NCBI RefSeq assembly: GCF_000293885.2
Contig: NZ_CP010945.1
Location: 6,406,001-6,470,000 of the forward strand
Length of the DNA: 64,000 bases
Direction: 5' to 3'
Source of the DNA: Pseudomonas fluorescens NCIMB 11764
Lineage (GTDB): Bacteria > Pseudomonadota > Gammaproteobacteria > Pseudomonadales > Pseudomonadaceae
Below are positions 1 to 64,000 of this stretch, piece by piece. The position numbers and the translations under genes were made by a program. Below the pieces are notes generated by a model. That model had not been told where the DNA came from. It was given only the letters and a program-made list of their open reading frames with translations, and did not search any database. How positions within the stretch are numbered: the first letter of the stretch is position 1; each line of letters starts with the position of its first letter.

Positions 1-369
1 CAGGATCGCTTCGATACGCACGCGCAATTCGGCCATGCTGAAGGGCTTGGGCAAGTAGTCATCGGCGCCGAGACGGAAACCGCTGATGCGATCCGCCTCG
101 GCCCCCAGCGCCGACATCAGCACCACCGGGGTGGAATGGCTCTGGCGCAATTGGGTCAGCACGTTCAGTCCGTTCATGCCCGGGAGCAGAATGTCCATCA
201 ACACCACATCGAAGGCTTGTTTACGAGCCATCGCCAGCCCCTCCTGCCCGTTCTGGCACCAGGTCACCTGAAAACCGCTGCGGCCCAGCTGCTCGTGAAC
301 ATAGGCACCGAGCACCAGATCGTCTTCGATGGAAAGAATGCGGGGATGGACGACAGAAATGGGAGTCAT
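1..369 (-). CDS. Response regulator, receiver domain (3' part cut by window edge)
   Basis: The start codon is at 369 and the frame stays open to base 1, so only the N-terminal 123 residues are visible. They form a complete CheY-like receiver: an acidic pair in LSIEDD near residue 16, the phospho-acceptor Asp in VVLMDILLPG, and the conserved Lys in LPKPFS. The missing C-terminus is probably an OmpR-type DNA-binding domain, but that is inference. It is divergent from gacS. In P. aeruginosa the same place is occupied by PA0929 (pirR, part of the PirRS enterobactin-uptake pair, from memory), so a siderophore-related regulator is a reasonable guess but cannot be shown from this fragment. Confidence 0.85.
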   Translation of the reverse strand, partial: MTPISVVHPRILSIEDDLVLGAYVHEQLGRSGFQVTWCQNGQEGLAMARKQAFDVVLMDILLPGMNGLNVLTQLRQSHSTPVVLMSALGAEADRISGFRLGADDYLPKPFSMAELRVRIEAIL

Positions 370-582
370 GAGTATCTGCAAATAATTCTCAGTTGGCGAT
401 TATTCAAGATTGCCTCGCCGGGGGCAACCCAAGGTTTTCCCACGACGCCAAAGCATTGAACGGCCCGACGAATGACGTCATCAATTTTACGAAGATTGCC
501 CGCAAGCAAATCGCTACACTGCGCAAGTGGCGCGTGCCGGATGTACGCGCAGGTCCTAAATGGCTGGATGCAGGAGAAAGGC

Positions 583-3336
583 GTGCTCAAGAAACTGGGA
601 ATTAAAGGCCGCGTGCTGTTGCTTACCTTGCTTCCGACCAGCCTGATGGCCCTGGTGCTGGGCGGTTATTTCACCTGGATGCAGCAGTCCGACCTGCAGA
701 CCCAACTCATGCAGCGTGGCGAAATGATCGCCGAACAGCTCGCGCCTCTCGTGGCCCCGGCCATGGGTCACAAGGACACCGAACTGCTGGAACGCATCGC
801 CACGCAATCCCTGGAAACCGCAGACGTGCGCGCGGTGACGTTCCTCGCCCCGGACCGCACGCTGCTTGCCCATGCCGGTCCGACCATGCTCAATCAGGCG
901 CCATTGGGCAATGGCTCGCAGATGCTGCGCCGCAGTGGCAATGATGCGACGCGTTACCTGCTGCCAGTGTTCGGCAAGCATCGCAATCTGGCCGGCGACC
1001 TGATTCCCGAGGAAGCCGACCGCCTGCTGGGCTGGGTCGAACTCGAACTGTCCCATAACGGCATGCTGCTGCGCGGTTATCGCAGCCTGTTCGCCAGCCT
1101 TTTATTGATCGGCGCGGGCCTCGCCGGTACGGCGCTGCTGGCGCTGCGCATGGGCCGGACCATCAACCGGCCGCTGAGCCAGATCAAGCAAGCGGTGGCG
1201 CAACTCAAGGACGGCCATCTGGAAACCCGCCTGCCGCCGCTCGGCAGTCAGGAGCTGGATGAGCTCGCGTCCGGCATCAACCGCATGGCCGGCACCCTGC
1301 AAAACGCCCAAGAAGAATTGCAGCACAGCATCGACCAGGCCACCGAAGACGTGCGCCAGAATCTGGAAACCATCGAAATCCAGAACATCGAGCTGGACCT
1401 GGCGCGTAAAGAGGCCCTGGAAGCGAGCCGGATCAAATCCGAGTTCCTGGCCAACATGAGCCATGAAATCCGCACGCCGCTCAACGGCATTCTCGGTTTC
1501 ACCCACCTGCTGCAAAAAAGCGAGCTGACCCCGCGCCAGCTCGATTACCTGGGCACCATCGAGAAATCCGCCGACAGCCTGCTGGGGATCATCAACGAGA
1601 TCCTCGACTTCTCGAAAATCGAGGCCGGCAAGCTGGTGCTCGACCATATTCCGTTCAACCTGCGCGATTTGCTCCAGGACACCCTGACCATCCTCGCCCC
1701 GGCCGCCCACGCCAAACAGCTGGAGCTGGTGAGCCTGGTGTATCGCGACACGCCGCTGTCGCTGGTCGGCGATCCGTTGCGACTCAAGCAGATCCTCACC
1801 AACCTGGTGAGCAACGCAATCAAGTTCACCCGCGAAGGCACGATCGTCGCCCGCGCCATGCTCGAAGAAGAACACGAAGACAGCGTGCAGCTGCGCATCA
1901 GCATTCAGGACACCGGCATCGGCCTGTCGAACGAGGACGTGCGGGCGCTGTTCCAGGCTTTCAGCCAGGCCGACAACTCGCTGTCCCGGCAACCCGGCGG
2001 CACCGGTTTGGGATTGGTGATTTCCAAGCGTTTGATCGAACAGATGGGCGGCGAGATCGGCGTCGACAGCACACCGGGCGAAGGCTCCGAATTCTGGATC
2101 AGCCTGAGCCTGCCGAAAACCCGTGACGATGCCGAAGACCTGCCCGGTCCGCCGCTGCTCGGGCGTCGCGTGGCCGTGCTGGAGAACCACGAACTGGCGC
2201 GTCAGGCGTTGCAGCATCAACTGGAAGACTGTGGCCTGGAAGTGACGCCGTTCAACACCCTGGAAAGCCTGACCAATGGCGTGACCGGCGCGCACCAGAC
2301 CGATCAGGCGATCGATCTCGCCGTGCTCGGCATCACCAGCAACGACATGCCGCCGGAACGCCTGAACCAGCACATCTGGGACCTCGAACACCTCGGCTGC
2401 AAGGTGCTGGTGCTGTGCCCGACCACCGAACAGACGCTGTTTCACCTTTCGGTGCCCAACCCGCACAGCCAGCTTCAAGCCAAACCGGCCTGCACCCGCA
2501 AGCTGCGCCGGGCCTTGTCCGATCTGGTCAATCCGCGCCAGCAACGCAGCGACCCCGGCGAACCGGTGTCCAGCCGTGCGCCGAAGGTGCTGTGTGTGGA
2601 CGACAACCCGGCCAATCTGTTGCTGGTGCAAACCCTGCTTGAAGACCTGGGCGCCAAGGTTCTCGCAGTGGAAAGCGGTTACGCCGCGGTCAAAGCGGTG
2701 CAGACCGAGACGTTCGATCTGGTGTTGATGGACGTGCAGATGCCCGGCATGGACGGGCGCCAGAGCACCGAAACCATTCGCCAGTGGGAAAGCGAACGGC
2801 ATTGCACGCCATTGCCGATCGTGGCCCTCACCGCCCACGCCATGGCCAACGAAAAACGCGCGCTGCTGCAAAGCGGCATGGACGATTACCTGACCAAGCC
2901 GATCAGCGAACGGCAACTGGCGCAGGTGGTGTTGAAGTGGACCGGCCTGGCGCTGCGCAATCAAGGGCCGGATCGTTCCAGCGACAGCCATGGCGGCAGC
3001 CACGAGTTGCAGGTGCTGGATCACGAAGAAGGGTTGCGCCTGGCTGCCGGCAAGGCGGATCTGGCAGCGGACATGCTGGCGATGTTGCTGGCGTCCCTGG
3101 AAGCCGACCGCGAAGCGATCCGCGTGGCCCGCGAGATCAACGACCACAATGCCTTGATCGAACGGGTGCATCGCCTGCATGGCGCGACCCGTTATTGCGG
3201 CGTGCCGCAACTGCGCGCGGCCTGCCAGCGCAGCGAAACCCTGCTCAAGCAACAAGACCCGAAAGCGCCCGGCGCACTGGAAGATCTCGACCGCGCCATC
3301 AATCGCCTGGCGGCTCATGCCCGTATAAATGCTTGA
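583..3336 (+). CDS. gacS: GacS hybrid sensor kinase (Gac/Rsm cascade)
   Basis: Inner-membrane tripartite sensor kinase that phosphorylates GacA and so drives the small RNAs that titrate RsmA-type proteins. I take the GTG at 583 as start: AGGAGA lies 5-10 bases upstream, the protein then begins [11 protein letters not shown] and is 917 residues, the known size for Pseudomonas GacS; the frame is open further upstream without a better start. Layout: TM1 about 12-32, periplasmic loop, TM2 about 168-187, HAMP about 188-240, histidine kinase H-box with His294 ([10 protein letters not shown]), ATPase with N and G boxes, a degenerate receiver-like stretch about 528-650, a true receiver from about 668 with Asp717 ([11 protein letters not shown]), and an HPt domain with His863. 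All three phosphorelay residues are present, so it looks functional. ldhA follows 65 bases downstream. Confidence 0.97.
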
Positions 3337-3401
3337 CGCAGCGCAAGGAGGCCGGACACCACTGCGCCAGGCTCCCACAGGATCGGGACAAGGAGAAAAA
3401 T

Positions 3402-4394
3402 ATGCGTACGATTCTTTTCAGCAGCCAGACCTACGACCGCGACAGTTTTCTCGACGCCGACCTCCCCGCCGGCATCGAGCTGCACTTTCAATCCGCGCGA
3501 CTGAGCCTGGACACGGCGGCGCTGGCGGAACATCACGAGGTGGTCTGCGCTTTCATCAATGATGACCTCAGTGCGCCGGTGCTCGAACGTCTTGCGGCCG
3601 GCGGCACACGCCTGATAGCCCTGCGTTCGGCCGGGTACAACCATGTCGACCTTGCGGTAGCGAAGCGTCTGGGGTTGTCGGTCGTGCGGGTTCCGGCCTA
3701 CTCGCCCCATGCCGTGGCCGAGCATGCGGTGGCGTTGATCCTGGCGCTCAACCGGCGCCTGCATCGCGCCTACAACCGAACTCGCGAAGGGGATTTCAGC
3801 CTCCATGGGCTGACCGGGTTTGACCTGGTGGGCAAGACGGTCGGCGTAGTCGGCACGGGGCAGATCGGCGCGACCTTCGCGAAAATCATGAACGGTTTCG
3901 GCTGTGAGCTACTGGCTTACGACCCTTACCCCAATCCGCAGGTCGAAGCCCTCGGCGCACGTTATCTGAGCTTGCCGCAGCTGCTGGCCGAGTCGCAGAT
4001 CATCAGCCTGCATTGCCCGCTCAACGCACAGAGCAAACACCTGATCAACCGCGAATCACTGGCGCACATGCAACCTGGTGCCATGTTGATCAACACCGGG
4101 CGTGGCGGTCTGGTGGACACGCCAGCGCTGATCGACGCGTTGAAGGATGGTCAACTCGGTTATCTGGGGCTGGACGTGTATGAGGAGGAAGCGCAGCTGT
4201 TCTTCGAGGACCGATCCGATTTGCCGTTGCAGGATGATGTGCTGGCACGCCTGCTGACCTTCCCGAATGTGATCGTCACCGCACACCAGGCCTTCCTCAC
4301 CCATGAAGCCCTGGGCGCCATTGCCGCGACAACGTTGCAGAACATTGCAGCCTGGGCGGCGGGCAATCTGCAAAATCAGGTCGAGGCTGGCTGA
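3402..4394 (+). CDS. ldhA: D-lactate dehydrogenase (fermentative, 2-hydroxyacid dehydrogenase family)
   Basis: NAD-dependent D-2-hydroxyacid dehydrogenase, expected to interconvert pyruvate and D-lactate in the cytoplasm. The ATG at 3402 is preceded by AAGGAG and gives 330 residues, normal for LdhA. The Rossmann motif GTGQIG is at 151-156. The catalytic residues of the family are in place: Arg234 (NTGRGGLVD), a Glu near 263 (GLDVYEEE) and His295 (TAHQAF). The C-terminal insert EEEAQLFFEDRSD is typical of D-lactate dehydrogenases rather than of phosphoglycerate or glyoxylate reductases. It follows gacS on the same strand as in P. aeruginosa (PA0928-PA0927, from memory), but without obvious functional connection. 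Activity on other 2-keto acids remains possible. Confidence 0.9.
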   Translation: MRTILFSSQTYDRDSFLDADLPAGIELHFQSARLSLDTAALAEHHEVVCAFINDDLSAPVLERLAAGGTRLIALRSAGYNHVDLAVAKRLGLSVVRVPAYSPHAVAEHAVALILALNRRLHRAYNRTREGDFSLHGLTGFDLVGKTVGVVGTGQIGATFAKIMNGFGCELLAYDPYPNPQVEALGARYLSLPQLLAESQIISLHCPLNAQSKHLINRESLAHMQPGAMLINTGRGGLVDTPALIDALKDGQLGYLGLDVYEEEAQLFFEDRSDLPLQDDVLARLLTFPNVIVTAHQAFLTHEALGAIAATTLQNIAAWAAGNLQNQVEAG

Positions 4395-4471
4395 ACCGGA
4401 TCGAAGGTCACTTCCCTGCGCGGTGCGGCGTCGATGTCCGTGCTAGCATGCCGCGCATATTTGGAGGACCC

Positions 4472-4906
4472 ATGGTCGAACACGATTTCCGCTATAGCCT
4501 GATGAACCCGCAACACACCCTCACCGAATGCCGCGCCCTGGTGCCGGGGCGTTATCAAGTCACCGGCAACGGCGGCTCGATACGCAACAATGACGTGCTG
4601 GTCGTGACCCTCAAAGGTGCCAAGGACTTGTCCATGCGCCTGACCGTCGAAACGGTTCGCCACCTGATCAACCCGCCCGGCCAATGGGTCGCGGTGGCCA
4701 GTGGCCCGGTGTTCGGCGAACTGGCGATCCACACCTGGAAAGTCAACTGCGACAGTTGTGCCAAAGAGCTCAGCTTCGAGTTCGCGGTGGATGCCAAGCT
4801 GGGCAACAAGGCCGAAAAACCCGCCGCTACTGCGCGGATTGCGGAGTTGGGCTGGAAGTCGGTCGGCGAGAAACACCTGTGCCCGAAATGCCAGGAGCCT
4901 GCGTGA
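4472..4906 (+). CDS. Conserved hypothetical protein with two CxxC knuckles
   Basis: A 144-residue soluble protein of unknown function. I chose the ATG at 4472 (MVEHDFRYSL) because GGAGG lies 5-9 bases before it; an earlier in-frame ATG at 4448 has no such site. Two C-x2-C pairs, CDSC in the middle and CPKC near the C-terminus, suggest a small zinc ribbon or a metal/redox site. No signal peptide or membrane segment is seen. Its stop overlaps the start of the next gene by one base (TGATG), so the two are translationally coupled. Position relative to ldhA matches PA0926 of P. aeruginosa (from memory). I do not recognise a characterised family. Confidence 0.75.
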   Translation: MVEHDFRYSLMNPQHTLTECRALVPGRYQVTGNGGSIRNNDVLVVTLKGAKDLSMRLTVETVRHLINPPGQWVAVASGPVFGELAIHTWKVNCDSCAKELSFEFAVDAKLGNKAEKPAATARIAELGWKSVGEKHLCPKCQEPA

Positions 4907-5310
4907 TGAAACGCCTTGCCCTGACCGCGATGGTCGGCGCCAGCCTGCTGGGCTGCGCCGCTGAACCGGTGCAATTGCAGCAGAATCGCAGCTACATTCT
5001 GGAATGGATCGGCGAACGTCCGCTGATGGATTACAGCCACCTGACCGTCACCCTCGGTGAAGACGGTCGCGCCTACGGCAATGGCGGCTGCAATCACTGG
5101 TTCGCACCGTACACGCTCGACGGCGACAAGCTGAGCTTCGGCAAGGTCGGCAGTACTCGCAAGCTGTGCGCGCCAGCGCTCATGGAACAGGAAAAGCGCT
5201 TCCTCCAGGCCCTGGAAAACGTACAGCGCTGGGATGTTTCGCCAATCGACCAGATGCGCTTCTGGCCGGCTGAAGGCAAGCCGTTGCGTTGGTGGCTTGA
5301 AGAGGGGTAA
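4906..5310 (+). CDS. META/HslJ-domain lipoprotein
   Basis: A 134-residue predicted lipoprotein: a short basic N-terminus, hydrophobic stretch and lipobox LLGC with Cys17 as the lipidated residue. The rest resembles the META (HslJ) fold: a strand pattern ending in GNGGCNHWFAPYTLDGDKLSFG, followed by TRKLCAPALMEQEKRFLQAL, which is the usual META signature of GxxGCNxxxxxY and the conserved Cys/Glu region. META proteins are envelope proteins linked to heat or antibiotic stress; the exact role here is unknown. The gene is coupled to the CxxC protein upstream by a one-base overlap and is followed by a long REP palindrome that probably ends the transcript. Confidence 0.8.
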   Translation: MKRLALTAMVGASLLGCAAEPVQLQQNRSYILEWIGERPLMDYSHLTVTLGEDGRAYGNGGCNHWFAPYTLDGDKLSFGKVGSTRKLCAPALMEQEKRFLQALENVQRWDVSPIDQMRFWPAEGKPLRWWLEEG

Positions 5311-5350
5311 ATCCCCTCTGCCGAACCCAGGTGATTTACTGTGGCAGGAG

Positions 5351-5450
5351 CTTTTGTGGCGAGGGGATTTATCCCCGTTGGACTGCGCGGCAGTCCCTTT
5401 TTTGGGGCCGCTTCGCGACCCAACGGGGATAAATCCCCTCACCACAAAAG
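5351..5450. repeat. REPIN-like inverted pair, type GTGGCGAGGGGATTTATCCCC
   Basis: The left arm 5351-5381 is the reverse complement of 5420-5450 with a single mismatch over 31 bases; each arm also holds its own small palindrome GGGGAT-TTATCCCC. The element sits between convergent genes and would fold into a long stem, so it may also terminate both transcripts. Its core differs from the other REP types in this window. Confidence 0.85.
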
Positions 5451-5477
5451 CCCCCTGCCCACAAATGCCCTGCGTAA

Positions 5478-5945
5478 TCAGTTGGTCGCCTGCAACGCCT
5501 CAAGCTTCGCCATCACCCCCGCCGCCGTCTGCTCGCCCATCAGCTGTTCGCGCACCTTGCCCTTGTTATCGATGATGTACGTCACCGGCAACGCCTCGCT
5601 GCGCGGCAATTCAAACAGCTCCGCCGGATCCGACGCCAACACAGTGAACCGGATCCCCAGTTTCTCACTGGCAGTTTTCAGCTCTTCGCCCTGCACATTG
5701 TCGAAGTTGACCCCGAACACACCGATCTTCCTGTCCTTCAACTGATCGGCCAGCCCGTTCAGTTCCGGGATCTCGGTCCGGCACGGACCACACCATTCGG
5801 CCCAGTAATTGAGCACCAGCCATTGTTTGTCCAGACGTTCGGCGGCGACTTTATGGCCGTTCTGATCGATGCCATAGTCGTTGCCGCAGCCCCCCAGTAT
5901 CAGCGTTCCGAAGATCGCCAGTGCCGCTGCCAGTCGCCTTGTCAT
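5478..5945 (-). CDS. TlpA-like thioredoxin-fold lipoprotein
   Basis: A 155-residue membrane-anchored thioredoxin of the TlpA/ResA class. The ATG at 5945 has AAGGAT upstream and gives MTRRLAAALAIFG with a lipobox ending at Cys20 (LGGC), so the protein is expected on the periplasmic face. The active site is WCGPC with Cys52 and Cys55, followed by the family pattern TEIPELN and the cis-Pro segment ALPVTYII. It likely reduces or isomerises disulfides of a periplasmic partner or supports cytochrome maturation; the partner is not evident. P. aeruginosa has a similar gene (PA0953, from memory) near the arsC-like gene, supporting the assignment. Confidence 0.85.
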   Translation of the reverse strand: MTRRLAAALAIFGTLILGGCGNDYGIDQNGHKVAAERLDKQWLVLNYWAEWCGPCRTEIPELNGLADQLKDRKIGVFGVNFDNVQGEELKTASEKLGIRFTVLASDPAELFELPRSEALPVTYIIDNKGKVREQLMGEQTAAGVMAKLEALQATN

Positions 5946-6059
5946 GTCGTGATCCTTGTTCAAAATTGAATGCGCCTGCGACCCATCGCCTCCCAAGGTT
6001 CTGGATTACGCGCTGCACAGTTAGAATAGCCGCCACCTTACGCAAGATGCGACCCGCCC

Positions 6060-7006
<947 letters not shown>

Positions 7007-7007
7007 C

Positions 7008-7433
7008 ATGGCCAAAAAGCCGAAGGTGCTGCCTTCCATTGAATGGCTCGAACCACGGGTTCGGGCGATGCGCGTCATCAGTCTGCTGTGCTACTTCGGT
7101 CTGGTGGGATTGCTCTGCGTCTACTACCTGATGGTCGCTGACCTGCATGGCGCGCGACCGTGGGTGATTTTGCTGATCGAACTGGTGCCGCTGCTGTTGC
7201 TGGCGCCGGGGATGATCATCGGCAGCGCGCGCGGGCATTCGTGGATGTGCTTTGTGGTGAACCTGTATTTCATCAAGGGCGCACTGGCCGCGTATGACCC
7301 GAACCGACAGCTGTTCGGCTTGCTGGAGATGGGCGCGAGCCTGGCGGTGTTTTGTTCGGCGCTGCTGTATGTGCGGTGGCGGTTTCAGTTGAACCGCAAG
7401 TTGGCGGGTGAAGGCGAGACCTCCGCCGCCTGA
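7008..7433 (+). CDS. DUF2069-type small inner-membrane protein
   Basis: A 141-residue membrane protein beginning one base after the wrbA stop (TGACATG), so it is co-translated with it. Three to four hydrophobic segments are visible: about residues 24-45 (LLCYFGLVGLLCVYYLM), 55-75 (VILLIELVPLLLLAPGM), 80-95 and 107-125 (LLEMGASLAVFCSALLYVRW). The motif RGHSWMCFVVNLYFIKG fits the DUF2069 family that sits beside wrbA in many gammaproteobacteria. Function is unknown; the context hints at quinone or redox homeostasis in the inner membrane. The gene is followed directly by a REPIN. Confidence 0.8.
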   Translation: MAKKPKVLPSIEWLEPRVRAMRVISLLCYFGLVGLLCVYYLMVADLHGARPWVILLIELVPLLLLAPGMIIGSARGHSWMCFVVNLYFIKGALAAYDPNRQLFGLLEMGASLAVFCSALLYVRWRFQLNRKLAGEGETSAA

Positions 7434-7441
7434 CAGATAGC

Positions 7442-7519
7442 AATCGCCAGCAGGCGGGCTCTCACATTGGATCTGTGGCGTACACAAGTCCCCTGTGGGC
7501 GCCAGCCTGCTGGCGATGG
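7442..7519. repeat. REPIN, type ATCGCCAGCAGG...CCTGCTGGCGAT
   Basis: Two inverted copies of the REP core: ATCGCCAGCAGGCGGGCT on the left and GCCAGCCTGCTGGCGAT on the right, about 25 bases apart. It lies between convergent genes. The same core recurs at 10794, 54973, 57835 and 61563. Confidence 0.85.
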
Positions 7520-7532
7520 CAACAACTCGGTC

Positions 7533-8207
7533 TCAATGATTGACGGTGTAAGCCAGCATCATTGAAATCTGGCTCATCGGCCGCCCACCGCTTTCCTCAT
7601 GCCACTGATTGAACACCCCCTGCACCGTCGCCAGGTCCCGCAGGCTGGTCGGTACCTTGTCGACGATCTTCTGCGCGTTCAACGCCGCCACCACATCGTA
7701 GCTCGGCACAAACGTGTCCTTGCCGACCATCCGCAAGAACCGCGGTGCCGACAACCCACCCAGTTGATGCCCGCGTTTTTTCAGGTACGTCCACAACCCG
7801 ACGATATCCATCACCGGCCAATCAGCGATCAACGCGCCAAAGCTGCCCTGCTCATGCGCCACGTCCAGCACGAACTGCGCATTGCGCGGCACGCTCTTGA
7901 GTTTGCCGAGGTGGCGGATGATTCGCGCGTCCTGCATCAGGCGTTCAAGGTGTTCGGCGCTCATCAGCACGACTTTTTCCGGGTCGAACTTGAAGAACAC
8001 GTCTTCGAAGGCCGGCCACTTGGCGTCCACCAGGCTGTGCTTGAGCCCGGCGCGGAACACGCGCAGCGCCATGGTCGAGAGGTAGCGGTCGTCGCTGATC
8101 TTGCGCAATTGCGCCGCGGTCTTGGGAACGGGCAGATGGGCTTCCAGTTCAGCTGCTGAACCGAAGCGGTTCAGACAGTATTCGTGCAGCCACTTGTAAT
8201 CGCGCAT
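7533..8207 (-). CDS. Tag-like DNA-3-methyladenine glycosylase homologue
   Basis: A 224-residue helical protein related to E. coli Tag (3-methyladenine DNA glycosylase I). The best matching part is FDPEKVVLMSAEHLERLMQDARIIRHLGKL, close to the Tag block FDPxKVAxMxxxDVERLxxDxxIIRHRGKI, and LKKRG with GLSAPRFLRMVG parallels the C-terminal LKKRGF-VGTTICYSFMQ block. Unlike Tag, no N-terminal Cys and no C-terminal His-x-x-Cys zinc ligands are seen, and the usual N-terminal block (EWG, QAGLSW) is replaced. It may therefore repair a different base or have lost activity. The start at 8207 (MRDYKWLHEYC) is preceded by AGGAGAG. Confidence 0.7.
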   Translation of the reverse strand: MRDYKWLHEYCLNRFGSAAELEAHLPVPKTAAQLRKISDDRYLSTMALRVFRAGLKHSLVDAKWPAFEDVFFKFDPEKVVLMSAEHLERLMQDARIIRHLGKLKSVPRNAQFVLDVAHEQGSFGALIADWPVMDIVGLWTYLKKRGHQLGGLSAPRFLRMVGKDTFVPSYDVVAALNAQKIVDKVPTSLRDLATVQGVFNQWHEESGGRPMSQISMMLAYTVNH

Positions 8208-8235
8208 GCCCTCTCCTGAGGAATTGACTCAAAAC

Positions 8236-8265
8236 CTGTGGCAGCCAGCCTGCTGGCTGCCACAG
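8236..8265 (-). terminator. 30-bp palindrome after ttcA (terminator or solo REP)
   Basis: CTGTGGCAGCCAGC at 8236-8249 is the exact reverse complement of 8252-8265, with two bases between. Read on the minus strand the hairpin follows the ttcA stop by about ten bases and is succeeded by GTTTTG, so it can act as an intrinsic terminator. The core CCAGCCTGCTGG shows it is derived from the REP family. Confidence 0.7.
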
Positions 8266-8274
8266 TGATGGTGT

Positions 8275-9099
8275 TTAGAGGTTAACAACGTTGACGAAGC
8301 GCGAAGCCGCCGTTTCATCGATCTTGAGGCTGGTGAAGTCGAACAGGTTGCGGTCCGCCAGTTGCGACGGGATCACATTCTGCAGGCTGCGGAATATGCT
8401 TTCGGTACGGCCCGGCGTCTTGCGCTCCCAGTCCTGCAGCATTTCCTTGACCACCTGACGCTGCAGGTTTTCCTGAGAACCGCAGAGGTTGCACGGGATG
8501 ATCGGGAACTGCTTGAAGTCCGAGTAGGCCTGAATGTCTTTTTCGTTGCAGTAGGCCAGCGGGCGGATCACCACGTTGCGGCCGTCGTCGGCACGCAGCT
8601 TCGGCGGCATGGCCTTGAGCGAGCCGTTGAAGAACATGTTGAGGAAGAACGTCTCGACGATGTCGTCGCGATGATGACCGAGGGCCATTTTGGTCGCGCC
8701 GATTTCATCGGCAAAGGTGTAGAGCGTGCCACGACGCAGGCGTGAGCACAGCGAACAGGTGGTCTTGCCTTCCGGGATCAGCTCCTTGACCACCGAGTAA
8801 GTGTCTTTCTCGACGATGTGGTATTCGATGCCCAGGGTCTTGAGATAAGCCGGCAGCACGTCTTCAGGGAAACCCGGCTGCTTCTGGTCCATGTTCACGG
8901 CGACGATCTCGAACCTGATCGGCGCGACCTTCTGCAAATGCATCAGCACATCGAGCATGGTGTAGCTGTCCTTGCCACCGGACAGGCAGACCATGACCTT
9001 GTCGCCGTCTTCAATCATGTTGAAATCGGCAACGGCCTCACCGGCCTGACGGCGAAGGCGCTTTTGCAGTTTGTTCTGGTTGACCGTGAGAGTGCCCAT
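8275..9099 (-). CDS. ttcA: TtcA, tRNA 2-thiocytidine-32 synthetase
   Basis: ATP-dependent, iron-sulfur enzyme that thiolates C32 of certain tRNAs. The start at 9099 ([15 protein letters not shown]) gives 274 residues, the usual size; the frame is open further upstream into a REPIN, which is not coding. The ATP-pyrophosphatase PP-loop SGGKDS is at 40-45. Two CxxC motifs, CSLC at 115-118 and CNLC at 203-206, match the cluster ligands of the family. The [16 protein letters not shown] segment is the conserved TtcA signature. It stands alone, with a palindromic terminator after it and a REPIN before it. Confidence 0.95.
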
Positions 9100-9185
9100 G
9101 ACGCGAAATCCGTGAGGTGTGACGAAAGGCCGGCATTTTACGCAAAAACCCGCTTTCGGCGAATAGCCTGAACCCAGCATACCCC

Positions 9186-9321
9186 TCTGTGGTGAGGGAG
9201 CTTGCTCCCGCCGGGTCGCGCAGCGGCTGCAAACCATCCACCCTCGTTGTGTCAGGTATACCGCGTCGGCAGTATTTACGACTGCTGCGCAGCCGAGCGG
9301 GAGCAAGCTCCCTCGCCACAG
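9186..9321. repeat. REPIN, type GAGGGAGCTTGCTCCCGC
   Basis: Left arm CTGTGGTGAGGGAGCTTGCTCCCG (from about 9187) and right arm CGGGAGCAAGCTCCCTCGCCACAG (to about 9321) are inverted copies about 85 bases apart, with GCTGC...GCAGC inner pairing. A second close copy lies at 18649-18779. This is a different core from the CCAGCAGG type. Confidence 0.88.
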
Positions 9322-9521
9322 GAGGGTGTACAAGTCCCAGCGGCAATTAACAGCTGTGTTTACAGCGCGATTTGCTCTAACGCCTCTGCACTATTGCAAG
9401 TAACTCCTTTCTATACTGCGACATAAGGTCGCACACATATCCAGACCTTTACTTACTTGGCCACTTTGGCCTGTAGGCGCTCCGCTGGGGGGCGACGGTA
9501 AAAACAAGAGGAGTGACTGGC
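9322..9521. other. Intergenic leader before the Yip1-like gene
   Basis: No coding frame is convincing here. A small palindrome TGCGACATAAGGTCGCA occupies 9417-9433, and a good ribosome site GAGGAG is at 9508-9513. Promoter elements could not be assigned with confidence. Confidence 0.4.
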
Positions 9522-10124
9522 ATGATCCATCACGTAGTGGGGCTCTTCACCCACCCCGACCAGGAATGGAAAGAAATCCGTGGCGACCAAGAGGAAAGCA
9601 TCAGCCACATGTACCTGACCCACACGCTGATTCTGGCGGCGATCCCCGCCGTGTCGGCGTTTATCGGCACCACACAGGTCGGCTGGGTCATCGGCAATCG
9701 AGCGCCGGTGATGTTGACGACAGAAAGCGCGCTATGGATGACGATCATGTCGTACCTGGCGATGCTCGGCGGCGTTGCCGTGATGGGTGCGTTCATCCAC
9801 TGGATGGCGCGCACCTATGACGCCAATCCGAGCCTGGCCCGTTGCGTTGCGTTTGCGACCTATACCGCGACCCCGCTGTTCATTGGCGGCCTCGCGGCGC
9901 TTTACCCACACATGTGGCTGGGGATGATCGTCGGAACGGCAGCCATCTGCTACACCGTGTACCTGCTGTATGTGGGGCTACCCACTTTCATGAACATTCC
10001 ATCAGACGAGGGATTCCTGTTTTCAAGTTCGGTGCTCGCCGTAGGGCTGGTGGTGCTGGTGGCCATTATGGCGTTCACGGTGATTGTCTGGGGACTCGGC
10101 GTGGGGCCGGTCTATACGAATTAG
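9522..10124 (+). CDS. Yip1-family inner-membrane protein
   Basis: A 200-residue multi-spanning membrane protein of the bacterial Yip1/DUF1282 kind. The ATG at 9522 has GAGGAG eight bases upstream; a GTG at 9513 overlaps that site and is less likely. Five hydrophobic segments are visible: about 34-55 (LILAAIPAVSAFIG), 72-95 (LWMTIMSYLAMLGGVAVMGAF), 108-130, 135-155 (MIVGTAAICYTVYLLYVGLPTFM) and 168-190 (SSVLAVGLVVLVAIMAFTVIVW). The conserved LYVGLPTFMNIP stretch is characteristic. Function is unknown in bacteria. A hairpin just downstream ends the transcript. Confidence 0.85.
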   Translation: MIHHVVGLFTHPDQEWKEIRGDQEESISHMYLTHTLILAAIPAVSAFIGTTQVGWVIGNRAPVMLTTESALWMTIMSYLAMLGGVAVMGAFIHWMARTYDANPSLARCVAFATYTATPLFIGGLAALYPHMWLGMIVGTAAICYTVYLLYVGLPTFMNIPSDEGFLFSSSVLAVGLVVLVAIMAFTVIVWGLGVGPVYTN

Positions 10125-10158
10125 CAACACACCACCCAAAAACAAGATCTGCCAACTC

Positions 10159-10182
10159 AGGCCGCCGCAAGGCGGCCTTCTA
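10159..10182 (+). terminator. Intrinsic-terminator-like hairpin after the Yip1 gene
   Basis: AGGCCGCC at 10159-10166 pairs exactly with GGCGGCCT at 10171-10178 around a GCAA tetraloop; the T tail is short (TCT). Confidence 0.65.
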
Positions 10183-10272
10183 ATGCGTGGGGGGAACGAC
10201 CACTCGGCACCTGAGCGATTCGCAAGCCACGAAGGTTGCGGCATACTCGACGTCTCTGGAGATCCATCAAGC

Positions 10273-10767
10273 ATGCCCGAGCAACTCAATACCCGCGTCG
10301 AAGACTGTTTCCAACAAGCCGAATCCTTTTTCAAACGAACCTTCAAACGCCCCGTGGTGAGCCTCAAGCTGCGCGGGCAGAAAGCCGGCGTCGCGCATCT
10401 GCACGAGAACCTGCTGCGCTTCAATCCGCAGTTGTACCGGGAAAACACCGAAGACTTCCTCAAACAGACCGTGGCCCATGAGGTCGCACACCTGATTGCT
10501 CATCAACTGTTTGGCGATCGTATTCAGCCTCACGGTGAGGAATGGCAACTGATCATGCGCGGCGTGTATGAATTGCCGCCCAATCGTTGCCACACCTATG
10601 ACGTCAAGCGTCGCAGCGTGACCCGCTATATCTACAGGTGCCCGTGCGCCGGCAGTGATTTTCCGTTTTCGGCGCAGCGGCACAGCCTGGTGCGACAGGG
10701 GCGGCGGTATTTGTGCCGCCGATGCCGGAACACGTTGGTGTTCAGTGGAGAGATGCGGGTCGAGTAG
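10273..10767 (+). CDS. sprT: SprT-like zinc metalloprotease
   Basis: A 164-residue SprT-family protein. The ATG at 10273 (MPEQLNTRVEDCF) gives the normal family length; the upstream frame runs through the terminator region and is not coding. The metalloprotease motif HEVAH is at 69-73 (with the Glu at 70), and a third ligand His occurs in PHGEEWQLIM. The C-terminus carries a zinc ribbon of CPCAG and CRRC pairs. SprT-like proteins are related to the DNA-protein-crosslink protease Spartan, but the bacterial role is not settled. The gene stands alone between a terminator hairpin and a REPIN. Confidence 0.93.
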   Translation: MPEQLNTRVEDCFQQAESFFKRTFKRPVVSLKLRGQKAGVAHLHENLLRFNPQLYRENTEDFLKQTVAHEVAHLIAHQLFGDRIQPHGEEWQLIMRGVYELPPNRCHTYDVKRRSVTRYIYRCPCAGSDFPFSAQRHSLVRQGRRYLCRRCRNTLVFSGEMRVE

Positions 10768-10793
10768 TTGGATTTGTGGTGTTTGGGCCGACC

Positions 10794-10863
10794 TCATCGC
10801 CAGCAGGCTGGCTCCCACAGGGAATCATTGATGCGCATTGTGGGAGCCAGCCTGCTGGCGATG
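10794..10863. repeat. REPIN, type CATCGCCAGCAGGCTGGCTCCCACA
   Basis: CATCGCCAGCAGGCTGGC (10794 onward) and GCCAGCCTGCTGGCGATG (to 10863) are perfect inverted arms including the flanking TCCCACA/TGTGGGA. The spacer is about 20 bases. It separates convergent sprT and the CoA-transferase gene. Confidence 0.9.
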
Positions 10864-10878
10864 GCGGCCTTACAGTCA

Positions 10879-12060
10879 CTAAAGAATCACCTTGGCACGC
10901 CGCAACTCGGCAATCCGCTCAGCACCCAACCCCAACTCCCCCAACACCTGATCCGTATGCTGCCCCAGCGCCGCACCCATATGCCGAGGCTCGGGCAACC
11001 CGTCCGAAAATTTCAACGGACACGCCATCTGCGCCTGGCTTGTCCCGTCCCCCCGCGGCACCTCGGTCACGACGTCCCGAGCGCTCAACTGCGGATGCCG
11101 GACCGCTTCACCCAAGGTCAACACCGGCTCGACGCACGCGTCCATTTCGGAAAACAGCGCACACAACTCGGCAAAATCGTGTTTCTCGAATTCGGTCTTC
11201 AGCGCGTCCTTGAGCTTCTTTTGCTGGGCAGGTTGAGGCGACAAGCCCAGGGCCGCCAACTCCTCAAGCCCCAACGCCGTGCACAGCTGTTTCATGAAGG
11301 CCGGCTCCAGACTGCCCACCGATAACCAGCGGCCATCCCGCGACCGGTAATAATCGTAAAAGCTGCCGCCATTGAGCATCTGATCTTCCCTGCCCGGCTC
11401 CTCGCCGCAGGCCAGATAACCTGCACCGGCCATGGCGTTCAGGCTGAACGCGCAGTCGGTCATGCTCACATCCAGATGTTGCCCCAACCCGCTCTGCTGC
11501 CGGGCGATCACCGCTGCCAGCAGGCCTATCACGCCGTGCAACGAGCCACCGGCGACATCCGCCACCTGCATGCCCAAGGGTAACGGACCGTTCTCGACGC
11601 GGCCGGTGTAGCTCGCCAGCCCCGACAGCGCCAGGTAATTGATGTCGTGGCCGGCGCGGTCCTTGTAGGGGCCGGTTTGCCCGTAACCGGTGATCGACAC
11701 GTAGATCAGCTTCGGATTGATCGCCTTCAGCGCTTCATAGCCCAGACCCAGGCGTTCCATGACGCCGGGGCGGAACTGTTCCAGGACGATGTCGTAGTCC
11801 TTCAACAACTGCTTGATGATCTCCAGCGCCTCGGGCTGCTTGAGGTCCAGCGCGAGGCTGCGTTTGTTGCGATTGAGGTAGGCGTGACTGGCCGACACGC
11901 CCTGGTCATGGGGCGGCAGCACACGCAGCAGGTCCATGCGGGTCGGCGATTCGATGCGCAACACCTCGGCGCCCATGTCGGCCAGTAACAGCGAGGCAAA
12001 CGGCCCCGGCAGCAGTGTCGAGAAATCCAGAACCTTGAGTGATGCCAGTGGGCCGAGCAT
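10879..12060 (-). CDS. CaiB/BaiF family CoA-transferase
   Basis: A 393-residue class III CoA-transferase (the family of formyl-CoA transferase, CaiB and alpha-methylacyl-CoA racemase). The ATG at 12060 has GGAGAT upstream. Family features are PLASLKVLDFSTLLPGPFASLLLADMGAEVLRIE at the N-terminus, the block LNRNKRSLALDLK, ISGYGQ-like SITGYGQTGPYKDRAGHDINYLA, and the catalytic Asp region QVADVAGGSLHGVIGLLAA. The subgroup with PGRED(Q)MLNGGSFYDYYRSRDGRWLSVGSLEP resembles racemase-like members, so a 2-methylacyl-CoA racemase or a CoA exchange enzyme is likely; the substrate cannot be read from sequence. It is downstream of dctA but separated by a terminator. Confidence 0.88.
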   Translation of the reverse strand: MLGPLASLKVLDFSTLLPGPFASLLLADMGAEVLRIESPTRMDLLRVLPPHDQGVSASHAYLNRNKRSLALDLKQPEALEIIKQLLKDYDIVLEQFRPGVMERLGLGYEALKAINPKLIYVSITGYGQTGPYKDRAGHDINYLALSGLASYTGRVENGPLPLGMQVADVAGGSLHGVIGLLAAVIARQQSGLGQHLDVSMTDCAFSLNAMAGAGYLACGEEPGREDQMLNGGSFYDYYRSRDGRWLSVGSLEPAFMKQLCTALGLEELAALGLSPQPAQQKKLKDALKTEFEKHDFAELCALFSEMDACVEPVLTLGEAVRHPQLSARDVVTEVPRGDGTSQAQMACPLKFSDGLPEPRHMGAALGQHTDQVLGELGLGAERIAELRRAKVIL

Positions 12061-12168
12061 GAGCGATCTCCGTGAACGATGCTTCCAGCCTAGGCAGGCA
12101 ACGCGATTGCAGCAATCACCTGATGTGTCAGCAACTGTGACCGTTACGCTCAAATCGCAGGCATGAAA

Positions 12169-12192
12169 AAACCCGCCGAAGCGGGTTTCTTC
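12169..12192 (-). terminator. Intrinsic terminator of dctA
   Basis: AAACCCGC-CGAA-GCGGGTTT hairpin; on the minus strand it lies just after the dctA stop (12206) and is followed by a run of T (the A tract at 12165-12171). Confidence 0.85.
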
Positions 12193-12205
12193 ATGACAAC
12201 GCGTG

Positions 12206-13540
12206 TTACTTGACGTTGCTTGGGGTTGGGCCTTCGGCCACGCCCAGGTCGTCTTCTTCACGAGTGTCGGAGATACCGCGACCACCGGAAGCCAGCTCTA
12301 CTTGCAGCTTGTCTTCGTCCAGCTCGTTCACCCACTTGGCCACGACCAGGGTCGCAACAGCGTTACCAACCAGGTTGGTCAGTGCACGGGCTTCGGACAT
12401 GAAGCGGTCGATACCAAGGATCAGCGCCAGGCCGGCAACCGGCAGGTGGCCAACGGCGGACAGGGTGGCGGCCAGCACGATGAAGCCGCTGCCGGTTACG
12501 CCCGCAGCACCTTTGGAGGACAGCAACAGCACCAGCAACAGGGTGATCTGGTGGGTGATGTCCATATGGGTGTCGGTCGCCTGAGCGATGAACACAGCGG
12601 CCATGGTCAGGTAGATCGAAGTACCGTCGAGGTTGAACGAATAACCCGTAGGAATCACCAGACCCACAACGGATTTCTGTGCACCCAGGCGTTCCATCTT
12701 GATCAGCATGCGTGGCAAAGCCGATTCTGAAGACGAAGTACCCAGCACGATCAGCAGTTCTTCACGGATGTAGCGAATCAATTTGATCACGCTGAAGCCG
12801 TGTGCGCGGCAGATGCCGCCCAGTACGACGAGCACGAACAGGACGCAGGTGATGTAGAAGCAGATCATCAGTTGACCAAGCTGTACCAGCGAGCCCACAC
12901 CGTAAGCACCAATGGTGAAGGCCATGGCACCGAAGGCACCGACCGGCGCGAGCTTCATGATCATGTTGATGATGTTGAACATCACGTGAGCGAAGCGATC
13001 GATAAAGTCCAGGACCGGCTTGCCGTATGCACCCAGGCGATGCAGGGCGAAACCGAAGATCACCGAGAACATCAGAACTTGCAGGATATCGCCGTTGGCG
13101 AAAGCGCCGACGATGGTGTTCGGGATCACATTGAGGATAAAGGCGACGATGCTCTGGTCTTTACCGGCCGAGATGAAGCCAGCGATTTTGCTGGTGTCCA
13201 GAGTCGTTACGTCGATGTGCATGCCGGCGCCCGGTTGCACGACGTTGACCACGACCAGACCGATCAGCAAGGCGATAGTGGAAACGATTTCGAAGTACAA
13301 CAGCGCATAACCGCCGGTCTTGCCGACCGATTTCATGTTCTGCATGCCGGCGATACCGCTGACGACCGTACAGAAGATGATTGGCGCGATGACCATTTTG
13401 ATCAGTTTGATGAACCCGTCACCCAGCGGCTTGAGGGCCACACCGGTCTGCGGGTAGAAGTGACCAAGCAGGATGCCGATGGCGATGGCAACGATCACCT
13501 GGAAATACAGGGATTTGTACAGTGGCTGACGAGTCGTCAT
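12206..13540 (-). CDS. dctA: DctA C4-dicarboxylate:cation symporter
   Basis: Inner-membrane transporter of succinate, fumarate and malate, of the DAACS (glutamate transporter-like) family. The ATG at 13540 ([15 protein letters not shown]) has GAGGA eight bases upstream and gives 444 residues, the normal size; the longer open frame upstream crosses the promoter. Diagnostic motifs are the re-entrant loop TSSSESALP and the transport-site segment [11 protein letters not shown]. Multiple hydrophobic segments alternate as expected for eight helices. A perfect sigma-54 promoter and paired palindromes lie upstream, fitting control by a dicarboxylate-responsive enhancer-binding protein such as DctD, whose gene is not in this window. 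A strong terminator follows. Confidence 0.96.
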
Positions 13541-13671
13541 TGCAAAGTTCCTCAAGAGTGTCCCGAGACAACATCCATCTGTTGTCAACGAGCCCTCATT
13601 TGCGAACCCTCCTGCACTGGAGGGATTTGTTTTGTCGAGCTGCGCAACGGCAGGCTTCTGCTCGTTGTATC

Positions 13672-13686
13672 GCAAGTGGCGTGCCA
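13672..13686 (-). promoter_or_regulatory. Sigma-54 (RpoN) promoter of dctA
   Basis: On the minus strand the sequence is TGGCACGCCACTTGC, a full match to TGGCACG-N4-TTGC. The predicted transcription start is near 13660, about 120 bases before the dctA ATG. Confidence 0.92.
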
Positions 13687-13763
13687 CCTTGGCCAAAACA
13701 ACCGCAAGCCTTTGACATCAGGGGTTACAGGTTCAACGCGTTATAGATTCGCTAAACAACAGT

Positions 13764-13818
13764 GGCGGATTTCCGCCCATCCGCCCAACCTCGTCCTGCA
13801 ATTTGGCGGATATCCGCC
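13764..13818. promoter_or_regulatory. Paired palindromes GGCGGATTTCCGCC and GGCGGATATCCGCC
   Basis: Near-identical 14-bp palindromes at 13764-13777 and 13805-13818, centres 41 bases apart (about four helical turns). They lie roughly 105-160 bases upstream of the predicted dctA start, the usual enhancer position for a sigma-54 activator, and also 60-115 bases before the divergent AraC gene. Assignment to DctD is inference. Confidence 0.7.
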
Positions 13819-13877
13819 TTGTCCATTGCCGGACCCGACGACTACCATCCGTCGTTCAATAGACGGACCTGCCTTCT

Positions 13878-14876
13878 ATGCGCGAACGCACCATTGCCAG
13901 TCATTTCGCCCGTGCCGCCCTCGGTGGCGCGCGTCGGCTGGGTCATGATTGTTCAAACCTGTTGCAACAACTCGGTATCAGCCCCGAGTTGCTGGAAGAA
14001 CCGCGTGCGCGCATTGCGCCTGAGCAGTTCACCCGTTTGATCCAGGGATTGTGGCTGGCACTCGACGACGAGTACCTCGGCTTCGGGCCGGTCCCGAGTA
14101 AAACCGGCAGTTTCGCGATGATGTGCCATGCGCTGATTCACTGCCGCAATCTCGATAGGGCACTGCATCGCGGCTTACTGTTTTACAGCCTATTCCCCGG
14201 TGGTCCACGTCTGGCCCTGACCCGCGAAGACGAAATGATCCGCCTGAGCCTCGACGATTCGCAGTTTTGCGACCCGGACCATTTCCTCACCGAGAGCCAG
14301 TTGATGGTCTGGCATCGCCTCGGCAGCTGGCTGATCGGCCAGCGCATCCGGCTGGAGCAGGCGACGTTCAGTTACCCGCGACCCGCGCACGGCGCCGAAT
14401 ACGACTTGCTGTTCCCCTGCCCGATGGAATTTTCGGCGGCGCAGAGCAGCCTGGTATTCCACAGTCGCTACCTGCATATGCCGTTGTTGCAGGACGAGCG
14501 CACCCTCAAGCATTTCCTCGAACGCTCACCCGCCGACCTGTTGTCGCGCCCCGACGACGGAGACAGCCTGAGCAGTCAGTTGCGCCGCTTGCTCAGCCGC
14601 GACAGCGCTCGCTGGCCGGACCTGGAAACGGTGGCCGCCCATCTGCACATCAGCCCGCAGACGCTGCGTCGGCATTTGCGTGAAGAGGGCTCGAGTTTTC
14701 AGGAGTTGAAGGATCAGTTGCGCCGGGACATCGCGATTTATCACTTGGGTCGTGCGGACCTGTCGTTGCAGCAGATCGCCGAGCAGTTGGGGTTTTCCGA
14801 GCCTTCGGCGTTTCATCGGGCGTTCAAGAAGTGGACCGGGCTGACACCGGGGGCTTATCGCGCCCAGGAGAGCTGA
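13878..14876 (+). CDS. AraC-family regulator with Arabinose_bd-like N-terminal domain
   Basis: A 332-residue transcription factor divergent from dctA. The N-terminal two thirds resemble the OruR/ArgR-like 'Arabinose_bd' domain of Pseudomonas AraC proteins (SNLLQQLGISPELLEEPRARIAPEQFTRLI, and a middle block with FPCPMEFSAAQSSLVF). The C-terminal AraC domain (about 235-330) has both helix-turn-helices: LETVAAHLHISPQTLRRHLREEGSSFQELK and SLQQIAEQLGFSEPSAFHRAFKKWTGLTPGAYR. These regulators usually respond to small metabolites. Its ligand and targets are unknown; the palindromes at 13764 and 13805 are possible operators, though they also fit sigma-54 enhancer sites. Confidence 0.9.
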   Translation: MRERTIASHFARAALGGARRLGHDCSNLLQQLGISPELLEEPRARIAPEQFTRLIQGLWLALDDEYLGFGPVPSKTGSFAMMCHALIHCRNLDRALHRGLLFYSLFPGGPRLALTREDEMIRLSLDDSQFCDPDHFLTESQLMVWHRLGSWLIGQRIRLEQATFSYPRPAHGAEYDLLFPCPMEFSAAQSSLVFHSRYLHMPLLQDERTLKHFLERSPADLLSRPDDGDSLSSQLRRLLSRDSARWPDLETVAAHLHISPQTLRRHLREEGSSFQELKDQLRRDIAIYHLGRADLSLQQIAEQLGFSEPSAFHRAFKKWTGLTPGAYRAQES

Positions 14877-14894
14877 TTTTTTGTAGTGAATTTA

Positions 14895-14929
14895 CGGGCC
14901 TCACGCGGGCTTGCCCGCGAAGAGGCCCG
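14895..14929. repeat. Compound palindrome / REP between convergent genes
   Basis: Nested pairing: CGGGCCTC (14895-14902) with GAGGCCCG (14922-14929), and inside it CGCGGGC with GCCCGCG. It is the GCGGGCTTGCCCGC type of REP and is well placed to terminate both the AraC gene and phoQ. Confidence 0.8.
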
Positions 14930-14951
14930 AAAGAACACTAATGAATTCAGG

Positions 14952-16298
14952 TCAAACCACCGGAAAATGAATCCGGAACGCTGCGCCGCCCATGGGTGAA
15001 TCACCCAGGGTCAACTTGGCGTTGTAGCTCTCGATGATGTCCTTGACCACCGCCAACCCGATCCCCTGCCCCGGATGCTGACGGTCCAGCCGCTCGCCGC
15101 GCTGCAGAATCCGCGCACGCTGATCCGGCGGCACACCCGGCCCGTCGTCCTCGACGCACAACTCGATTCCGCTCAAGGTTTCGCGCACGCTGATGCGCAC
15201 TTCGCCGAGGCACAGGCGATAGGCGTTCTCCAGCAAGTTGCCCAGCATTTCCAGCAAGGCACCCTGCTCGATCGGCACATAGCAGTGTTCCGGAAGATCG
15301 AAAGCCACCCGCACGCGCTTGTCGCGGTAGACCTTGTCCAGCGTATCGCAGAGGCTTTGCAGCACCGGCCGCAGCCGCACCTGATGACGCACCAGACCGC
15401 TTTTGCGCAGGCTGGCGCGCTGCAACTGATAGCTGATCTGTTGGCTCATACGCTCGATCTGGGTTTGCAGCACCCAGGCCTGATCACGATCCTCCGGGCG
15501 CTGCGCCATGTCCTCGCTAACCCCCTGCAACACGGTCAACGGGGTTTTCAGGCTGTGGGCCAGGTCGTCGAGGGAATCGCGATAACGGCTGCGTTGTTCA
15601 CGCTCGCTGTGCAGCAAGCGGTTGAGGGAGCCGGTCAGGCGCAGCAGTTCCCGCGGGTGCTGTTCGCTGAGGCTTTCGCGGGTGCCGCTTTCGATTTCGT
15701 CGAGTTCCTGGCTGAGCCGACGCAGCGCCTGCAAACCCCAGGTCAGGCCGATCCACAGCAAGGCGAGCAGCACCAGCAGCGCGGCGCCGAAGCCGAGGTA
15801 AAGATTTTCCCGCAGCCCCTCGAGGGTGACTTCGTACTCGCGCACCGGTTGCAGCGCAACGATGCTGAACGCCGCGCTTTTGCCGCCGAGCAGTTTGACT
15901 TCGACGTCATAGACGAAGAATTCCTGACCGTCGGCTTCTCTGATCCTCGCGAACTCGTTACCGCGCCCGTCATAACGCGGTTTGTAATTGATGTTCTCTT
16001 CCCGAGTACCCTTCGAGCGCCACACCAGGTGGCCTTCGCGGTCATAGATGTAGCCGAGCAAACGGTTGTCGGTGAGGTTGAAGCGCTCATCGGGCAACTG
16101 CGCCGGCATCTGCAGGTGATTGCCCTCGACCCGGGCGGCGGAAATCAGCGTGGTGACGTCCGACGCCAGGCGTTGCTCGATGGAATCCTGCAACGCGAGA
16201 CTGAACGCGCCCTGCATCGCCGGCAACAACGCCAGCATGAACAACACCGCCAACAGGGTGGCGGCAAGCATCAAACGGACACGAAGAGAACGAATCAA
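14952..16298 (-). CDS. phoQ: PhoQ sensor kinase (Mg2+/cation sensing)
   Basis: Inner-membrane histidine kinase of the PhoPQ system. It is 448 residues, the P. aeruginosa size. TM1 is about 9-30 and TM2 about 170-190 (LYLGFGAALLVLLALLWIGLTWGL), enclosing a periplasmic PAS-like domain with an acidic stretch. The H-box is DDLAHSLKTPLTVLQG and the ATPase has N box NLLENAYRLC and G box DDGPGVPPDQR with GQGIGLAVVKDI. The start codon is TTG at 16298, overlapping the phoP stop by four bases, so the pair is translationally coupled. Low Mg2+ or cationic peptides probably activate it, leading to lipid A and OprH changes. Confidence 0.95.
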   Translation of the reverse strand: MIRSLRVRLMLAATLLAVLFMLALLPAMQGAFSLALQDSIEQRLASDVTTLISAARVEGNHLQMPAQLPDERFNLTDNRLLGYIYDREGHLVWRSKGTREENINYKPRYDGRGNEFARIREADGQEFFVYDVEVKLLGGKSAAFSIVALQPVREYEVTLEGLRENLYLGFGAALLVLLALLWIGLTWGLQALRRLSQELDEIESGTRESLSEQHPRELLRLTGSLNRLLHSEREQRSRYRDSLDDLAHSLKTPLTVLQGVSEDMAQRPEDRDQAWVLQTQIERMSQQISYQLQRASLRKSGLVRHQVRLRPVLQSLCDTLDKVYRDKRVRVAFDLPEHCYVPIEQGALLEMLGNLLENAYRLCLGEVRISVRETLSGIELCVEDDGPGVPPDQRARILQRGERLDRQHPGQGIGLAVVKDIIESYNAKLTLGDSPMGGAAFRIHFPVV

Positions 16299-16972
16299 GT
16301 GCAGCGCTCATTGAACAGGTAGCCGAGGCCTCGCACGGTGTCGATCGGCTTGAATCCGGCCGGCCCCTCGAGTTTGCGGCGCAGACGGCCGACCAGCACT
16401 TCGATCACGTTCGGATCGCGCTCGTCGTCGTCCGGGTAGAGCTGTTCCATCAAGCGGTCCTTGGCCACCACTTGCTGGTGGTGACGCATCAGGTACTCGA
16501 GAATCCGGTACTCATACGCGGTCAGCGCCAGCGGCTGTTCGTCGAGGGACGCCTGTTTGCGGTTGAGATCGAGCAGCAACGGCCCGGCGACGATGGTCGA
16601 CTGGGTGAAGCCGCTGGAGCGGCGCAACAACGCATTCAGGCGCGCATCCAGTTCCTCGAACTGGAACGGCTTGACCACGTAATCGTCGGCACCGGCGGCC
16701 AGGCCTTCGACTTTGTCCTGCCAGTTGCCGCGCGCGGTGAGGATCAGGATCGGGAAGGCCTTGCCCCGTGAACGCAATTGGCGGATCAAATCGAGCCCAC
16801 CCATGCCCGGCAAACCGAGGTCGATCACCGCCAGGTCATGGTTGAACTGCTCGGTCTGGTACAGCGCCTCTTCGGCGTTGGCCACGGACTCGACCACGTG
16901 GCCACTGTCCGTCAGGCGGGTTTGCAGGTGATGGCGCAACAGCGCTTCATCTTCGACGACCAGCAGTTTCAT
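16295..16972 (-). CDS. phoP: PhoP response regulator
   Basis: OmpR-family regulator of 225 residues. The receiver has DLAVIDLGLPGMGG as phosphorylation region and GADDYVVKPFQFEEL at the end; the winged-helix part includes LTAYEYRILEYLMRHHQQVV and RLRRKLEGPAGFKPIDTVRGLGYLF. It overlaps phoQ by four bases downstream. oprH lies 125 bases upstream on the same strand, with a solo REP in the gap, so an oprH-phoP-phoQ operon as in P. aeruginosa is likely. Its probable binding sites, four GTTCAG repeats, stand before oprH. Confidence 0.96.
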   Translation of the reverse strand: MKLLVVEDEALLRHHLQTRLTDSGHVVESVANAEEALYQTEQFNHDLAVIDLGLPGMGGLDLIRQLRSRGKAFPILILTARGNWQDKVEGLAAGADDYVVKPFQFEELDARLNALLRRSSGFTQSTIVAGPLLLDLNRKQASLDEQPLALTAYEYRILEYLMRHHQQVVAKDRLMEQLYPDDDERDPNVIEVLVGRLRRKLEGPAGFKPIDTVRGLGYLFNERCT

Positions 16973-17038
16973 GACGCTCTCCTACGCAAATCGATATCTC
17001 CAACAGCTGGTTTCGTCAGGCAGTTAAGCCGCGGAATA

Positions 17039-17068
17039 TGTGGGAGCGGGCAAGCCCGCCCCCACATG
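17039..17068. repeat. Solo REP, type TGGGAGCGGGCAAGCCCGC
   Basis: TGTGGGAGCGGGC-AAG-CCCGCCCCCACA forms one hairpin between phoP and oprH. Placed inside an operon it might stabilise the oprH message and lower phoPQ expression; that is inference. Confidence 0.75.
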
Positions 17069-17097
17069 GATTGCGCTTATCTGACTGGCAATGCCTC

Positions 17098-17700
17098 TCA
17101 GAAAGCGTAGTTGGCGGACAGGTATGTCTGGGCGCTGCTGGTCAGGTCCAGCGAGCCCTGTTTGCTGCCACCGCGCTCGCTCATCTCGGTGCTGGCATTG
17201 CTGCGCAGGTAACGGTAACCCAGTTCGACCGAGGTGTTTTGCGAAACCTGTTGCAACACACCCAACTGGCCGCCGACGGCGTAACCGATGTTGCTGTCGC
17301 GGCTGAAGCCTGGGGAATCCTGGGTCAGTTTGGTCAGACCGGCCGTGGCGCCGCCAAACAGTTGGGTGCTGCCGCCCACCGGATAGAACAGATCGTAGCT
17401 GCCCAGCAGGTTTTCCTGACGCAGTTTAATGCCATTGTGCGAGCCCGACACGTTGTCGTAAGTGGCGTAGTAGCGGCCCTGGCTGTTTTGCTGGCCCAGA
17501 CGCAATCCCCAGGTATTGTCCTTGCCGATCACGCCGTCGGCGTTCGGGTTGTTGAGGTTGGTGTTCAGGGCGTTGGACTTTTTGACCTTGTCGCTGGTCT
17601 GTCCAAAAGTAAGGCTGGCAAAGTTATCGTCCGCCGCGTGGGCGGCTACGCTTGCACCCAAGACGGTGAAAGCCAGAAGCAGTTTCTTGAAGGTAGTCAT
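17098..17700 (-). CDS. oprH: OprH outer-membrane protein (PhoP-regulated)
   Basis: A 200-residue outer-membrane beta-barrel that binds LPS when Mg2+ is scarce. The N-terminus is a clear Sec signal peptide (MTTFKKLLLAFTVLGASVAAHA, cleavage before ADD). The mature part is rich in alternating short strands with glycine and aromatic residues and ends in Phe (YLSANYAF), the outer-membrane assembly signal. The relation to OprH/COG3637 small porin-like barrels rests on size, composition and position directly upstream of phoPQ. Four PhoP-type direct repeats lie 60-100 bases upstream of the start. Confidence 0.93.
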   Translation of the reverse strand: MTTFKKLLLAFTVLGASVAAHAADDNFASLTFGQTSDKVKKSNALNTNLNNPNADGVIGKDNTWGLRLGQQNSQGRYYATYDNVSGSHNGIKLRQENLLGSYDLFYPVGGSTQLFGGATAGLTKLTQDSPGFSRDSNIGYAVGGQLGVLQQVSQNTSVELGYRYLRSNASTEMSERGGSKQGSLDLTSSAQTYLSANYAF

Positions 17701-17760
17701 CGGGAAGTTTCCTCATGCGCTTGTGCTTTTCGGGTATGGCGCAAGGTTACTCACCTGGCC

Positions 17761-17799
17761 CTGAACTCCCCCTGAACGCACTCTGAACCTGAGCTGAAC
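17761..17799 (-). promoter_or_regulatory. PhoP box array: four GTTCAG repeats, 11-bp period
   Basis: On the plus strand CTGAAC occurs at 17761, 17772, 17783 and 17794; on the minus strand this reads GTTCAG-N5 four times. PhoP-family boxes are two such hexamers 11 bases apart, so this is two adjacent boxes. A plausible minus-strand -10 (TAACCT) follows about 11 bases after the last repeat. Confidence 0.88.
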
Positions 17800-17845
17800 C
17801 GAATCGCACCGGCTGTTTTAACCACTTTCTGCAGGAGATCCGACC

Positions 17846-18637
17846 ATGCGCGTATTCCTCGCTTTGCTGTTACTGGCCTTGAGCGGGCTCAGTCAGGCCG
17901 CCATCAAGACTCAGGAGATTCCTTATCAGAGCCCCGACGGCACGAAGCTGATCGGTTATTACGCCTACGACGACGCGATCAAAGGCCCACGCCCGGGCGT
18001 GGTGGTGGTGCACGAGTGGTGGGGGCTCAACGACTACACCAAGCGTCGCGCCCGTGATCTGGCCGGTTTGGGTTACAGCGCGCTGGCCATCGACATGTAC
18101 GGCGACGGCAAGAACACCGAACATCCCAAGGACGCCATGGCGTTCATGCAGGCCGCGTTGAAAGACAGCGCTGCGTCCAGCGCCCGCTTTCAGGCCGGGC
18201 TCGATCTGTTGAAGAAACAGGCGCAAACCGACCCGGACAAAGTGGCTGCCATTGGTTATTGCTTTGGCGGCGCGGTGGTACTGAATGCGGCACGTCAAGG
18301 CTTGCCACTGGCGGGCGTCGTGAGTTTCCACGGCGCGCTGGCGACAAAAGCGCCGGCGACCCCGGGCAGCGTGAAGGCAAAAATCCTGGTCGAGCACGGG
18401 GCGCTGGACAGCATGGTCACGGCGGATAACGTGGCGGCGTTCAAGGCCGAGATGGATAAGGCCGGAGCCGATTACCAATTCGTCAGCCTTGAGGGGGCCA
18501 AGCACGGGTTCAGCAACCCGGACGCGGATCGCCTGGGCCATGGCGATCATGGCGGTCCGGATATTGGTTACAACAAGGCCGCGGATGAAAAGTCGTGGGC
18601 GGACATGCAGGCGTTCTTCAAGAAGATTTTTAGCTGA
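17846..18637 (+). CDS. Exported dienelactone-hydrolase-family protein
   Basis: A 263-residue alpha/beta hydrolase of the dienelactone hydrolase family. It has a signal peptide (MRVFLALLLLALSGLSQA) so it acts in the periplasm, unlike the classic cytoplasmic enzyme of chlorocatechol degradation. The nucleophile elbow is IGYCFGGAVVL with Cys as the usual DLH nucleophile; EWWGLNDYTKRRARDLAGLGYSALAIDMYGDG precedes it, and the acid and His are in VEHGALDSMV and GAKHGFSNPDAD. The start has AGGAGAT upstream. Substrate unknown. It is divergent from oprH and followed by a REPIN. Confidence 0.88.
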   Translation: MRVFLALLLLALSGLSQAAIKTQEIPYQSPDGTKLIGYYAYDDAIKGPRPGVVVVHEWWGLNDYTKRRARDLAGLGYSALAIDMYGDGKNTEHPKDAMAFMQAALKDSAASSARFQAGLDLLKKQAQTDPDKVAAIGYCFGGAVVLNAARQGLPLAGVVSFHGALATKAPATPGSVKAKILVEHGALDSMVTADNVAAFKAEMDKAGADYQFVSLEGAKHGFSNPDADRLGHGDHGGPDIGYNKAADEKSWADMQAFFKKIFS

Positions 18638-18648
18638 ACAAAAACCTC

Positions 18649-18779
18649 TGTGGCGAGGGAGCTTGCTCCCGCTGGGCTGCGTAGCAGCCCCAAACCTGCA
18701 ATCGCATAACGTCAGACAGACTGTATTTGCTGGTTTACGACTGCTTCGCAGCCGAGCGGGAGCAAGCTCCCTCGCCACA
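18649..18779. repeat. REPIN, type GAGGGAGCTTGCTCCCGC (second copy)
   Basis: CTGTGGCGAGGGAGCTTGCTCCCGC and its inverted partner GCGGGAGCAAGCTCCCTCGCCACA bound a spacer of about 80 bases. It shares arms and inner GCTGCG/CGCAGC elements with the element at 9186-9321. Confidence 0.88.
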
Positions 18780-18821
18780 AAAACACCCAACTACTACCCA
18801 GTACCCAGCCAACCCGGCAAA

Positions 18822-19556
18822 ATGCCCGACATGAATGCCCTCCCCGCCCTGCCCGCTTGCTGCACCCCGCTCAATACCCATTGGCCGCTGCCGTTTGTGC
18901 TGCCAGATACGGTGATGCTCAGCACGCAATTCGACACTTCGCAACTGGCCATCGATGATTTCCAGCGCAGTGCCATCGAGCCACCCGCGACTATCCAGCG
19001 CTCAGTCGCCAAGCGTCAGGCAGAATTCCTGGCCGGGCGGATTTGCGCGCGAGCCGCACTGCAACAGCTGGAAGGGCTGAATGTCGTGCCGGCCATTGGT
19101 GACGATCGGGCGCCGGTCTGGCCTGCGCACATCAGCGGCTCGATCACCCACACCACCGGCCGGGCGGCGGCGATTGTCGCGCGGAAAACCCATTGGCGCG
19201 GCTTGGGCATGGACCTGGAAAACCTGCTCACCCCTGAACGGGCGGAACGCCTGGCCGGGGAGATTCTGACGCCAGCGGAAATACGGCGCATGGCCGCCGG
19301 GCCTCGGGATCAACTGGCGATGCTGGTGACACTGACGTTTTCAGTGAAGGAAAGTCTGTTCAAGGCGCTCTACCCGATCGTGCAGCAGCGGTTTTATTTT
19401 GAGCATGCCGAAGTGCTGGAGTGGAGCGAGGGCGGTGAGGTGCGGTTGCGGTTGCTGACCGACCTGTCCAGTGAGTGGCGCGACGGTACTGAACTGAATG
19501 CGCAGTTTGGCATGATGGATAGGCAGTTGTTGAGTCTGGTCAGTATCAAGGCCTGA
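18822..19556 (+). CDS. 4'-phosphopantetheinyl transferase (EntD/PcpS type)
   Basis: Transfers phosphopantetheine from CoA to carrier proteins of fatty acid and siderophore or peptide synthesis. The protein (244 residues from the ATG at 18822; 18831 is an alternative) aligns with the pattern of PcpS of P. aeruginosa: CTPLNTHWPLPFVLP near the N-terminus, SVAKRQAEFLAGRICARAAL, and the core GMDLENLL (Mg-binding Asp and Glu) with FSVKESLFKALYP (the family WxxKES/A equivalent). Pseudomonads usually have only one broad enzyme of this kind, so it probably serves both primary and secondary metabolism. No strong ribosome site is visible before either ATG. Confidence 0.9.
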   Translation: MPDMNALPALPACCTPLNTHWPLPFVLPDTVMLSTQFDTSQLAIDDFQRSAIEPPATIQRSVAKRQAEFLAGRICARAALQQLEGLNVVPAIGDDRAPVWPAHISGSITHTTGRAAAIVARKTHWRGLGMDLENLLTPERAERLAGEILTPAEIRRMAAGPRDQLAMLVTLTFSVKESLFKALYPIVQQRFYFEHAEVLEWSEGGEVRLRLLTDLSSEWRDGTELNAQFGMMDRQLLSLVSIKA

Positions 19557-19577
19557 GGTTTTTCGGTGTTCGGGATC

Positions 19578-21188
19578 TCAACGCTTTTCCTGATTGCGCG
19601 GCCAACTCAGGCTAAAGCAAGCCCCGCCCAGACTCTTGCTCTTGCTGATCAACGCCCGGCCGTCATGCCAATGGATGATCCGCCGTACGATCGACAAGCC
19701 CAACCCATGCCCGCCCGACGCGCGGGTTCTGCTGTCATCCAGTCGCAGGAACGGCGTAAAGATTTTCTCCCACGCCGATTCGGGAACGCCTGGCCCATCG
19801 TCTTCTATATCCACCCGGCACCGCTGCTGCCCCACCTGATAACTCACGGTCACCCGCGATTGAGCATGGCGCATGGCGTTGCTCACCAGGTTCTGAATCG
19901 CCCGGTGCAAATAGCGAGGCTCGGCTTCGACCCAGGCGTCGTCACAATCGGCCGCCGACAGGCACAACCCGCGCTGCACCGTGACGTCGGCGCGCAGTGG
20001 CGCCAACTCTTCGATCACCTGATTGACCAGCGCATCCAGATCGATACGTTGGAAATTCAGCGCCGGCGAACCCTGTTCCAGCCGCGCGTAGGTGAGCATC
20101 TCGTCCACCAACCGGTCGAGATCCTCGATGTCGTGGTCCATGCCTTCGCAATATTTCTCCAAAGCCTGGGGGGTAGTGGCCGAGCCGATCATCTCCAGGC
20201 CAAACCGCAGGCGCGCCACCGGCGTGCGCAACTCGTGTGACACCGCGCGCACCAGTTCCCGCTGAACCGCCAGCAACTGTTGCAGGTGCTCGGCCATGTC
20301 ATTGAACGCCGACGCCAGGCGCCCGACCGAATCCGCACCACGGGCCGGCACGCGGGTTTCCAGGCTGCCTTTGGCGATGCGCGTGGCGGCCGCTTCGAGG
20401 CCACGCAAACGGCGCTCCAGTTGACGCACCAGTAAATAGACGATCAAACCGATCAGGCTCAAGCCGAGGGCCGCAATCAGCACCAGCCATTCCGGCGGGT
20501 AAGGATTCATCTGGTACAGCGGACCGATTTCCAGCACCCACGGGGTGCCGACCATGCCGGCAAACACCCGGATCGAATCACCCTCCTTGCCCAGCGCCAT
20601 CACCGTATCGCCTTCGGCCACGCGGCGGCTCTGGTCTTCATCCATGTCGGCCTCCCCCACCGTGACCAGCCGCAGATCGAAACCGAAGCCTTTCTCTTCC
20701 TTTATCTGCGCCAGGCGCCTGGGCTGCTCGGCCACCGGCACCCGCACCAGCTCATCGGCGAGCAAGTAAATCGTCGCCCGGGCCAGTTGCTCGCTGATCT
20801 GCTGCACCTCGCCGGTGAGCACCAACTGTTCCTTGTCGCTGACCAGTCGATATACCTTCGCCGCATGGGGGCCGGTCTGTTCCACCAGCGCCTGGCCGCG
20901 CAGCACGCGGGTGCGCTGGGTCAGATCGAGGTCAGTCTGGGCGAAGGTTTTCAGCGCCAGGGGAATACCCAGCAGCCGCTCCCACACCAGCAAGGCACGA
21001 TGACGCTGGGTTTCGTTCATGGGTTGCAGGTTGTCGGCCATCAACGAGAACGTGCCGTGGGCCAGGCGCTCTCGGTATTGCTCGCTGCGCACCTGGTTGA
21101 GCAGGTGCAAGGCCAGCACGCCGAGCACCGCCACCAGAATCAGCGCCGCGCACATGCCGCCATAGATGCGCAGGAAGATCGAATTCAC
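19578..21188 (-). CDS. RstB-like sensor histidine kinase
   Basis: A 536-residue inner-membrane kinase. TM1 is about 8-30, a periplasmic domain follows to about 232, and TM2 is about 233-255 (WLVLIAALGLSLIGLIVYLLV). HAMP is about 256-310 and the H-box is AVSHELRTPVARLRFG. The catalytic part has NLVSNAMRHA, DDGPGVPESAWEKIF and GGHGLGLSIVRRI. Domain style and pairing resemble RstB; P. aeruginosa carries the equivalent PA1158 beside nrdA (from memory). The signal is unknown. It overlaps its regulator by four bases. Confidence 0.88.
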   Translation of the reverse strand: MNSIFLRIYGGMCAALILVAVLGVLALHLLNQVRSEQYRERLAHGTFSLMADNLQPMNETQRHRALLVWERLLGIPLALKTFAQTDLDLTQRTRVLRGQALVEQTGPHAAKVYRLVSDKEQLVLTGEVQQISEQLARATIYLLADELVRVPVAEQPRRLAQIKEEKGFGFDLRLVTVGEADMDEDQSRRVAEGDTVMALGKEGDSIRVFAGMVGTPWVLEIGPLYQMNPYPPEWLVLIAALGLSLIGLIVYLLVRQLERRLRGLEAAATRIAKGSLETRVPARGADSVGRLASAFNDMAEHLQQLLAVQRELVRAVSHELRTPVARLRFGLEMIGSATTPQALEKYCEGMDHDIEDLDRLVDEMLTYARLEQGSPALNFQRIDLDALVNQVIEELAPLRADVTVQRGLCLSAADCDDAWVEAEPRYLHRAIQNLVSNAMRHAQSRVTVSYQVGQQRCRVDIEDDGPGVPESAWEKIFTPFLRLDDSRTRASGGHGLGLSIVRRIIHWHDGRALISKSKSLGGACFSLSWPRNQEKR

Positions 21189-21907
21189 AGCGAGGGATCT
21201 ACGCAGGCTTCAGGCACGAACAGATAACCTTTGCTGCGAATGGTCTTGATCAGCCGGGGATGGTCCGGGTCGTCACCGATCTTCGGCCGGATGCGCGAAA
21301 TGCGCACATCGATGGAGCGATCCTGGCCGTCGTAGCCGATGCCGCGCAGGGCGGTAAAAATTTCTTCGCGAGACAGGATGCGTCCGGCGTTGGCCACCAG
21401 CAGCCACAGCAGATCGAACTCGGCACTGGTCAATTCGATACCGTTGTCATGCAGCCAGGCTTCACGCAGCGCGTTGTCGACCACCAGCGGGCCGAATTGC
21501 AGACGTCGTTGTTTTTCCGTGACCGGCTCAGGTGTTTCACTGCGGCGCAGCAACGCCTGGATACGGGCCAGCAGCAAGCGCGGGCGCACCGGTTTGCACA
21601 CGTAGTCGTCGGCACCCAGGTCGAGACCGAGGATCTGATCGGTGTCATCGGTGCGGGCGGTGAGCATCAGGATCGGGCCGTCGAACTTGTCGCGGACCTT
21701 GCGGCAAATGCTCAGGCCGTCTTCGCCCGGCAGCATCAGGTCGAGGATCACCAGGTCCGGTTTCTCCTTGATGATGCGGGCCGCGGCCAAGGCGCCATTG
21801 CCCTCGATCGACACGCGCAGGCCGTTGGCTTCCAGGTAATCGCGGGTCAGTTCGGCCAGACGCTGGTCGTCTTCGACAATCAATACCTGCCAGGCTTCTT
21901 GCTCCAC
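21185..21907 (-). CDS. RstA-like OmpR-family response regulator
   Basis: A 240-residue regulator with a GTG start at 21907 (VEQEAWQVLIVEDDQRL). The receiver has LVILDLMLPGEDGLSICRKVR and GADDYVCKPVRPRLLLAR; the winged-helix domain includes LTSAEFDLLWLLVANAGRILSREEIFTALRG and VDVRISRIRPKIGDD with TIRSKGYLF. It is the first gene of the pair with the RstB-like kinase and divergent from nrdA, as PA1157 is in P. aeruginosa (from memory). Targets unknown. Confidence 0.9.
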   Translation of the reverse strand: MEQEAWQVLIVEDDQRLAELTRDYLEANGLRVSIEGNGALAAARIIKEKPDLVILDLMLPGEDGLSICRKVRDKFDGPILMLTARTDDTDQILGLDLGADDYVCKPVRPRLLLARIQALLRRSETPEPVTEKQRRLQFGPLVVDNALREAWLHDNGIELTSAEFDLLWLLVANAGRILSREEIFTALRGIGYDGQDRSIDVRISRIRPKIGDDPDHPRLIKTIRSKGYLFVPEACVDPSL

Positions 21908-22029
21908 GGTGACCTCTGCTTGCCAACAACACTTATAAGGAAGGATCCGCCCGTCTTTTTGTAATGATTGGGGAGGATAAGAATGCGTATGTACCGGCCG
22001 ATTGTATAAACGTCACTCGTCCAGAACAC

Positions 22030-22064
22030 AAGCCGGCAAATGCGTTCGGACACGCCGGTTTTTT
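22030..22064 (+). terminator. Plus-strand intrinsic terminator with no upstream gene
   Basis: AAGCCGGC (22030-22037) pairs with GCCGGTT (22054-22060) and is followed by six T. No plus-strand gene precedes it, since the regulator gene at 21907 runs the other way. It may end a small RNA started between 21.91 and 22.03 kb. Confidence 0.6.
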
Positions 22065-22184
22065 GTGATAGGGTTCGCGCCCTTAAAAATCTGATCAGGC
22101 GTTTTCGATCATTGAAAACCGGTGAAGAAAGGTCCGATCCCGCAGCGTCGCGGCCTGCACGCCGGTTCCCTGTTTCACACACAA

Positions 22185-22208
22185 TTTACGCACAGGTTTA
22201 TCCACAGG
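22185..22208. promoter_or_regulatory. Two tandem DnaA-box-like 12-mers upstream of nrdA
   Basis: TTTACGCACAGG (22185-22196) is followed immediately by TTTATCCACAGG (22197-22208). The second contains TTATCCACA, a perfect DnaA box (TTATNCACA); the first differs by one base. DnaA is a known regulator of nrdAB in E. coli. Confidence 0.75.
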
Positions 22209-22215
22209 TAGTACG

Positions 22216-22279
22216 TTGCAACACCCTCCAAAACGCATTATCTTGTACCCCGGCGCAAAAAAAACCCTACATGTAGGGT
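22216..22279 (+). promoter_or_regulatory. nrdA promoter with paired NrdR boxes
   Basis: ACGCATTATCTTGTAC (22233-22248) and ACCCTACATGTAGGGT (22264-22279) start 31 bases apart, the three-turn spacing of NrdR box pairs; the second fits the consensus ACACWATATATWGTGT with tolerated changes, the first weakly. A sigma-70-like TTGCAA (22216)-17-TATCTT (22239) overlaps box 1, so bound NrdR would block it. Confidence 0.7.
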
Positions 22280-22439
22280 TTTACGCCAAAAACCAAACAC
22301 AAACCGGACACCGATTTCAAGCGCTTTTATTGCCTCTGTCCGGTTGAACCAAACGTATTTTCGAAAGACCAAACCGCGCGTGCGGATGGCTACTGTTTTT
22401 GAGCCGAAAACGGCGTTAACGGTACGGGTGTTGCAGTCA

Positions 22440-22626
22440 ATTACTGTCACCCAAAAGGATTCCGGTGTCAGGCTCAAGGCCTGGGACCAAAGACTTCGGC
22501 ATGGAAGCGGCGCCCCAATAGCCCCCTTCCTGATCTGTCCCGAAGTTGGTATGCCCGGCCCCGCCGGTTGTAGTGCTTCAGGACGGAACGGTGGGCACCG
22601 TGATGGTGCCCAAACAAACATAGAGA
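22440..22626 (+). other. Long structured leader of nrdA
   Basis: From the predicted promoter to the ATG is about 390 bases without a coding frame. Stems visible: TGGGCACC (22592-22599) with GGTGCCCA (22605-22612), just before the ribosome site, and GTCCCGAAG with CTTCAGGAC (one mismatch) enclosing a CCGG/CCGG hairpin. No known riboswitch core was recognised. Confidence 0.45.
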
Positions 22627-22644
22627 ATGTGGAGACAACCCCCC

Positions 22645-25539
22645 ATGCAAACCGACACAACTCGCGAGAACCCGCAGGGCACCTTGCCGCAGGCCGCTGA
22701 TTCGACTTCGGATCTGTCCGCCACCGCGCCTGGCCAGCTGCGCGTGATCAAGCGTAACGGCACTGTCGTTCCTTACACCGATGACAAGATCACCGTCGCG
22801 ATCACCAAAGCGTTTCTCGCAGTTGAGGGCGGCACCGCTGCCGCTTCGTCGCGAATCCATGACACCGTTGCCCGCCTGACCGAACAGGTCACCGCAACCT
22901 TCAAGCGTCGCATGCCGTCGGGTGGCACCATCCACATCGAAGAAATCCAGGACCAGGTCGAACTGGCCCTGATGCGTGCCGGCGAGCAGAAAGTGGCCCG
23001 CGACTATGTGATCTACCGTGACGGTCGTTCGAAACAACGCGCTGCCCACGCCCCGGCAGAAGAAACGGTCAACGCTCATCCTTCGATCCGCATCACCCGC
23101 GCCGATGGCACCTTTGCACCTTTGGACATGGGTCGCCTGAACACCATCGTCACCGAAGCATGCGAAGGCCTGGAAGAAGTCGACGGCGACCTGATCCAGC
23201 GCGAAACCCTGAAGAACCTGTACGACGGCGTGGCCCTGACTGACGTCAACACCGCCCTGGTCATGACCGCCCGCACCCTGGTCGAGCGTGAGCCGAACTA
23301 CTCGTTCGTGACCGCCCGCCTACTGATGGACACCCTGCGTGCCGAAGGCCTGGGCTTCCTGGGCGTCGCCGACAGCGCGACCCACCATGAAATGGTCGAC
23401 CTGTACGCCAAGGCGCTGCCTGCGTACATCGCCAAGGGTATCGAATTCGAATTGCTGAACCCGGTCCTGGCTACTTTCGACCTGGAAAAACTCGGCAAGG
23501 CGATCAACCACGAGCGTGACCAGCAGTTCACTTACCTGGGCCTGCAAACCCTGTACGACCGTTACTTCATCCACAAGGACGGTATCCGCTTCGAACTGCC
23601 GCAAATCTTCTTCATGCGCGTGGCCATGGGCCTGGCGATCGAAGAGAAGCAGAAAGAAGACCGTGCGATCGAGTTCTACAACCTGTTGTCGTCCTTCGAC
23701 TACATGTCCTCGACCCCGACCCTGTTCAACGCCGGCACCCTGCGTCCACAGCTGTCGAGCTGCTACCTGACCACCGTGCCGGATGACCTGTCGGGCATCT
23801 ACCACGCGATCCACGACAACGCCATGTTGTCGAAATTCGCCGGCGGCCTGGGCAACGACTGGACCCCGGTTCGTGCGCTGGGCTCTTACATCAAGGGCAC
23901 CAACGGCAAATCCCAGGGCGTCGTGCCGTTCCTGAAAGTAGTGAACGACACCGCCGTTGCCGTCAACCAGGGTGGCAAGCGCAAAGGCGCTGTGTGTGCC
24001 TACCTGGAAACCTGGCACATGGACATCGAGGAGTTCATCGAACTCCGCAAGAACACCGGTGATGATCGTCGTCGTACCCACGACATGAACACCGCCAACT
24101 GGATCCCTGACCTGTTCATGAAGCGCGTCTTCGATGACGGCAAGTGGACCCTGTTCTCGCCGTCCGAAGTTCCGGACCTGCACGACCTGACCGGCAAGGC
24201 TTTCGAAGAGCGTTACGAGTACTACGAAGCCCTGACCGAGTACCCGGGCAAGGTCAAGCTGTTCAAGACCATCCAGGCCAAAGACCTGTGGCGCAAAATG
24301 CTCTCCATGCTGTTTGAAACCGGCCACCCATGGCTGACCTTCAAAGACCCGTGCAACCTGCGCAGCCCGCAGCAGCACGTCGGCGTGGTCCACAGCTCGA
24401 ACCTGTGCACCGAGATCACCTTGAACACCAACAAGGACGAGATCGCCGTTTGCAACCTGGGCTCGATCAACCTGCCGAACCACATCGTCAACGGCAAGCT
24501 GGACACCGCCAAGCTGGAACGCACCGTGAACACCGCTGTTCGCATGCTCGATAACGTGATCGACATCAACTACTACTCGGTGCCACAAGCGAAGAATTCC
24601 AACTTCAAGCACCGTCCGGTCGGTCTGGGCATCATGGGCTTCCAGGACGCGCTGTACCTGCAGCACATTCCTTACGGTTCCGATGCGGCCGTCGAGTTCG
24701 CCGACAAGTCGATGGAAGCGGTCAGCTACTACGCGATCCAGGCGTCCTGCGACCTGGCCGATGAGCGCGGCGCCTACGAGACGTTCCAGGGTTCGCTGTG
24801 GTCCAAAGGCATCCTGCCGCTGGATTCGCAACAGATCCTGATCGAGCAGCGTGGCCAGAAGTACATCGATGTTGACCTGAACGAATCCCTGGACTGGGCA
24901 CCGGTTCGCGCCCGTGTTCAGAAAGGCATTCGTAACTCCAACATCATGGCCATCGCACCGACCGCGACCATCGCCAACATCACCGGCGTATCGCAGTCGA
25001 TCGAACCGACCTACCAGAACCTCTACGTGAAATCGAACCTGTCGGGCGAATTCACCGTGATCAACCCGTACCTGGTTCGCGACCTGAAGGCTCGCGGTCT
25101 GTGGGACGCGGTCATGATCAACGACCTGAAGTACTACGACGGTTCGGTGCAGCAGATCGAGCGCATCCCGCAAGAACTCAAAGAGCTCTACGCGACCGCG
25201 TTCGAAGTGGACACCAAGTGGATCGTCGACGCGGCAAGCCGTCGTCAAAAGTGGATCGACCAGGCTCAGTCGTTGAACCTGTACATCGCCGGCGCTTCGG
25301 GCAAGAAGCTGGACGTGACCTACCGCATGGCCTGGTACCGTGGTCTGAAAACCACTTACTACCTCCGTGCCCTGGCCGCGACCAGCACCGAGAAGTCGAC
25401 CATCAACACCGGCAAGCTGAACGCTGTTTCCAGCGGCGGCAACCACGGTGAAGATTCGGTCCTGGCTGCTCCTGCCGGCCCGGCTCCAGTGCCGAAGGCG
25501 TGCGCCATCGACGAGCCGGATTGCGAAGCTTGCCAATAA
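22645..25539 (+). CDS. nrdA: Class Ia ribonucleoside-diphosphate reductase, alpha subunit
   Basis: Catalytic subunit reducing NDPs to dNDPs; it needs the beta subunit NrdB for its tyrosyl radical. The ATG at 22645 (MQTDTTRENPQG) gives 964 residues. Two ATP-cone domains are at the N-terminus: LRVIKRNGTVVPYTDDKI (about 32-50) and IRITRADGTFAPLDMGRL; this doubled cone is typical of Pseudomonas NrdA. Catalytic residues: the first thiol in SSCYLTT, the N-x-C-x-E radical site in SNLCTEI (Cys588), the second thiol in CNLGSINLPN, and the C-terminal shuttle CEAC. No nrdB follows; the next genes are flagellar and convergent. Regulation by NrdR and DnaA is suggested by sites upstream. Confidence 0.97.
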   Translation: MQTDTTRENPQGTLPQAADSTSDLSATAPGQLRVIKRNGTVVPYTDDKITVAITKAFLAVEGGTAAASSRIHDTVARLTEQVTATFKRRMPSGGTIHIEEIQDQVELALMRAGEQKVARDYVIYRDGRSKQRAAHAPAEETVNAHPSIRITRADGTFAPLDMGRLNTIVTEACEGLEEVDGDLIQRETLKNLYDGVALTDVNTALVMTARTLVEREPNYSFVTARLLMDTLRAEGLGFLGVADSATHHEMVDLYAKALPAYIAKGIEFELLNPVLATFDLEKLGKAINHERDQQFTYLGLQTLYDRYFIHKDGIRFELPQIFFMRVAMGLAIEEKQKEDRAIEFYNLLSSFDYMSSTPTLFNAGTLRPQLSSCYLTTVPDDLSGIYHAIHDNAMLSKFAGGLGNDWTPVRALGSYIKGTNGKSQGVVPFLKVVNDTAVAVNQGGKRKGAVCAYLETWHMDIEEFIELRKNTGDDRRRTHDMNTANWIPDLFMKRVFDDGKWTLFSPSEVPDLHDLTGKAFEERYEYYEALTEYPGKVKLFKTIQAKDLWRKMLSMLFETGHPWLTFKDPCNLRSPQQHVGVVHSSNLCTEITLNTNKDEIAVCNLGSINLPNHIVNGKLDTAKLERTVNTAVRMLDNVIDINYYSVPQAKNSNFKHRPVGLGIMGFQDALYLQHIPYGSDAAVEFADKSMEAVSYYAIQASCDLADERGAYETFQGSLWSKGILPLDSQQILIEQRGQKYIDVDLNESLDWAPVRARVQKGIRNSNIMAIAPTATIANITGVSQSIEPTYQNLYVKSNLSGEFTVINPYLVRDLKARGLWDAVMINDLKYYDGSVQQIERIPQELKELYATAFEVDTKWIVDAASRRQKWIDQAQSLNLYIAGASGKKLDVTYRMAWYRGLKTTYYLRALAATSTEKSTINTGKLNAVSSGGNHGEDSVLAAPAGPAPVPKACAIDEPDCEACQ

Positions 25540-25575
25540 GCCGAGCCGGTAGGCGCTGAAAGGCGCTTACTCAAC

Positions 25576-25617
25576 AACCCCCGATCAGTCCTCTGGATTG
25601 GTCGGGGGTTTTCTTTT
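25576..25617 (+). terminator. Intrinsic terminator of nrdA
   Basis: AACCCCCGA (25576-25584) pairs with TCGGGGGTT (25602-25610), followed by TTTCTTTT. Confidence 0.92.
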
Positions 25618-25647
25618 GCCCATGGAAATGTGGTGGCCGGTCCAACG

Positions 25648-25676
25648 CCATCGCGGGCAAGCCCGCGAAGAGGCCC
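25648..25676. repeat. Solo REP, type TCGCGGGCAAGCCCGCGA
   Basis: Perfect 8-bp arms TCGCGGGC and GCCCGCGA (25651-25668) followed by AGAGGCCCGACC, the same sequence family as 14895-14929 (reverse arrangement). Confidence 0.8.
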
Positions 25677-25718
25677 GACCTGACAACACAAAATCCTGCA
25701 CCCGAGACAAACCCCAGC

Positions 25719-25746
25719 CCAAAAAAAACCCCTCTTGCGAGGGGTT
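25719..25746 (-). terminator. Intrinsic terminator of the flgBCDE operon
   Basis: AACCCCTC-TTGC-GAGGGGTT (25727-25746) with an A8 tract on its left, which becomes a T run on the minus strand, downstream of flgE. The position implies that flgF and later rod/ring genes are not co-transcribed here. Confidence 0.9.
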
Positions 25747-25773
25747 CTTTTTGCAGCAATCAGGCAACCCGCA

Positions 25774-27099
25774 TCAGGTCATCTGAATGATGGTCTGCAT
25801 GATGGTGCTTTGAGTCGAGATGGTCTTGGCGTTCGCCTGGTAGTTGCTCTGCGCCTTGATCAGGTCGACCAGTTCGCTGGTCAGGTTGACGTTGGACTCT
25901 TCCAGAGAGTTGGAGTGGATCTCGCCCAAGGTGCCGGTGTTCGGCGCATCGTAGCCCGGGATACCCGACGCGAAGGTTTCTTTCCAGCTGGTGCCGCCCA
26001 CTGGCTGCAGACCTTGCTCGTTGGTGAAGCTGGCGAGCGAGATCTGGCCGATCGCCTTGGTCTGGCTGTTGCTGAAGTTGGCCAGCATGATACCGCTGCT
26101 GTCGATGGTCAGGTTGGTGATCTGGCCGGTGGCGTAACCGTTCTGCGCAGGAATCGAACGCGCGGTGTCGGCGTTGTACTGTGTGGTTTTGGCCATGGAG
26201 ACAGTTATACCGGCCGGGTCGGCGGCGGCGCCGTTGGCTGCCCACACGCCGTTGGTCACGGTACCGGGAACCCAGCCAGTGATCTTCAGGTCAGGACTAA
26301 CGATAGGCAATGGGACGGCAGGGGTAGTCACCGATACCAGGTTGCCCGAGGTGTCGAACACCATGGTCGAAGCGACCGGCAGGTTCAGCGGAACTGCGGT
26401 AGGACTAGGGTCTGTACCATTGGGGTTGCGGCCATCGATCAGGGTGTAGGCTTTCCAGGTGTTCGCACCTGTCTTCACCATGAATTGATCCATGATGTGC
26501 TCGTTACCCTGAGTATCGTAAACCCGGGTGCTGAATTGCTTGGTGAAGGTCTCTTGCTTGCTCGGGTCGAACGGATTGGCAACCTGGTCGATGTTCGGCT
26601 CAGTGGATTTCAGGTTGATCGTCGACGAAACGGTGGTGGTGACTTTCGGTGCCAGGTTTGATGTATCAATGCGCAGGTCAGTCAAAACGCCATTGAGGAT
26701 CTTGCCATTGGCATCCACGCCATAACCCTGCAAACGCGCAGAACCATCGCTGTTGGTGACGTAACCGTCCTTGTCGACCTTGAACGTACCGGCACGGGTA
26801 TAGGACAGCGAGCCGTTGTCGCTCAGTACGAAGAAGCCGGAACCGTTGATGCCCATGTCCAGCACGTTGCCGGTGTTGTTGACGTCGCCCTGGGTGAACT
26901 GTTGGGAAACGTTGGCCAGGCGCACACCGTTACCGATGACTTTGCTGCCGGAACCCAGCTTGGTGGCCGAGTAAACGTCTTCGAATTCCGCACGGGACGA
27001 TTTGAAACCGGTGGTCGCGACGTTGGCGATGTTGTTGCCGGTCACGTCCAGTTGTTTGTTGGCTGCATAGAGACCGCTAAGGCCGATATTGAAAGACAT
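25774..27099 (-). CDS. flgE: FlgE flagellar hook protein
   Basis: Hook subunit, 441 residues, exported by the flagellar type III system. The N-terminal rod/hook signature is SFNIGLSGLYAANKQLDVTGNNIANVATTGFKSSRAEFEDVY, and the C-terminal D0 helix is LEESNVNLTSELVDLIKAQSNYQANAKTISTQSTIMQTIIQM. The centre has the FlgE-specific repeats (GSGFFVLSDNGSLSYTRAGTFKVDKDGYV). It is the last gene of flgBCDE, 31 bases after flgD. The middle domain is likely surface-exposed and variable. Confidence 0.97.
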   Translation of the reverse strand: MSFNIGLSGLYAANKQLDVTGNNIANVATTGFKSSRAEFEDVYSATKLGSGSKVIGNGVRLANVSQQFTQGDVNNTGNVLDMGINGSGFFVLSDNGSLSYTRAGTFKVDKDGYVTNSDGSARLQGYGVDANGKILNGVLTDLRIDTSNLAPKVTTTVSSTINLKSTEPNIDQVANPFDPSKQETFTKQFSTRVYDTQGNEHIMDQFMVKTGANTWKAYTLIDGRNPNGTDPSPTAVPLNLPVASTMVFDTSGNLVSVTTPAVPLPIVSPDLKITGWVPGTVTNGVWAANGAAADPAGITVSMAKTTQYNADTARSIPAQNGYATGQITNLTIDSSGIMLANFSNSQTKAIGQISLASFTNEQGLQPVGGTSWKETFASGIPGYDAPNTGTLGEIHSNSLEESNVNLTSELVDLIKAQSNYQANAKTISTQSTIMQTIIQMT

Positions 27100-27130
27100 A
27101 TTCCACTCCTTTGTGCCGTGTTAGTCGGCT

Positions 27131-27865
27131 CTACATACCAATGGTTTGTACTTTGGACAGGGCAACGCTGCCCAGGCCGGCCAGATTGAGCATCAACTCA
27201 CCGCCGGTCTGGCTGATGGTCACGCTGGTGACAGTGGCCGGCAGGTAAGTGACCAGCGAAGTCGCCTTGCTGTCGTAAGTCGCAGTGGCGGAGAAGGTGT
27301 ACGTACCCGCCTTGGCCACTTCGCCGGCATCGTTCTTGCCGTCCCAGATGAAGCTGGCGCTGCCCGTTTTCTGACTGCCCAGGTCGATGGTGCGGATCAA
27401 CTTGCCATCGGCATCGGTGATCTTGACCTTGACCGGATCGGCGGCTGCAGGCACGGCGACTGTGCCGGTGAAGCTCTTGGTGGTGTCGACCACCGCCTTG
27501 TCGCCCGGCGCGATGACCGAACGGCCCACCAGCGACGATGCTTGCAACGCCTGGGACGAGCTCAAACTGCCCGCCAGGTTGTTCGCCAGACCACCCACGG
27601 TGTCGTTGAGCGTGGTAATGCCTTCCAGGCTGCTGAACTGCGCCAGCTGGGCAACGAACTCGCCGTTGTCCTGCGGCTCCAGCGGGTTCTGGTTCTTCAG
27701 CTGTGTCACCAGCAGTTGCAGGAACGCGTCCTTGCCCAAGGCCTTTTTGCCGGTCGCGCTGTTCGTCGCGGACGCCAGGCCATCGGCACTGGTGTTGGTC
27801 TTGATCGAAGAGTTGGCCAGGATGTCATTGAGGCTAAGGCCGCTGGTGGTATCGGTAACACTCAT
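27131..27865 (-). CDS. flgD: FlgD hook-cap scaffolding protein
   Basis: A 244-residue hook assembly cap. The N-terminal export and assembly block KALGKDAFLQLLVTQLKNQNPLEPQDNGEFVAQLAQFSSLEGI is strongly FlgD-like. It is followed by a beta-rich part with the FLIWDGK-like SFIWDGKNDAGEVAKAGTYTFSA segment of the FlgD Ig-like domain. It guides FlgE polymerisation and leaves when the hook is finished. Sixteen bases separate it from flgC upstream. Confidence 0.95.
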   Translation of the reverse strand: MSVTDTTSGLSLNDILANSSIKTNTSADGLASATNSATGKKALGKDAFLQLLVTQLKNQNPLEPQDNGEFVAQLAQFSSLEGITTLNDTVGGLANNLAGSLSSSQALQASSLVGRSVIAPGDKAVVDTTKSFTGTVAVPAAADPVKVKITDADGKLIRTIDLGSQKTGSASFIWDGKNDAGEVAKAGTYTFSATATYDSKATSLVTYLPATVTSVTISQTGGELMLNLAGLGSVALSKVQTIGM

Positions 27866-27880
27866 CTGAGTCGCCCCTTA

Positions 27881-28324
27881 TCACTGACCGAGGGTCAGGA
27901 CCTTCTGCATCATGGTTTTGGCGGTGTTCATCATTTCGGCATTGGTCTGGAACGAACGGCTCGCGGAAATCATGTCGGCCATTTCTTCCACCACGTTCAC
28001 ATTCGGGTAATAGACGTAGCCCTTGGCGTCAGCCGCCGGATGGTTCGGTTCGTAGCGGGCTTCCAGGTTGCTCTGGTCTTCGACCACGCCCAGCACTTGC
28101 ACGCCCTGGCCTGCGGCGTCCTGGTTCTGGAACAGCGAATCGCTGCCGCCGCTCTGTCCGCCCTGGAACATGGTGGCGAACACCGGGTGGCGGGCGCGAT
28201 AGGTCTGGTCGATGCTCGACGAGACGGTTTCGGCGTTGGCGATGTTCGAGGCCACGGTGTTCAAGCGCGTGGTTTGCGCACTCATGCCGCTACCGGCAAT
28301 GTTGAAAACACTGGATAGAGACAT
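27881..28324 (-). CDS. flgC: FlgC proximal rod protein
   Basis: A 147-residue rod subunit. The N-terminal signature is SLSSVFNIAGSGMSAQTTRLNTVASNIANAETVSSS and the C-terminal one VNVVEEMADMISASRSFQTNAEMMNTAKTMMQKVLTLGQ, both typical of FlgC. Length is normal. It starts three bases after the flgB stop and is part of flgBCDE. Confidence 0.96.
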   Translation of the reverse strand: MSLSSVFNIAGSGMSAQTTRLNTVASNIANAETVSSSIDQTYRARHPVFATMFQGGQSGGSDSLFQNQDAAGQGVQVLGVVEDQSNLEARYEPNHPAADAKGYVYYPNVNVVEEMADMISASRSFQTNAEMMNTAKTMMQKVLTLGQ

Positions 28325-28327
28325 GAC

Positions 28328-28735
28328 TTACTCTCCGCGCAGGGCTGAGATCAGCCCTTTGAATTTGCTGTTGAGCAGGGTGAAGCTGGCCTGGAAGTTG
28401 ACCGCGTTTTCCGCGTAGTTCGACTGTTCCAGTTGGGCGTCCACGGTGTTCTGGTCGATCGACGGTTGCATCGGCGTGCGATACAGCAGCGACTCGTCGC
28501 CATTGCCCAGGCCTTCGGCTTCGATATGACGGTTGTTGGTCATGTTCAAGGCGAAAGTGCCGTTCTTGGTTTTCTCGCTCTGCTCGGCGAGCACTTTCGA
28601 GAAGTCCAGATCCCGAGCCTTGTAGTTCGGGGTGTCGGCGTTGGCGATGTTGTTGGCCAGGACTTCGGCACGCTGGGCGCGGAAGCCCAGGGCTTGTTCA
28701 TGGATACCGAGCGCTTTATCGAAGCTGATGCTCAT
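28328..28735 (-). CDS. flgB: FlgB proximal rod protein
   Basis: First gene of flgBCDE; 135 residues from the ATG at 28735 (MSISFDKALGIHEQALGFRAQRAEVLANNIANADTPNYKARD), the expected FlgB start and size. FlgB forms the base of the flagellar rod. The ribosome site is a weak GAAGG-like stretch (the plus-strand CCTTCGGGT region). A perfect sigma-54 promoter lies 46-60 bases upstream of the start, in keeping with RpoN/FleQ control of class II flagellar genes. Confidence 0.96.
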   Translation of the reverse strand: MSISFDKALGIHEQALGFRAQRAEVLANNIANADTPNYKARDLDFSKVLAEQSEKTKNGTFALNMTNNRHIEAEGLGNGDESLLYRTPMQPSIDQNTVDAQLEQSNYAENAVNFQASFTLLNSKFKGLISALRGE

Positions 28736-28780
28736 GTCGGGAAACCTTCGGGTGACCTGATTTTTCGTACGATGGACATA

Positions 28781-28795
28781 GCAAGCGGCGTGCCA
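28781..28795 (-). promoter_or_regulatory. Sigma-54 promoter of flgBCDE
   Basis: Minus-strand TGGCACGCCGCTTGC, an exact match to TGGCACG-N4-TTGC. Predicted transcription start near 28769, about 34 bases before the flgB ATG. Confidence 0.93.
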
Positions 28796-28796
28796 A

Positions 28797-28824
28797 TTTA
28801 AAAAAGCCCGTAAACCGGGGCTTT
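28797..28824 (-). terminator. Hairpin with T run just upstream of the flgB promoter
   Basis: AAGCCC (28804-28809) and GGGCTT (28818-28823); on the minus strand the stem is followed by six T. It would insulate flgB from transcription coming from the cheR side. Stem is short, so confidence is moderate. Confidence 0.55.
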
Positions 28825-28850
28825 GCGGGCAGGGGCAAGGCGGCAATGCC

Positions 28851-28890
28851 AGAAAAGCGGCAACGGGTTTCCGCCGCCTGCCGCTTTTCT
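28851..28890. other. 12-bp perfect inverted repeat upstream of the flgB promoter
   Basis: AGAAAAGCGGCA at 28851-28862 is the exact reverse complement of TGCCGCTTTTCT at 28879-28890, spacer 16 bases. It lies about 80-120 bases upstream of the predicted flgB start, where an enhancer-binding protein would sit. Confidence 0.6.
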
Positions 28891-28922
28891 GCCGCTTATC
28901 ACCCTCTAAAGAACACCACTAT

Positions 28923-29020
28923 CCCCTGTGGGAGCGAGCCTGCTCGCGATAACGGTGTAACAGAAACATTTATGTTGGCTGACACTACGCCATCGCGAGC
29001 AGGCTCGCTCCCACGGGGGA
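28923..29020. repeat. REPIN, type TGTGGGAGCGAGCCTGCTCGCGAT
   Basis: CCCCTGTGGGAGCGAGCC (28923 onward) and GGCTCGCTCCCACGGGGG (to about 29020) are inverted arms, each with its own GCGAGCCTGCTCGC palindrome. The spacer is about 50 bases. Confidence 0.88.
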
Positions 29021-29050
29021 TCGTGGCGATGTCAGGGCAATCATCGGGCA

Positions 29051-29087
29051 AAAAAAAACGGGAGCCCTCTAAGGACTCCCGTTTTTT
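29051..29087 (-). terminator. Intrinsic terminator of cheV-cheR
   Basis: ACGGGAG (29058-29064) pairs with CTCCCGT (29076-29082), flanked by an A8 tract and a T6 tract, so it works in both directions; it follows the cheR stop. Confidence 0.9.
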
Positions 29088-29102
29088 GATACTGCCAACC
29101 CA

Positions 29103-29930
29103 TCACTTCGCCTGGTAAATGATCCCCGGACTGCACTGGACCATCTGGTAATGATCCGGCAAACCGTTCAGCGCTTCGGATGCGCCGAGGAACAGATAAC
29201 CGCCCGGCTTCAGCGTGCTGTGGATGCGCAACAGGATGTCCTTCTTCACCTCGGCGGAGAAGTAGATCAACACGTTGCGGCAAAACACGATGTCGAACTT
29301 GCCGAGGCTCGCGTAGCTGTCCAGCAGGTTGAACGAGCGAAACTCCACCCGGCTCTTGATCGGTGCCTTGATGGCCCAGCGCCCCGGCCCCTTCGGGTCG
29401 AAGTAACGCTGCAGGCGCTCGGGCGACAGACCGCGACCGATGGCCAGGCTGTCGTACTCGCCGGTCTTGCAGTTGGTCAGCATGGTGCTGGACAAATCAG
29501 TGGCAACGATCTGCACACCCATCTTCAACTGGCCCATGTTGACCCGCTCGAACTCGTCGATGGACATCGACAGCGAATACGGTTCCTGCCCCGACGAGCA
29601 CGCCGCCGACCAGATCCGCAGACGCTGGCCGGGAGCTGCCTTGATTGCTTCGGGCAGTACCTTGTTCTTCAAGACTTCAAACGGATAGGTGTCACGAAAC
29701 CACAGGGTTTCGTTGGTCGTCATGGCATCGACCACCAGCTCGCGCAAACCGCTGCGCGGCTGAGTCTGGATGCGCTGGACCAGCTCACCCAGGGACTTGA
29801 TGCCTTGCTGTTCCATCAGTTTGTTGAGACGGCTCGAGACCAGGTACTGCTTGTTTTCACCGAGCAAAATGCCACAGGCTTTTTCCAGGAAGACCCGGAA
29901 CTGTTCGAAATCCAAATTACCCGTAGACAA
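29103..29930 (-). CDS. cheR: CheR chemotaxis methyltransferase
   Basis: SAM-dependent enzyme methylating glutamates of chemoreceptors. 275 residues with the N-terminal CheR helix bundle (NLDFEQFRVFLEKACGILLGENKQYLVSSRLNKLM), the motif TTNETLWFRDTYPFE, the SAM-binding RIWSAACSSGQEPYSLSM and FDIVFCRNVLIYFSAEVKKDIL. It lies 46 bases after cheV and next to flagellar genes rather than in the main che operon, as in other pseudomonads. There is a terminator just after it. Confidence 0.96.
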   Translation of the reverse strand: MSTGNLDFEQFRVFLEKACGILLGENKQYLVSSRLNKLMEQQGIKSLGELVQRIQTQPRSGLRELVVDAMTTNETLWFRDTYPFEVLKNKVLPEAIKAAPGQRLRIWSAACSSGQEPYSLSMSIDEFERVNMGQLKMGVQIVATDLSSTMLTNCKTGEYDSLAIGRGLSPERLQRYFDPKGPGRWAIKAPIKSRVEFRSFNLLDSYASLGKFDIVFCRNVLIYFSAEVKKDILLRIHSTLKPGGYLFLGASEALNGLPDHYQMVQCSPGIIYQAK

Positions 29931-29976
29931 TGATGCCGCCTCTTAAATCGTGTTAACCACCAGGGGCAGAAGGCCC

Positions 29977-30909
29977 CTAGCTGATATCTGCTGCTTTGAT
30001 CCGGTCGACTACCCGGGATGCCAGGTCATCAGGACGGAATTTGGCCAGGAAGTCATCGGCACCGACTTTCTTGACCATCGCCTGATTGAACACACCCGAC
30101 AACGAAGTATGCAGGATGATATGAAGCTTTTGCATGCGAGGGTCGTTGCGGATTTCCGCCGTCAGGGTGTACCCGTCCATTTCCGGCATCTCGATGTCGG
30201 AAATCATCATCAGGAACTCTTCTTCCGGCTTCTTGCCCTCGTCGACCAGTTTGCGCAGGTAATCCAGCGCTTGCCGTCCGTCGTTCAACGCCACCACTTC
30301 GACACCAACCGTCTGCAGGCAACGCGTGACCTGCTTGCGCGCCACCGACGAATCATCGACCGTCAGCACCCGCAGCGACAGCGCCTTGTGCTGGGTCTCG
30401 ACATCGACCACACCGACAGAAATCGCTTCCGGTGTCGGCGCCACTTCCGCCAGGACCTTCTCGACGTCGATGATTTCGACTAACTGATTGTCGACCCGAG
30501 TCACAGCCGTCAGGTAATGATCGCGCCCGGTACCCTTGGGAGGCGGATGAATCTCCTCCCAGTTCATGTTGACGATACGTTCCACCGAGCGCACCAGGAA
30601 ACCCTGGGTCTTGGTGTTGTACTCCGTGATGATCACGAAGGGATTGCTTTGATCTTTCAGCGCTCCGGAACCGGTCGCCATTGCCAGATCAAGGATCGGA
30701 ATGGTCGCCCCCCGGATATTTGCCACACCGCACACGACAGGACTGGACTTGGGCATCAGGGTCAGCTTGGGGCATTGCAGCACCTCGCGAACCTTGAACA
30801 CGTTGATCCCGTACAGCTGCTGGCCGTCGAGACGGAACAACAACAGCTCCAGGCGATTCTGCCCTACCAGTTGCGTGCGCTGGTTTACCGAATCCATTAC
30901 ACCAGCCAT
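29977..30909 (-). CDS. cheV: CheV (CheW-receiver fusion)
   Basis: A 310-residue chemotaxis adaptor: a CheW-like domain at about 20-170 (LLFRLDGQQLYGINVFKVREVLQ ... VCGVANIRGATIPILDLAMATG) and a receiver at about 185-305 with the acceptor in MMISDIEMPEMDGYTL and the DDFLAKFRPDDLAS end. It couples receptors to CheA and adapts by phosphorylation. The start has TAGGAG upstream. It is divergent from flgA and co-oriented with cheR. Confidence 0.95.
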   Translation of the reverse strand: MAGVMDSVNQRTQLVGQNRLELLLFRLDGQQLYGINVFKVREVLQCPKLTLMPKSSPVVCGVANIRGATIPILDLAMATGSGALKDQSNPFVIITEYNTKTQGFLVRSVERIVNMNWEEIHPPPKGTGRDHYLTAVTRVDNQLVEIIDVEKVLAEVAPTPEAISVGVVDVETQHKALSLRVLTVDDSSVARKQVTRCLQTVGVEVVALNDGRQALDYLRKLVDEGKKPEEEFLMMISDIEMPEMDGYTLTAEIRNDPRMQKLHIILHTSLSGVFNQAMVKKVGADDFLAKFRPDDLASRVVDRIKAADIS

Positions 30910-30963
30910 GCCCAGACTCCTACACCAACGCTAAGTGTGTTGCGACGCACATTCATCACTAAA

Positions 30964-30978
30964 CGGCACGGCGCTTGC
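30964..30978 (+). promoter_or_regulatory. Sigma-54-like promoter of flgA
   Basis: CGGCACGGCGCTTGC matches TGGCACG-N4-TTGC except for the first base. The distance rule places the transcription start at 30990-30991, that is, at the flgA ATG itself. Confidence 0.6.
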
Positions 30979-30990
30979 TTTTTAACTCTT

Positions 30991-31752
30991 ATGAACACAG
31001 AACCGACATTTTTCCGACGCCTGACATCACCCTTACGCAGACTGCTCTGTGCAATGTCGGCCGTTTGCCTGTTCAACGCTGGCAGCCCTGCCCTTGCTGA
31101 CGCGGTTACCTTGCCTGACATGCTTATCGGCGTCACCCAGGGCTTTCTTGAATTCACCGTAGAGGACTATCTGGCAACCAGTCAAACGGAAGGTCGCTAC
31201 GAAATCCAGGTCAACCAGCTCGATCCGCGACTGCGCATGCCCATGTGCGACAAGGAATTGACAGCCAGTCTCGAGAGCCCGGCCAAGCCGCTGGGCCGGG
31301 TCACGGTCAAGGTTCGCTGTGAAGGAACCTCCCCCTGGACGGTGTTCGTACCCGCTCAAGTCCGCCTGTTTCGCGATGTCGTGACCACCACCCGCCCGCT
31401 GCGCCGCGCCGACATTGTCGAGCCCGCTGACGTGCTCCTGCGTGAACGCGATATCAGCCTGATCAACCAGGGCTACCTGACGACCCTCGACCAGGCGATC
31501 GGCCTGCGACTTACCCGACCAATGGTCGCCGACCAGGTGATTACCCTCGTACACCTCGAACAGGCGGAAGTCATTCGCAAGGGCGATCAAGTGGTGATTA
31601 CCGCCCGCAGTGGCACGCTCAGCGTGCGAATGCCCGGCGAAGCCTTGTCCAATGGCGGTATGAGCGAGCAGATTCGCGTGAAAAACCTCAACTCCAAGCG
31701 GGTCATCAAGGCGCAGGTCACCGCGCCGGGCCAGGTGGAAGTGTCTATGTAG
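30991..31752 (+). CDS. flgA: FlgA P-ring assembly chaperone
   Basis: Periplasmic chaperone that helps FlgI form the P ring. 253 residues from the ATG at 30991. A Sec signal peptide with a basic start (FFRRLTSPLRRLLCAMSAVCLFNAGSPALA, read in parts) precedes DAVTLPDMLIG. The SAF domain has LRRADIVEPADVLLRERDIS and GLRLTRPMVADQVI, and the C-terminal region GDQVVITARSGTLSVRMPGEAL ... RVKNLNSKRVI is diagnostic. No ribosome site is visible before this ATG; an in-frame ATG at 31054 would lose the basic part of the signal peptide and is unlikely. Confidence 0.93.
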   Translation: MNTEPTFFRRLTSPLRRLLCAMSAVCLFNAGSPALADAVTLPDMLIGVTQGFLEFTVEDYLATSQTEGRYEIQVNQLDPRLRMPMCDKELTASLESPAKPLGRVTVKVRCEGTSPWTVFVPAQVRLFRDVVTTTRPLRRADIVEPADVLLRERDISLINQGYLTTLDQAIGLRLTRPMVADQVITLVHLEQAEVIRKGDQVVITARSGTLSVRMPGEALSNGGMSEQIRVKNLNSKRVIKAQVTAPGQVEVSM

Positions 31753-31854
31753 GCACCCTGTTCCTGAAGAAGTGGCGTTGCCCGGGACTGTTCCCTAAAC
31801 TGTGCCGCATGCAGGAGAAGTGCTGGCGCATGCAGGCTCATTGATAAATGGGTC

Positions 31855-31881
31855 TAAAGTTTTCGCAGGGAGAGCCGAAAA
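31855..31881 (+). promoter_or_regulatory. FliA (sigma-28) promoter of flgM
   Basis: TAAA (31855-31858), exactly 15 bases, then GCCGAAAA (31874-31881), one base from the consensus GCCGATAA. It lies about 37 bases before the flgM ATG. Confidence 0.85.
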
Positions 31882-31917
31882 CATGGCAAGCGTCCAAATA
31901 CTCAGAGGTTTTTTACC

Positions 31918-32244
31918 ATGGTCATCGATTTCAGCCGTTTGAACAGCTCCTCGTCACTTACGGGCAGTACACGTACCAGCGTTGCCAAGGAAACCGCCGA
32001 AGCCGGCAAATCCGCGCCGCTGAATACCCCGGCCGAACAGGCCAGTACCGTCAAAAGCGGGGAATCGGTACACCTCAGCAATGAGGCTCAACAGTTGCAA
32101 CAGGTCACTGACAAGCTGCGCGATCAGCCTGCCGTCGACAAAGCCCGCGTGGCCGAGTTGAAAGCAGCGATTGCCGATGGCAGCTACAAAGTCGACAGCA
32201 ACCGTGTAGCCAGCAAACTGCTCAACTTCGAAGCCCAGCGCTAG
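31918..32244 (+). CDS. flgM: FlgM anti-sigma-28 factor
   Basis: A 108-residue inhibitor of FliA that is secreted once the hook is complete, releasing late gene expression. The N-terminus is polar and unstructured ([20 protein letters not shown]); the C-terminus has the FliA-binding helices [55 protein letters not shown]. Its own FliA-type promoter makes a feedback loop. flgN follows after 48 bases. Confidence 0.95.
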
Positions 32245-32292
32245 GCTACGGCCCGCGCCAGGCTTTTGGACGCTTAAAACCCAAGGCCAGCC

Positions 32293-32760
32293 ATGCACGA
32301 CACTAACTTACTGCAACTGATCACCGACGACTTTGCTCCAGCGCAACATTTGCTGGAGTTACTGCAAACCGAGTCCATCGCCTTGCACGGTCGTGACATG
32401 CCACTGCTCGAAGATATTCTGGCGCAGAAACAGGCATTGATCATTCTGCTCGAACAGCATGGCCGCAAGCGCAGTGAAATCCTCGCCAGCCTCAATCTTC
32501 CGCTGAATCGCAACGGTCTGGAGCAACTGGCCAGCCACTCGAGCATCGGCGAAGAGTTGCTGGCGCAGAGCGATGTGCTGACCGACCTTCTGGCTCAATG
32601 CCAGGCGGCGAACGCCAATAATGGCCAGTCGATCCTGGTCCAGCAGGCCGCCACGGCCAACCAGCTGAAAATCCTCACCGGCGGCGAACCGCCAGCCCTT
32701 TATGATGCCCGCGGATCAACCGCCAAGCTTGCGAAGCCACGCCCGCTCAGTCAGGCTTGA
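32293..32760 (+). CDS. flgN: FlgN export chaperone for FlgK/FlgL
   Basis: A 155-residue, mostly helical cytoplasmic protein in the flgM-flgN position. The first helix carries LLQLITDDFAPAQHLLELLQTESIALHGRDMPLLEDILAQKQALIILLEQHGRKR, a common FlgN pattern. It chaperones the hook-filament junction proteins. Identification rests on synteny plus helical pattern and size, as FlgN sequences diverge strongly. Confidence 0.88.
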   Translation: MHDTNLLQLITDDFAPAQHLLELLQTESIALHGRDMPLLEDILAQKQALIILLEQHGRKRSEILASLNLPLNRNGLEQLASHSSIGEELLAQSDVLTDLLAQCQAANANNGQSILVQQAATANQLKILTGGEPPALYDARGSTAKLAKPRPLSQA

Positions 32761-32852
32761 GCCTTCCGATGACCACGCCCTATCAAGACTCGCAACATGC
32801 TGGCAATATACTGGCCAGCCGTAGTCATATTTTGTCTGGAGATTGATGAACC

Positions 32853-33599
32853 GTGTCCAATGCCTTAACCGCGGAAGATGCCCCGCAGCCACCCAAGGTG
32901 CTTACCACGCCATTGGAAATCTCCGGCAACCTGCGCCAACTGCAAGAAAGCCATGATCCGCTGATCATCACGTTCCATGAGCGCACTCAGCGCTTTCAGA
33001 GCTATCTGGTGGACGTGGACCGCGAAGGTCGCACCATCGCGCTCGACGAAATGATCCCGCGTGACGGCGAACGCTTCATGCTGGCGGGCGAACCGTTCAA
33101 GGTCGAAGGCTTCCACGAAGGCGTGCGCATCGCCTGGGAAAGCAACGGTCAACTGACCATCGATGAATCCGGTGACAGTCGCTGCTATCGCGGCCCGCTG
33201 CCGGATGAAGTGGTCTATCACCAGCGCCGCAATGCCTTTCGCGCGGCATTGAAGCTGGCCCAATTGGTCAACGTCGATCTGGACGGTGAAAAGCTCAAGG
33301 CACCGATCAGCGGCAAGCTGCTGGATATCTCTGCCACCGGCTGCAAGTTGCGCTTCGACGGCGACATTACCGGCAGCCTGCAACTGGGCCAGGTCTACGA
33401 CCGTTTCTCCGCCGCCCTGCCCTTTGGCAAGATGACGGCACCGGTCGAACTGCGCTACCTGCACTTCGAAGAAAAAATCTCCACCACCTTCGCCGGCATC
33501 CGCTTTCACAACATGAGCGGCCTGGTGCAGCGTCAGGTCGAGCGCTTCGTCTATCAGCTCCAGCGCGAAGCTCGACGCTTCGACAAAGACGACATGTAA
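32853..33599 (+). CDS. flgZ: YcgR-like PilZ domain protein (c-di-GMP flagellar brake)
   Basis: A 248-residue protein with an N-terminal YcgR domain (about 20-118) and a C-terminal PilZ domain. The c-di-GMP motif RxxxR is RRNAFR at 125-130, and the (D/N)xSxxG motif is DISATG at 158-163. Such proteins slow flagellar rotation when c-di-GMP is high. The start is GTG at 32853, with GGAG about 11 bases before; no in-frame ATG fits. Location after flgN is the same as flgZ in P. fluorescens and P. putida. A strong terminator follows. Confidence 0.92.
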
Positions 33600-33612
33600 T
33601 TCGAAGCGGCAT

Positions 33613-33653
33613 AAAAAACGGGCAGCCCCTTTGCGGTGACTGCCCGTTTTTTT
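33613..33653. terminator. Bidirectional intrinsic terminator
   Basis: ACGGGCAG (33618-33625) with CTGCCCGT (33640-33647), bounded by A6 and T7 tracts; it serves flgZ and the MFS gene. Confidence 0.93.
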
Positions 33654-33664
33654 ATGCCCGGGTT

Positions 33665-35041
33665 TTAAGGCCTGGCCTCGGTGAAGCTTTGCTCACGCCC
33701 CGTGTCAGGGTCTTCTGGAGACGGTGTGGTGGGTGTCTCAGTCTCAGTCTCCGGCTCAGGGCTCGGCTCAGGATTGACCGGGCTCTGCATCTGGTCCTGC
33801 ACCACCTGTTCATCGACACGCGGGTCAAGGCAAGCCACCAGCGGCGAACTCGACATGCTGTCCGGCATGGCAACGTGATGCAGCGGCGCATCGTCGACCT
33901 GGTGCAGGTTGGTCACCGCTTTCGGGCGGATGCGCCACACCAGCACCAACGCGAAGAAACTGAAGAAGGCATAGAGCATCTGGCTGCCGAACAGCTTCAT
34001 CAGCACCCCCGCGACCAGCGGCCCGATACTGGCACCGACACCGTAGGTCACCAGCAACATCGCCGTCAGCGACACCCGGCGATCGCCCTCGACGTGGTCA
34101 TTGGAGAACGCCACCGCCAACGGGTACAGGCAAAACTTCACCAATGCACAGAGAAAGCCGGCGATAAACAGCACCTCCAGCGGCACCTGCTTCATGATCG
34201 CCAGCGGCAAGGCGGCAACGGCCAGGAAAAGCGCAAAACAGCGGATCAACAGCGCCCGGTCATAACGGTCGGACAACCAGCCCAACGGCCACTGCACCAG
34301 CAGGCCGGCAAAAATGCAGCTACCCATGAACAGACCGACCTGCTCCGTGGACAGCCCTTGCTGCGAGGCATACAGCGGCGCCAGACCGTAGAACGAACCG
34401 ATGATCAGTCCCGCCCCCAGCACCGTACTCAACGACTGCGGCACGCGCTTGATGAAGAACCGCGGCTCCATCGGCGCCGGGTGCAGAGGCGCCGGGTGAA
34501 TCCGTCGCGTCAGGGCCACCGGCACCAGGCACAGGGCAAAGCACAGGGCGACCAGCATCAACAGTTCCAGACCGAGCGCCGGGTGCATGACCAGAATCAA
34601 TTGCCCCAGCACCAACCCCAGGTAGGACGCAATCATGTAGCCGCTGAACACCGTGCCGCGTTGCGAGGCTTCGGCCTGCTCATTGAGCCAGCTTTCGATG
34701 ACCATGTACTGGCACATCATGCCGAGGCCGACGATGACCCGCAAAAAGATCCAGGCAGGCAGCCAGTCCACCAGGCCATGGCCCAGCACCGCCGCCCCGA
34801 CAATCCCGGCACAGGCCGAATAGGCGCGGATATGCCCGACCCGGGCAATCAACCGGTGACCGATCTTGCCCCCCAGCACCAGACCAAAATAGTTGGCCGC
34901 CATCAACGCACCGACCCACAGGCTGTCGACATGGTCGGCCGCCAGGCGCAAGCCCAGGTAAGTACTCAGCAGGCCCGAGCCGATCAACATCATCAGCGAG
35001 GCAAAATACAGCGCTCGAAAGGGTTTCCAGATTTGGCGCAT
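33665..35041 (-). CDS. MFS transporter (YcaD-like) with acidic Pro/Thr/Glu tail
   Basis: A 458-residue transporter of the major facilitator superfamily, with about twelve hydrophobic segments in the first 385 residues (RALYFASLMMLIGSGLLSTYLGLRL, GALMAANYFGLVLGGKIGHRL, and so on). The MFS loop motif is seen as GWLSDRYDRALLIR. It resembles the YcaD/UMF1-type 'MFS transporter' subgroup of unknown substrate. The last 70 residues are a low-complexity cytoplasmic tail with PEPSPEPETETETPTTPSPEDPD. A terminator stem between this gene and the GS-like gene suggests separate control. Confidence 0.85.
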   Translation of the reverse strand: MRQIWKPFRALYFASLMMLIGSGLLSTYLGLRLAADHVDSLWVGALMAANYFGLVLGGKIGHRLIARVGHIRAYSACAGIVGAAVLGHGLVDWLPAWIFLRVIVGLGMMCQYMVIESWLNEQAEASQRGTVFSGYMIASYLGLVLGQLILVMHPALGLELLMLVALCFALCLVPVALTRRIHPAPLHPAPMEPRFFIKRVPQSLSTVLGAGLIIGSFYGLAPLYASQQGLSTEQVGLFMGSCIFAGLLVQWPLGWLSDRYDRALLIRCFALFLAVAALPLAIMKQVPLEVLFIAGFLCALVKFCLYPLAVAFSNDHVEGDRRVSLTAMLLVTYGVGASIGPLVAGVLMKLFGSQMLYAFFSFFALVLVWRIRPKAVTNLHQVDDAPLHHVAMPDSMSSSPLVACLDPRVDEQVVQDQMQSPVNPEPSPEPETETETPTTPSPEDPDTGREQSFTEARP

Positions 35042-35070
35042 CGGCGTTCCGAGCGGCTCCTTGCGGTGAG

Positions 35071-35098
35071 AAACGGGCTATCCGAGAAGATAGCCCGA
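35071..35098 (-). terminator. Intrinsic terminator after the GS-like gene
   Basis: CGGGCTATC (35074-35082) pairs with GATAGCCCG (35089-35097); on the minus strand it is followed by TTTCTC. It is 14 bases after the stop. Confidence 0.8.
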
Positions 35099-35111
35099 AG
35101 ACGAAGGTTCG

Positions 35112-36455
35112 TCAGGCCTGGGCGGCCAGGACACGGCGCTCCCAGGGCGTAATTTCATCAAAGAAGCTGGTCAACTCCAGGGTCTTCGAAGCGACGTAGC
35201 CTCCGATGAACTCCTTGCCAAACAGTTCCTTCGCCAATTGGCTACGTTTCAGACGTTCGAGAGCGGCATGCAAGGTACACGGCAACGAAAGATTATCCGG
35301 CACCTCGAACTCGCCCTGGATCGCTGCGCTTGGCTCCAGCTCGTTTTCAATGCCGTACAACCCCGCGGCCAGGCTCGCGGCGATCGCCAGATACGGATTT
35401 GCATCCGCCCCCGGCAAGCGGTTTTCGACCCGACGAGCGGCCGCCGAGCTGGCCGGAATACGCAAACCGGCCGCGCGATTGTCGTGGGACCAGCAGGCAT
35501 TGTTGGGTGATGCGAACGGATGACACAAGCGCTGATAGGAATTGACGTTCGGCGCAAACAACGCGGTGAAATCCGCCATGCCGGCCTGCTGGCCGCCGAT
35601 GAAGTGACGGAAGGTCGCGGTCGGTTCACCGGCCTCGTCGCTGAACACGTTACGTCCGCTGCCGATCTCGACGATGCTCTGGTGAATGTGCATCGAACTG
35701 CCCGGCGTGTGCGCCAGCGGCTTGGCCATGCAGACCACGGTCAGGCCGTGCTTGAGCGCAACTTCCTTGAGCAGATGCTTGAACAGGAAGGTCTGGTCGG
35801 CCAGCAGCAGCGGATCGCCGTGCAGCAGATTGATCTCGAACTGGCTGACGCCCATCTCGTGCATGAACGTATCGCGCGGCAAACCGAGCGCAGCCATGCA
35901 TTCGTAGACTTCACTGAAGAACGGTCGCAAGCCGTTATTGGAACTGACGCTGAACGCCGAACAACCGTCCTCGCGCCGACCGTCCAGGCCCAGCGGTGGC
36001 TGGAAGGGTTGCGTCGGGTCGGTATTGGGCGCGAAGACAAAGAATTCCAGTTCGGTCGCGACCACGGGCGCCAGACCACGTGCCGCGTAACGGGCGATCA
36101 CCGCCTTGAGTTGGCCACGGGTCGACAGGCTCGAGCTTTCGCCCGTCAGTTCGTCGGCGTCGCAAATGGCGAGGGCTCGTGGTTGCTGGCTCCACGGCAA
36201 GCGGTGAATCTGCGCAGGATCAGGCACCAGCGCCAGGTCGCCATCATCGCTGCCGTAGAAACGTGCTGGCGGATATCCGCCCATGATGCATTGCAGCAGC
36301 ACACCCCGCGCCATCTGCAACCGCCGTCCTTCGAAAAACCCCTCGGCTGTCATGACCTTGCCACGGGGCACGCCGTTCAGGTCCGGCGTAACACATTCAA
36401 TCTCATCAATGCCCGTCAGTCGCTGTGCGAGTGAGCGCTGGCCATCGGTTGTCAT
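35112..36455 (-). CDS. Glutamine-synthetase family ligase (probable gamma-glutamylpolyamine synthetase)
   Basis: A 447-residue member of the GlnA/PuuA family. The ATG at 36455 (MTTDGQRSLAQRLTG) has AAGGAT upstream; the longer open frame is not supported. Conserved metal and substrate blocks are present: VVATELEFFVF, HEMGVSQFEINL, MHIHQSIV, LFAPNVNSYQRL and ANPYLAIAA. The CGKxxP-type early part (VPRGKVMTAEGF) fits PuuA-like enzymes rather than true glutamine synthetase, which is longer in its N-terminus and has an adenylylation Tyr. A role in polyamine or ethanolamine-type gamma-glutamylation is likely but the amine is unknown; no other polyamine genes flank it. Confidence 0.85.
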   Translation of the reverse strand: MTTDGQRSLAQRLTGIDEIECVTPDLNGVPRGKVMTAEGFFEGRRLQMARGVLLQCIMGGYPPARFYGSDDGDLALVPDPAQIHRLPWSQQPRALAICDADELTGESSSLSTRGQLKAVIARYAARGLAPVVATELEFFVFAPNTDPTQPFQPPLGLDGRREDGCSAFSVSSNNGLRPFFSEVYECMAALGLPRDTFMHEMGVSQFEINLLHGDPLLLADQTFLFKHLLKEVALKHGLTVVCMAKPLAHTPGSSMHIHQSIVEIGSGRNVFSDEAGEPTATFRHFIGGQQAGMADFTALFAPNVNSYQRLCHPFASPNNACWSHDNRAAGLRIPASSAAARRVENRLPGADANPYLAIAASLAAGLYGIENELEPSAAIQGEFEVPDNLSLPCTLHAALERLKRSQLAKELFGKEFIGGYVASKTLELTSFFDEITPWERRVLAAQA

Positions 36456-36564
36456 GACGCAATCCTTTGTTGTTGTGCAAGCCGCGAACGGCGACCGTAC
36501 AAAATAGGCTCCGCCTGTTCGGAATATCAAGCACCGTACACAAAAATGCCTGCAGGGCGTGCAT

Positions 36565-37257
36565 TCAGGGGAGATAAAGGCTGAACACGCCGCCGCCCAA
36601 CGGGCCGCCATTGCTGATTTCGGTGCGCCCGCCGATGCCGTTGCGCTGATGCAACGCGGCAATCCGCCCGGCGAAATACAGACCCAGCCCGGTGCTGCCA
36701 CTGCTGTGGTTGATGCCCTGCACGTAGTCGGCCTGACGCTCGATCATCTGGGCCGGGTAGCCTTCGCCGTCGTCGTTGATCGTCAGCACCAGTTGCCCGG
36801 CCTCATCACTGACGCTGATCAACACCGCATGGCGGGCATAACGGATGGCGTTGGTGATGCAATTGCCCAGCACCGACGCAATCAGTTCCCGGTCGAAGAA
36901 CCCCAGCGGGCTCAGCGGGTCCACTTCGTAAGTCGCCATGATGCCGCGACTGGCGAAAACGTCCTGGTGGCAGGCCAGTTGCGCTTCGATAAAGTCATCG
37001 AGCTCGTGATAGGCCGGTTGCAACGGCATCTGATTGACGCCGAGTTTGTATAGCCCCAGCAACTGCACGAGCATGCCGTTGAGGTGGGCGAACTCGAATT
37101 CGATCACGCCCTGTTCCGGGGTGTGCCGCGCCGGGTCGGGCAAGCGCGCCAGCCATTGGCTGTGGGCCTGCATCAACATCGCCAGCGAGTTCTTCATGTC
37201 GTGCACGGTGGAAGCGATCACCGTGGAGAAATCCAGTGCAGGGTTGTCTTGGTTCAT
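36565..37257 (-). CDS. Soluble histidine kinase partner of the TPR response regulator
   Basis: A 230-residue cytoplasmic kinase without membrane segments. The first part has a phosphorylation helix with STVIASTVHDMKNSLAMLMQ (HDMKN, an H-box of the HisKA-like type), and the ATPase part has GNCITNAIRYA (N box), NDDGEGYPAQM and STGLGLYFAGRIAALH (G boxes). It lacks any sensor domain, so input likely comes from partner proteins. It overlaps the response regulator by four bases and must be co-translated. The signal is unknown. Confidence 0.85.
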   Translation of the reverse strand: MNQDNPALDFSTVIASTVHDMKNSLAMLMQAHSQWLARLPDPARHTPEQGVIEFEFAHLNGMLVQLLGLYKLGVNQMPLQPAYHELDDFIEAQLACHQDVFASRGIMATYEVDPLSPLGFFDRELIASVLGNCITNAIRYARHAVLISVSDEAGQLVLTINDDGEGYPAQMIERQADYVQGINHSSGSTGLGLYFAGRIAALHQRNGIGGRTEISNGGPLGGGVFSLYLP

Positions 37258-38858
37258 CCGCTGAACGCCTTGATTTTCAGTTTCTGATAACGCGCATACC
37301 GCGCGTCAGTGTCAGGCATCAGGCCGACCGTTTTCAGGCAGGCCCGACATTCTTCAAGCTCCGCCGACGGAACGCTGGTGTCGGTGCCGTGCAGCAGCGA
37401 CTGCGCCATGTTCAGCGCGATACTGATGTTTTTCGGTTGCATCGCCAGGGCTTTGCGGAACGCCGCCCGCGCCTCCACCAGGTTGCCGGTCTTGTACACC
37501 CGCACGCCTTGACGGTTGAGCTCCGCCGCATCGTTGCCGGAGTTGAGGATGGTCGGGTCGTCGGTCAGTTTGGCGATGCTTTTCATCACGGTCGGATCGT
37601 CGCCGTAGATTTCCACGCAGTTTTTCAGCATCGAGGCGCCGGCATCGGCCTGCCCGAGCATCTGCAACTGCTTGGCCACCAACAGTGCGGCTTCGGCACT
37701 CATGAACTGCTCCATGCCATCGAGGCGCAACATCGCTTGCTCGGTGAGCTTTTCCGCGGTTTCGGCGTCGTTGAGCAAGAGACTGGTGGCCTTCATCAAC
37801 CGCGCACGAATCTGCAGGCCCGGGTCGGAAGGGTTTTCCTTGGCCACGGCGCTCAGCGTGGTGTTGATCTCCAGCCGCGTGCGGGTATCCAGGCCTTTTT
37901 CGCTGCCCTTGCTGATCAAGGCGTGTGCCAGGCCGAGGTTGCTTTCAGCGTCCTTGAAGCGTGACTGCGCACCTTGGCTGACCGCCTGCCGATAAGCCTT
38001 GGACGCCGTGTCGAAATCTTCGTTGGTCATTGCCAACTTGCCCAGCAACGCCTGGCGACGCACGGCCAGCGGCGATAAGCGAATCGCCTCCTCCAATACT
38101 TGCTGCGCGGCCTTGGTGTCGCCTTCGGCGACCAGCACATCCGCCATACCGTCGTACAGCGCCGGCATCATCGGGAACACTTTCAGGGCTTTTTCGTAGA
38201 CGCCCTTGGCCTGACTGACCTGACCGCGCTTGAACAGCAACTGGCCCAACCCGGCAAACGCCCACGGCAAAGGCCGATCAGCAATGATGCTGTCGTAGAG
38301 ACGCTCCAGCGCCTCATTCTGATTCAAGTCACGCAGGGCATCGGCGCGGTAGCGCAGGCACAGCGGCGAATAGCGGATGTCCTGTTTGCACAGCGCGATA
38401 CAGGCATTGAGCACTTCAACCGGCTTGCCGCGATCCAGCGCCTGCAGGATCGGCTTGAGCAGGGTCTTGCGCTGTTCCAGACGCTCAAGGCGCTGGGCCA
38501 GGCCCGAGCGGTTGAACGGTTTGGTCAGGTAGGCATCGGGCTCATGCTCCAGGGCGCTGAGCACCATCGCCTGGCTGGTCTCGGCGGTGACCATGACAAA
38601 CACGGCTTCATGGCTGATCAGCTTCTCGACCATCAGGTCTTCGAGTACCTGCTGACCATTCTTCTTGCCGTCGCCGAGGTGGAAATCCTGCAGGATGAAA
38701 TCGTAGGACTTCTGCGAACACATGCGCAGCGCCTGCTCGCCGGTGTCGGCGGTATCCACGTCCTTGACGCCCAGCTCACGCAGCATGGAACGGACCGAAC
38801 TGCGGAAATCGGAGAAATCATCGACGATCAGAAAACGCTTTTGGTGATACGACAGCAT
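37254..38858 (-). CDS. Response regulator with receiver and TPR-like repeats
   Basis: A 534-residue protein. An N-terminal receiver (about 5-125) has LIVDDFSDFRSSVRSMLREL and the acceptor Asp in FILQDFHLGDGKKNG, with LTKPFNRSGLAQRL at its end. The rest is a helical repeat array of TPR-type units (YSPLCLRYRADALRDLNQNEALERLYDSI; GLGQLLFKRGQVSQAKGVYEKALKVFP; NRQGVRVYKTGNLVEARAAFRKALAMQP). There is no DNA-binding or enzymatic output domain, so output is likely by protein-protein contact. Starts with ATG at 38858 and is the first gene of the pair with the soluble kinase. Confidence 0.88.
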   Translation of the reverse strand: MLSYHQKRFLIVDDFSDFRSSVRSMLRELGVKDVDTADTGEQALRMCSQKSYDFILQDFHLGDGKKNGQQVLEDLMVEKLISHEAVFVMVTAETSQAMVLSALEHEPDAYLTKPFNRSGLAQRLERLEQRKTLLKPILQALDRGKPVEVLNACIALCKQDIRYSPLCLRYRADALRDLNQNEALERLYDSIIADRPLPWAFAGLGQLLFKRGQVSQAKGVYEKALKVFPMMPALYDGMADVLVAEGDTKAAQQVLEEAIRLSPLAVRRQALLGKLAMTNEDFDTASKAYRQAVSQGAQSRFKDAESNLGLAHALISKGSEKGLDTRTRLEINTTLSAVAKENPSDPGLQIRARLMKATSLLLNDAETAEKLTEQAMLRLDGMEQFMSAEAALLVAKQLQMLGQADAGASMLKNCVEIYGDDPTVMKSIAKLTDDPTILNSGNDAAELNRQGVRVYKTGNLVEARAAFRKALAMQPKNISIALNMAQSLLHGTDTSVPSAELEECRACLKTVGLMPDTDARYARYQKLKIKAFSG

Positions 38859-39099
38859 CGAAGATTTCCAGGCAATTTTAAGAAGAAGATTATGACTGTC
38901 CGGGTTATCGGCCAGCAGGGCCATTCACTTGAAGAAAAGGGAATGCTATTACGCGCCCGGAGTCCAAATCTCAAAGGCTTATGCAGGCGCGCTAAATAAT
39001 TGAAGGCGATATCGAGAAACGGGATTATCCTGATTTATTGCATAGCGTCAGCCTCCGCTTCGGATCAGGACGCTCCCGTCGTTGGTACAGGCAGAAGTT

Positions 39100-42000
39100 A
39101 TGACCACCACCCCCAATCGCCCGGCATCTCATAAAGAGCAAAAGGCCTCGCGTCCCAGCACCCTGGACTTTCCGGTGGTGGGCATTGGCGCGTCGGCGGG
39201 CGGTCTGCAAGCTATCAAGTTGTTCTTTGAAAACATGCCGCAGGACAACGGCATGGCGTTCGTGATCATTCTGCATCTGTCCCCCGATCACCAGAGCATC
39301 GCTGACCGGATCATCCAGGAATCGACGCGGATGCCAGTCCTGCAGGTCAGCAAAACGGTGTCCATCGAGAAAAACCACGTATACGTCATTTCACCAGCGC
39401 AACGCCTGTCGATGAACGACGGTTTACTGGAGGTCAGTGCCTGCGAGACCCGGGAATCGCGTCATGCCTCGATTGACCTGTTCTTCCGCGACCTGGCGAA
39501 TGTGCACCGGGAACGGGCTTTCTGCGTGGTGCTGTCGGGCACCGGTTCCGACGGTGCTGTCGGCCTGTCGCGGATCAAGGAACAGGGCGGCGTCACGCTG
39601 GCCCAGGCGCCGCAAGACGCCGAGTTCGACGGCATGCCCCGCGCCGCCATCGACACCGGGATGGTGGACTTGGTCTTGCCGGTCGTTGAAATGCCGCAAA
39701 AGCTGCTGGAGCTGTGGCGCAACTCCCAGGAAATCAGCTTGCCCACCGCCAACGACCCCGAACTTCAGACCATTGCCGCCGTTTCCGAACGTGAAGCGCT
39801 GATAGCCGAACAATTGCTGCACGACGTTCTCATCCAGTTGCGCACCGGCACCGGCCATGATTTCAAGCACTACAAACGCGCCACGGTGTTGCGCCGGATC
39901 GAGCGGCGGATGCAGGTCACGGCCCAGCCGGACCTGGCGGCCTACTACCGTTACCTGCAAGACAATCCGGAAGAAACCAAGGCCTTGCTCGGCGACATGC
40001 TGATCGGCGTGACCAACTTTTTCCGCGACCGGGAAGCCTTCGAAGCGCTGGAGCGCGATGTCGTGCCGCAACTGGTCAGCGCCGCCGTGTCAGCGCACCC
40101 CGAAAAAGAAGAAATTCGAGTCTGGTCCGCCGGCTGTTCCACCGGCGAAGAAGCCTACAGCCTGGCCATGTTGCTCAGTGATCAGCTGCAACTCGATGCC
40201 AGCGCGGCGTCGATGCAGCTGTTTGCCACCGACATCGATGAACGCGCCATCAGCGTCGGTCGGGCCGGCCTGTACCCGCAAGCGATCGTGACCGACGTGC
40301 CGCCAACGCGACTGCGGCATTACTTCCTCAAGGAAGATGACCACTATCGGATCCGCAAGGAAATCCGCGAAAAAGTCCTGTTCGCCAAACACAGCCTGCT
40401 GTCCGATCCGCCGTTCTCGCAGATCGACCTGATCGTGTGCCGCAACCTGTTGATCTACCTGGATCGCGAAGTGCAGCGTGAAATCCTGCAGATGTTCCAC
40501 TTTGCCCTGCGCCCTGGCGGCTTCCTGTTTCTCGGCTCCTCCGAGAGCGCAGATGCCTGCCACGAACTGTTCGCCCCAGTGGACAAGCGTAACCGGATCT
40601 TCCGTGCCAAGACTGGCACGGCCAACAGCCGTCGCACCCCGACCATGCCCCGCGGCGGCTACGTGCGAACCAACATTTCCCAACAGCCTGCGCAAAACAG
40701 CGTGCAGCGCAAATTGTCTTTCGCTGATATCCATCAACGCGCCTTAGAGCAGTCTGCGCCACCGAGTGTGATCGTCGATGCCAACGCCGACATTCTGCAC
40801 ATGAGCGAAAGTGCCGGGCGTTTCCTGCGGCATGTCGGTGGCGAGCTGTCGCGCAACCTGCTGACGCTGATCCTGCCGGACCTGCGTCTGGAGCTGCGCA
40901 CCACGCTGTTCCAGGTCCAGCAAAGCGCGCTGCCGGTCAAATCCCGTGAGGTGCCGATCAAGCGTGATGACCGGCGTCACCTGATCAATCTGGTCGCTCA
41001 TCCCTACAAGGATGAAGGTTCGGACAGCGAGTACGTGCTGGTGATTTTCGAGGAGGTCGAAGTCGACCCTTCCGAGCTGGCAGCGACCACCGTGCTGCAG
41101 AACGAAAACCAGGTGCTGTCCAATCTTGAGCGCGAACTGCAGCGCACCAAGCTGCACCTGCAGGACACCATCGAACAGTCGGAAGTCTCCAGCGAAGAGC
41201 TCAAGGCGTCCAACGAGGAAATGCAGGCGATCAACGAAGAACTGCGCTCGGCCACCGAAGAACTGGAAACCAGCAAGGAAGAGCTGCAATCGATCAACGA
41301 AGAGTTGCTGACGGTCAATTTCGAGCTGAAAACCAAAGTCGAAGAAACCGACAAGATCAACGACTACCTGACCAACCTGATCGCCTCCACCGACATTGCC
41401 ACGGTGTTTGTCGACCGCGCCATGCGCATCAAGTGGTTCACCCCGCGCGCCACCGACATCTTCAGCATGTTGCCGGTGGACACCGGGCGCTCCCTGCTCG
41501 ACATCACCCATCGCCTGGATTACGACAACCTGGCCAGTGACGCGACGCAGGTGTTCGAATCGCTAAAAATGATCGAACGCGAAGTCAGCAGTACCGACAA
41601 CCGCTGGTACATCGCCCGTCTGTTGCCCTACCGCTCCAGCGAAGACCACATCGACGGCACCGTGCTGACCTTCATCGACATCACCAAACGTCGAGCGGCC
41701 GAGGAAGAGTTGCGCCAGGGCGAAGAGCGCATGCGCCTGGTCGCCGAAAGCACCCGCGACTACGCGATTATCACCCTCGATGAACAGGGCGTGATCACCA
41801 GCTGGAACAAAGGCGCCGAGTTGATTTTCGGCTACAGCAAGGCCGAGGCCGAGGGCGCTTACTACGACTTCATCTTCTCCCCCGAGGACCGCGCGGCGGG
41901 CGTGCCGGAAAACGAATTGCTGGCCGTGCGCACCCATGGCCGCAGCGAAGATGAACGTTGGCATCAACACAAGGATGGCAGCCGCTTCTTTTGTAGCGGC

Positions 42001-43233
42001 GAAGTGACCCTGCTCAGGGGCGACAATCTTCAGGGCTATGTGAAAATTGCCCGTGACCTGACCGGTCACAAACGCCAGCACGAAGCACAAAGCCAGGAAT
42101 TGGCGGAAACCCGCAACACCAATTACCTCAAGGATGAGTTCTTCGCGGTCATGTCCCACGAACTCAAGCATCCGCTGAACCTGATCCAGCTCAACGCCGA
42201 GCTGCTGCGGCGCCTGCCGGTGACCAAGTCACTGGCTCCGGCGGCCAAGGCGGTGAACACCATTTGCGACGCGGTCACCAGCCAGGCGCGGATCATCGAC
42301 GATCTGCTGGATGTCGCCCGGGTCCGGACCGGCAAGCTCAAGCTGCAACCGGTCGCCGTCGACCTCGCCAGTGTGCTGCGCGATGTCCATACCGTCGTGC
42401 TCAATGACCAGCATGACGTCACTGTTGAACTGCTGGTGCCGTCCGACGCGTTAATGGTCCAGGCCGACCCGACGCGCCTTGAACAAATCATCTGGAACCT
42501 GGTGAACAACGCCCTGAAATTCACTCCACCCAAGGGCCGCGTGCAACTGATCGCCAGCCAGTCCGGGGACATGGCGCGGCTCGATATCAAAGACAACGGC
42601 GCCGGCATCGCCCCGGAAAACCTCGAGCATGTGTTTGACCTGTTCAGCCAGGCTGAAAAACAACACATCACTCACAACCGCGAAGGGCTGGGAATTGGCC
42701 TGTCGCTGGTGCGTCAGCTGACCGAGGCGCAACACGGCTCGGTCGAGGTGAGCTCTGGCGGGAGCGGCACAGGCTGTACGTTCACCGTCTACTTGCCCTT
42801 GGCCAGGGCCCATGGCGAAGTACAGCCCGCTGCGTGCGCGGAGGATGTTTCCGGAAGACTCAGCGGCTTGACGATCCTGTTGGTGGACGACTCCGCGGAC
42901 GTGCTGGAAACCCTGAAAATGCTGCTGGAGATGGAAGATGCGCAGGTGATTGCCTTTGACCGGCCGGTGGCAGCGCTGGACGCGGCGAAAAGCACGCGGT
43001 TCGACCTGATCATCTCTGACCTCGGCATGCCGGTCATGAACGGGCACGAGCTGATGAGTGCACTGCGTCAGTTGCCGCTCGCGAAGGATGTACCGGCCAT
43101 TGCCCTGACCGGCTATGGCGCCAACAGCGACATTCAGAAATCGCGGCAATCAGGCTTTGACCAGCACATCGGCAAACCGGTGTCCTACGATGACCTGATC
43201 AGCACCATCGAGACGCTCCGACGCCAGCGCTGA
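39100..43233 (+). CDS. CheB-CheR-PAS-histidine kinase-receiver fusion protein
   Basis: A 1377-residue cytoplasmic multidomain protein. Order: CheB methylesterase (about 25-210; active Ser32 in GIGASAGG, His in ILHLSPDH, Asp in SGTGSDGAVG); CheR helical and methyltransferase domains (about 235-500; RVWSAGCSTGEEAYSLAML, DLIVCRNLLIYLDREVQ); a PAS-like domain (about 545-650); a long coiled coil (about 661-755, EELKASNEEMQAINEELRSATEELETSKEEL in parts); two PAS domains (about 757-985); HisKA with His1020 (VMSHELKHPLN); ATPase (about 1105-1235); and a receiver with Asp1307. ATG at 39100 chosen; a TTG at 39082 is possible. No adjacent receptor or che gene. Such fusions are widespread in pseudomonads but largely uncharacterised. 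Confidence 0.93.
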   Translation: MTTTPNRPASHKEQKASRPSTLDFPVVGIGASAGGLQAIKLFFENMPQDNGMAFVIILHLSPDHQSIADRIIQESTRMPVLQVSKTVSIEKNHVYVISPAQRLSMNDGLLEVSACETRESRHASIDLFFRDLANVHRERAFCVVLSGTGSDGAVGLSRIKEQGGVTLAQAPQDAEFDGMPRAAIDTGMVDLVLPVVEMPQKLLELWRNSQEISLPTANDPELQTIAAVSEREALIAEQLLHDVLIQLRTGTGHDFKHYKRATVLRRIERRMQVTAQPDLAAYYRYLQDNPEETKALLGDMLIGVTNFFRDREAFEALERDVVPQLVSAAVSAHPEKEEIRVWSAGCSTGEEAYSLAMLLSDQLQLDASAASMQLFATDIDERAISVGRAGLYPQAIVTDVPPTRLRHYFLKEDDHYRIRKEIREKVLFAKHSLLSDPPFSQIDLIVCRNLLIYLDREVQREILQMFHFALRPGGFLFLGSSESADACHELFAPVDKRNRIFRAKTGTANSRRTPTMPRGGYVRTNISQQPAQNSVQRKLSFADIHQRALEQSAPPSVIVDANADILHMSESAGRFLRHVGGELSRNLLTLILPDLRLELRTTLFQVQQSALPVKSREVPIKRDDRRHLINLVAHPYKDEGSDSEYVLVIFEEVEVDPSELAATTVLQNENQVLSNLERELQRTKLHLQDTIEQSEVSSEELKASNEEMQAINEELRSATEELETSKEELQSINEELLTVNFELKTKVEETDKINDYLTNLIASTDIATVFVDRAMRIKWFTPRATDIFSMLPVDTGRSLLDITHRLDYDNLASDATQVFESLKMIEREVSSTDNRWYIARLLPYRSSEDHIDGTVLTFIDITKRRAAEEELRQGEERMRLVAESTRDYAIITLDEQGVITSWNKGAELIFGYSKAEAEGAYYDFIFSPEDRAAGVPENELLAVRTHGRSEDERWHQHKDGSRFFCSGEVTLLRGDNLQGYVKIARDLTGHKRQHEAQSQELAETRNTNYLKDEFFAVMSHELKHPLNLIQLNAELLRRLPVTKSLAPAAKAVNTICDAVTSQARIIDDLLDVARVRTGKLKLQPVAVDLASVLRDVHTVVLNDQHDVTVELLVPSDALMVQADPTRLEQIIWNLVNNALKFTPPKGRVQLIASQSGDMARLDIKDNGAGIAPENLEHVFDLFSQAEKQHITHNREGLGIGLSLVRQLTEAQHGSVEVSSGGSGTGCTFTVYLPLARAHGEVQPAACAEDVSGRLSGLTILLVDDSADVLETLKMLLEMEDAQVIAFDRPVAALDAAKSTRFDLIISDLGMPVMNGHELMSALRQLPLAKDVPAIALTGYGANSDIQKSRQSGFDQHIGKPVSYDDLISTIETLRRQR

Positions 43234-43240
43234 GTCGCGT

Positions 43241-43780
43241 TCAGTTCAGATAGGCGCGCTGCACACAGGCGCGCCGGTCGATCGCCTGCCTGAGCCGTTC
43301 CTTGTGATCGGCCCAGACCCCGGGATCGACCTTGTTGGAGCGCATCAATGCGAGCATGGCCTCCTTGGCGGCCAGGTACTCTGACCAGGCATCATCAGAC
43401 CTGAGCTTCAAGCGCTCACGCTCGGTCATCTCCATCCGGCGCAACGCGATGACCGACTCATCGGTAATCACCGGACTCAACGTCAGCTGCACACGGTGCG
43501 GCGCAACGAACGCCTGAGTGTCCGCCACAACCTCCCTCGCCCGCTGGGTGCCCCACTTCAATGCTGCGCAGTAATGCTCACCGACGCAGCGTTCATGATG
43601 TTCCTCGCAGATCGGCCAGCCATCAGCGCCATAGATACCTAGAAAAACCTGGGTAACCCCTTCAACACTGACCCGCGCATGCACCTCGATTTGCACGCCA
43701 TTGCCCAGCACCTCTTCGTGGGTGTGCAGAGGGAGTCTCGTGTTGGTCCATAACCAGAACTGGGCGCCTCTGCGTCGCAT
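43241..43780 (-). CDS. Hypothetical protein, 179 residues
   Basis: The ATG at 43780 (MRRRGAQFWLWTNTRLPLHTHEEVL) has AAGGAG eight bases upstream and is preferred to the longer frame. No signal peptide or membrane span. Two halves are seen: an N-terminal beta-rich part with a Cys/His cluster (WPICEEHHERCVGEHYCAALKWG) and a C-terminal helical, charged part (MEMTERERLKLRSDDAWSEYLAAKEAMLALMRSNKVDP). The cluster of two Cys and four His within a dozen residues could bind metal. The gene converges with the CheB-CheR fusion seven bases away. I do not recognise a family. Confidence 0.7.
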   Translation of the reverse strand: MRRRGAQFWLWTNTRLPLHTHEEVLGNGVQIEVHARVSVEGVTQVFLGIYGADGWPICEEHHERCVGEHYCAALKWGTQRAREVVADTQAFVAPHRVQLTLSPVITDESVIALRRMEMTERERLKLRSDDAWSEYLAAKEAMLALMRSNKVDPGVWADHKERLRQAIDRRACVQRAYLN

Positions 43781-43863
43781 CGATTTCGCTCCTTGAGTGG
43801 TCTCTGGAGTAAGGCACAGCAACGCGCGCCTTTCCAATGTCGATCGTCGGGTGATTGCCCATG

Positions 43864-43904
43864 AAAAAGCCCCGCCGGATGCAAGATCCTGGCGGGGCTT
43901 TTTT
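43864..43904 (-). terminator. Intrinsic terminator of tRNA-Arg(CCT)
   Basis: AAGCCCCGCC (43867-43876) and GGCGGGGCTT (43891-43900) with A5 and T6 flanks. On the minus strand it follows the tRNA gene directly; it could also work on the plus strand. Confidence 0.88.
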
Positions 43905-43931
43905 GACAGCCGAAGGGCTGGAATAGGATGG

Positions 43932-44007
43932 TGTCCCAGGGCAGGTTCGAACTGCCAACCTTCCCCTTAGGAGGGGGATGCTCTATCCAATTGAGCTACT
44001 GAGACAC
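43932..44007 (-). tRNA. tRNA-Arg, anticodon CCT
   Basis: On the minus strand the gene starts GTGTCTCAGTAGCTCAATTGG, has anticodon loop CTCCTAAGG (CCT), the T arm GGCAGTTCGAACCTGCC, and ends GGGACAC followed by a discriminator base region and an encoded CCA (43929-43931). The cloverleaf pairs fully. Reads AGG codons. Confidence 0.95.
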
Positions 44008-44139
44008 AAGTCGTCCGCGAGAAAACGCGGCGCGATGGACGGCGTGCATGTTAACGGGCAGGTCTGCGTTTGTCATGTCGTCCTTAGCGCTTTTTAAGTG
44101 TAGGCAGGCGCCCCTTGAACGCGAGGGATTTGTTTACCG

Positions 44140-44182
44140 TGCAAATTGCATCACCGCAAAAAGCCATCATTGCAAATTGCAA
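44140..44182. promoter_or_regulatory. Paired palindromes TGCAANTTGCA
   Basis: TGCAAATTGCA at 44140-44150 and TTGCAAATTGCAA at 44170-44182; centres 31 bases apart (three helical turns). They stand about 95-135 bases before the predicted start of a sigma-54-like promoter, the enhancer position. Confidence 0.6.
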
Positions 44183-44247
44183 TGAAGGAGTCCCTGGCAG
44201 ATATCCTAATTTATTGTTTTTAAAGGATTTAATAGACGTTAGACTCT

Positions 44248-44262
44248 TGGCACGTCGGCTGC
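44248..44262 (+). promoter_or_regulatory. Sigma-54-like promoter of the small-protein pair
   Basis: TGGCACGTCGGCTGC: matches TGGCACG-N4-TTGC except C for the first T of the -12 box. The predicted start is near 44274, 25 bases before the ATG, leaving room for the ACGGAGG ribosome site at 44283-44289. Confidence 0.6.
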
Positions 44263-44298
44263 TTTAGCTGTTCTCAAAGAACAACGGAGGCCAGCCTC

Positions 44299-44532
44299 AT
44301 GAACCGTGCCCTTTTACTCTCGAATGCGATCGCTCTGGCGGTCTTGCTGGGTTTTCACTTTTTCCCCGAGAGCAGCGCCGAGATGGTCGCCCAACGCATG
44401 CCCCATTACCTTCAAGTGCAAAGGGCGCCGCAATTGGCGGTGCTGAGTGATCAGCATGGCTTTGTCGGTCAGGAAGTGAGCCAGGAGAATATCCTGCTGC
44501 CGGCGCAGTCTTCCGAACGCCTGGTATTTTGA
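44299..44532 (+). CDS. Small exported or membrane-anchored protein, 77 residues
   Basis: ATG at 44299 with ACGGAGG nine bases before. The N-terminus MNRALLLSNAIALAVLLGFHFFP is a hydrophobic segment with a single basic residue, most like a signal anchor or a weak signal peptide; the following 50 residues (SSAEMVAQRMPHYLQVQRAPQLAVLSDQHGFVGQEVSQENI) are polar. No known domain is recognised. The next small membrane gene begins 23 bases after the stop, so they form a pair. Promoter elements upstream suggest sigma-54 control. Confidence 0.6.
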   Translation: MNRALLLSNAIALAVLLGFHFFPESSAEMVAQRMPHYLQVQRAPQLAVLSDQHGFVGQEVSQENILLPAQSSERLVF

Positions 44533-44555
44533 ACAACCCCCATCAGGAGCACAGC

Positions 44556-44735
44556 ATGTCCAAATCAGCCGCAGGATTTTTCGTCCTTGCCCTACTGAGT
44601 GGCATTCTTCATTTGTCACTGGTCCAGGACTCGGTGGTCACCCTGCCCCTGATCGCCTGCGGCGTTTTCAGCACGCTGTTCCTGCTGGCGCTGGTCGCTG
44701 GCCGCAAGATCAAGTTTGACCCGGTCTTGCGCTGA
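44556..44735 (+). CDS. Small two-span membrane protein, 59 residues
   Basis: ATG at 44556 with CAGGAG seven bases before; a TTG at 44529 in the same frame is less likely. Sequence MSKSAAGFFVLALLSGILHLS then LVQDSVVTLPLIACGVFSTLFLLALVAGRK gives two hydrophobic segments (about 7-24 and 29-51) and a basic C-terminal tail (RKIKFDPVLR). No family recognised. It follows the 77-residue protein in a probable two-gene operon. Confidence 0.6.
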   Translation: MSKSAAGFFVLALLSGILHLSLVQDSVVTLPLIACGVFSTLFLLALVAGRKIKFDPVLR

Positions 44736-44833
44736 CTCTCAGCAGATTCAACACAAAGGCCGGCCAGCGCGAAGCCGTCCTTCTTCATCATCCGCCCCCC
44801 CTTCGCAACATTAAGCGTGCAGACGCCTTCGAG

Positions 44834-45253
44834 CTACCTCAATGAGACTGTCCCGGCCGGACCCGTACGGCCCACCAGGTAAATCAGTTTGCCATCCATC
44901 CTGAAATAGCCCTCCATGCAGTGGATGCCACTAGTAAATCGGCCATTTGCCACTATCCTGTACAAGGTAAGGAATCGTGATCGACTCCGCATGACATGTA
45001 CCTTCAGGTGTCTTCGATATTACCTGTCGGGTAACAGGACGCGGCCAGCGATACGGACGGGGCAGACTTTTCAAACCAGTCCGCATTTCTGATAATTGGT
45101 GCTGGCATAACGCCGGCATCCAGTTCAATATTTGTCACAGAATTGACGCCAATGAACTGGCTACTTTGAGGCATGATGCGAGCCTCTATCAATTCAGGTT
45201 GAACATTTGGCCAGAGTCCTTGTCCTATCAGACATCTGCGGCCAATCCCGAGA
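44834..45253 (-). pseudogene. Probable frameshifted remnant of a small gene
   Basis: No intact gene fits this 550-base gap, but two minus-strand frames join into one protein-like reading. Frame one gives LWPNVQPELIEARIMPQSSQ ... DAGVMPAPIIRNADWFEKSA and stops at 45004; a frame shifted by one base continues with SGIHCMEGYFRMDGKLIYLVGRTGPAG and stops at 44834. The switch lies near 45005-45025. No convincing start codon is present. Alternatively the frames are chance openings in a regulatory region of amrZ, which it overlaps. Confidence 0.35.
45102..45118. promoter_or_regulatory. Possible AmrZ operator upstream of amrZ
   Basis: CTGGCATAACGCCGGCA resembles the GGC-AT-rich-GCC type of AmrZ site described for autoregulation in P. 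aeruginosa (from memory). It is about 170 bases upstream of the amrZ start. Confidence 0.45.
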
Positions 45254-45283
45254 ACCGCTCCCCTGAACTAACCGGTTAAATAT

Positions 45284-45610
45284 ATGCGCCCATTGAAACA
45301 GGCAATTTATTCCAGCCGTACGGCTGACAAGTTCGTCGTACGTCTGCCAGACGGAATGCGTGAACGCATTGCCGAGGTGGCTCGCAATCATCATCGCAGC
45401 ATGAACTCCGAAATCATTGCGCGCCTTGAGCAGAGTCTTATTCAGGAAGGCGCACTGGGCGAAGAGTTGAGCATGCGCCTGGACAGCCCGGAGCTGTCAC
45501 TGCACGAACGCGAACTGCTGCAACGCTTCCGCCAACTTTCCCATCGTCAGCAAAACGCACTTGTTTCGCTGATTGCCCATGACGCCGAAATGGCCGCAGA
45601 CGCCTCCTGA
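45284..45610 (+). CDS. amrZ: AmrZ ribbon-helix-helix regulator of motility and exopolysaccharide
   Basis: A 108-residue Arc-family DNA-binding protein. [52 protein letters not shown] (seen in parts) is the RHH domain, with the beta strand KFVVRLP making base contacts; the C-terminal tetramerisation part is [32 protein letters not shown]. It is nearly the AmrZ of P. aeruginosa as I remember it, including the flexible N-terminal tail. AmrZ represses fleQ-dependent motility in some species and activates exopolysaccharide. The terminator after it is strong. Confidence 0.95.
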
Positions 45611-45625
45611 TTCATCCGAAAGCTC

Positions 45626-45652
45626 AAGCCAGCTGATTGCTGGCTTTTTTTT
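45626..45652 (+). terminator. Intrinsic terminator of amrZ
   Basis: AAGCCAGC-TGATT-GCTGGCTT (45626-45646) followed by a T run to 45652. Confidence 0.93.
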
Positions 45653-45667
45653 GCCTGAAATTCAGGC

Positions 45668-45697
45668 AAAAAAAACCCGCCGATGGCGGGTTTTTTT
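45668..45697 (-). terminator. Intrinsic terminator of mgtE
   Basis: ACCCGCC-GAT-GGCGGGT (45675-45691), with A8 on the left forming a T run on the minus strand; 12 bases after the mgtE stop. Confidence 0.92.
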
Positions 45698-45708
45698 ACG
45701 TCTGGAAA

Positions 45709-47151
45709 TCAGAGCAGGAAGATGGTCGCCAGCCCCAGGAAGATGAAGAAGCCGCCACTGTCGGTCATGGCGGTGATCATCACGCTGGCGCCCATCGCCG
45801 GATCGCGCCCCATCTTCGCCAGGGTCATGGGGATCAACACTCCCATCAACGCCGCCAGCAACAGGTTAAGCGTCATGGCGGCGGTCATCACAACGCCAAG
45901 TGACCAGCTGCCATACAGCATGTAGGCGACAACACCGATCACCCCGCCCCACACCAGGCCATTGATCAGGCCGACGGCCAACTCTTTGCGCATCAGGCGT
46001 GACGTGTTGCCGGTGCTCACCTGGTCCAGCGCCATGGCGCGAACGATCATGGTGATGGTCTGGTTACCCGAGTTACCACCGATGCCCGCCACGATCGGCA
46101 TCAAAGCCGCCAGCGCCACCAGCTTCTCGATCGAGCCTTCGAACAAACCGATCACGCGGGAGGCAATGAACGCGGTGATAAGGTTCACCGCCAGCCAGGC
46201 CCAGCGGTTACGCAGGGATTTCCAGACCGACGCGAAAATATCTTCTTCTTCGCGCAGACCCGCCATGTTGAGAACTTCGTTTTCGCTCTCTTCACGAATC
46301 AGGTCGACCATTTCATCGATGGTCAGACGGCCGATCAGCTTGCCGTTCTTGTCGACAACGGGCGCCGAGATCAAGTCGTAACGTTCGAACGCCTGTGCGG
46401 CATCGTAGGCATCTTCGTCCGGGTGAAAACTCACCGGATCACTGGCCATGACTTCCGAAACCTGTTTTTCCGGGTCGTTGACCAACAGACGCTTGATTGG
46501 CAACACGCCCTTGAGCACGCCGTCGTAATCGACCACAAACAGTTTGTCAGTGTGGCCTGGCAGCTCTTTGAGGCGGCGCAGGTAGCGCAAGACCACTTCG
46601 AGACTGACATCCTCACGGATCGTCACCATCTCGAAGTCCATCAGCGCACCGACCTGCTCCTCGTCATAGGACAACGCGGAGCGAACGCGCTCACGCTGCT
46701 GACCATCGAGGGTTTCCATCAGCTCGTGGACGACGTCTCGCGGCAGCTCGGAGGCCAGGTCAGCGAGTTCGTCGGCATCCATGTCCCTGGCGGCAGCCAG
46801 GAGTTCGTGATCGTCCATGTCGGCGATCAGGGTTTCACGCACCGAGTCGGAAACTTCGAGCAGGATGTCGCCGTCGCGGTCAGCCTTGACCAATTGCCAG
46901 AGCGTCAGACGGTCGTCCAGCGGCAAGGCTTCAAGGATGTAGGCGACGTCGGCGGAGTGCAGGTCATCGAGCTTGCGTTGCAGCTCGACGAGGTTTTGCC
47001 GGTGGACCAGGTTCTCGACCCGGTCATGATGCGGGCCTTCCTGGCGATGAGTCAGGTCTTCGACCACCCGCTGACGCTGCAACAGCTCAACGACTTGAGC
47101 GAGGCGGTCCTGCAGGCTTTCTTGCGTTTTCTTTACTTCAACTTCGGACAT
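45709..47151 (-). CDS. mgtE: MgtE magnesium channel
   Basis: A 480-residue Mg2+ channel. The ATG at 47151 (MSEVEVKKTQESL) has GGAG upstream. The cytoplasmic N-terminal domain with acidic helices (RDMDADELADLASELPRDVVHELMETL) is followed by two CBS domains (about 180-300; ISAPVVDKNGKLIGRLTIDEM) and five transmembrane helices with the pore motif PIVAGIGGNSGNQTITMIVRAMAL. Mg2+ bound to N and CBS domains closes the channel. In P. aeruginosa MgtE also dampens type III secretion through RsmYZ; rsmA is 1.3 kb from the mgtE start here. A terminator follows. Confidence 0.96.
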   Translation of the reverse strand: MSEVEVKKTQESLQDRLAQVVELLQRQRVVEDLTHRQEGPHHDRVENLVHRQNLVELQRKLDDLHSADVAYILEALPLDDRLTLWQLVKADRDGDILLEVSDSVRETLIADMDDHELLAAARDMDADELADLASELPRDVVHELMETLDGQQRERVRSALSYDEEQVGALMDFEMVTIREDVSLEVVLRYLRRLKELPGHTDKLFVVDYDGVLKGVLPIKRLLVNDPEKQVSEVMASDPVSFHPDEDAYDAAQAFERYDLISAPVVDKNGKLIGRLTIDEMVDLIREESENEVLNMAGLREEEDIFASVWKSLRNRWAWLAVNLITAFIASRVIGLFEGSIEKLVALAALMPIVAGIGGNSGNQTITMIVRAMALDQVSTGNTSRLMRKELAVGLINGLVWGGVIGVVAYMLYGSWSLGVVMTAAMTLNLLLAALMGVLIPMTLAKMGRDPAMGASVMITAMTDSGGFFIFLGLATIFLL

Positions 47152-47471
47152 AGGCGAACTCCACTCCCAGCAGCGGGGCACGCCGGAAGGATCAATCAGT
47201 CAATTCATGATTGGAAAAACGGTTTACTGAGTTACTACTGGGTAAGTCCATGGAGGTATTCCACAAGCCCCGGCGGGGCTGACGGGCGCAATGATACACC
47301 GCCCGACGGTTTTAAACGTTAAAAAATCTCGGCTGAAACAAGCGCTTGCGAGACAAACCTGAGCGCCATCCTGATCCATGAAAATGCGACGACTCATTCC
47401 GAAAAGAAAACACACCACCACTGAAAAATGTAGCGGCTACCCTTGAGTCAGACCGTCATGGAGGACGTTTG
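47152..47471. other. 320-base intergenic region between mgtE and the exported protein
   Basis: Holds the divergent promoters. A short hairpin AGCCCC-GGC-GGGGCT lies at 47266-47280 in the mgtE leader. No Mg2+ riboswitch core and no gene is seen. Confidence 0.4.
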
Positions 47472-47990
47472 ATGCTATTGAGTACACAGTATTTTTTGCT
47501 GACCGCCCTGCTCTGCCTGCCGCTCGAGGCATTTGCTGTAACCGTTCACCGATGTGAAGCAGCCAATGGCCGCATTACCTTCACCACATTGGGCTGTGCG
47601 ACGGATGACAGCCTTTCGCTCCAGGATGTGCGCACCTTTACTCCTGGCAGCACGGTGGCCCTTATGCCGGAAGCGGACACGCGCGAAACATCAGGTATGA
47701 AAATCAAAAGGAGGGAGCCGACGGTCGTCGGCCAGACCGAGGATAAATGCGGGAACGTGATTAACGCACGGGAGCGACGGGAAGCGATCATCAATCAACG
47801 GGTGGTTGCCGGCATGAGCCAGCAGGATGTCGAAAGCGCACTCGGCAAACCTGACAAGATCACGGTTCGCAATTCGACCACAAGCTACCGTTACGACACC
47901 AAGCGGGGCCGCAGTGCTCAGGTCGAGTTCGATGAGAAAGGATGCACCAAGGGAAAAGCCAAATCCCGGACGGCAAAAAGCCCGCGTTAA
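47472..47990 (+). CDS. Secreted DUF4124-like protein with SmpA/OmlA-like repeat
   Basis: A 172-residue exported protein with signal peptide MLLSTQYFLLTALLCLPLEAFA. The mature start VTVHRCEAANGRITFTTLGCATDD resembles the DUF4124 beta domain (two Cys, RCxxxNG-TFTxxGC). The C-terminal part VVAGMSQQDVESALGKPDKITVRNSTTSYRYD is a SmpA/OmlA (BamE)-like fold element. Ends in a basic tail (GKAKSRTAKSPR). The stop codon lies in the loop of the terminator hairpin. Function unknown; an envelope role is likely. Confidence 0.7.
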   Translation: MLLSTQYFLLTALLCLPLEAFAVTVHRCEAANGRITFTTLGCATDDSLSLQDVRTFTPGSTVALMPEADTRETSGMKIKRREPTVVGQTEDKCGNVINARERREAIINQRVVAGMSQQDVESALGKPDKITVRNSTTSYRYDTKRGRSAQVEFDEKGCTKGKAKSRTAKSPR

Positions 47991-48003
47991 ACGCGGGCTT
48001 TTT
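47975..48003. terminator. Bidirectional terminator with the stop codon in its loop
   Basis: AAGCCCGCGT (47978-47987), TAA (47988-47990, the stop), ACGCGGGCTT (47991-48000), with A and T flanks. On the minus strand it ends the tRNA gene cluster. Confidence 0.92.
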
Positions 48004-48012
48004 GGTGTTTGG

Positions 48013-48086
48013 TGCACTCGACAGGATTCGAACCTGTGACCGCTCGGTTCGTAGCCGAGTACTCTATCCAGCTGAGCTACGAGTGC
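48013..48086 (-). tRNA. tRNA-Arg, anticodon ACG (copy 1)
   Basis: Minus strand: GCACTCGTAGCTCAGCTGG start, anticodon loop CTACGAA with ACG, T arm CAGGTTCGAATCCTG, acceptor CGAGTGC and encoded CCA at 48010-48012. Identical to copy 2. Confidence 0.96.
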
Positions 48087-48161
48087 AATTTGTGTTTTTA
48101 GACCAGATCACAACTGGTTGAAGCAGAGTAGCTCACATTACTGCAAACAACTCTTAAATGG

Positions 48162-48235
48162 TGCACTCGACAGGATTCGAACCTGTGACCGCTCGGTTCG
48201 TAGCCGAGTACTCTATCCAGCTGAGCTACGAGTGC
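48162..48235 (-). tRNA. tRNA-Arg, anticodon ACG (copy 2)
   Basis: Same 74-base sequence as copy 1, 75 bases away, with encoded CCA at 48159-48161. Tandem duplicates usually arise by local duplication and serve the CGN codons. Confidence 0.96.
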
Positions 48236-48345
48236 ATTTGTTGCCGCGCATTATAGGCCGTTGAATCTTTTTGTAAAGCGCTTTTTCTAGTAATTTCAAC
48301 AACTTACCGAAGAAGCCAGATTACAACGTACTACGCAAATAATGG

Positions 48346-48433
48346 CGGAGAACGGGGGATTCGAACCCCCGACACCCTTTTGAGGTGTACTCCCTTAGCA
48401 GGGGAGCGCCTTCGGCCACTCGGCCAGCTCTCC
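48346..48433 (-). tRNA. tRNA-Ser, anticodon GCT
   Basis: Minus strand: GGAGAGCTGGCCGAGTGG start, anticodon GCT in CCTGCTAAGG, a long variable arm (GTACACCTCAAAAGGGTGT) as expected for serine tRNAs, T arm GGGGGTTCGAATCCCCC, and encoded CCA at 48343-48345. Reads AGC and AGU. Confidence 0.96.
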
Positions 48434-48495
48434 GCAACACGGGGCGTATATTAACCAGCTTCTTCCCCGTTTGCAAACATAAAAAACGATAAAAA

Positions 48496-48684
48496 TTAAT
48501 GGCTTGGTTCTTCGTCCTTCTCTTTCTTTATACGCAGGTAAATTTCCTCACGGTGGACCGCAACCTCTTTCGGGGCGTTGACACCGATACGCACTTGATT
48601 TCCTTTAACGCCGAGCACGGTCACGGTGATTTCGCCATCACCAATAATCAGGCTTTCTGCGCACCGACGAGTCAGAATCAGCAT
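48496..48684 (-). CDS. rsmA: RsmA (CsrA family) translational regulator
   Basis: RNA-binding homodimer that blocks translation by binding GGA motifs in leaders; it is sequestered by small RNAs made under GacS/GacA control. The ATG at 48684 ([19 protein letters not shown]) has GAGGAGAAAGG upstream and gives 62 residues, identical in size to Pseudomonas RsmA. Key RNA-contacting features are L4/R6 at the start and [12 protein letters not shown] with the conserved Arg. It follows tRNA-Ser and precedes lysC, a classical order. Both GacS and RsmA lie in this window. Confidence 0.97.
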
Positions 48685-48821
48685 ACCTTTCTCCTCACGC
48701 ATTTCATTTCAGGGACAACAGTCTGCAAAAAAAAGGCACTCGACCTACAACCTGAGCGGTCGCAGCCCTACATGCCTGAGTATTGACTAGCGCGGGCAAA
48801 AGAACAGTTTCGAGCCGCACC

Positions 48822-48859
48822 ATTCAAAAAACAAAAGGGCGCGGTCAGACCGCGCCCTT
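48822..48859 (-). terminator. Intrinsic terminator of lysC
   Basis: AAGGGCGCGGT (48835-48845) with ACCGCGCCCTT (48849-48859), then on the minus strand TTGTTTTTT. It lies 11 bases after the lysC stop and isolates rsmA. Confidence 0.92.
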
Positions 48860-48870
48860 CAGCAAACGCA

Positions 48871-50112
48871 TCACTCGCCCTGACGGGCCGGAGCGTCCAG
48901 TTCGAAAGCCGTGTGCAGAGCGCGCACAGCCAGTTCCAGGTACTTCTCTTCGATCACCACGGAGACTTTGATTTCCGAGGTCGAGATCATCTGGATGTTG
49001 ATGCTTTCTTTCGCCAGGGATTCGAACATGCGGCTGGCCACGCCTGCGTGGGAGCGCATGCCGACACCGACGATCGAGACCTTGGCGATCTTGATGTCGC
49101 CAACCACTTCACGGGCACCGATCTCGCGAGCAGTGTTTTCCAGCACGGTTTGCGCGGCCTGGAAGTCATTGCGGTGCACGGTGAAGGTGAAGTCGGTGGT
49201 GTTATCGTGCGCAACGTTCTGCACGATCATGTCGACTTCGATGTTCGCGGCGCTGATCGGGCCGAGAATCTTGAATGCAACGCCCGGGGTGTCTGGCACG
49301 CCACGGATGGTCAGCTTGGCTTCATCGCGGTTGAAAGCGATGCCGGAAATGATCGGCTGTTCCATGGTTTCCTCTTCATCAATAGTAATGAGGGTGCCCG
49401 GACCCTCCTTGAAGCTGTGCAGTACGCGCAGCGGAACGTTGTACTTGCCGGCGAACTCGACCGCACGGATCTGCAACACCTTGGAACCGAGACTGGCCAT
49501 TTCCAGCATCTCTTCGAAGGTGATCTTGTCCAGGCGCTGAGCCACGGACACCACACGCGGGTCGGTGGTGTAGACGCCGTCGACATCGGTGTAGATCTGG
49601 CATTCGTCAGCCTTCAAGGCCGCCGCCAGCGCCACGCCGGTGGTGTCGGAACCGCCACGACCGAGGGTGGTGATGTTGCCGTGCTCGTCGACGCCCTGGA
49701 AACCGGCGACAACCACCACGCGACCTGCTTTCAGATCACCGCGAATCTTCTGGTCATCAATCTGCAAGATACGCGCTTTATTGTGTGCGCTGTCCGTCAG
49801 AATCCGCACCTGGTTGCCGGTGTAGGACACCGCTGGCACACCGCGCTTGATCAGCGCCATGGCCAACAGGGCAATCGTCACCTGCTCACCGGTGGAAACG
49901 ATCACGTCCAGCTCACGCGGAACCGGCTGGCCGTCGCCACTGATTTGCTTGGCCAGATCGATCAGACGGTTGGTTTCGCCGCTCATTGCAGACAGCACAA
50001 CCACCAGGTCATCGCCGGCATCGCGGAATTTCTTAACCTTGTCGGCGACCTGCTCGATTCTCTCGACAGTGCCGACCGAGGTGCCTCCAAATTTCTGTAC
50101 GATCAAAGCCAT
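48871..50112 (-). CDS. lysC: Aspartate kinase
   Basis: First enzyme of the lysine/threonine/methionine pathway, phosphorylating aspartate. 413 residues from the ATG at 50112 (MALIVQKFGGTSVGTVERI), which has a GAGG site upstream. KFGGTSV is the ATP-binding/kinase signature; TTLGRGGSDTTGVALAA and TDVDGVYTTDPRVV follow. Two ACT domains at the C-terminus (about 265-335 and 345-410) bind feedback inhibitors. The next gene upstream is alaS, 91 bases away. Internal start sites for a beta subunit are known in this family but cannot be judged here. Confidence 0.96.
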   Translation of the reverse strand: MALIVQKFGGTSVGTVERIEQVADKVKKFRDAGDDLVVVLSAMSGETNRLIDLAKQISGDGQPVPRELDVIVSTGEQVTIALLAMALIKRGVPAVSYTGNQVRILTDSAHNKARILQIDDQKIRGDLKAGRVVVVAGFQGVDEHGNITTLGRGGSDTTGVALAAALKADECQIYTDVDGVYTTDPRVVSVAQRLDKITFEEMLEMASLGSKVLQIRAVEFAGKYNVPLRVLHSFKEGPGTLITIDEEETMEQPIISGIAFNRDEAKLTIRGVPDTPGVAFKILGPISAANIEVDMIVQNVAHDNTTDFTFTVHRNDFQAAQTVLENTAREIGAREVVGDIKIAKVSIVGVGMRSHAGVASRMFESLAKESINIQMISTSEIKVSVVIEEKYLELAVRALHTAFELDAPARQGE

Positions 50113-50203
50113 TTCAAAGCCGCCTCTGCCCATGAAGGGCGCCCAAATAATCACTCAAACAGCGTTCCGGCCCACCACTAGACTGCGGGCCGGAGACACT
50201 GCC

Positions 50204-52828
<2,625 letters not shown>

Positions 52829-52894
52829 TAGGTTCTTCCACGGAGGCTGCGGCCAAAGGCCTGTGCGAAACGTCAACAGACGAAGCGACGGCAA

Positions 52895-52916
52895 AGGGCC
52901 GCATTATATCGGCCCT
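52895..52916 (-). terminator. Hairpin between ltaE and alaS
   Basis: AGGGCCG (52895-52901) and CGGCCCT (52910-52916), spacer 8. On the minus strand it is 59 bases after the ltaE stop and 67 bases before the alaS start; it has only a short T tail, so it could be a terminator of ltaE or part of the alaS leader. Confidence 0.5.
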
Positions 52917-52974
52917 GCGCGCGGGGTACAGCGTGTTTATACGATAGAAACGGTCAATTGGACGGCTAACGCGG

Positions 52975-53979
52975 TCAGTTGCGCGAAAACTCGACGAATG
53001 TCGCGATGACTTGCTCGATTTGCGCACGGCTGACGTCCATGTGCGTGACCATTCTAAGACGACTGGCGGCGCTGAGCTTGATCCCGCGCTCAGCGGCAAA
53101 GGCCTTGATCGCTTCGGCCTTGTCGCCCATTTGCACGTAAACCATGTTGGTCTGCACGGGTTCGACGTTGTAACCGGCGTCACGAAGTCCGTCCGCCAGG
53201 AATTGCGCGTTGGCATGGTCGTCGGCCAGACGCTGGACATTGTTATCCAGCGCGTACAAACCCGCCGCGGCCAGAAGCCCCGCCTGACGCATCCCGCCGC
53301 CGACCATCTTGCGCAGGCGGCGCGCCTTGCCGATCAACTCGACCGAGCCGCACAACACCGAGCCGATCGGCGCGCCCAGGCCTTTGGACAAGCAGACCGA
53401 CACTGAATCGAAATGCCGGGTGATCTCGCGGGCATCAACGCCCAGTTTCACCGCTGCGTTGTACAGCCGGGCGCCGTCCAGGTGCAGGGCCAGACCGTGT
53501 TCACGGGTGAAGCTACGGGCGCGGGCCAGATACTCCAGCGGCAAGACCTTGCCCTGCATGGTGTTTTCCAGCGCCAGCAAGCGGGTACGAGCGAAATGGA
53601 AGTCGTCCGGCTTGATCGCTGCGGCGACCTGTTCCAGATCCAGCGAGCCATCGGCCTGCACTTCCAGCGGCTGAGGCTGGATCGAACCGAGCACTGCAGC
53701 ACCGCCCCCTTCATACTTATAGGTGTGAGCCTGTTGGCCGACGATGTATTCGTCCCCGCGCTCACAGTGCGCCATCAAGCCCAGCAAGTTGCTCATGGTG
53801 CCCGTCGGCACGAACAGCGCCGCGGCAAAACCCAACCGATCGGCAAGCTCGGCTTCCAGTCGATTGACCGTCGGATCTTCGCCGTAGACGTCGTCACCGG
53901 TGGCCGCCCTGGCCATCGCGTCGAGCATCCCTGGAGTCGGCTGGGTGACGGTGTCGCTGCGAAGATCGATAACGCTCAT
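52975..53979 (-). CDS. ltaE: Low-specificity L-threonine aldolase
   Basis: PLP enzyme splitting threonine/allo-threonine to glycine and acetaldehyde. 334 residues, beginning [22 protein letters not shown], the typical LtaE start. The PLP lysine is in [16 protein letters not shown] (about residue 197); the [18 protein letters not shown] block holds the PLP-nitrogen Asp. [19 protein letters not shown] near the N-terminus is also diagnostic. Its start has GAGG-like sequence upstream. It is divergent from the FMN riboswitch and ribH2. Confidence 0.94.
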
Positions 53980-54182
53980 GAATCTGGCCTCGGTAAGCAG
54001 GGGAAAATCCCGTTCAGGGGGGAATTACTGCGGCCTTGACGACGAATAATCAACCCTTGGGCGAGGAAAAGGCCGCTCAAGCGAGTGAAAAAGTTGATAA
54101 CAATCATCAGATAGCCGCAATGCACAGGGGCGAAATATGTGTTAAAAACGCTGCGCCGCCAGACAATCTGACGGCAAAACGT

Positions 54183-54346
54183 TCTCAGGGCGGGGTGCAA
54201 CTCCCCACCGGCGGTAATTGCGCGCAATGCGCATAGCCCGCGAGCGCTTGGCGACAGCACGGCTTTGGCGGTGACTGGCGACAAGGTCAGCAGACCCGGT
54301 GTGATCCCGGGGCCGACGGTCATAGTCCGGATGAAGAGAGAACGGG
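54183..54346 (+). promoter_or_regulatory. FMN riboswitch (RFN element)
   Basis: Conserved blocks in order: TCTCAGGGCGGGGTGCAA, CTCCCCACCGGCGGTAA, AGCCCGCGAGCG, GGTCAGCAGACCCGGTG, ATCCCGGGGCCGACGGTCA, TAGTCCGGATGAAGAGAG. All six helices of the class can be drawn. It should bind FMN and repress ribH2. Confidence 0.97.
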
Positions 54347-54419
54347 ATTGGCGCCAAAGGGCCGTCCGCCGGCATTCGTGCGAGCGTGCGTACCCTTAAA
54401 TCCCATTCGATTCATATGC

Positions 54420-54442
54420 CCTGTTTTTTACATAAACAGGAG
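54420..54442 (+). promoter_or_regulatory. Hairpin sequestering the ribH2 ribosome site
   Basis: CCTGTTT (54420-54426) pairs with AAACAGG (54434-54440), and that right arm runs into the Shine-Dalgarno CAGGAG at 54437-54442. This fits translational rather than transcriptional control by the riboswitch. Confidence 0.75.
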
Positions 54443-54449
54443 TCAGAAC

Positions 54450-54959
54450 ATGCAACCCACCGCAATCGACAGCAAAAGCAAAAACCATCAGGGCGAGCGC
54501 GTTGCGTTCATTCAGGCCTGCTGGCACAAGGAAATCGTCGACCAGAGCCGTAAGGGCTTCGTCGCCGAAATGATTGCCCAGGGTTATCAGGAGTCGGAGA
54601 TCGATTTCTTCGAAGTCGGCGGCGCCTTTGAAATTCCTTTGCACGCCAAACTGCTGGCCAAATCTGGTCGCTATGCCGGCATTGTTGCCGCTGGCCTGGT
54701 GGTCGATGGCGGGATCTATCGTCACGAATTCGTCGCCCAGTCGGTCATCAGCGGGCTGATGCAGGTTCAGCTGGAAACTGAAGTGCCGGTGTTCTCGGTG
54801 GTGTTGACCCCGCATCACTTCCACGCCGGTGAGGAACACCAGAAGTTCTTCTTCGATCACTTTGTGCACAAGGGTCAGGAAGCGGCGAAGACGTGTGCGG
54901 ATACGCTGCAGAAGATGCGAGCCTTGCGTCGCAGTGAACACCGCGCAGTAGCGGTCTAA
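54450..54959 (+). CDS. ribH: Lumazine synthase, type II (RibH2-like)
   Basis: Makes 6,7-dimethyl-8-ribityllumazine, the penultimate step to riboflavin. 169 residues from the ATG at 54450, with CAGGAG upstream. Features: VAFIQACWHKEIVDQSRKGF, the substrate-binding GGAFEIPLHAKLLAKSG and GLVVDGGIYRHEFVAQSVISGLMQVQ, and VLTPHHFHAGEEHQKFF with the catalytic His. The sequence style (ACWHKEIV, VVDGGIYRHEFV) is that of type II enzymes such as Brucella RibH2, not the type I RibH of the rib operon, so a second lumazine synthase gene is expected elsewhere. The FMN riboswitch upstream makes expression rise when flavin is short. Confidence 0.92.
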   Translation: MQPTAIDSKSKNHQGERVAFIQACWHKEIVDQSRKGFVAEMIAQGYQESEIDFFEVGGAFEIPLHAKLLAKSGRYAGIVAAGLVVDGGIYRHEFVAQSVISGLMQVQLETEVPVFSVVLTPHHFHAGEEHQKFFFDHFVHKGQEAAKTCADTLQKMRALRRSEHRAVAV

Positions 54960-54972
54960 ACACCGGACACAA

Positions 54973-55064
54973 CTGTGGGAGCCAGCCTGCTGGCGATAGC
55001 GGTGTATCAGTCGACAACCAGAGTGACTGACACACTGCAATCGCTAGCAGGTTAGCTCCCACAT
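54973..55064. repeat. REPIN, type GTGGGAGCCAGCCTGCTGGCGAT
   Basis: CTGTGGGAGCCAGCCTGCTGGCGAT on the left and ATCGCTAGCAGGTTAGCTCCCACA on the right; the right arm has a GCTAGC variant of the core. It lies between convergent ribH2 and aruE. Confidence 0.88.
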
Positions 55065-55080
55065 TGGTTCTGCGGTGAAT

Positions 55081-56091
55081 TCAGGCGAGGTTTTCGTCGG
55101 AAGTCGGCACGATCAGGATGCCGGCGCGCAGGCCATTTTTCACCTTGGGGTTCGGGAAGATGATCCGGGCGCCCTCTTCCTCGATGATCCAGCGGGTCTG
55201 GGCGATGTCTTCGGCCAGCAGATAGCCCACTTCCAGTTCCGAAAAGTTTTCAATGTCCGCTGGCAGGTTCAAGCGGAAGCTGTCGCTGTGCTTGATGATT
55301 TCCCGCGCCACACTGAATAACTGCAACCCATCCAGCGCCGCATCGTTCGGTTCCGGCTCGGAGCCTTCGATGATCTGTTTGAGGCGGGTTTCCAGCAATG
55401 AGACGTTGACGCCATCGTTCTGCCCGAACGGCCGCGCCTTGCCCAACTCCAGGGTGAAAGACTCGGCGCCGAGCTTGTCGTAGGTGTAGGAACTGAAAAC
55501 GATGGACGGCTTGTTTTGCAGCAGCACCGCTTCCATACCGGCGGCGCGCAGGCGTGCCAGCTCCTGACGGGAATGCTGGCGACCTTCTTTCCATGGATAC
55601 AGGGCGAACTGCTCGATTTTCGAGCCACGAATCGCCGTGTGCAGGTCGTAGTGCAGTCGCTCACGATCCGGCAGGCTGAAGAAACTGGCCGCCAGCCGCT
55701 CGAGTTCACAGGCGCGCAAAGCCTCGGAGCCACTGGTTTGTTCGTGACGGCCGTTGAACAGCCGGTTGACGTCCTGCTCGATAAAACGCTCGCCTCTGCG
55801 AATCGCGTCCGGGTTGCCGAACAGGAACAGAATGCGTGCACGCGGCTTCAAGTCGCCGCGGGCGATGTCATGCAGCAGGCGATCAAGCAACTCGATCGGC
55901 GCTGTTTCGTTGCCATGGATCCCGGCTGACAGCAGCAGGTCCAGGCCGTTGTCCCGAGCTTCAGGTGGCCGGACTTCCAGCGCACCTTCGCTCAACCAGC
56001 GCATCCGCACGCCTTCGACAGTCAGTTGAGTCTTCTCCGCCGGTTCGCGGCCGGCGAGGGTCAGTTCAAGCAGTTTGCCGAGGGCGAGCAT
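55081..56091 (-). CDS. aruE: Succinylglutamate desuccinylase
   Basis: Last enzyme of the arginine succinyltransferase (AST) pathway, releasing succinate and glutamate. 336 residues; a zinc carboxypeptidase-like (AstE) protein. Zinc ligands are in [21 protein letters not shown] and [21 protein letters not shown], and FNGRHEQ and [14 protein letters not shown] are further AstE signatures. It is twelve bases after the small His-rich gene, so it is last in the aruB-(small gene)-aruE block. Confidence 0.95.
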
Positions 56092-56103
56092 AGAGCGGTT
56101 TCC

Positions 56104-56391
56104 TTAGTGGTCGTGTGCGCAATCCGGGCCGTGCACGTGGTCTTCGTCACCGACTTCAGCCGGTTCCATTTCCAGTTGCAGACTTACCAGATTAGTCGCC
56201 AATGGGCGCAGCAGCAGGTTGGCGTATTCAGCGTCACCTTCTTCGACGTCCACGCCGATCAGCAGTTGGCCGCGGCCATCTTGCTGAATCCACAGCTCTT
56301 TGCCTTGCCACAGGACCGCGACGCGGGTGCAGGAAGTTTCCAGTTGCGTGCCGTCGGTGTCTTCAAGGATCAGCTGCAGGGTATCGCTCAT
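56104..56391 (-). CDS. Small conserved protein in the aru cluster, His/Asp-rich C-terminus
   Basis: A 95-residue protein from the ATG at 56391 (MSDTLQLILEDTDGTQLETS). The body is a small beta-rich fold; the last 14 residues (HVHGPDCAHDH) hold four His, one Cys and two Asp and could bind a metal ion. It lies 20 bases after aruB and 12 before aruE, in the place of PA0900 of P. aeruginosa (from memory), which is conserved in the cluster but has no assigned role. AruE needs zinc, so a link to metal supply is a speculation. Confidence 0.8.
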   Translation of the reverse strand: MSDTLQLILEDTDGTQLETSCTRVAVLWQGKELWIQQDGRGQLLIGVDVEEGDAEYANLLLRPLATNLVSLQLEMEPAEVGDEDHVHGPDCAHDH

Positions 56392-56411
56392 GTGTTTTAC
56401 GCTCTCGGCTT

Positions 56412-57758
56412 TCAATTGATCTGGAATGGATAAACCGCGCCCAGTTTAAGGATTTGCGTCAGTTCATCCAGTGCCGTCCGGCACTCAAGCAGCAATTGCG
56501 GGTCCGCGAGATCGTTTTCGGTCATGCGGTCGCGGTAGTGCTTGTCGACCCATTCGGTCAACGTGCCGTACAACGGTGCCGTCATGATAACCCCTGGGTT
56601 GACGGCCGCCAGTTCGGTTTCATTCAATGCGACGCGCAGGCGCAGGCACGCGGGGCCACCGCCGTTCTGCATGCTTTGCTTCAAATCAAAAACTTTGACT
56701 TCGCGGATCAGGCCGCCAGAGCTGGTCAGGCCTTGCAGGTACTGCCAGACGCGCTCGTTGCCACGGCACTCTTCCGGCACGATCAACAGCATCGAGCCAT
56801 CAGGACGCGACAGCAGTTGGCTGTTGAACAGGTAGGAACGCACCGCGTCTTCCACGGTGACCGCAGAACGCGGAACGCAGATCGACTGGAAATTCCCGCC
56901 GACCTTGGCCAGTTTGCCTTGCAGCTCGGCCAGCATCTGGTCGGTGTCGAGGAACGCGTCCTCGTGATAGAACAGCACTTCGCCGTTACCCACCGCGATC
57001 ACGTCGTTGTGGAACACGCCCTGATCGATCACCAAAGGGTTCTGCTGCCCGTAGACCACGCCGTCGTCGCTCAAGCCGTGCAGACGGGCAACCGCTTGCG
57101 ACGCTTCGAGCGTCTGGCGCGCCGGGTACTTCTGCGGCGCTGGATAGCGGGTATCGAACGCACTGCGACCGAACACAAAGAACTCGACGCCGGCTTCACC
57201 GTATTCACGGCAGAAACGGGTGTGGTTGGCCGCGCCTTCATCACCGAACTGCGCCACGGCCGGCAACGCGGCGTGGTGAGCGAAGTGTTTCTGGTCCGCG
57301 AACATCGCGCCCAGCACGCGGCTGGTGGTCGGGTGTTCGATGCTGCGGTGGTATTTGCAGTTGAGGTTGGCGGCGGTGAAATGCACGCGGCCGTCAGCGG
57401 TATCAGCGCTTGGGCTGACGGTGGCGGCGTTGGCCACCCACATGCTCGAGGCCGAGCAACTGGCGACCAGCAACGGCATTGCGTCTTTGGCAGCTCGCTC
57501 GATCACTTGCGCGTCGGTGCCGCTGAAGCCCAGGCGACGCAGGGCGGCCACGTCAGGACGCTCTTGTGGCGCCAGCACGCCTTGCTGAAAGCCCATTTCC
57601 ATCAGCGCTTTCATTTTCGCCAGGCCTTGCAGCGCGGCTTCCTTCGGGTTCGAAGACTGCTGGCTGTTGCTCTGGGACGCTACGTTGCCGTAGGACAGGC
57701 CACCGTAGTTATGGGTCGGCCCCACTAGACCGTCAAAATTGACTTCATAGGATTTCAT
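56412..57758 (-). CDS. aruB: N-succinylarginine dihydrolase
   Basis: Second enzyme of the AST pathway, cleaving succinylarginine to succinylornithine, CO2 and ammonia. 448 residues, start [25 protein letters not shown]. The family is of the amidinotransferase fold; catalytic elements are [17 protein letters not shown]-like [14 protein letters not shown] and [15 protein letters not shown] with the active Cys. Conserved over its full length. A REPIN separates it from aruD upstream. Confidence 0.96.
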
Positions 57759-57834
57759 CAGCGAGGCTCCACGAGAATCTGTTGTTATAGGCTTCAGTAA
57801 CTAAATTTGAGACCGAGGCGCAGCCATCGCCAGC

Positions 57835-57915
57835 AGGCTGGCTCCCACAGGTTCGGGGGTGTCCACACATTTGGTGTACGACCCAATCACTGTGGGAGCC
57901 AGCCTGCTGGCGATG
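57835..57915. repeat. REPIN between aruD and aruB
   Basis: CATCGCCAGCAGGCTGGCTCCCACA (57835 onward) and TGTGGGAGCCAGCCTGCTGGCGATG (to about 57915) are perfect inverted arms, spacer about 30. It fills the only gap between aruD (stop 57920) and aruB. Confidence 0.9.
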
Positions 57916-57919
57916 GGCA

Positions 57920-60411
<2,492 letters not shown>

Positions 60412-60470
60412 GCTATCTCCTCAAACGGGCCGCCAACGCCACCCGCGAAACTTCGCTGCTTTCTAGGCAA

Positions 60471-61490
60471 TCAAACCGCTACAAGGCGCACGCTGGCACC
60501 TTCACCGACGCCCAGGGCTTCGGCTGCTTCCAGGTCCAGGGTCACCGGCTTGCCCGGCGCGTAATCGAGCTCGAGCAACACGGCGCGGTAATCCTGCAAC
60601 TGCGCATTGGCCACCAGATATTGACGACCGGCGCCTTTGACCGGCTCACCGATTTTCACCGGGACCACACGGCTCTGGGCGATCGAACGGATCCCCGAGA
60701 CACGTGCATGCAGGGTCGGGCCGCCGTCGAAAATGTCGATGTAGTGATCGGTCTCGAAGCCTTCGCGCATCAGGATGTCGAAAGTGATCTGCGCCCGGGG
60801 ATGCACCTGGCCCATCGCTTCTTGCGCGGAGTCCGGCAGCAACGGCACGTAGATCGGGTAATGCGGCATCAGCTCGGCGAGGAAGGTCCGGCTCTTCAGA
60901 CCGCACAGACGCTCGGCTTCAGCGTAGTTGAGGTCGAAGAAGTTACGGCCGATGGCATCCCAGAACGGTGAGTCGCCGTTTTCGTCGCTGTAACCGACGA
61001 TCTCGGTCACCACGGAATCGGCAAAGCGCTCCGGATGGCTGGCCACGAACAGCAAGCGACCACGGGAGTTGAGCTCGGCCCACGGCGAACCCACCAACTC
61101 GCGCTGCACGTAGAAACTGGTCAGCAAACTGTTGCCGGTCAGGTCGTGGCACTGGGAGAGCACGTGGATCTTGTTATGAATCTTCAGCTCGCGGGAAGCG
61201 TGTACGAAGGTTTCATTGCGGAAACTGTAGAACGGCTCCGAATAACCGGCCGACGCCACGATGGCCGAACAGCCCACCAGCTTGCCGGTGACGGAGTCTT
61301 CGAGGACGAAGAAATAGCTCTCTTCACCGTTGAAGCTGACTTCGGCGGAGAACGAAGCTTCGCTCGCGGCGATCTTGTCGCTCAGGCGTTCAACGTCATC
61401 CGGCAAGGAAGTGACACCAATCGGGCTGTCCGCAGCCAGACGCTGTACCTCGCCCAGATCAGCCATTTGCGCGGGGCGCATCACCAGCAT
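60471..61490 (-). CDS. aruF: Arginine/ornithine succinyltransferase, alpha subunit
   Basis: 339 residues, start MLVMRPAQMADLGEVQRLAADSPIGVTSLPDDVERL. Shares with AruG the blocks GCSAIVASAGYSEPFYSFRNETFVHASRELKI, HYPIYVPLLPDSAQEAMGQVHPRAQITFDILMREGFE and YIDIFDGGPTLHARVSGIRSIAQS. The pair arose by gene duplication. It is 59 bases before aruG. A terminator hairpin and a REPIN separate it from aruC. Confidence 0.95.
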   Translation of the reverse strand: MLVMRPAQMADLGEVQRLAADSPIGVTSLPDDVERLSDKIAASEASFSAEVSFNGEESYFFVLEDSVTGKLVGCSAIVASAGYSEPFYSFRNETFVHASRELKIHNKIHVLSQCHDLTGNSLLTSFYVQRELVGSPWAELNSRGRLLFVASHPERFADSVVTEIVGYSDENGDSPFWDAIGRNFFDLNYAEAERLCGLKSRTFLAELMPHYPIYVPLLPDSAQEAMGQVHPRAQITFDILMREGFETDHYIDIFDGGPTLHARVSGIRSIAQSRVVPVKIGEPVKGAGRQYLVANAQLQDYRAVLLELDYAPGKPVTLDLEAAEALGVGEGASVRLVAV

Positions 61491-61562
61491 GGTGTCACTC
61501 CTTAATCTCAGAACTTACAGAAGAAAAAATCCCGGGCTGCCCCTGAAACAACTCAGAGTCAA

Positions 61563-61653
61563 CTGTGGGAGCTAGCCTGCTGGCGATATCGTCCTGTCAG
61601 GCAACAATGATGTTGGCTATCAGGCCCTCATCGCTAGCAGGCTAGCTCCCACA
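61563..61653. repeat. REPIN between aruC and aruF
   Basis: CTGTGGGAGCTAGCCTGCTGGCGATA (from 61563) and TCGCTAGCAGGCTAGCTCCCACA (to 61653) are inverted, with the GCTAGC variant on both sides. It is the second REPIN placed inside the aru cluster. Confidence 0.9.
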
Positions 61654-61683
61654 CGTTTGATCCAGCCCGAAACAAAAATTTGG

Positions 61684-61712
61684 TTCGACGCCTGAAGATG
61701 TCAGGCGTCGAA
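61684..61712 (-). terminator. Strong intrinsic terminator directly after aruC
   Basis: TTCGACGCCTGA (61684-61695) pairs perfectly with TCAGGCGTCGAA (61701-61712) around AGATG. On the minus strand it lies 8 bases after the aruC stop and is followed by CCAAATTTTTG. It should end most aruC transcripts. Confidence 0.85.
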
Positions 61713-61719
61713 GGGTCTA

Positions 61720-63085
<1,366 letters not shown>

Positions 63086-63227
63086 TATAGCGTCGCAAAG
63101 GCGCAGTTTAAACCGGCGGCACAGGTTATAGGCAGGCTTGTGAAGCGGTGCGGTAATTATGTACCGCACGCCATGCTTCATCGTCTGTTTTGCTGCGCGT
63201 CCATCCAAACGCTAAGGGATTAGCGCA

Positions 63228-64000
63228 ATGACCCAGCATCACCCCGAGCTCACGGCTCAGCCAGACACGCATTTTCAGCATGTATTCCACAATCTGCCCG
63301 ATTGGGTAATAACAGCATCGCCCGCCACCCGGCGCGCGCTCAAGAGCGCACCGCTGGATATTCCTGGCTGGCACACCACAGCAACCCGCCAGCAGCATGA
63401 GGCACTGAAAACAGCCAACACGCACTACCTGACCCAGCGCAACCACCTGGAATCCATGCTGGATAAATTGCAGAACGCCCGGGACTTTGCCGAACCGCTT
63501 CTGCAAGACGCATTGAGAACCCGGTACGGACTGGAACTGGACGTCAAGACGACCTTCCTGCGCCTGTACATCCCGCAGACCATTCCATGGTTCCCGATCA
63601 AGACCGGTGCAGCGCGCACCTGGACGGTATCGCTGCTCGACGCCGTCCTGCACAACTTTCAGGAGTCGGAAACCGAAACCGAGGCCTACGAATCAGCCTC
63701 GACGTTCATCACCGAACCCTCGCCCACGGGGCAATTCGAGACATTACCGGCGATCAAGCGCCAACTCTCCATTCAGCATTTCACCCGGTTATGCAGGGAG
63801 CTGGATATCGGCGCTCGATACGAGACATACCTCAAGGAAAACCTGGGATTTACCAACCCGGTGGCGGCTGCCGTGTTGAGGTCGAGCGTGATCAAGACAC
63901 ACAAGGCCGCCCTGCTTTCAGCCCTGCAACTGGCCCAGCTCCGGGCCGACCTGCCGCAGGACGCCTGTCAGTCGATTCTCGACATTCTCGAGGGCCGGGA
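63228..64000 (+). CDS. Start of a large DUF6543/toxin-like protein (cut by window edge)
   Basis: The frame opens at ATG 63228 (AAGGGA about 14 bases before) and is still open at base 64000, giving the first 257 residues. HFQHVFHNLPDWVITASPATRRALKSAPLDIPGW, followed by a helical stretch, resembles the N-terminus of very large Pseudomonas proteins annotated DUF6543 or 'dermonecrotic toxin domain', some of which end in NEL-type ubiquitin-ligase domains. LYIPQTIPWFPIKTGAARTWTVSLLDAVLHNF is also typical. No signal peptide is seen. The function of these proteins is not settled. It is divergent from aruC. Confidence 0.7.
   Translation, partial: MTQHHPELTAQPDTHFQHVFHNLPDWVITASPATRRALKSAPLDIPGWHTTATRQQHEALKTANTHYLTQRNHLESMLDKLQNARDFAEPLLQDALRTRYGLELDVKTTFLRLYIPQTIPWFPIKTGAARTWTVSLLDAVLHNFQESETETEAYESASTFITEPSPTGQFETLPAIKRQLSIQHFTRLCRELDIGARYETYLKENLGFTNPVAAAVLRSSVIKTHKAALLSALQLAQLRADLPQDACQSILDILEGR

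Follow-up and report, generated by a model that had tools for sequence, protein, structure and literature searches.

A conserved paired-site sigma-54 promoter ahead of a two-gene relative of srgABC in Pseudomonas fluorescens NCIMB 11764, and its probable place in a KinB-AlgB regulon

The control of alginate by KinB and AlgB is long established. KinB reportedly acts via AlgW-dependent proteolysis of MucA, as the title of the 2009 work of Damron states, and AlgB and RpoN were reportedly required. An AlgB- and RpoN-dependent product that wakes AlgW was not found named in the literature consulted. The control of alginate by KinB has been linked in print to RpoN and AlgW (PMC6932827, PMC3684759, PMC13001231), algD has been reported as a direct target of AlgB (PMC10418997), and AlgU has been reported to drive algB (PMC13001231). 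Reviews are at odds over which form of AlgB is active, the phosphorylated or the free one. Neither an AlgB binding motif nor a direct set of sigma-54 targets was found in the literature consulted, and the accessible text of the HT-SELEX atlas (PMC8041468) prints no AlgB motif. Likewise, a literature of mostly open papers, taken without supplements, yielded no AlgB site, no placement of srgABC under AlgB and no AlgB-controlled activators of AlgW; parts of the proposal made below may already be in print elsewhere. Three further systems provide points of comparison. The small protein MucE activates AlgW through the PDZ domain with its C-terminal RWVF (PMC8545111, PMC3819740), mucE is dependent on AlgU, and orthologues have been reported only from P. 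aeruginosa (PMC3819740). In the same species PA3369-PA3371 constitute srgABC, whose overexpression raised survival in plasma through SrgA, independently of alginate, and was accompanied by raised algU and muc transcripts and by more alginate (PMC9901815). Among other sigma-54 promoters with distant activator sites, IHF has been reported for those of CbrB (PMC8871633).

The locus analysed here lies in a stretch of 64,000 nucleotides of the P. fluorescens NCIMB 11764 genome (contig NZ_CP010945.1, positions 6,406,001 to 6,470,000 of the forward strand), referred to as the window and numbered from its first letter. All elements of the promoter and operon are on the plus strand. Two exact copies of TGCAAATTGCA, a palindrome of the form TGCA-N3-TGCA, occupy positions 44140..44150 and 44171..44181 as the distal and proximal candidate activator sites; their centres are 31 bp apart, and the proximal copy, which lies within TTGCAAATTGCAA (44170-44182), begins 77 bp ahead of the promoter's TGG. 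An IHF-like site, TAATTTATTGTTT, follows at 44207..44219 and has one mismatch to the IHF consensus YAANNNNTTGATW. The sigma-54 promoter TGGCACGTCGGCTGCT (44248..44263) has its GG at 44249-44250 and its GC at 44261-44262, conforms to GG-N10-GC and resembles TGGCAC-N5-TTGC, with TGGCACGTCGGCTGC counting as one mismatch. Two open reading frames with ribosome sites come next, an SrgA-like gene of 77 amino acids (44299..44532) and an SrgC gene of the PA3371 family encoding 59 amino acids (44556..44735). A preliminary description made from this sequence had reported a palindrome pair 31 bases apart, a promoter at 44248 and genes of 77 and 59 residues, all of which were confirmed in the letters. The surroundings include a tRNA-Arg (CCT) gene on the minus strand directly upstream of the promoter region (43929-44005), a 1383-aa open reading frame (39082-43233, plus strand) that by eye resembles a CheB-CheR-PAS-histidine kinase-receiver fusion, a small Arc-type ribbon-helix-helix gene downstream of the operon (45284-45610, plus strand; PF03869, 90 bits), and two almost adjacent tRNA-Arg (ACG) genes at 48010-48235.

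A search of 57 genomes for the first protein gave matches in 17 (18 match rows, one genome being counted twice), all of them among the 36 genomes of its own genus, of which the other 19 gave no match. The preliminary description had made its reading depend on conservation of the palindromes and the promoter among orthologous loci. Pair and promoter were retained in all 17 genomes with the first protein, and both are present in each of the 17 rows contained in the alignment of these loci, which supports the view that these small envelope proteins are probably expressed from a sigma-54 promoter served by paired activator sites. A scripted count placed 16 of the 18 rows at a spacing of 31; L004 has two full sites at a spacing of 32, and in L011 the pair and promoter lie outside the range of the script and were read by eye. 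Spacings of 24 and 38 also scored in this count (8 and 16 of the 18 rows, respectively), which probably reflects a shift of the register by 7 bp, half a palindrome. Because the middle three bases vary among relatives, the core of the site is TGCA-N3-TGCA; the pair first described thus stands, whereas TGCAANTTGCA as its core does not. The arrangement keeps to the helical phase, with the proximal site starting at -77, -76 or -75 or, in three loci, at -66. The latter sites are closer by roughly one turn of the helix, as would be predicted if the activator must face the polymerase.

Six promoters of this genome, that of the window included, have the same layout. The others precede a gene for an OsmY-like BON domain protein (C1:45379-45502), a DUF3509 gene (C1:5705634-5705756), a DUF1652 gene with the weaker promoter AGGCATGTTTTATGC (C1:4507946 onward) and a gene for a 310-aa membrane protein with a degenerate distal site (C1:5409959-5410049), and one, with two site mismatches, is directed away from algB. 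The search of the genus for such sites upstream of RpoN promoters, which had been proposed with the preliminary description, gave one to six matches of site plus promoter in 57 of 59 genomes, as opposed to a single match of the reversed pattern over all 59, and in the two genomes lacking a match (G008 and G027) an exact pair is nonetheless found next to algB (L178 and L173). An IHF-like site between activator sites and promoter extends the architecture originally proposed. In 158 distinct partner-site promoters, drawn from mutually related loci that had in part been selected by pattern, the spacer contains the exact IHF consensus in 47 cases (0.4% in shuffled spacers) and the consensus with at most one mismatch in 140 (6.5% in shuffled spacers); in 126 of the 140 the site is at -41 or -40.

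In this and related genomes the promoter type precedes envelope and stress genes, namely BON/OsmY, DUF1328 with Ivy, CsbD, hemerythrin and DUF3509. BON-CsbD and DUF1328 genes stand under such promoters in P. otitidis (CsbD being identified by Pfam search), and an Ivy gene does so in G062. PA4738-39 and PA5481-82 of P. aeruginosa presumably belong to these DUF1328/BON/CsbD/Ivy-type families. Together with PA3369-71 they are all lowered in an array table (PMC3557286), a set that fits the promoter type since similar genes are found under it, that for Ivy in G062 and the others in P. otitidis. The promoter pattern is matched six times in the genome of P. otitidis (L316, L320, L324-L327), and two of these matches precede genes resembling DUF3509 by eye. 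At L122 (G072:C1:2744000-2760000) two similar copies of site plus promoter lie about 2.1 kb apart, which suggests a tandem duplication that carried the promoter along. Among 111 genomes that belong to the order but not to the family, 11 have scattered matches (L293-L301, L306, L307), some of which may be due to chance.

AlgB is encoded in all 59 genomes of the genus (79-100% identity), and mere co-occurrence of AlgB and motif is therefore uninformative. The position of the promoters is more telling. With up to three mismatches allowed over the 16 site positions, a paired-site promoter directed away from algB and 210 to 1362 bp off was present upstream of the gene in 50 of the 59 genomes, the remaining nine algB loci having no pair at this threshold, and in none of 285 shuffled algB loci. 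Of the 57 loci L123-L179, 48 scored when three mismatches were allowed and 42 when the limit was two; at the stricter setting a spacing of 31 accounted for 42 loci and any other spacing from 21 to 42 for at most five. Ten genomes have an AlgB of less than 90% identity, and the pair is exact in eight of them and missing at the threshold in two. In G062 and G063 such promoters flank algB-kinB. A pattern devoid of algB coding letters, itself modelled on the algB-side sites, had 114 matches in 113 stretches from named genomes, 98 of them no more than 600 bp from a divergent algB; one lay farther from algB, six were cut by the end of the stretch and nine were without algB. For the best 80 of the 113 stretches, 69 of 81 matches were near a divergent algB.

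The second protein of the window operon is a member of the PA3371 family (NF041882, 85.4 bits at a cut-off of 50) with two hydrophobic segments. The first has a single hydrophobic segment near its N-terminus and ends in SERLVF, and it probably consists of an N-terminal membrane anchor and a short periplasmic part. Homologues of both proteins (best 120 of 222 for the first, best 120 of 216 for the second) came from Pseudomonas and one unplaced Pseudomonadota assembly. The operon is a two-gene relative of P. aeruginosa srgABC, and the target that had been called undescribed proves to be partly described through the PA3371 family and srgABC (PMC9901815). The three-gene form of srg occurs in P. 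otitidis under the same promoter type, where the tail of SrgA is -LSF (RLSF), as it is in both of its metagenome relatives. The same genome also has an algB-side operon whose anchor ends in RWVF.

The C-terminal tail is conserved among the SrgA homologues. In the best 120 of 222, the final residue is F in all 120 and is preceded by V in 108; R occupies the fourth position from the end in 118, and the third position from the end holds L in 116 sequences and W in the other 4. In this genome, the divergent neighbour of algB encodes a 95-aa anchor ending in QERWVF and is followed by DUF1328. A simple ribosome-site rule was used to call the gene immediately following each promoter at the 59 algB loci, which are related to each other; of 55 such genes that were complete, 37 ended in W-V/I/M-F. 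Such a tail was found in 2 of 424 small open reading frames from 13 other stretches, and since both positives lie beside algB-kinB and belong to that set, in none of the 422 others. A cruder tail count (55 of 200 promoters versus 229 of 4000 random segments of the same loci) was set aside because both sets were redundant and overlapping. Beyond anchor and tail, the protein families of the window and of the algB side have little in common. The AlgW encoded in this genome can be aligned with the solved AlgW of P. aeruginosa without a single gap, and five of the seven groove residues tested in PMC8545111 are kept (W281, L282, E285, M342 and R374), the other two being changed (V284 to I, K287 to Q). 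A truncated pilin ending in FTF also activates AlgW (PMC3684759), and the end signal of AlgW is thus not confined to WVF. The -LVF end of the window protein, the -LSF end of SrgA in P. otitidis and the two changed groove residues weigh against a role of the tails in AlgW activation. Activation of AlgW by the tails of the small anchors may be considered a prospect slightly short of an even chance.

The foremost alternative is that the AlgB-RpoN regulon is real and the -xVF end is no signal for AlgW, the small proteins having a structural role in the envelope or carrying a tag for the outer membrane or another PDZ-type protein. The alginate-independent effect of SrgA on plasma survival (PMC9901815) would be in keeping with this, and no test of -LVF or -LSF on AlgW was found in the literature consulted. 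However, families with unlike middles under one promoter type share little except anchor and tail, algU and muc transcripts rise upon srg overexpression (PMC9901815), and the FTF-ended pilin shows AlgW to be responsive to other ends. This explanation is a real contender, albeit one below an even chance. A direct increase of algW transcription by AlgB and RpoN, with small proteins unrelated to AlgW, is unlikely: RpoN is stated to regulate algW expression (PMC3684759, PMC13001231), but the 1.4 kb upstream of algW in this genome contain two isolated one-mismatch sites, with neither a pair nor a strict sigma-54 promoter.

The identity of the activator, which the preliminary description could not name, can now be given as AlgB, the KinB-controlled regulator of the NtrC type, with good probability from the sites at the algB loci. 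Of 31 matches to the activator domain in this genome, 25 including algB were used and six weak ones omitted, and a paired-site promoter was found at none of the 24 loci other than algB (about 0.4-1.2 kb upstream of each). AlgB bears the GAFTGA loop (compare PMC6932827). The pairs at the algB loci, their absence from the other activator loci, the enrichment of spacing 31 and this loop together make AlgB the best reading, with the nine algB loci that lack a pair at the threshold counting against it. It is improbable that another sigma-54 activator controls this genuine promoter class, including the gene divergent from algB, with AlgB as a mere neighbour. In favour of this alternative, 24 other strong activator-domain matches would be eligible, and no site with up to one mismatch occurs in the 1.5 kb upstream of the reported AlgB target algD in this genome (algD being named by eye from the start of its protein); yet none of the 24 loci has the paired sites, and such promoters are still found next to algB in genomes as far from this one as Stutzerimonas and Halopseudomonas. 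NtrC was rejected as candidate because of its half-site spacing, which we take to differ from that of TGCA-N3-TGCA. CbrB was rejected since its published consensus, TGTTAC-N12-14-GTAACA, is a different one (PMC8871633).

Each element of the promoter is unremarkable and common when taken singly. With up to one mismatch, TGCAANTTGCA occurs three times in the window (3.7 expected), and its exact form occurs at 11 places in the whole genome, compared with 8 for the reversed pattern; sigma-54-like sites with up to two mismatches number 76, where 100 are expected. The combination is far from chance. Paired TGCA-N3-TGCA sites with 6-36 bases between them occur at three places in the 7.0-Mb genome and the reversed control at none, and site plus sigma-54 promoter at four places versus none for the reversed pattern, the contrast being weaker (37 versus 15) at fixed spacing with three mismatches allowed. 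A fortuitous resemblance to a promoter without function, compatible as it is with the commonness of the single elements, is contradicted by the conservation and regulon data and can be dismissed.

In the explanation favoured here, to which a probability of roughly three in four is assigned, the locus holds a full sigma-54 promoter that belongs to the KinB-AlgB regulon and drives an SrgA-like/SrgC operon. KinB would set the state of AlgB, which would occupy both TGCA-N3-TGCA sites, separated by about three turns of the helix; the intervening DNA would be bent by IHF, and the AAA+ domain of AlgB would contact the sigma-54 polymerase at TGGCACGTCGGCTGCT and open the promoter. AlgB, RpoN and IHF would thereby bring about transcription of the small anchor genes, here those of the SrgA-like anchor and the SrgC membrane protein, and the operon would be expected to be induced by stress and to depend on rpoN. 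The free tails of the anchors might then open AlgW, AlgW would cut MucA, and the AlgU thus freed would drive algB. The first half of this circuit is supported by the sequence, and the second half is more conjectural. The full proposal, in which AlgB is a dedicated sigma-54 activator of a genus-wide regulon and dissimilar, fast-evolving anchors ending in R-[W/L]-V-F are the physiological activators of AlgW, is advanced tentatively, as somewhat short of an even chance; it would close as a positive feedback loop, since AlgU has been reported to drive algB. If true, it would link AlgB and RpoN to AlgW, reveal a two-component system that switches on AlgU, the envelope sigma factor, through the transcription of peptides that activate a protease, and explain in physiological terms why the regulon contains srgABC and further small genes of unknown function. 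The binding site, the gene list and the candidate peptides make the path from AlgB and RpoN to AlgW directly testable.

Compared with the described systems, the locus combines features that are otherwise found apart. As in the KinB-AlgB system, the proposed activator is of the NtrC type and has a GAFTGA loop, but the reported binding at algD is without a counterpart of the present sites in this genome. Distant activator sites combined with sigma-54 are shared with the promoters of CbrB and NtrC, from which the present ones differ in the sequence of the site (for NtrC, presumably). With srgABC the operon has in common a small periplasmic or anchored first protein and a last protein of the PA3371 family encoded in one operon; it differs by comprising two genes, without the middle SrgB, and by the RLVF at the end of its first protein. 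The likeness to MucE would lie in a small envelope protein with a free C-terminal end, RWVF in MucE and in the algB-side gene and RLVF in that of the window, whereas the genes described here stand under sigma-54 promoters in many genomes of the genus and mucE is dependent on AlgU.
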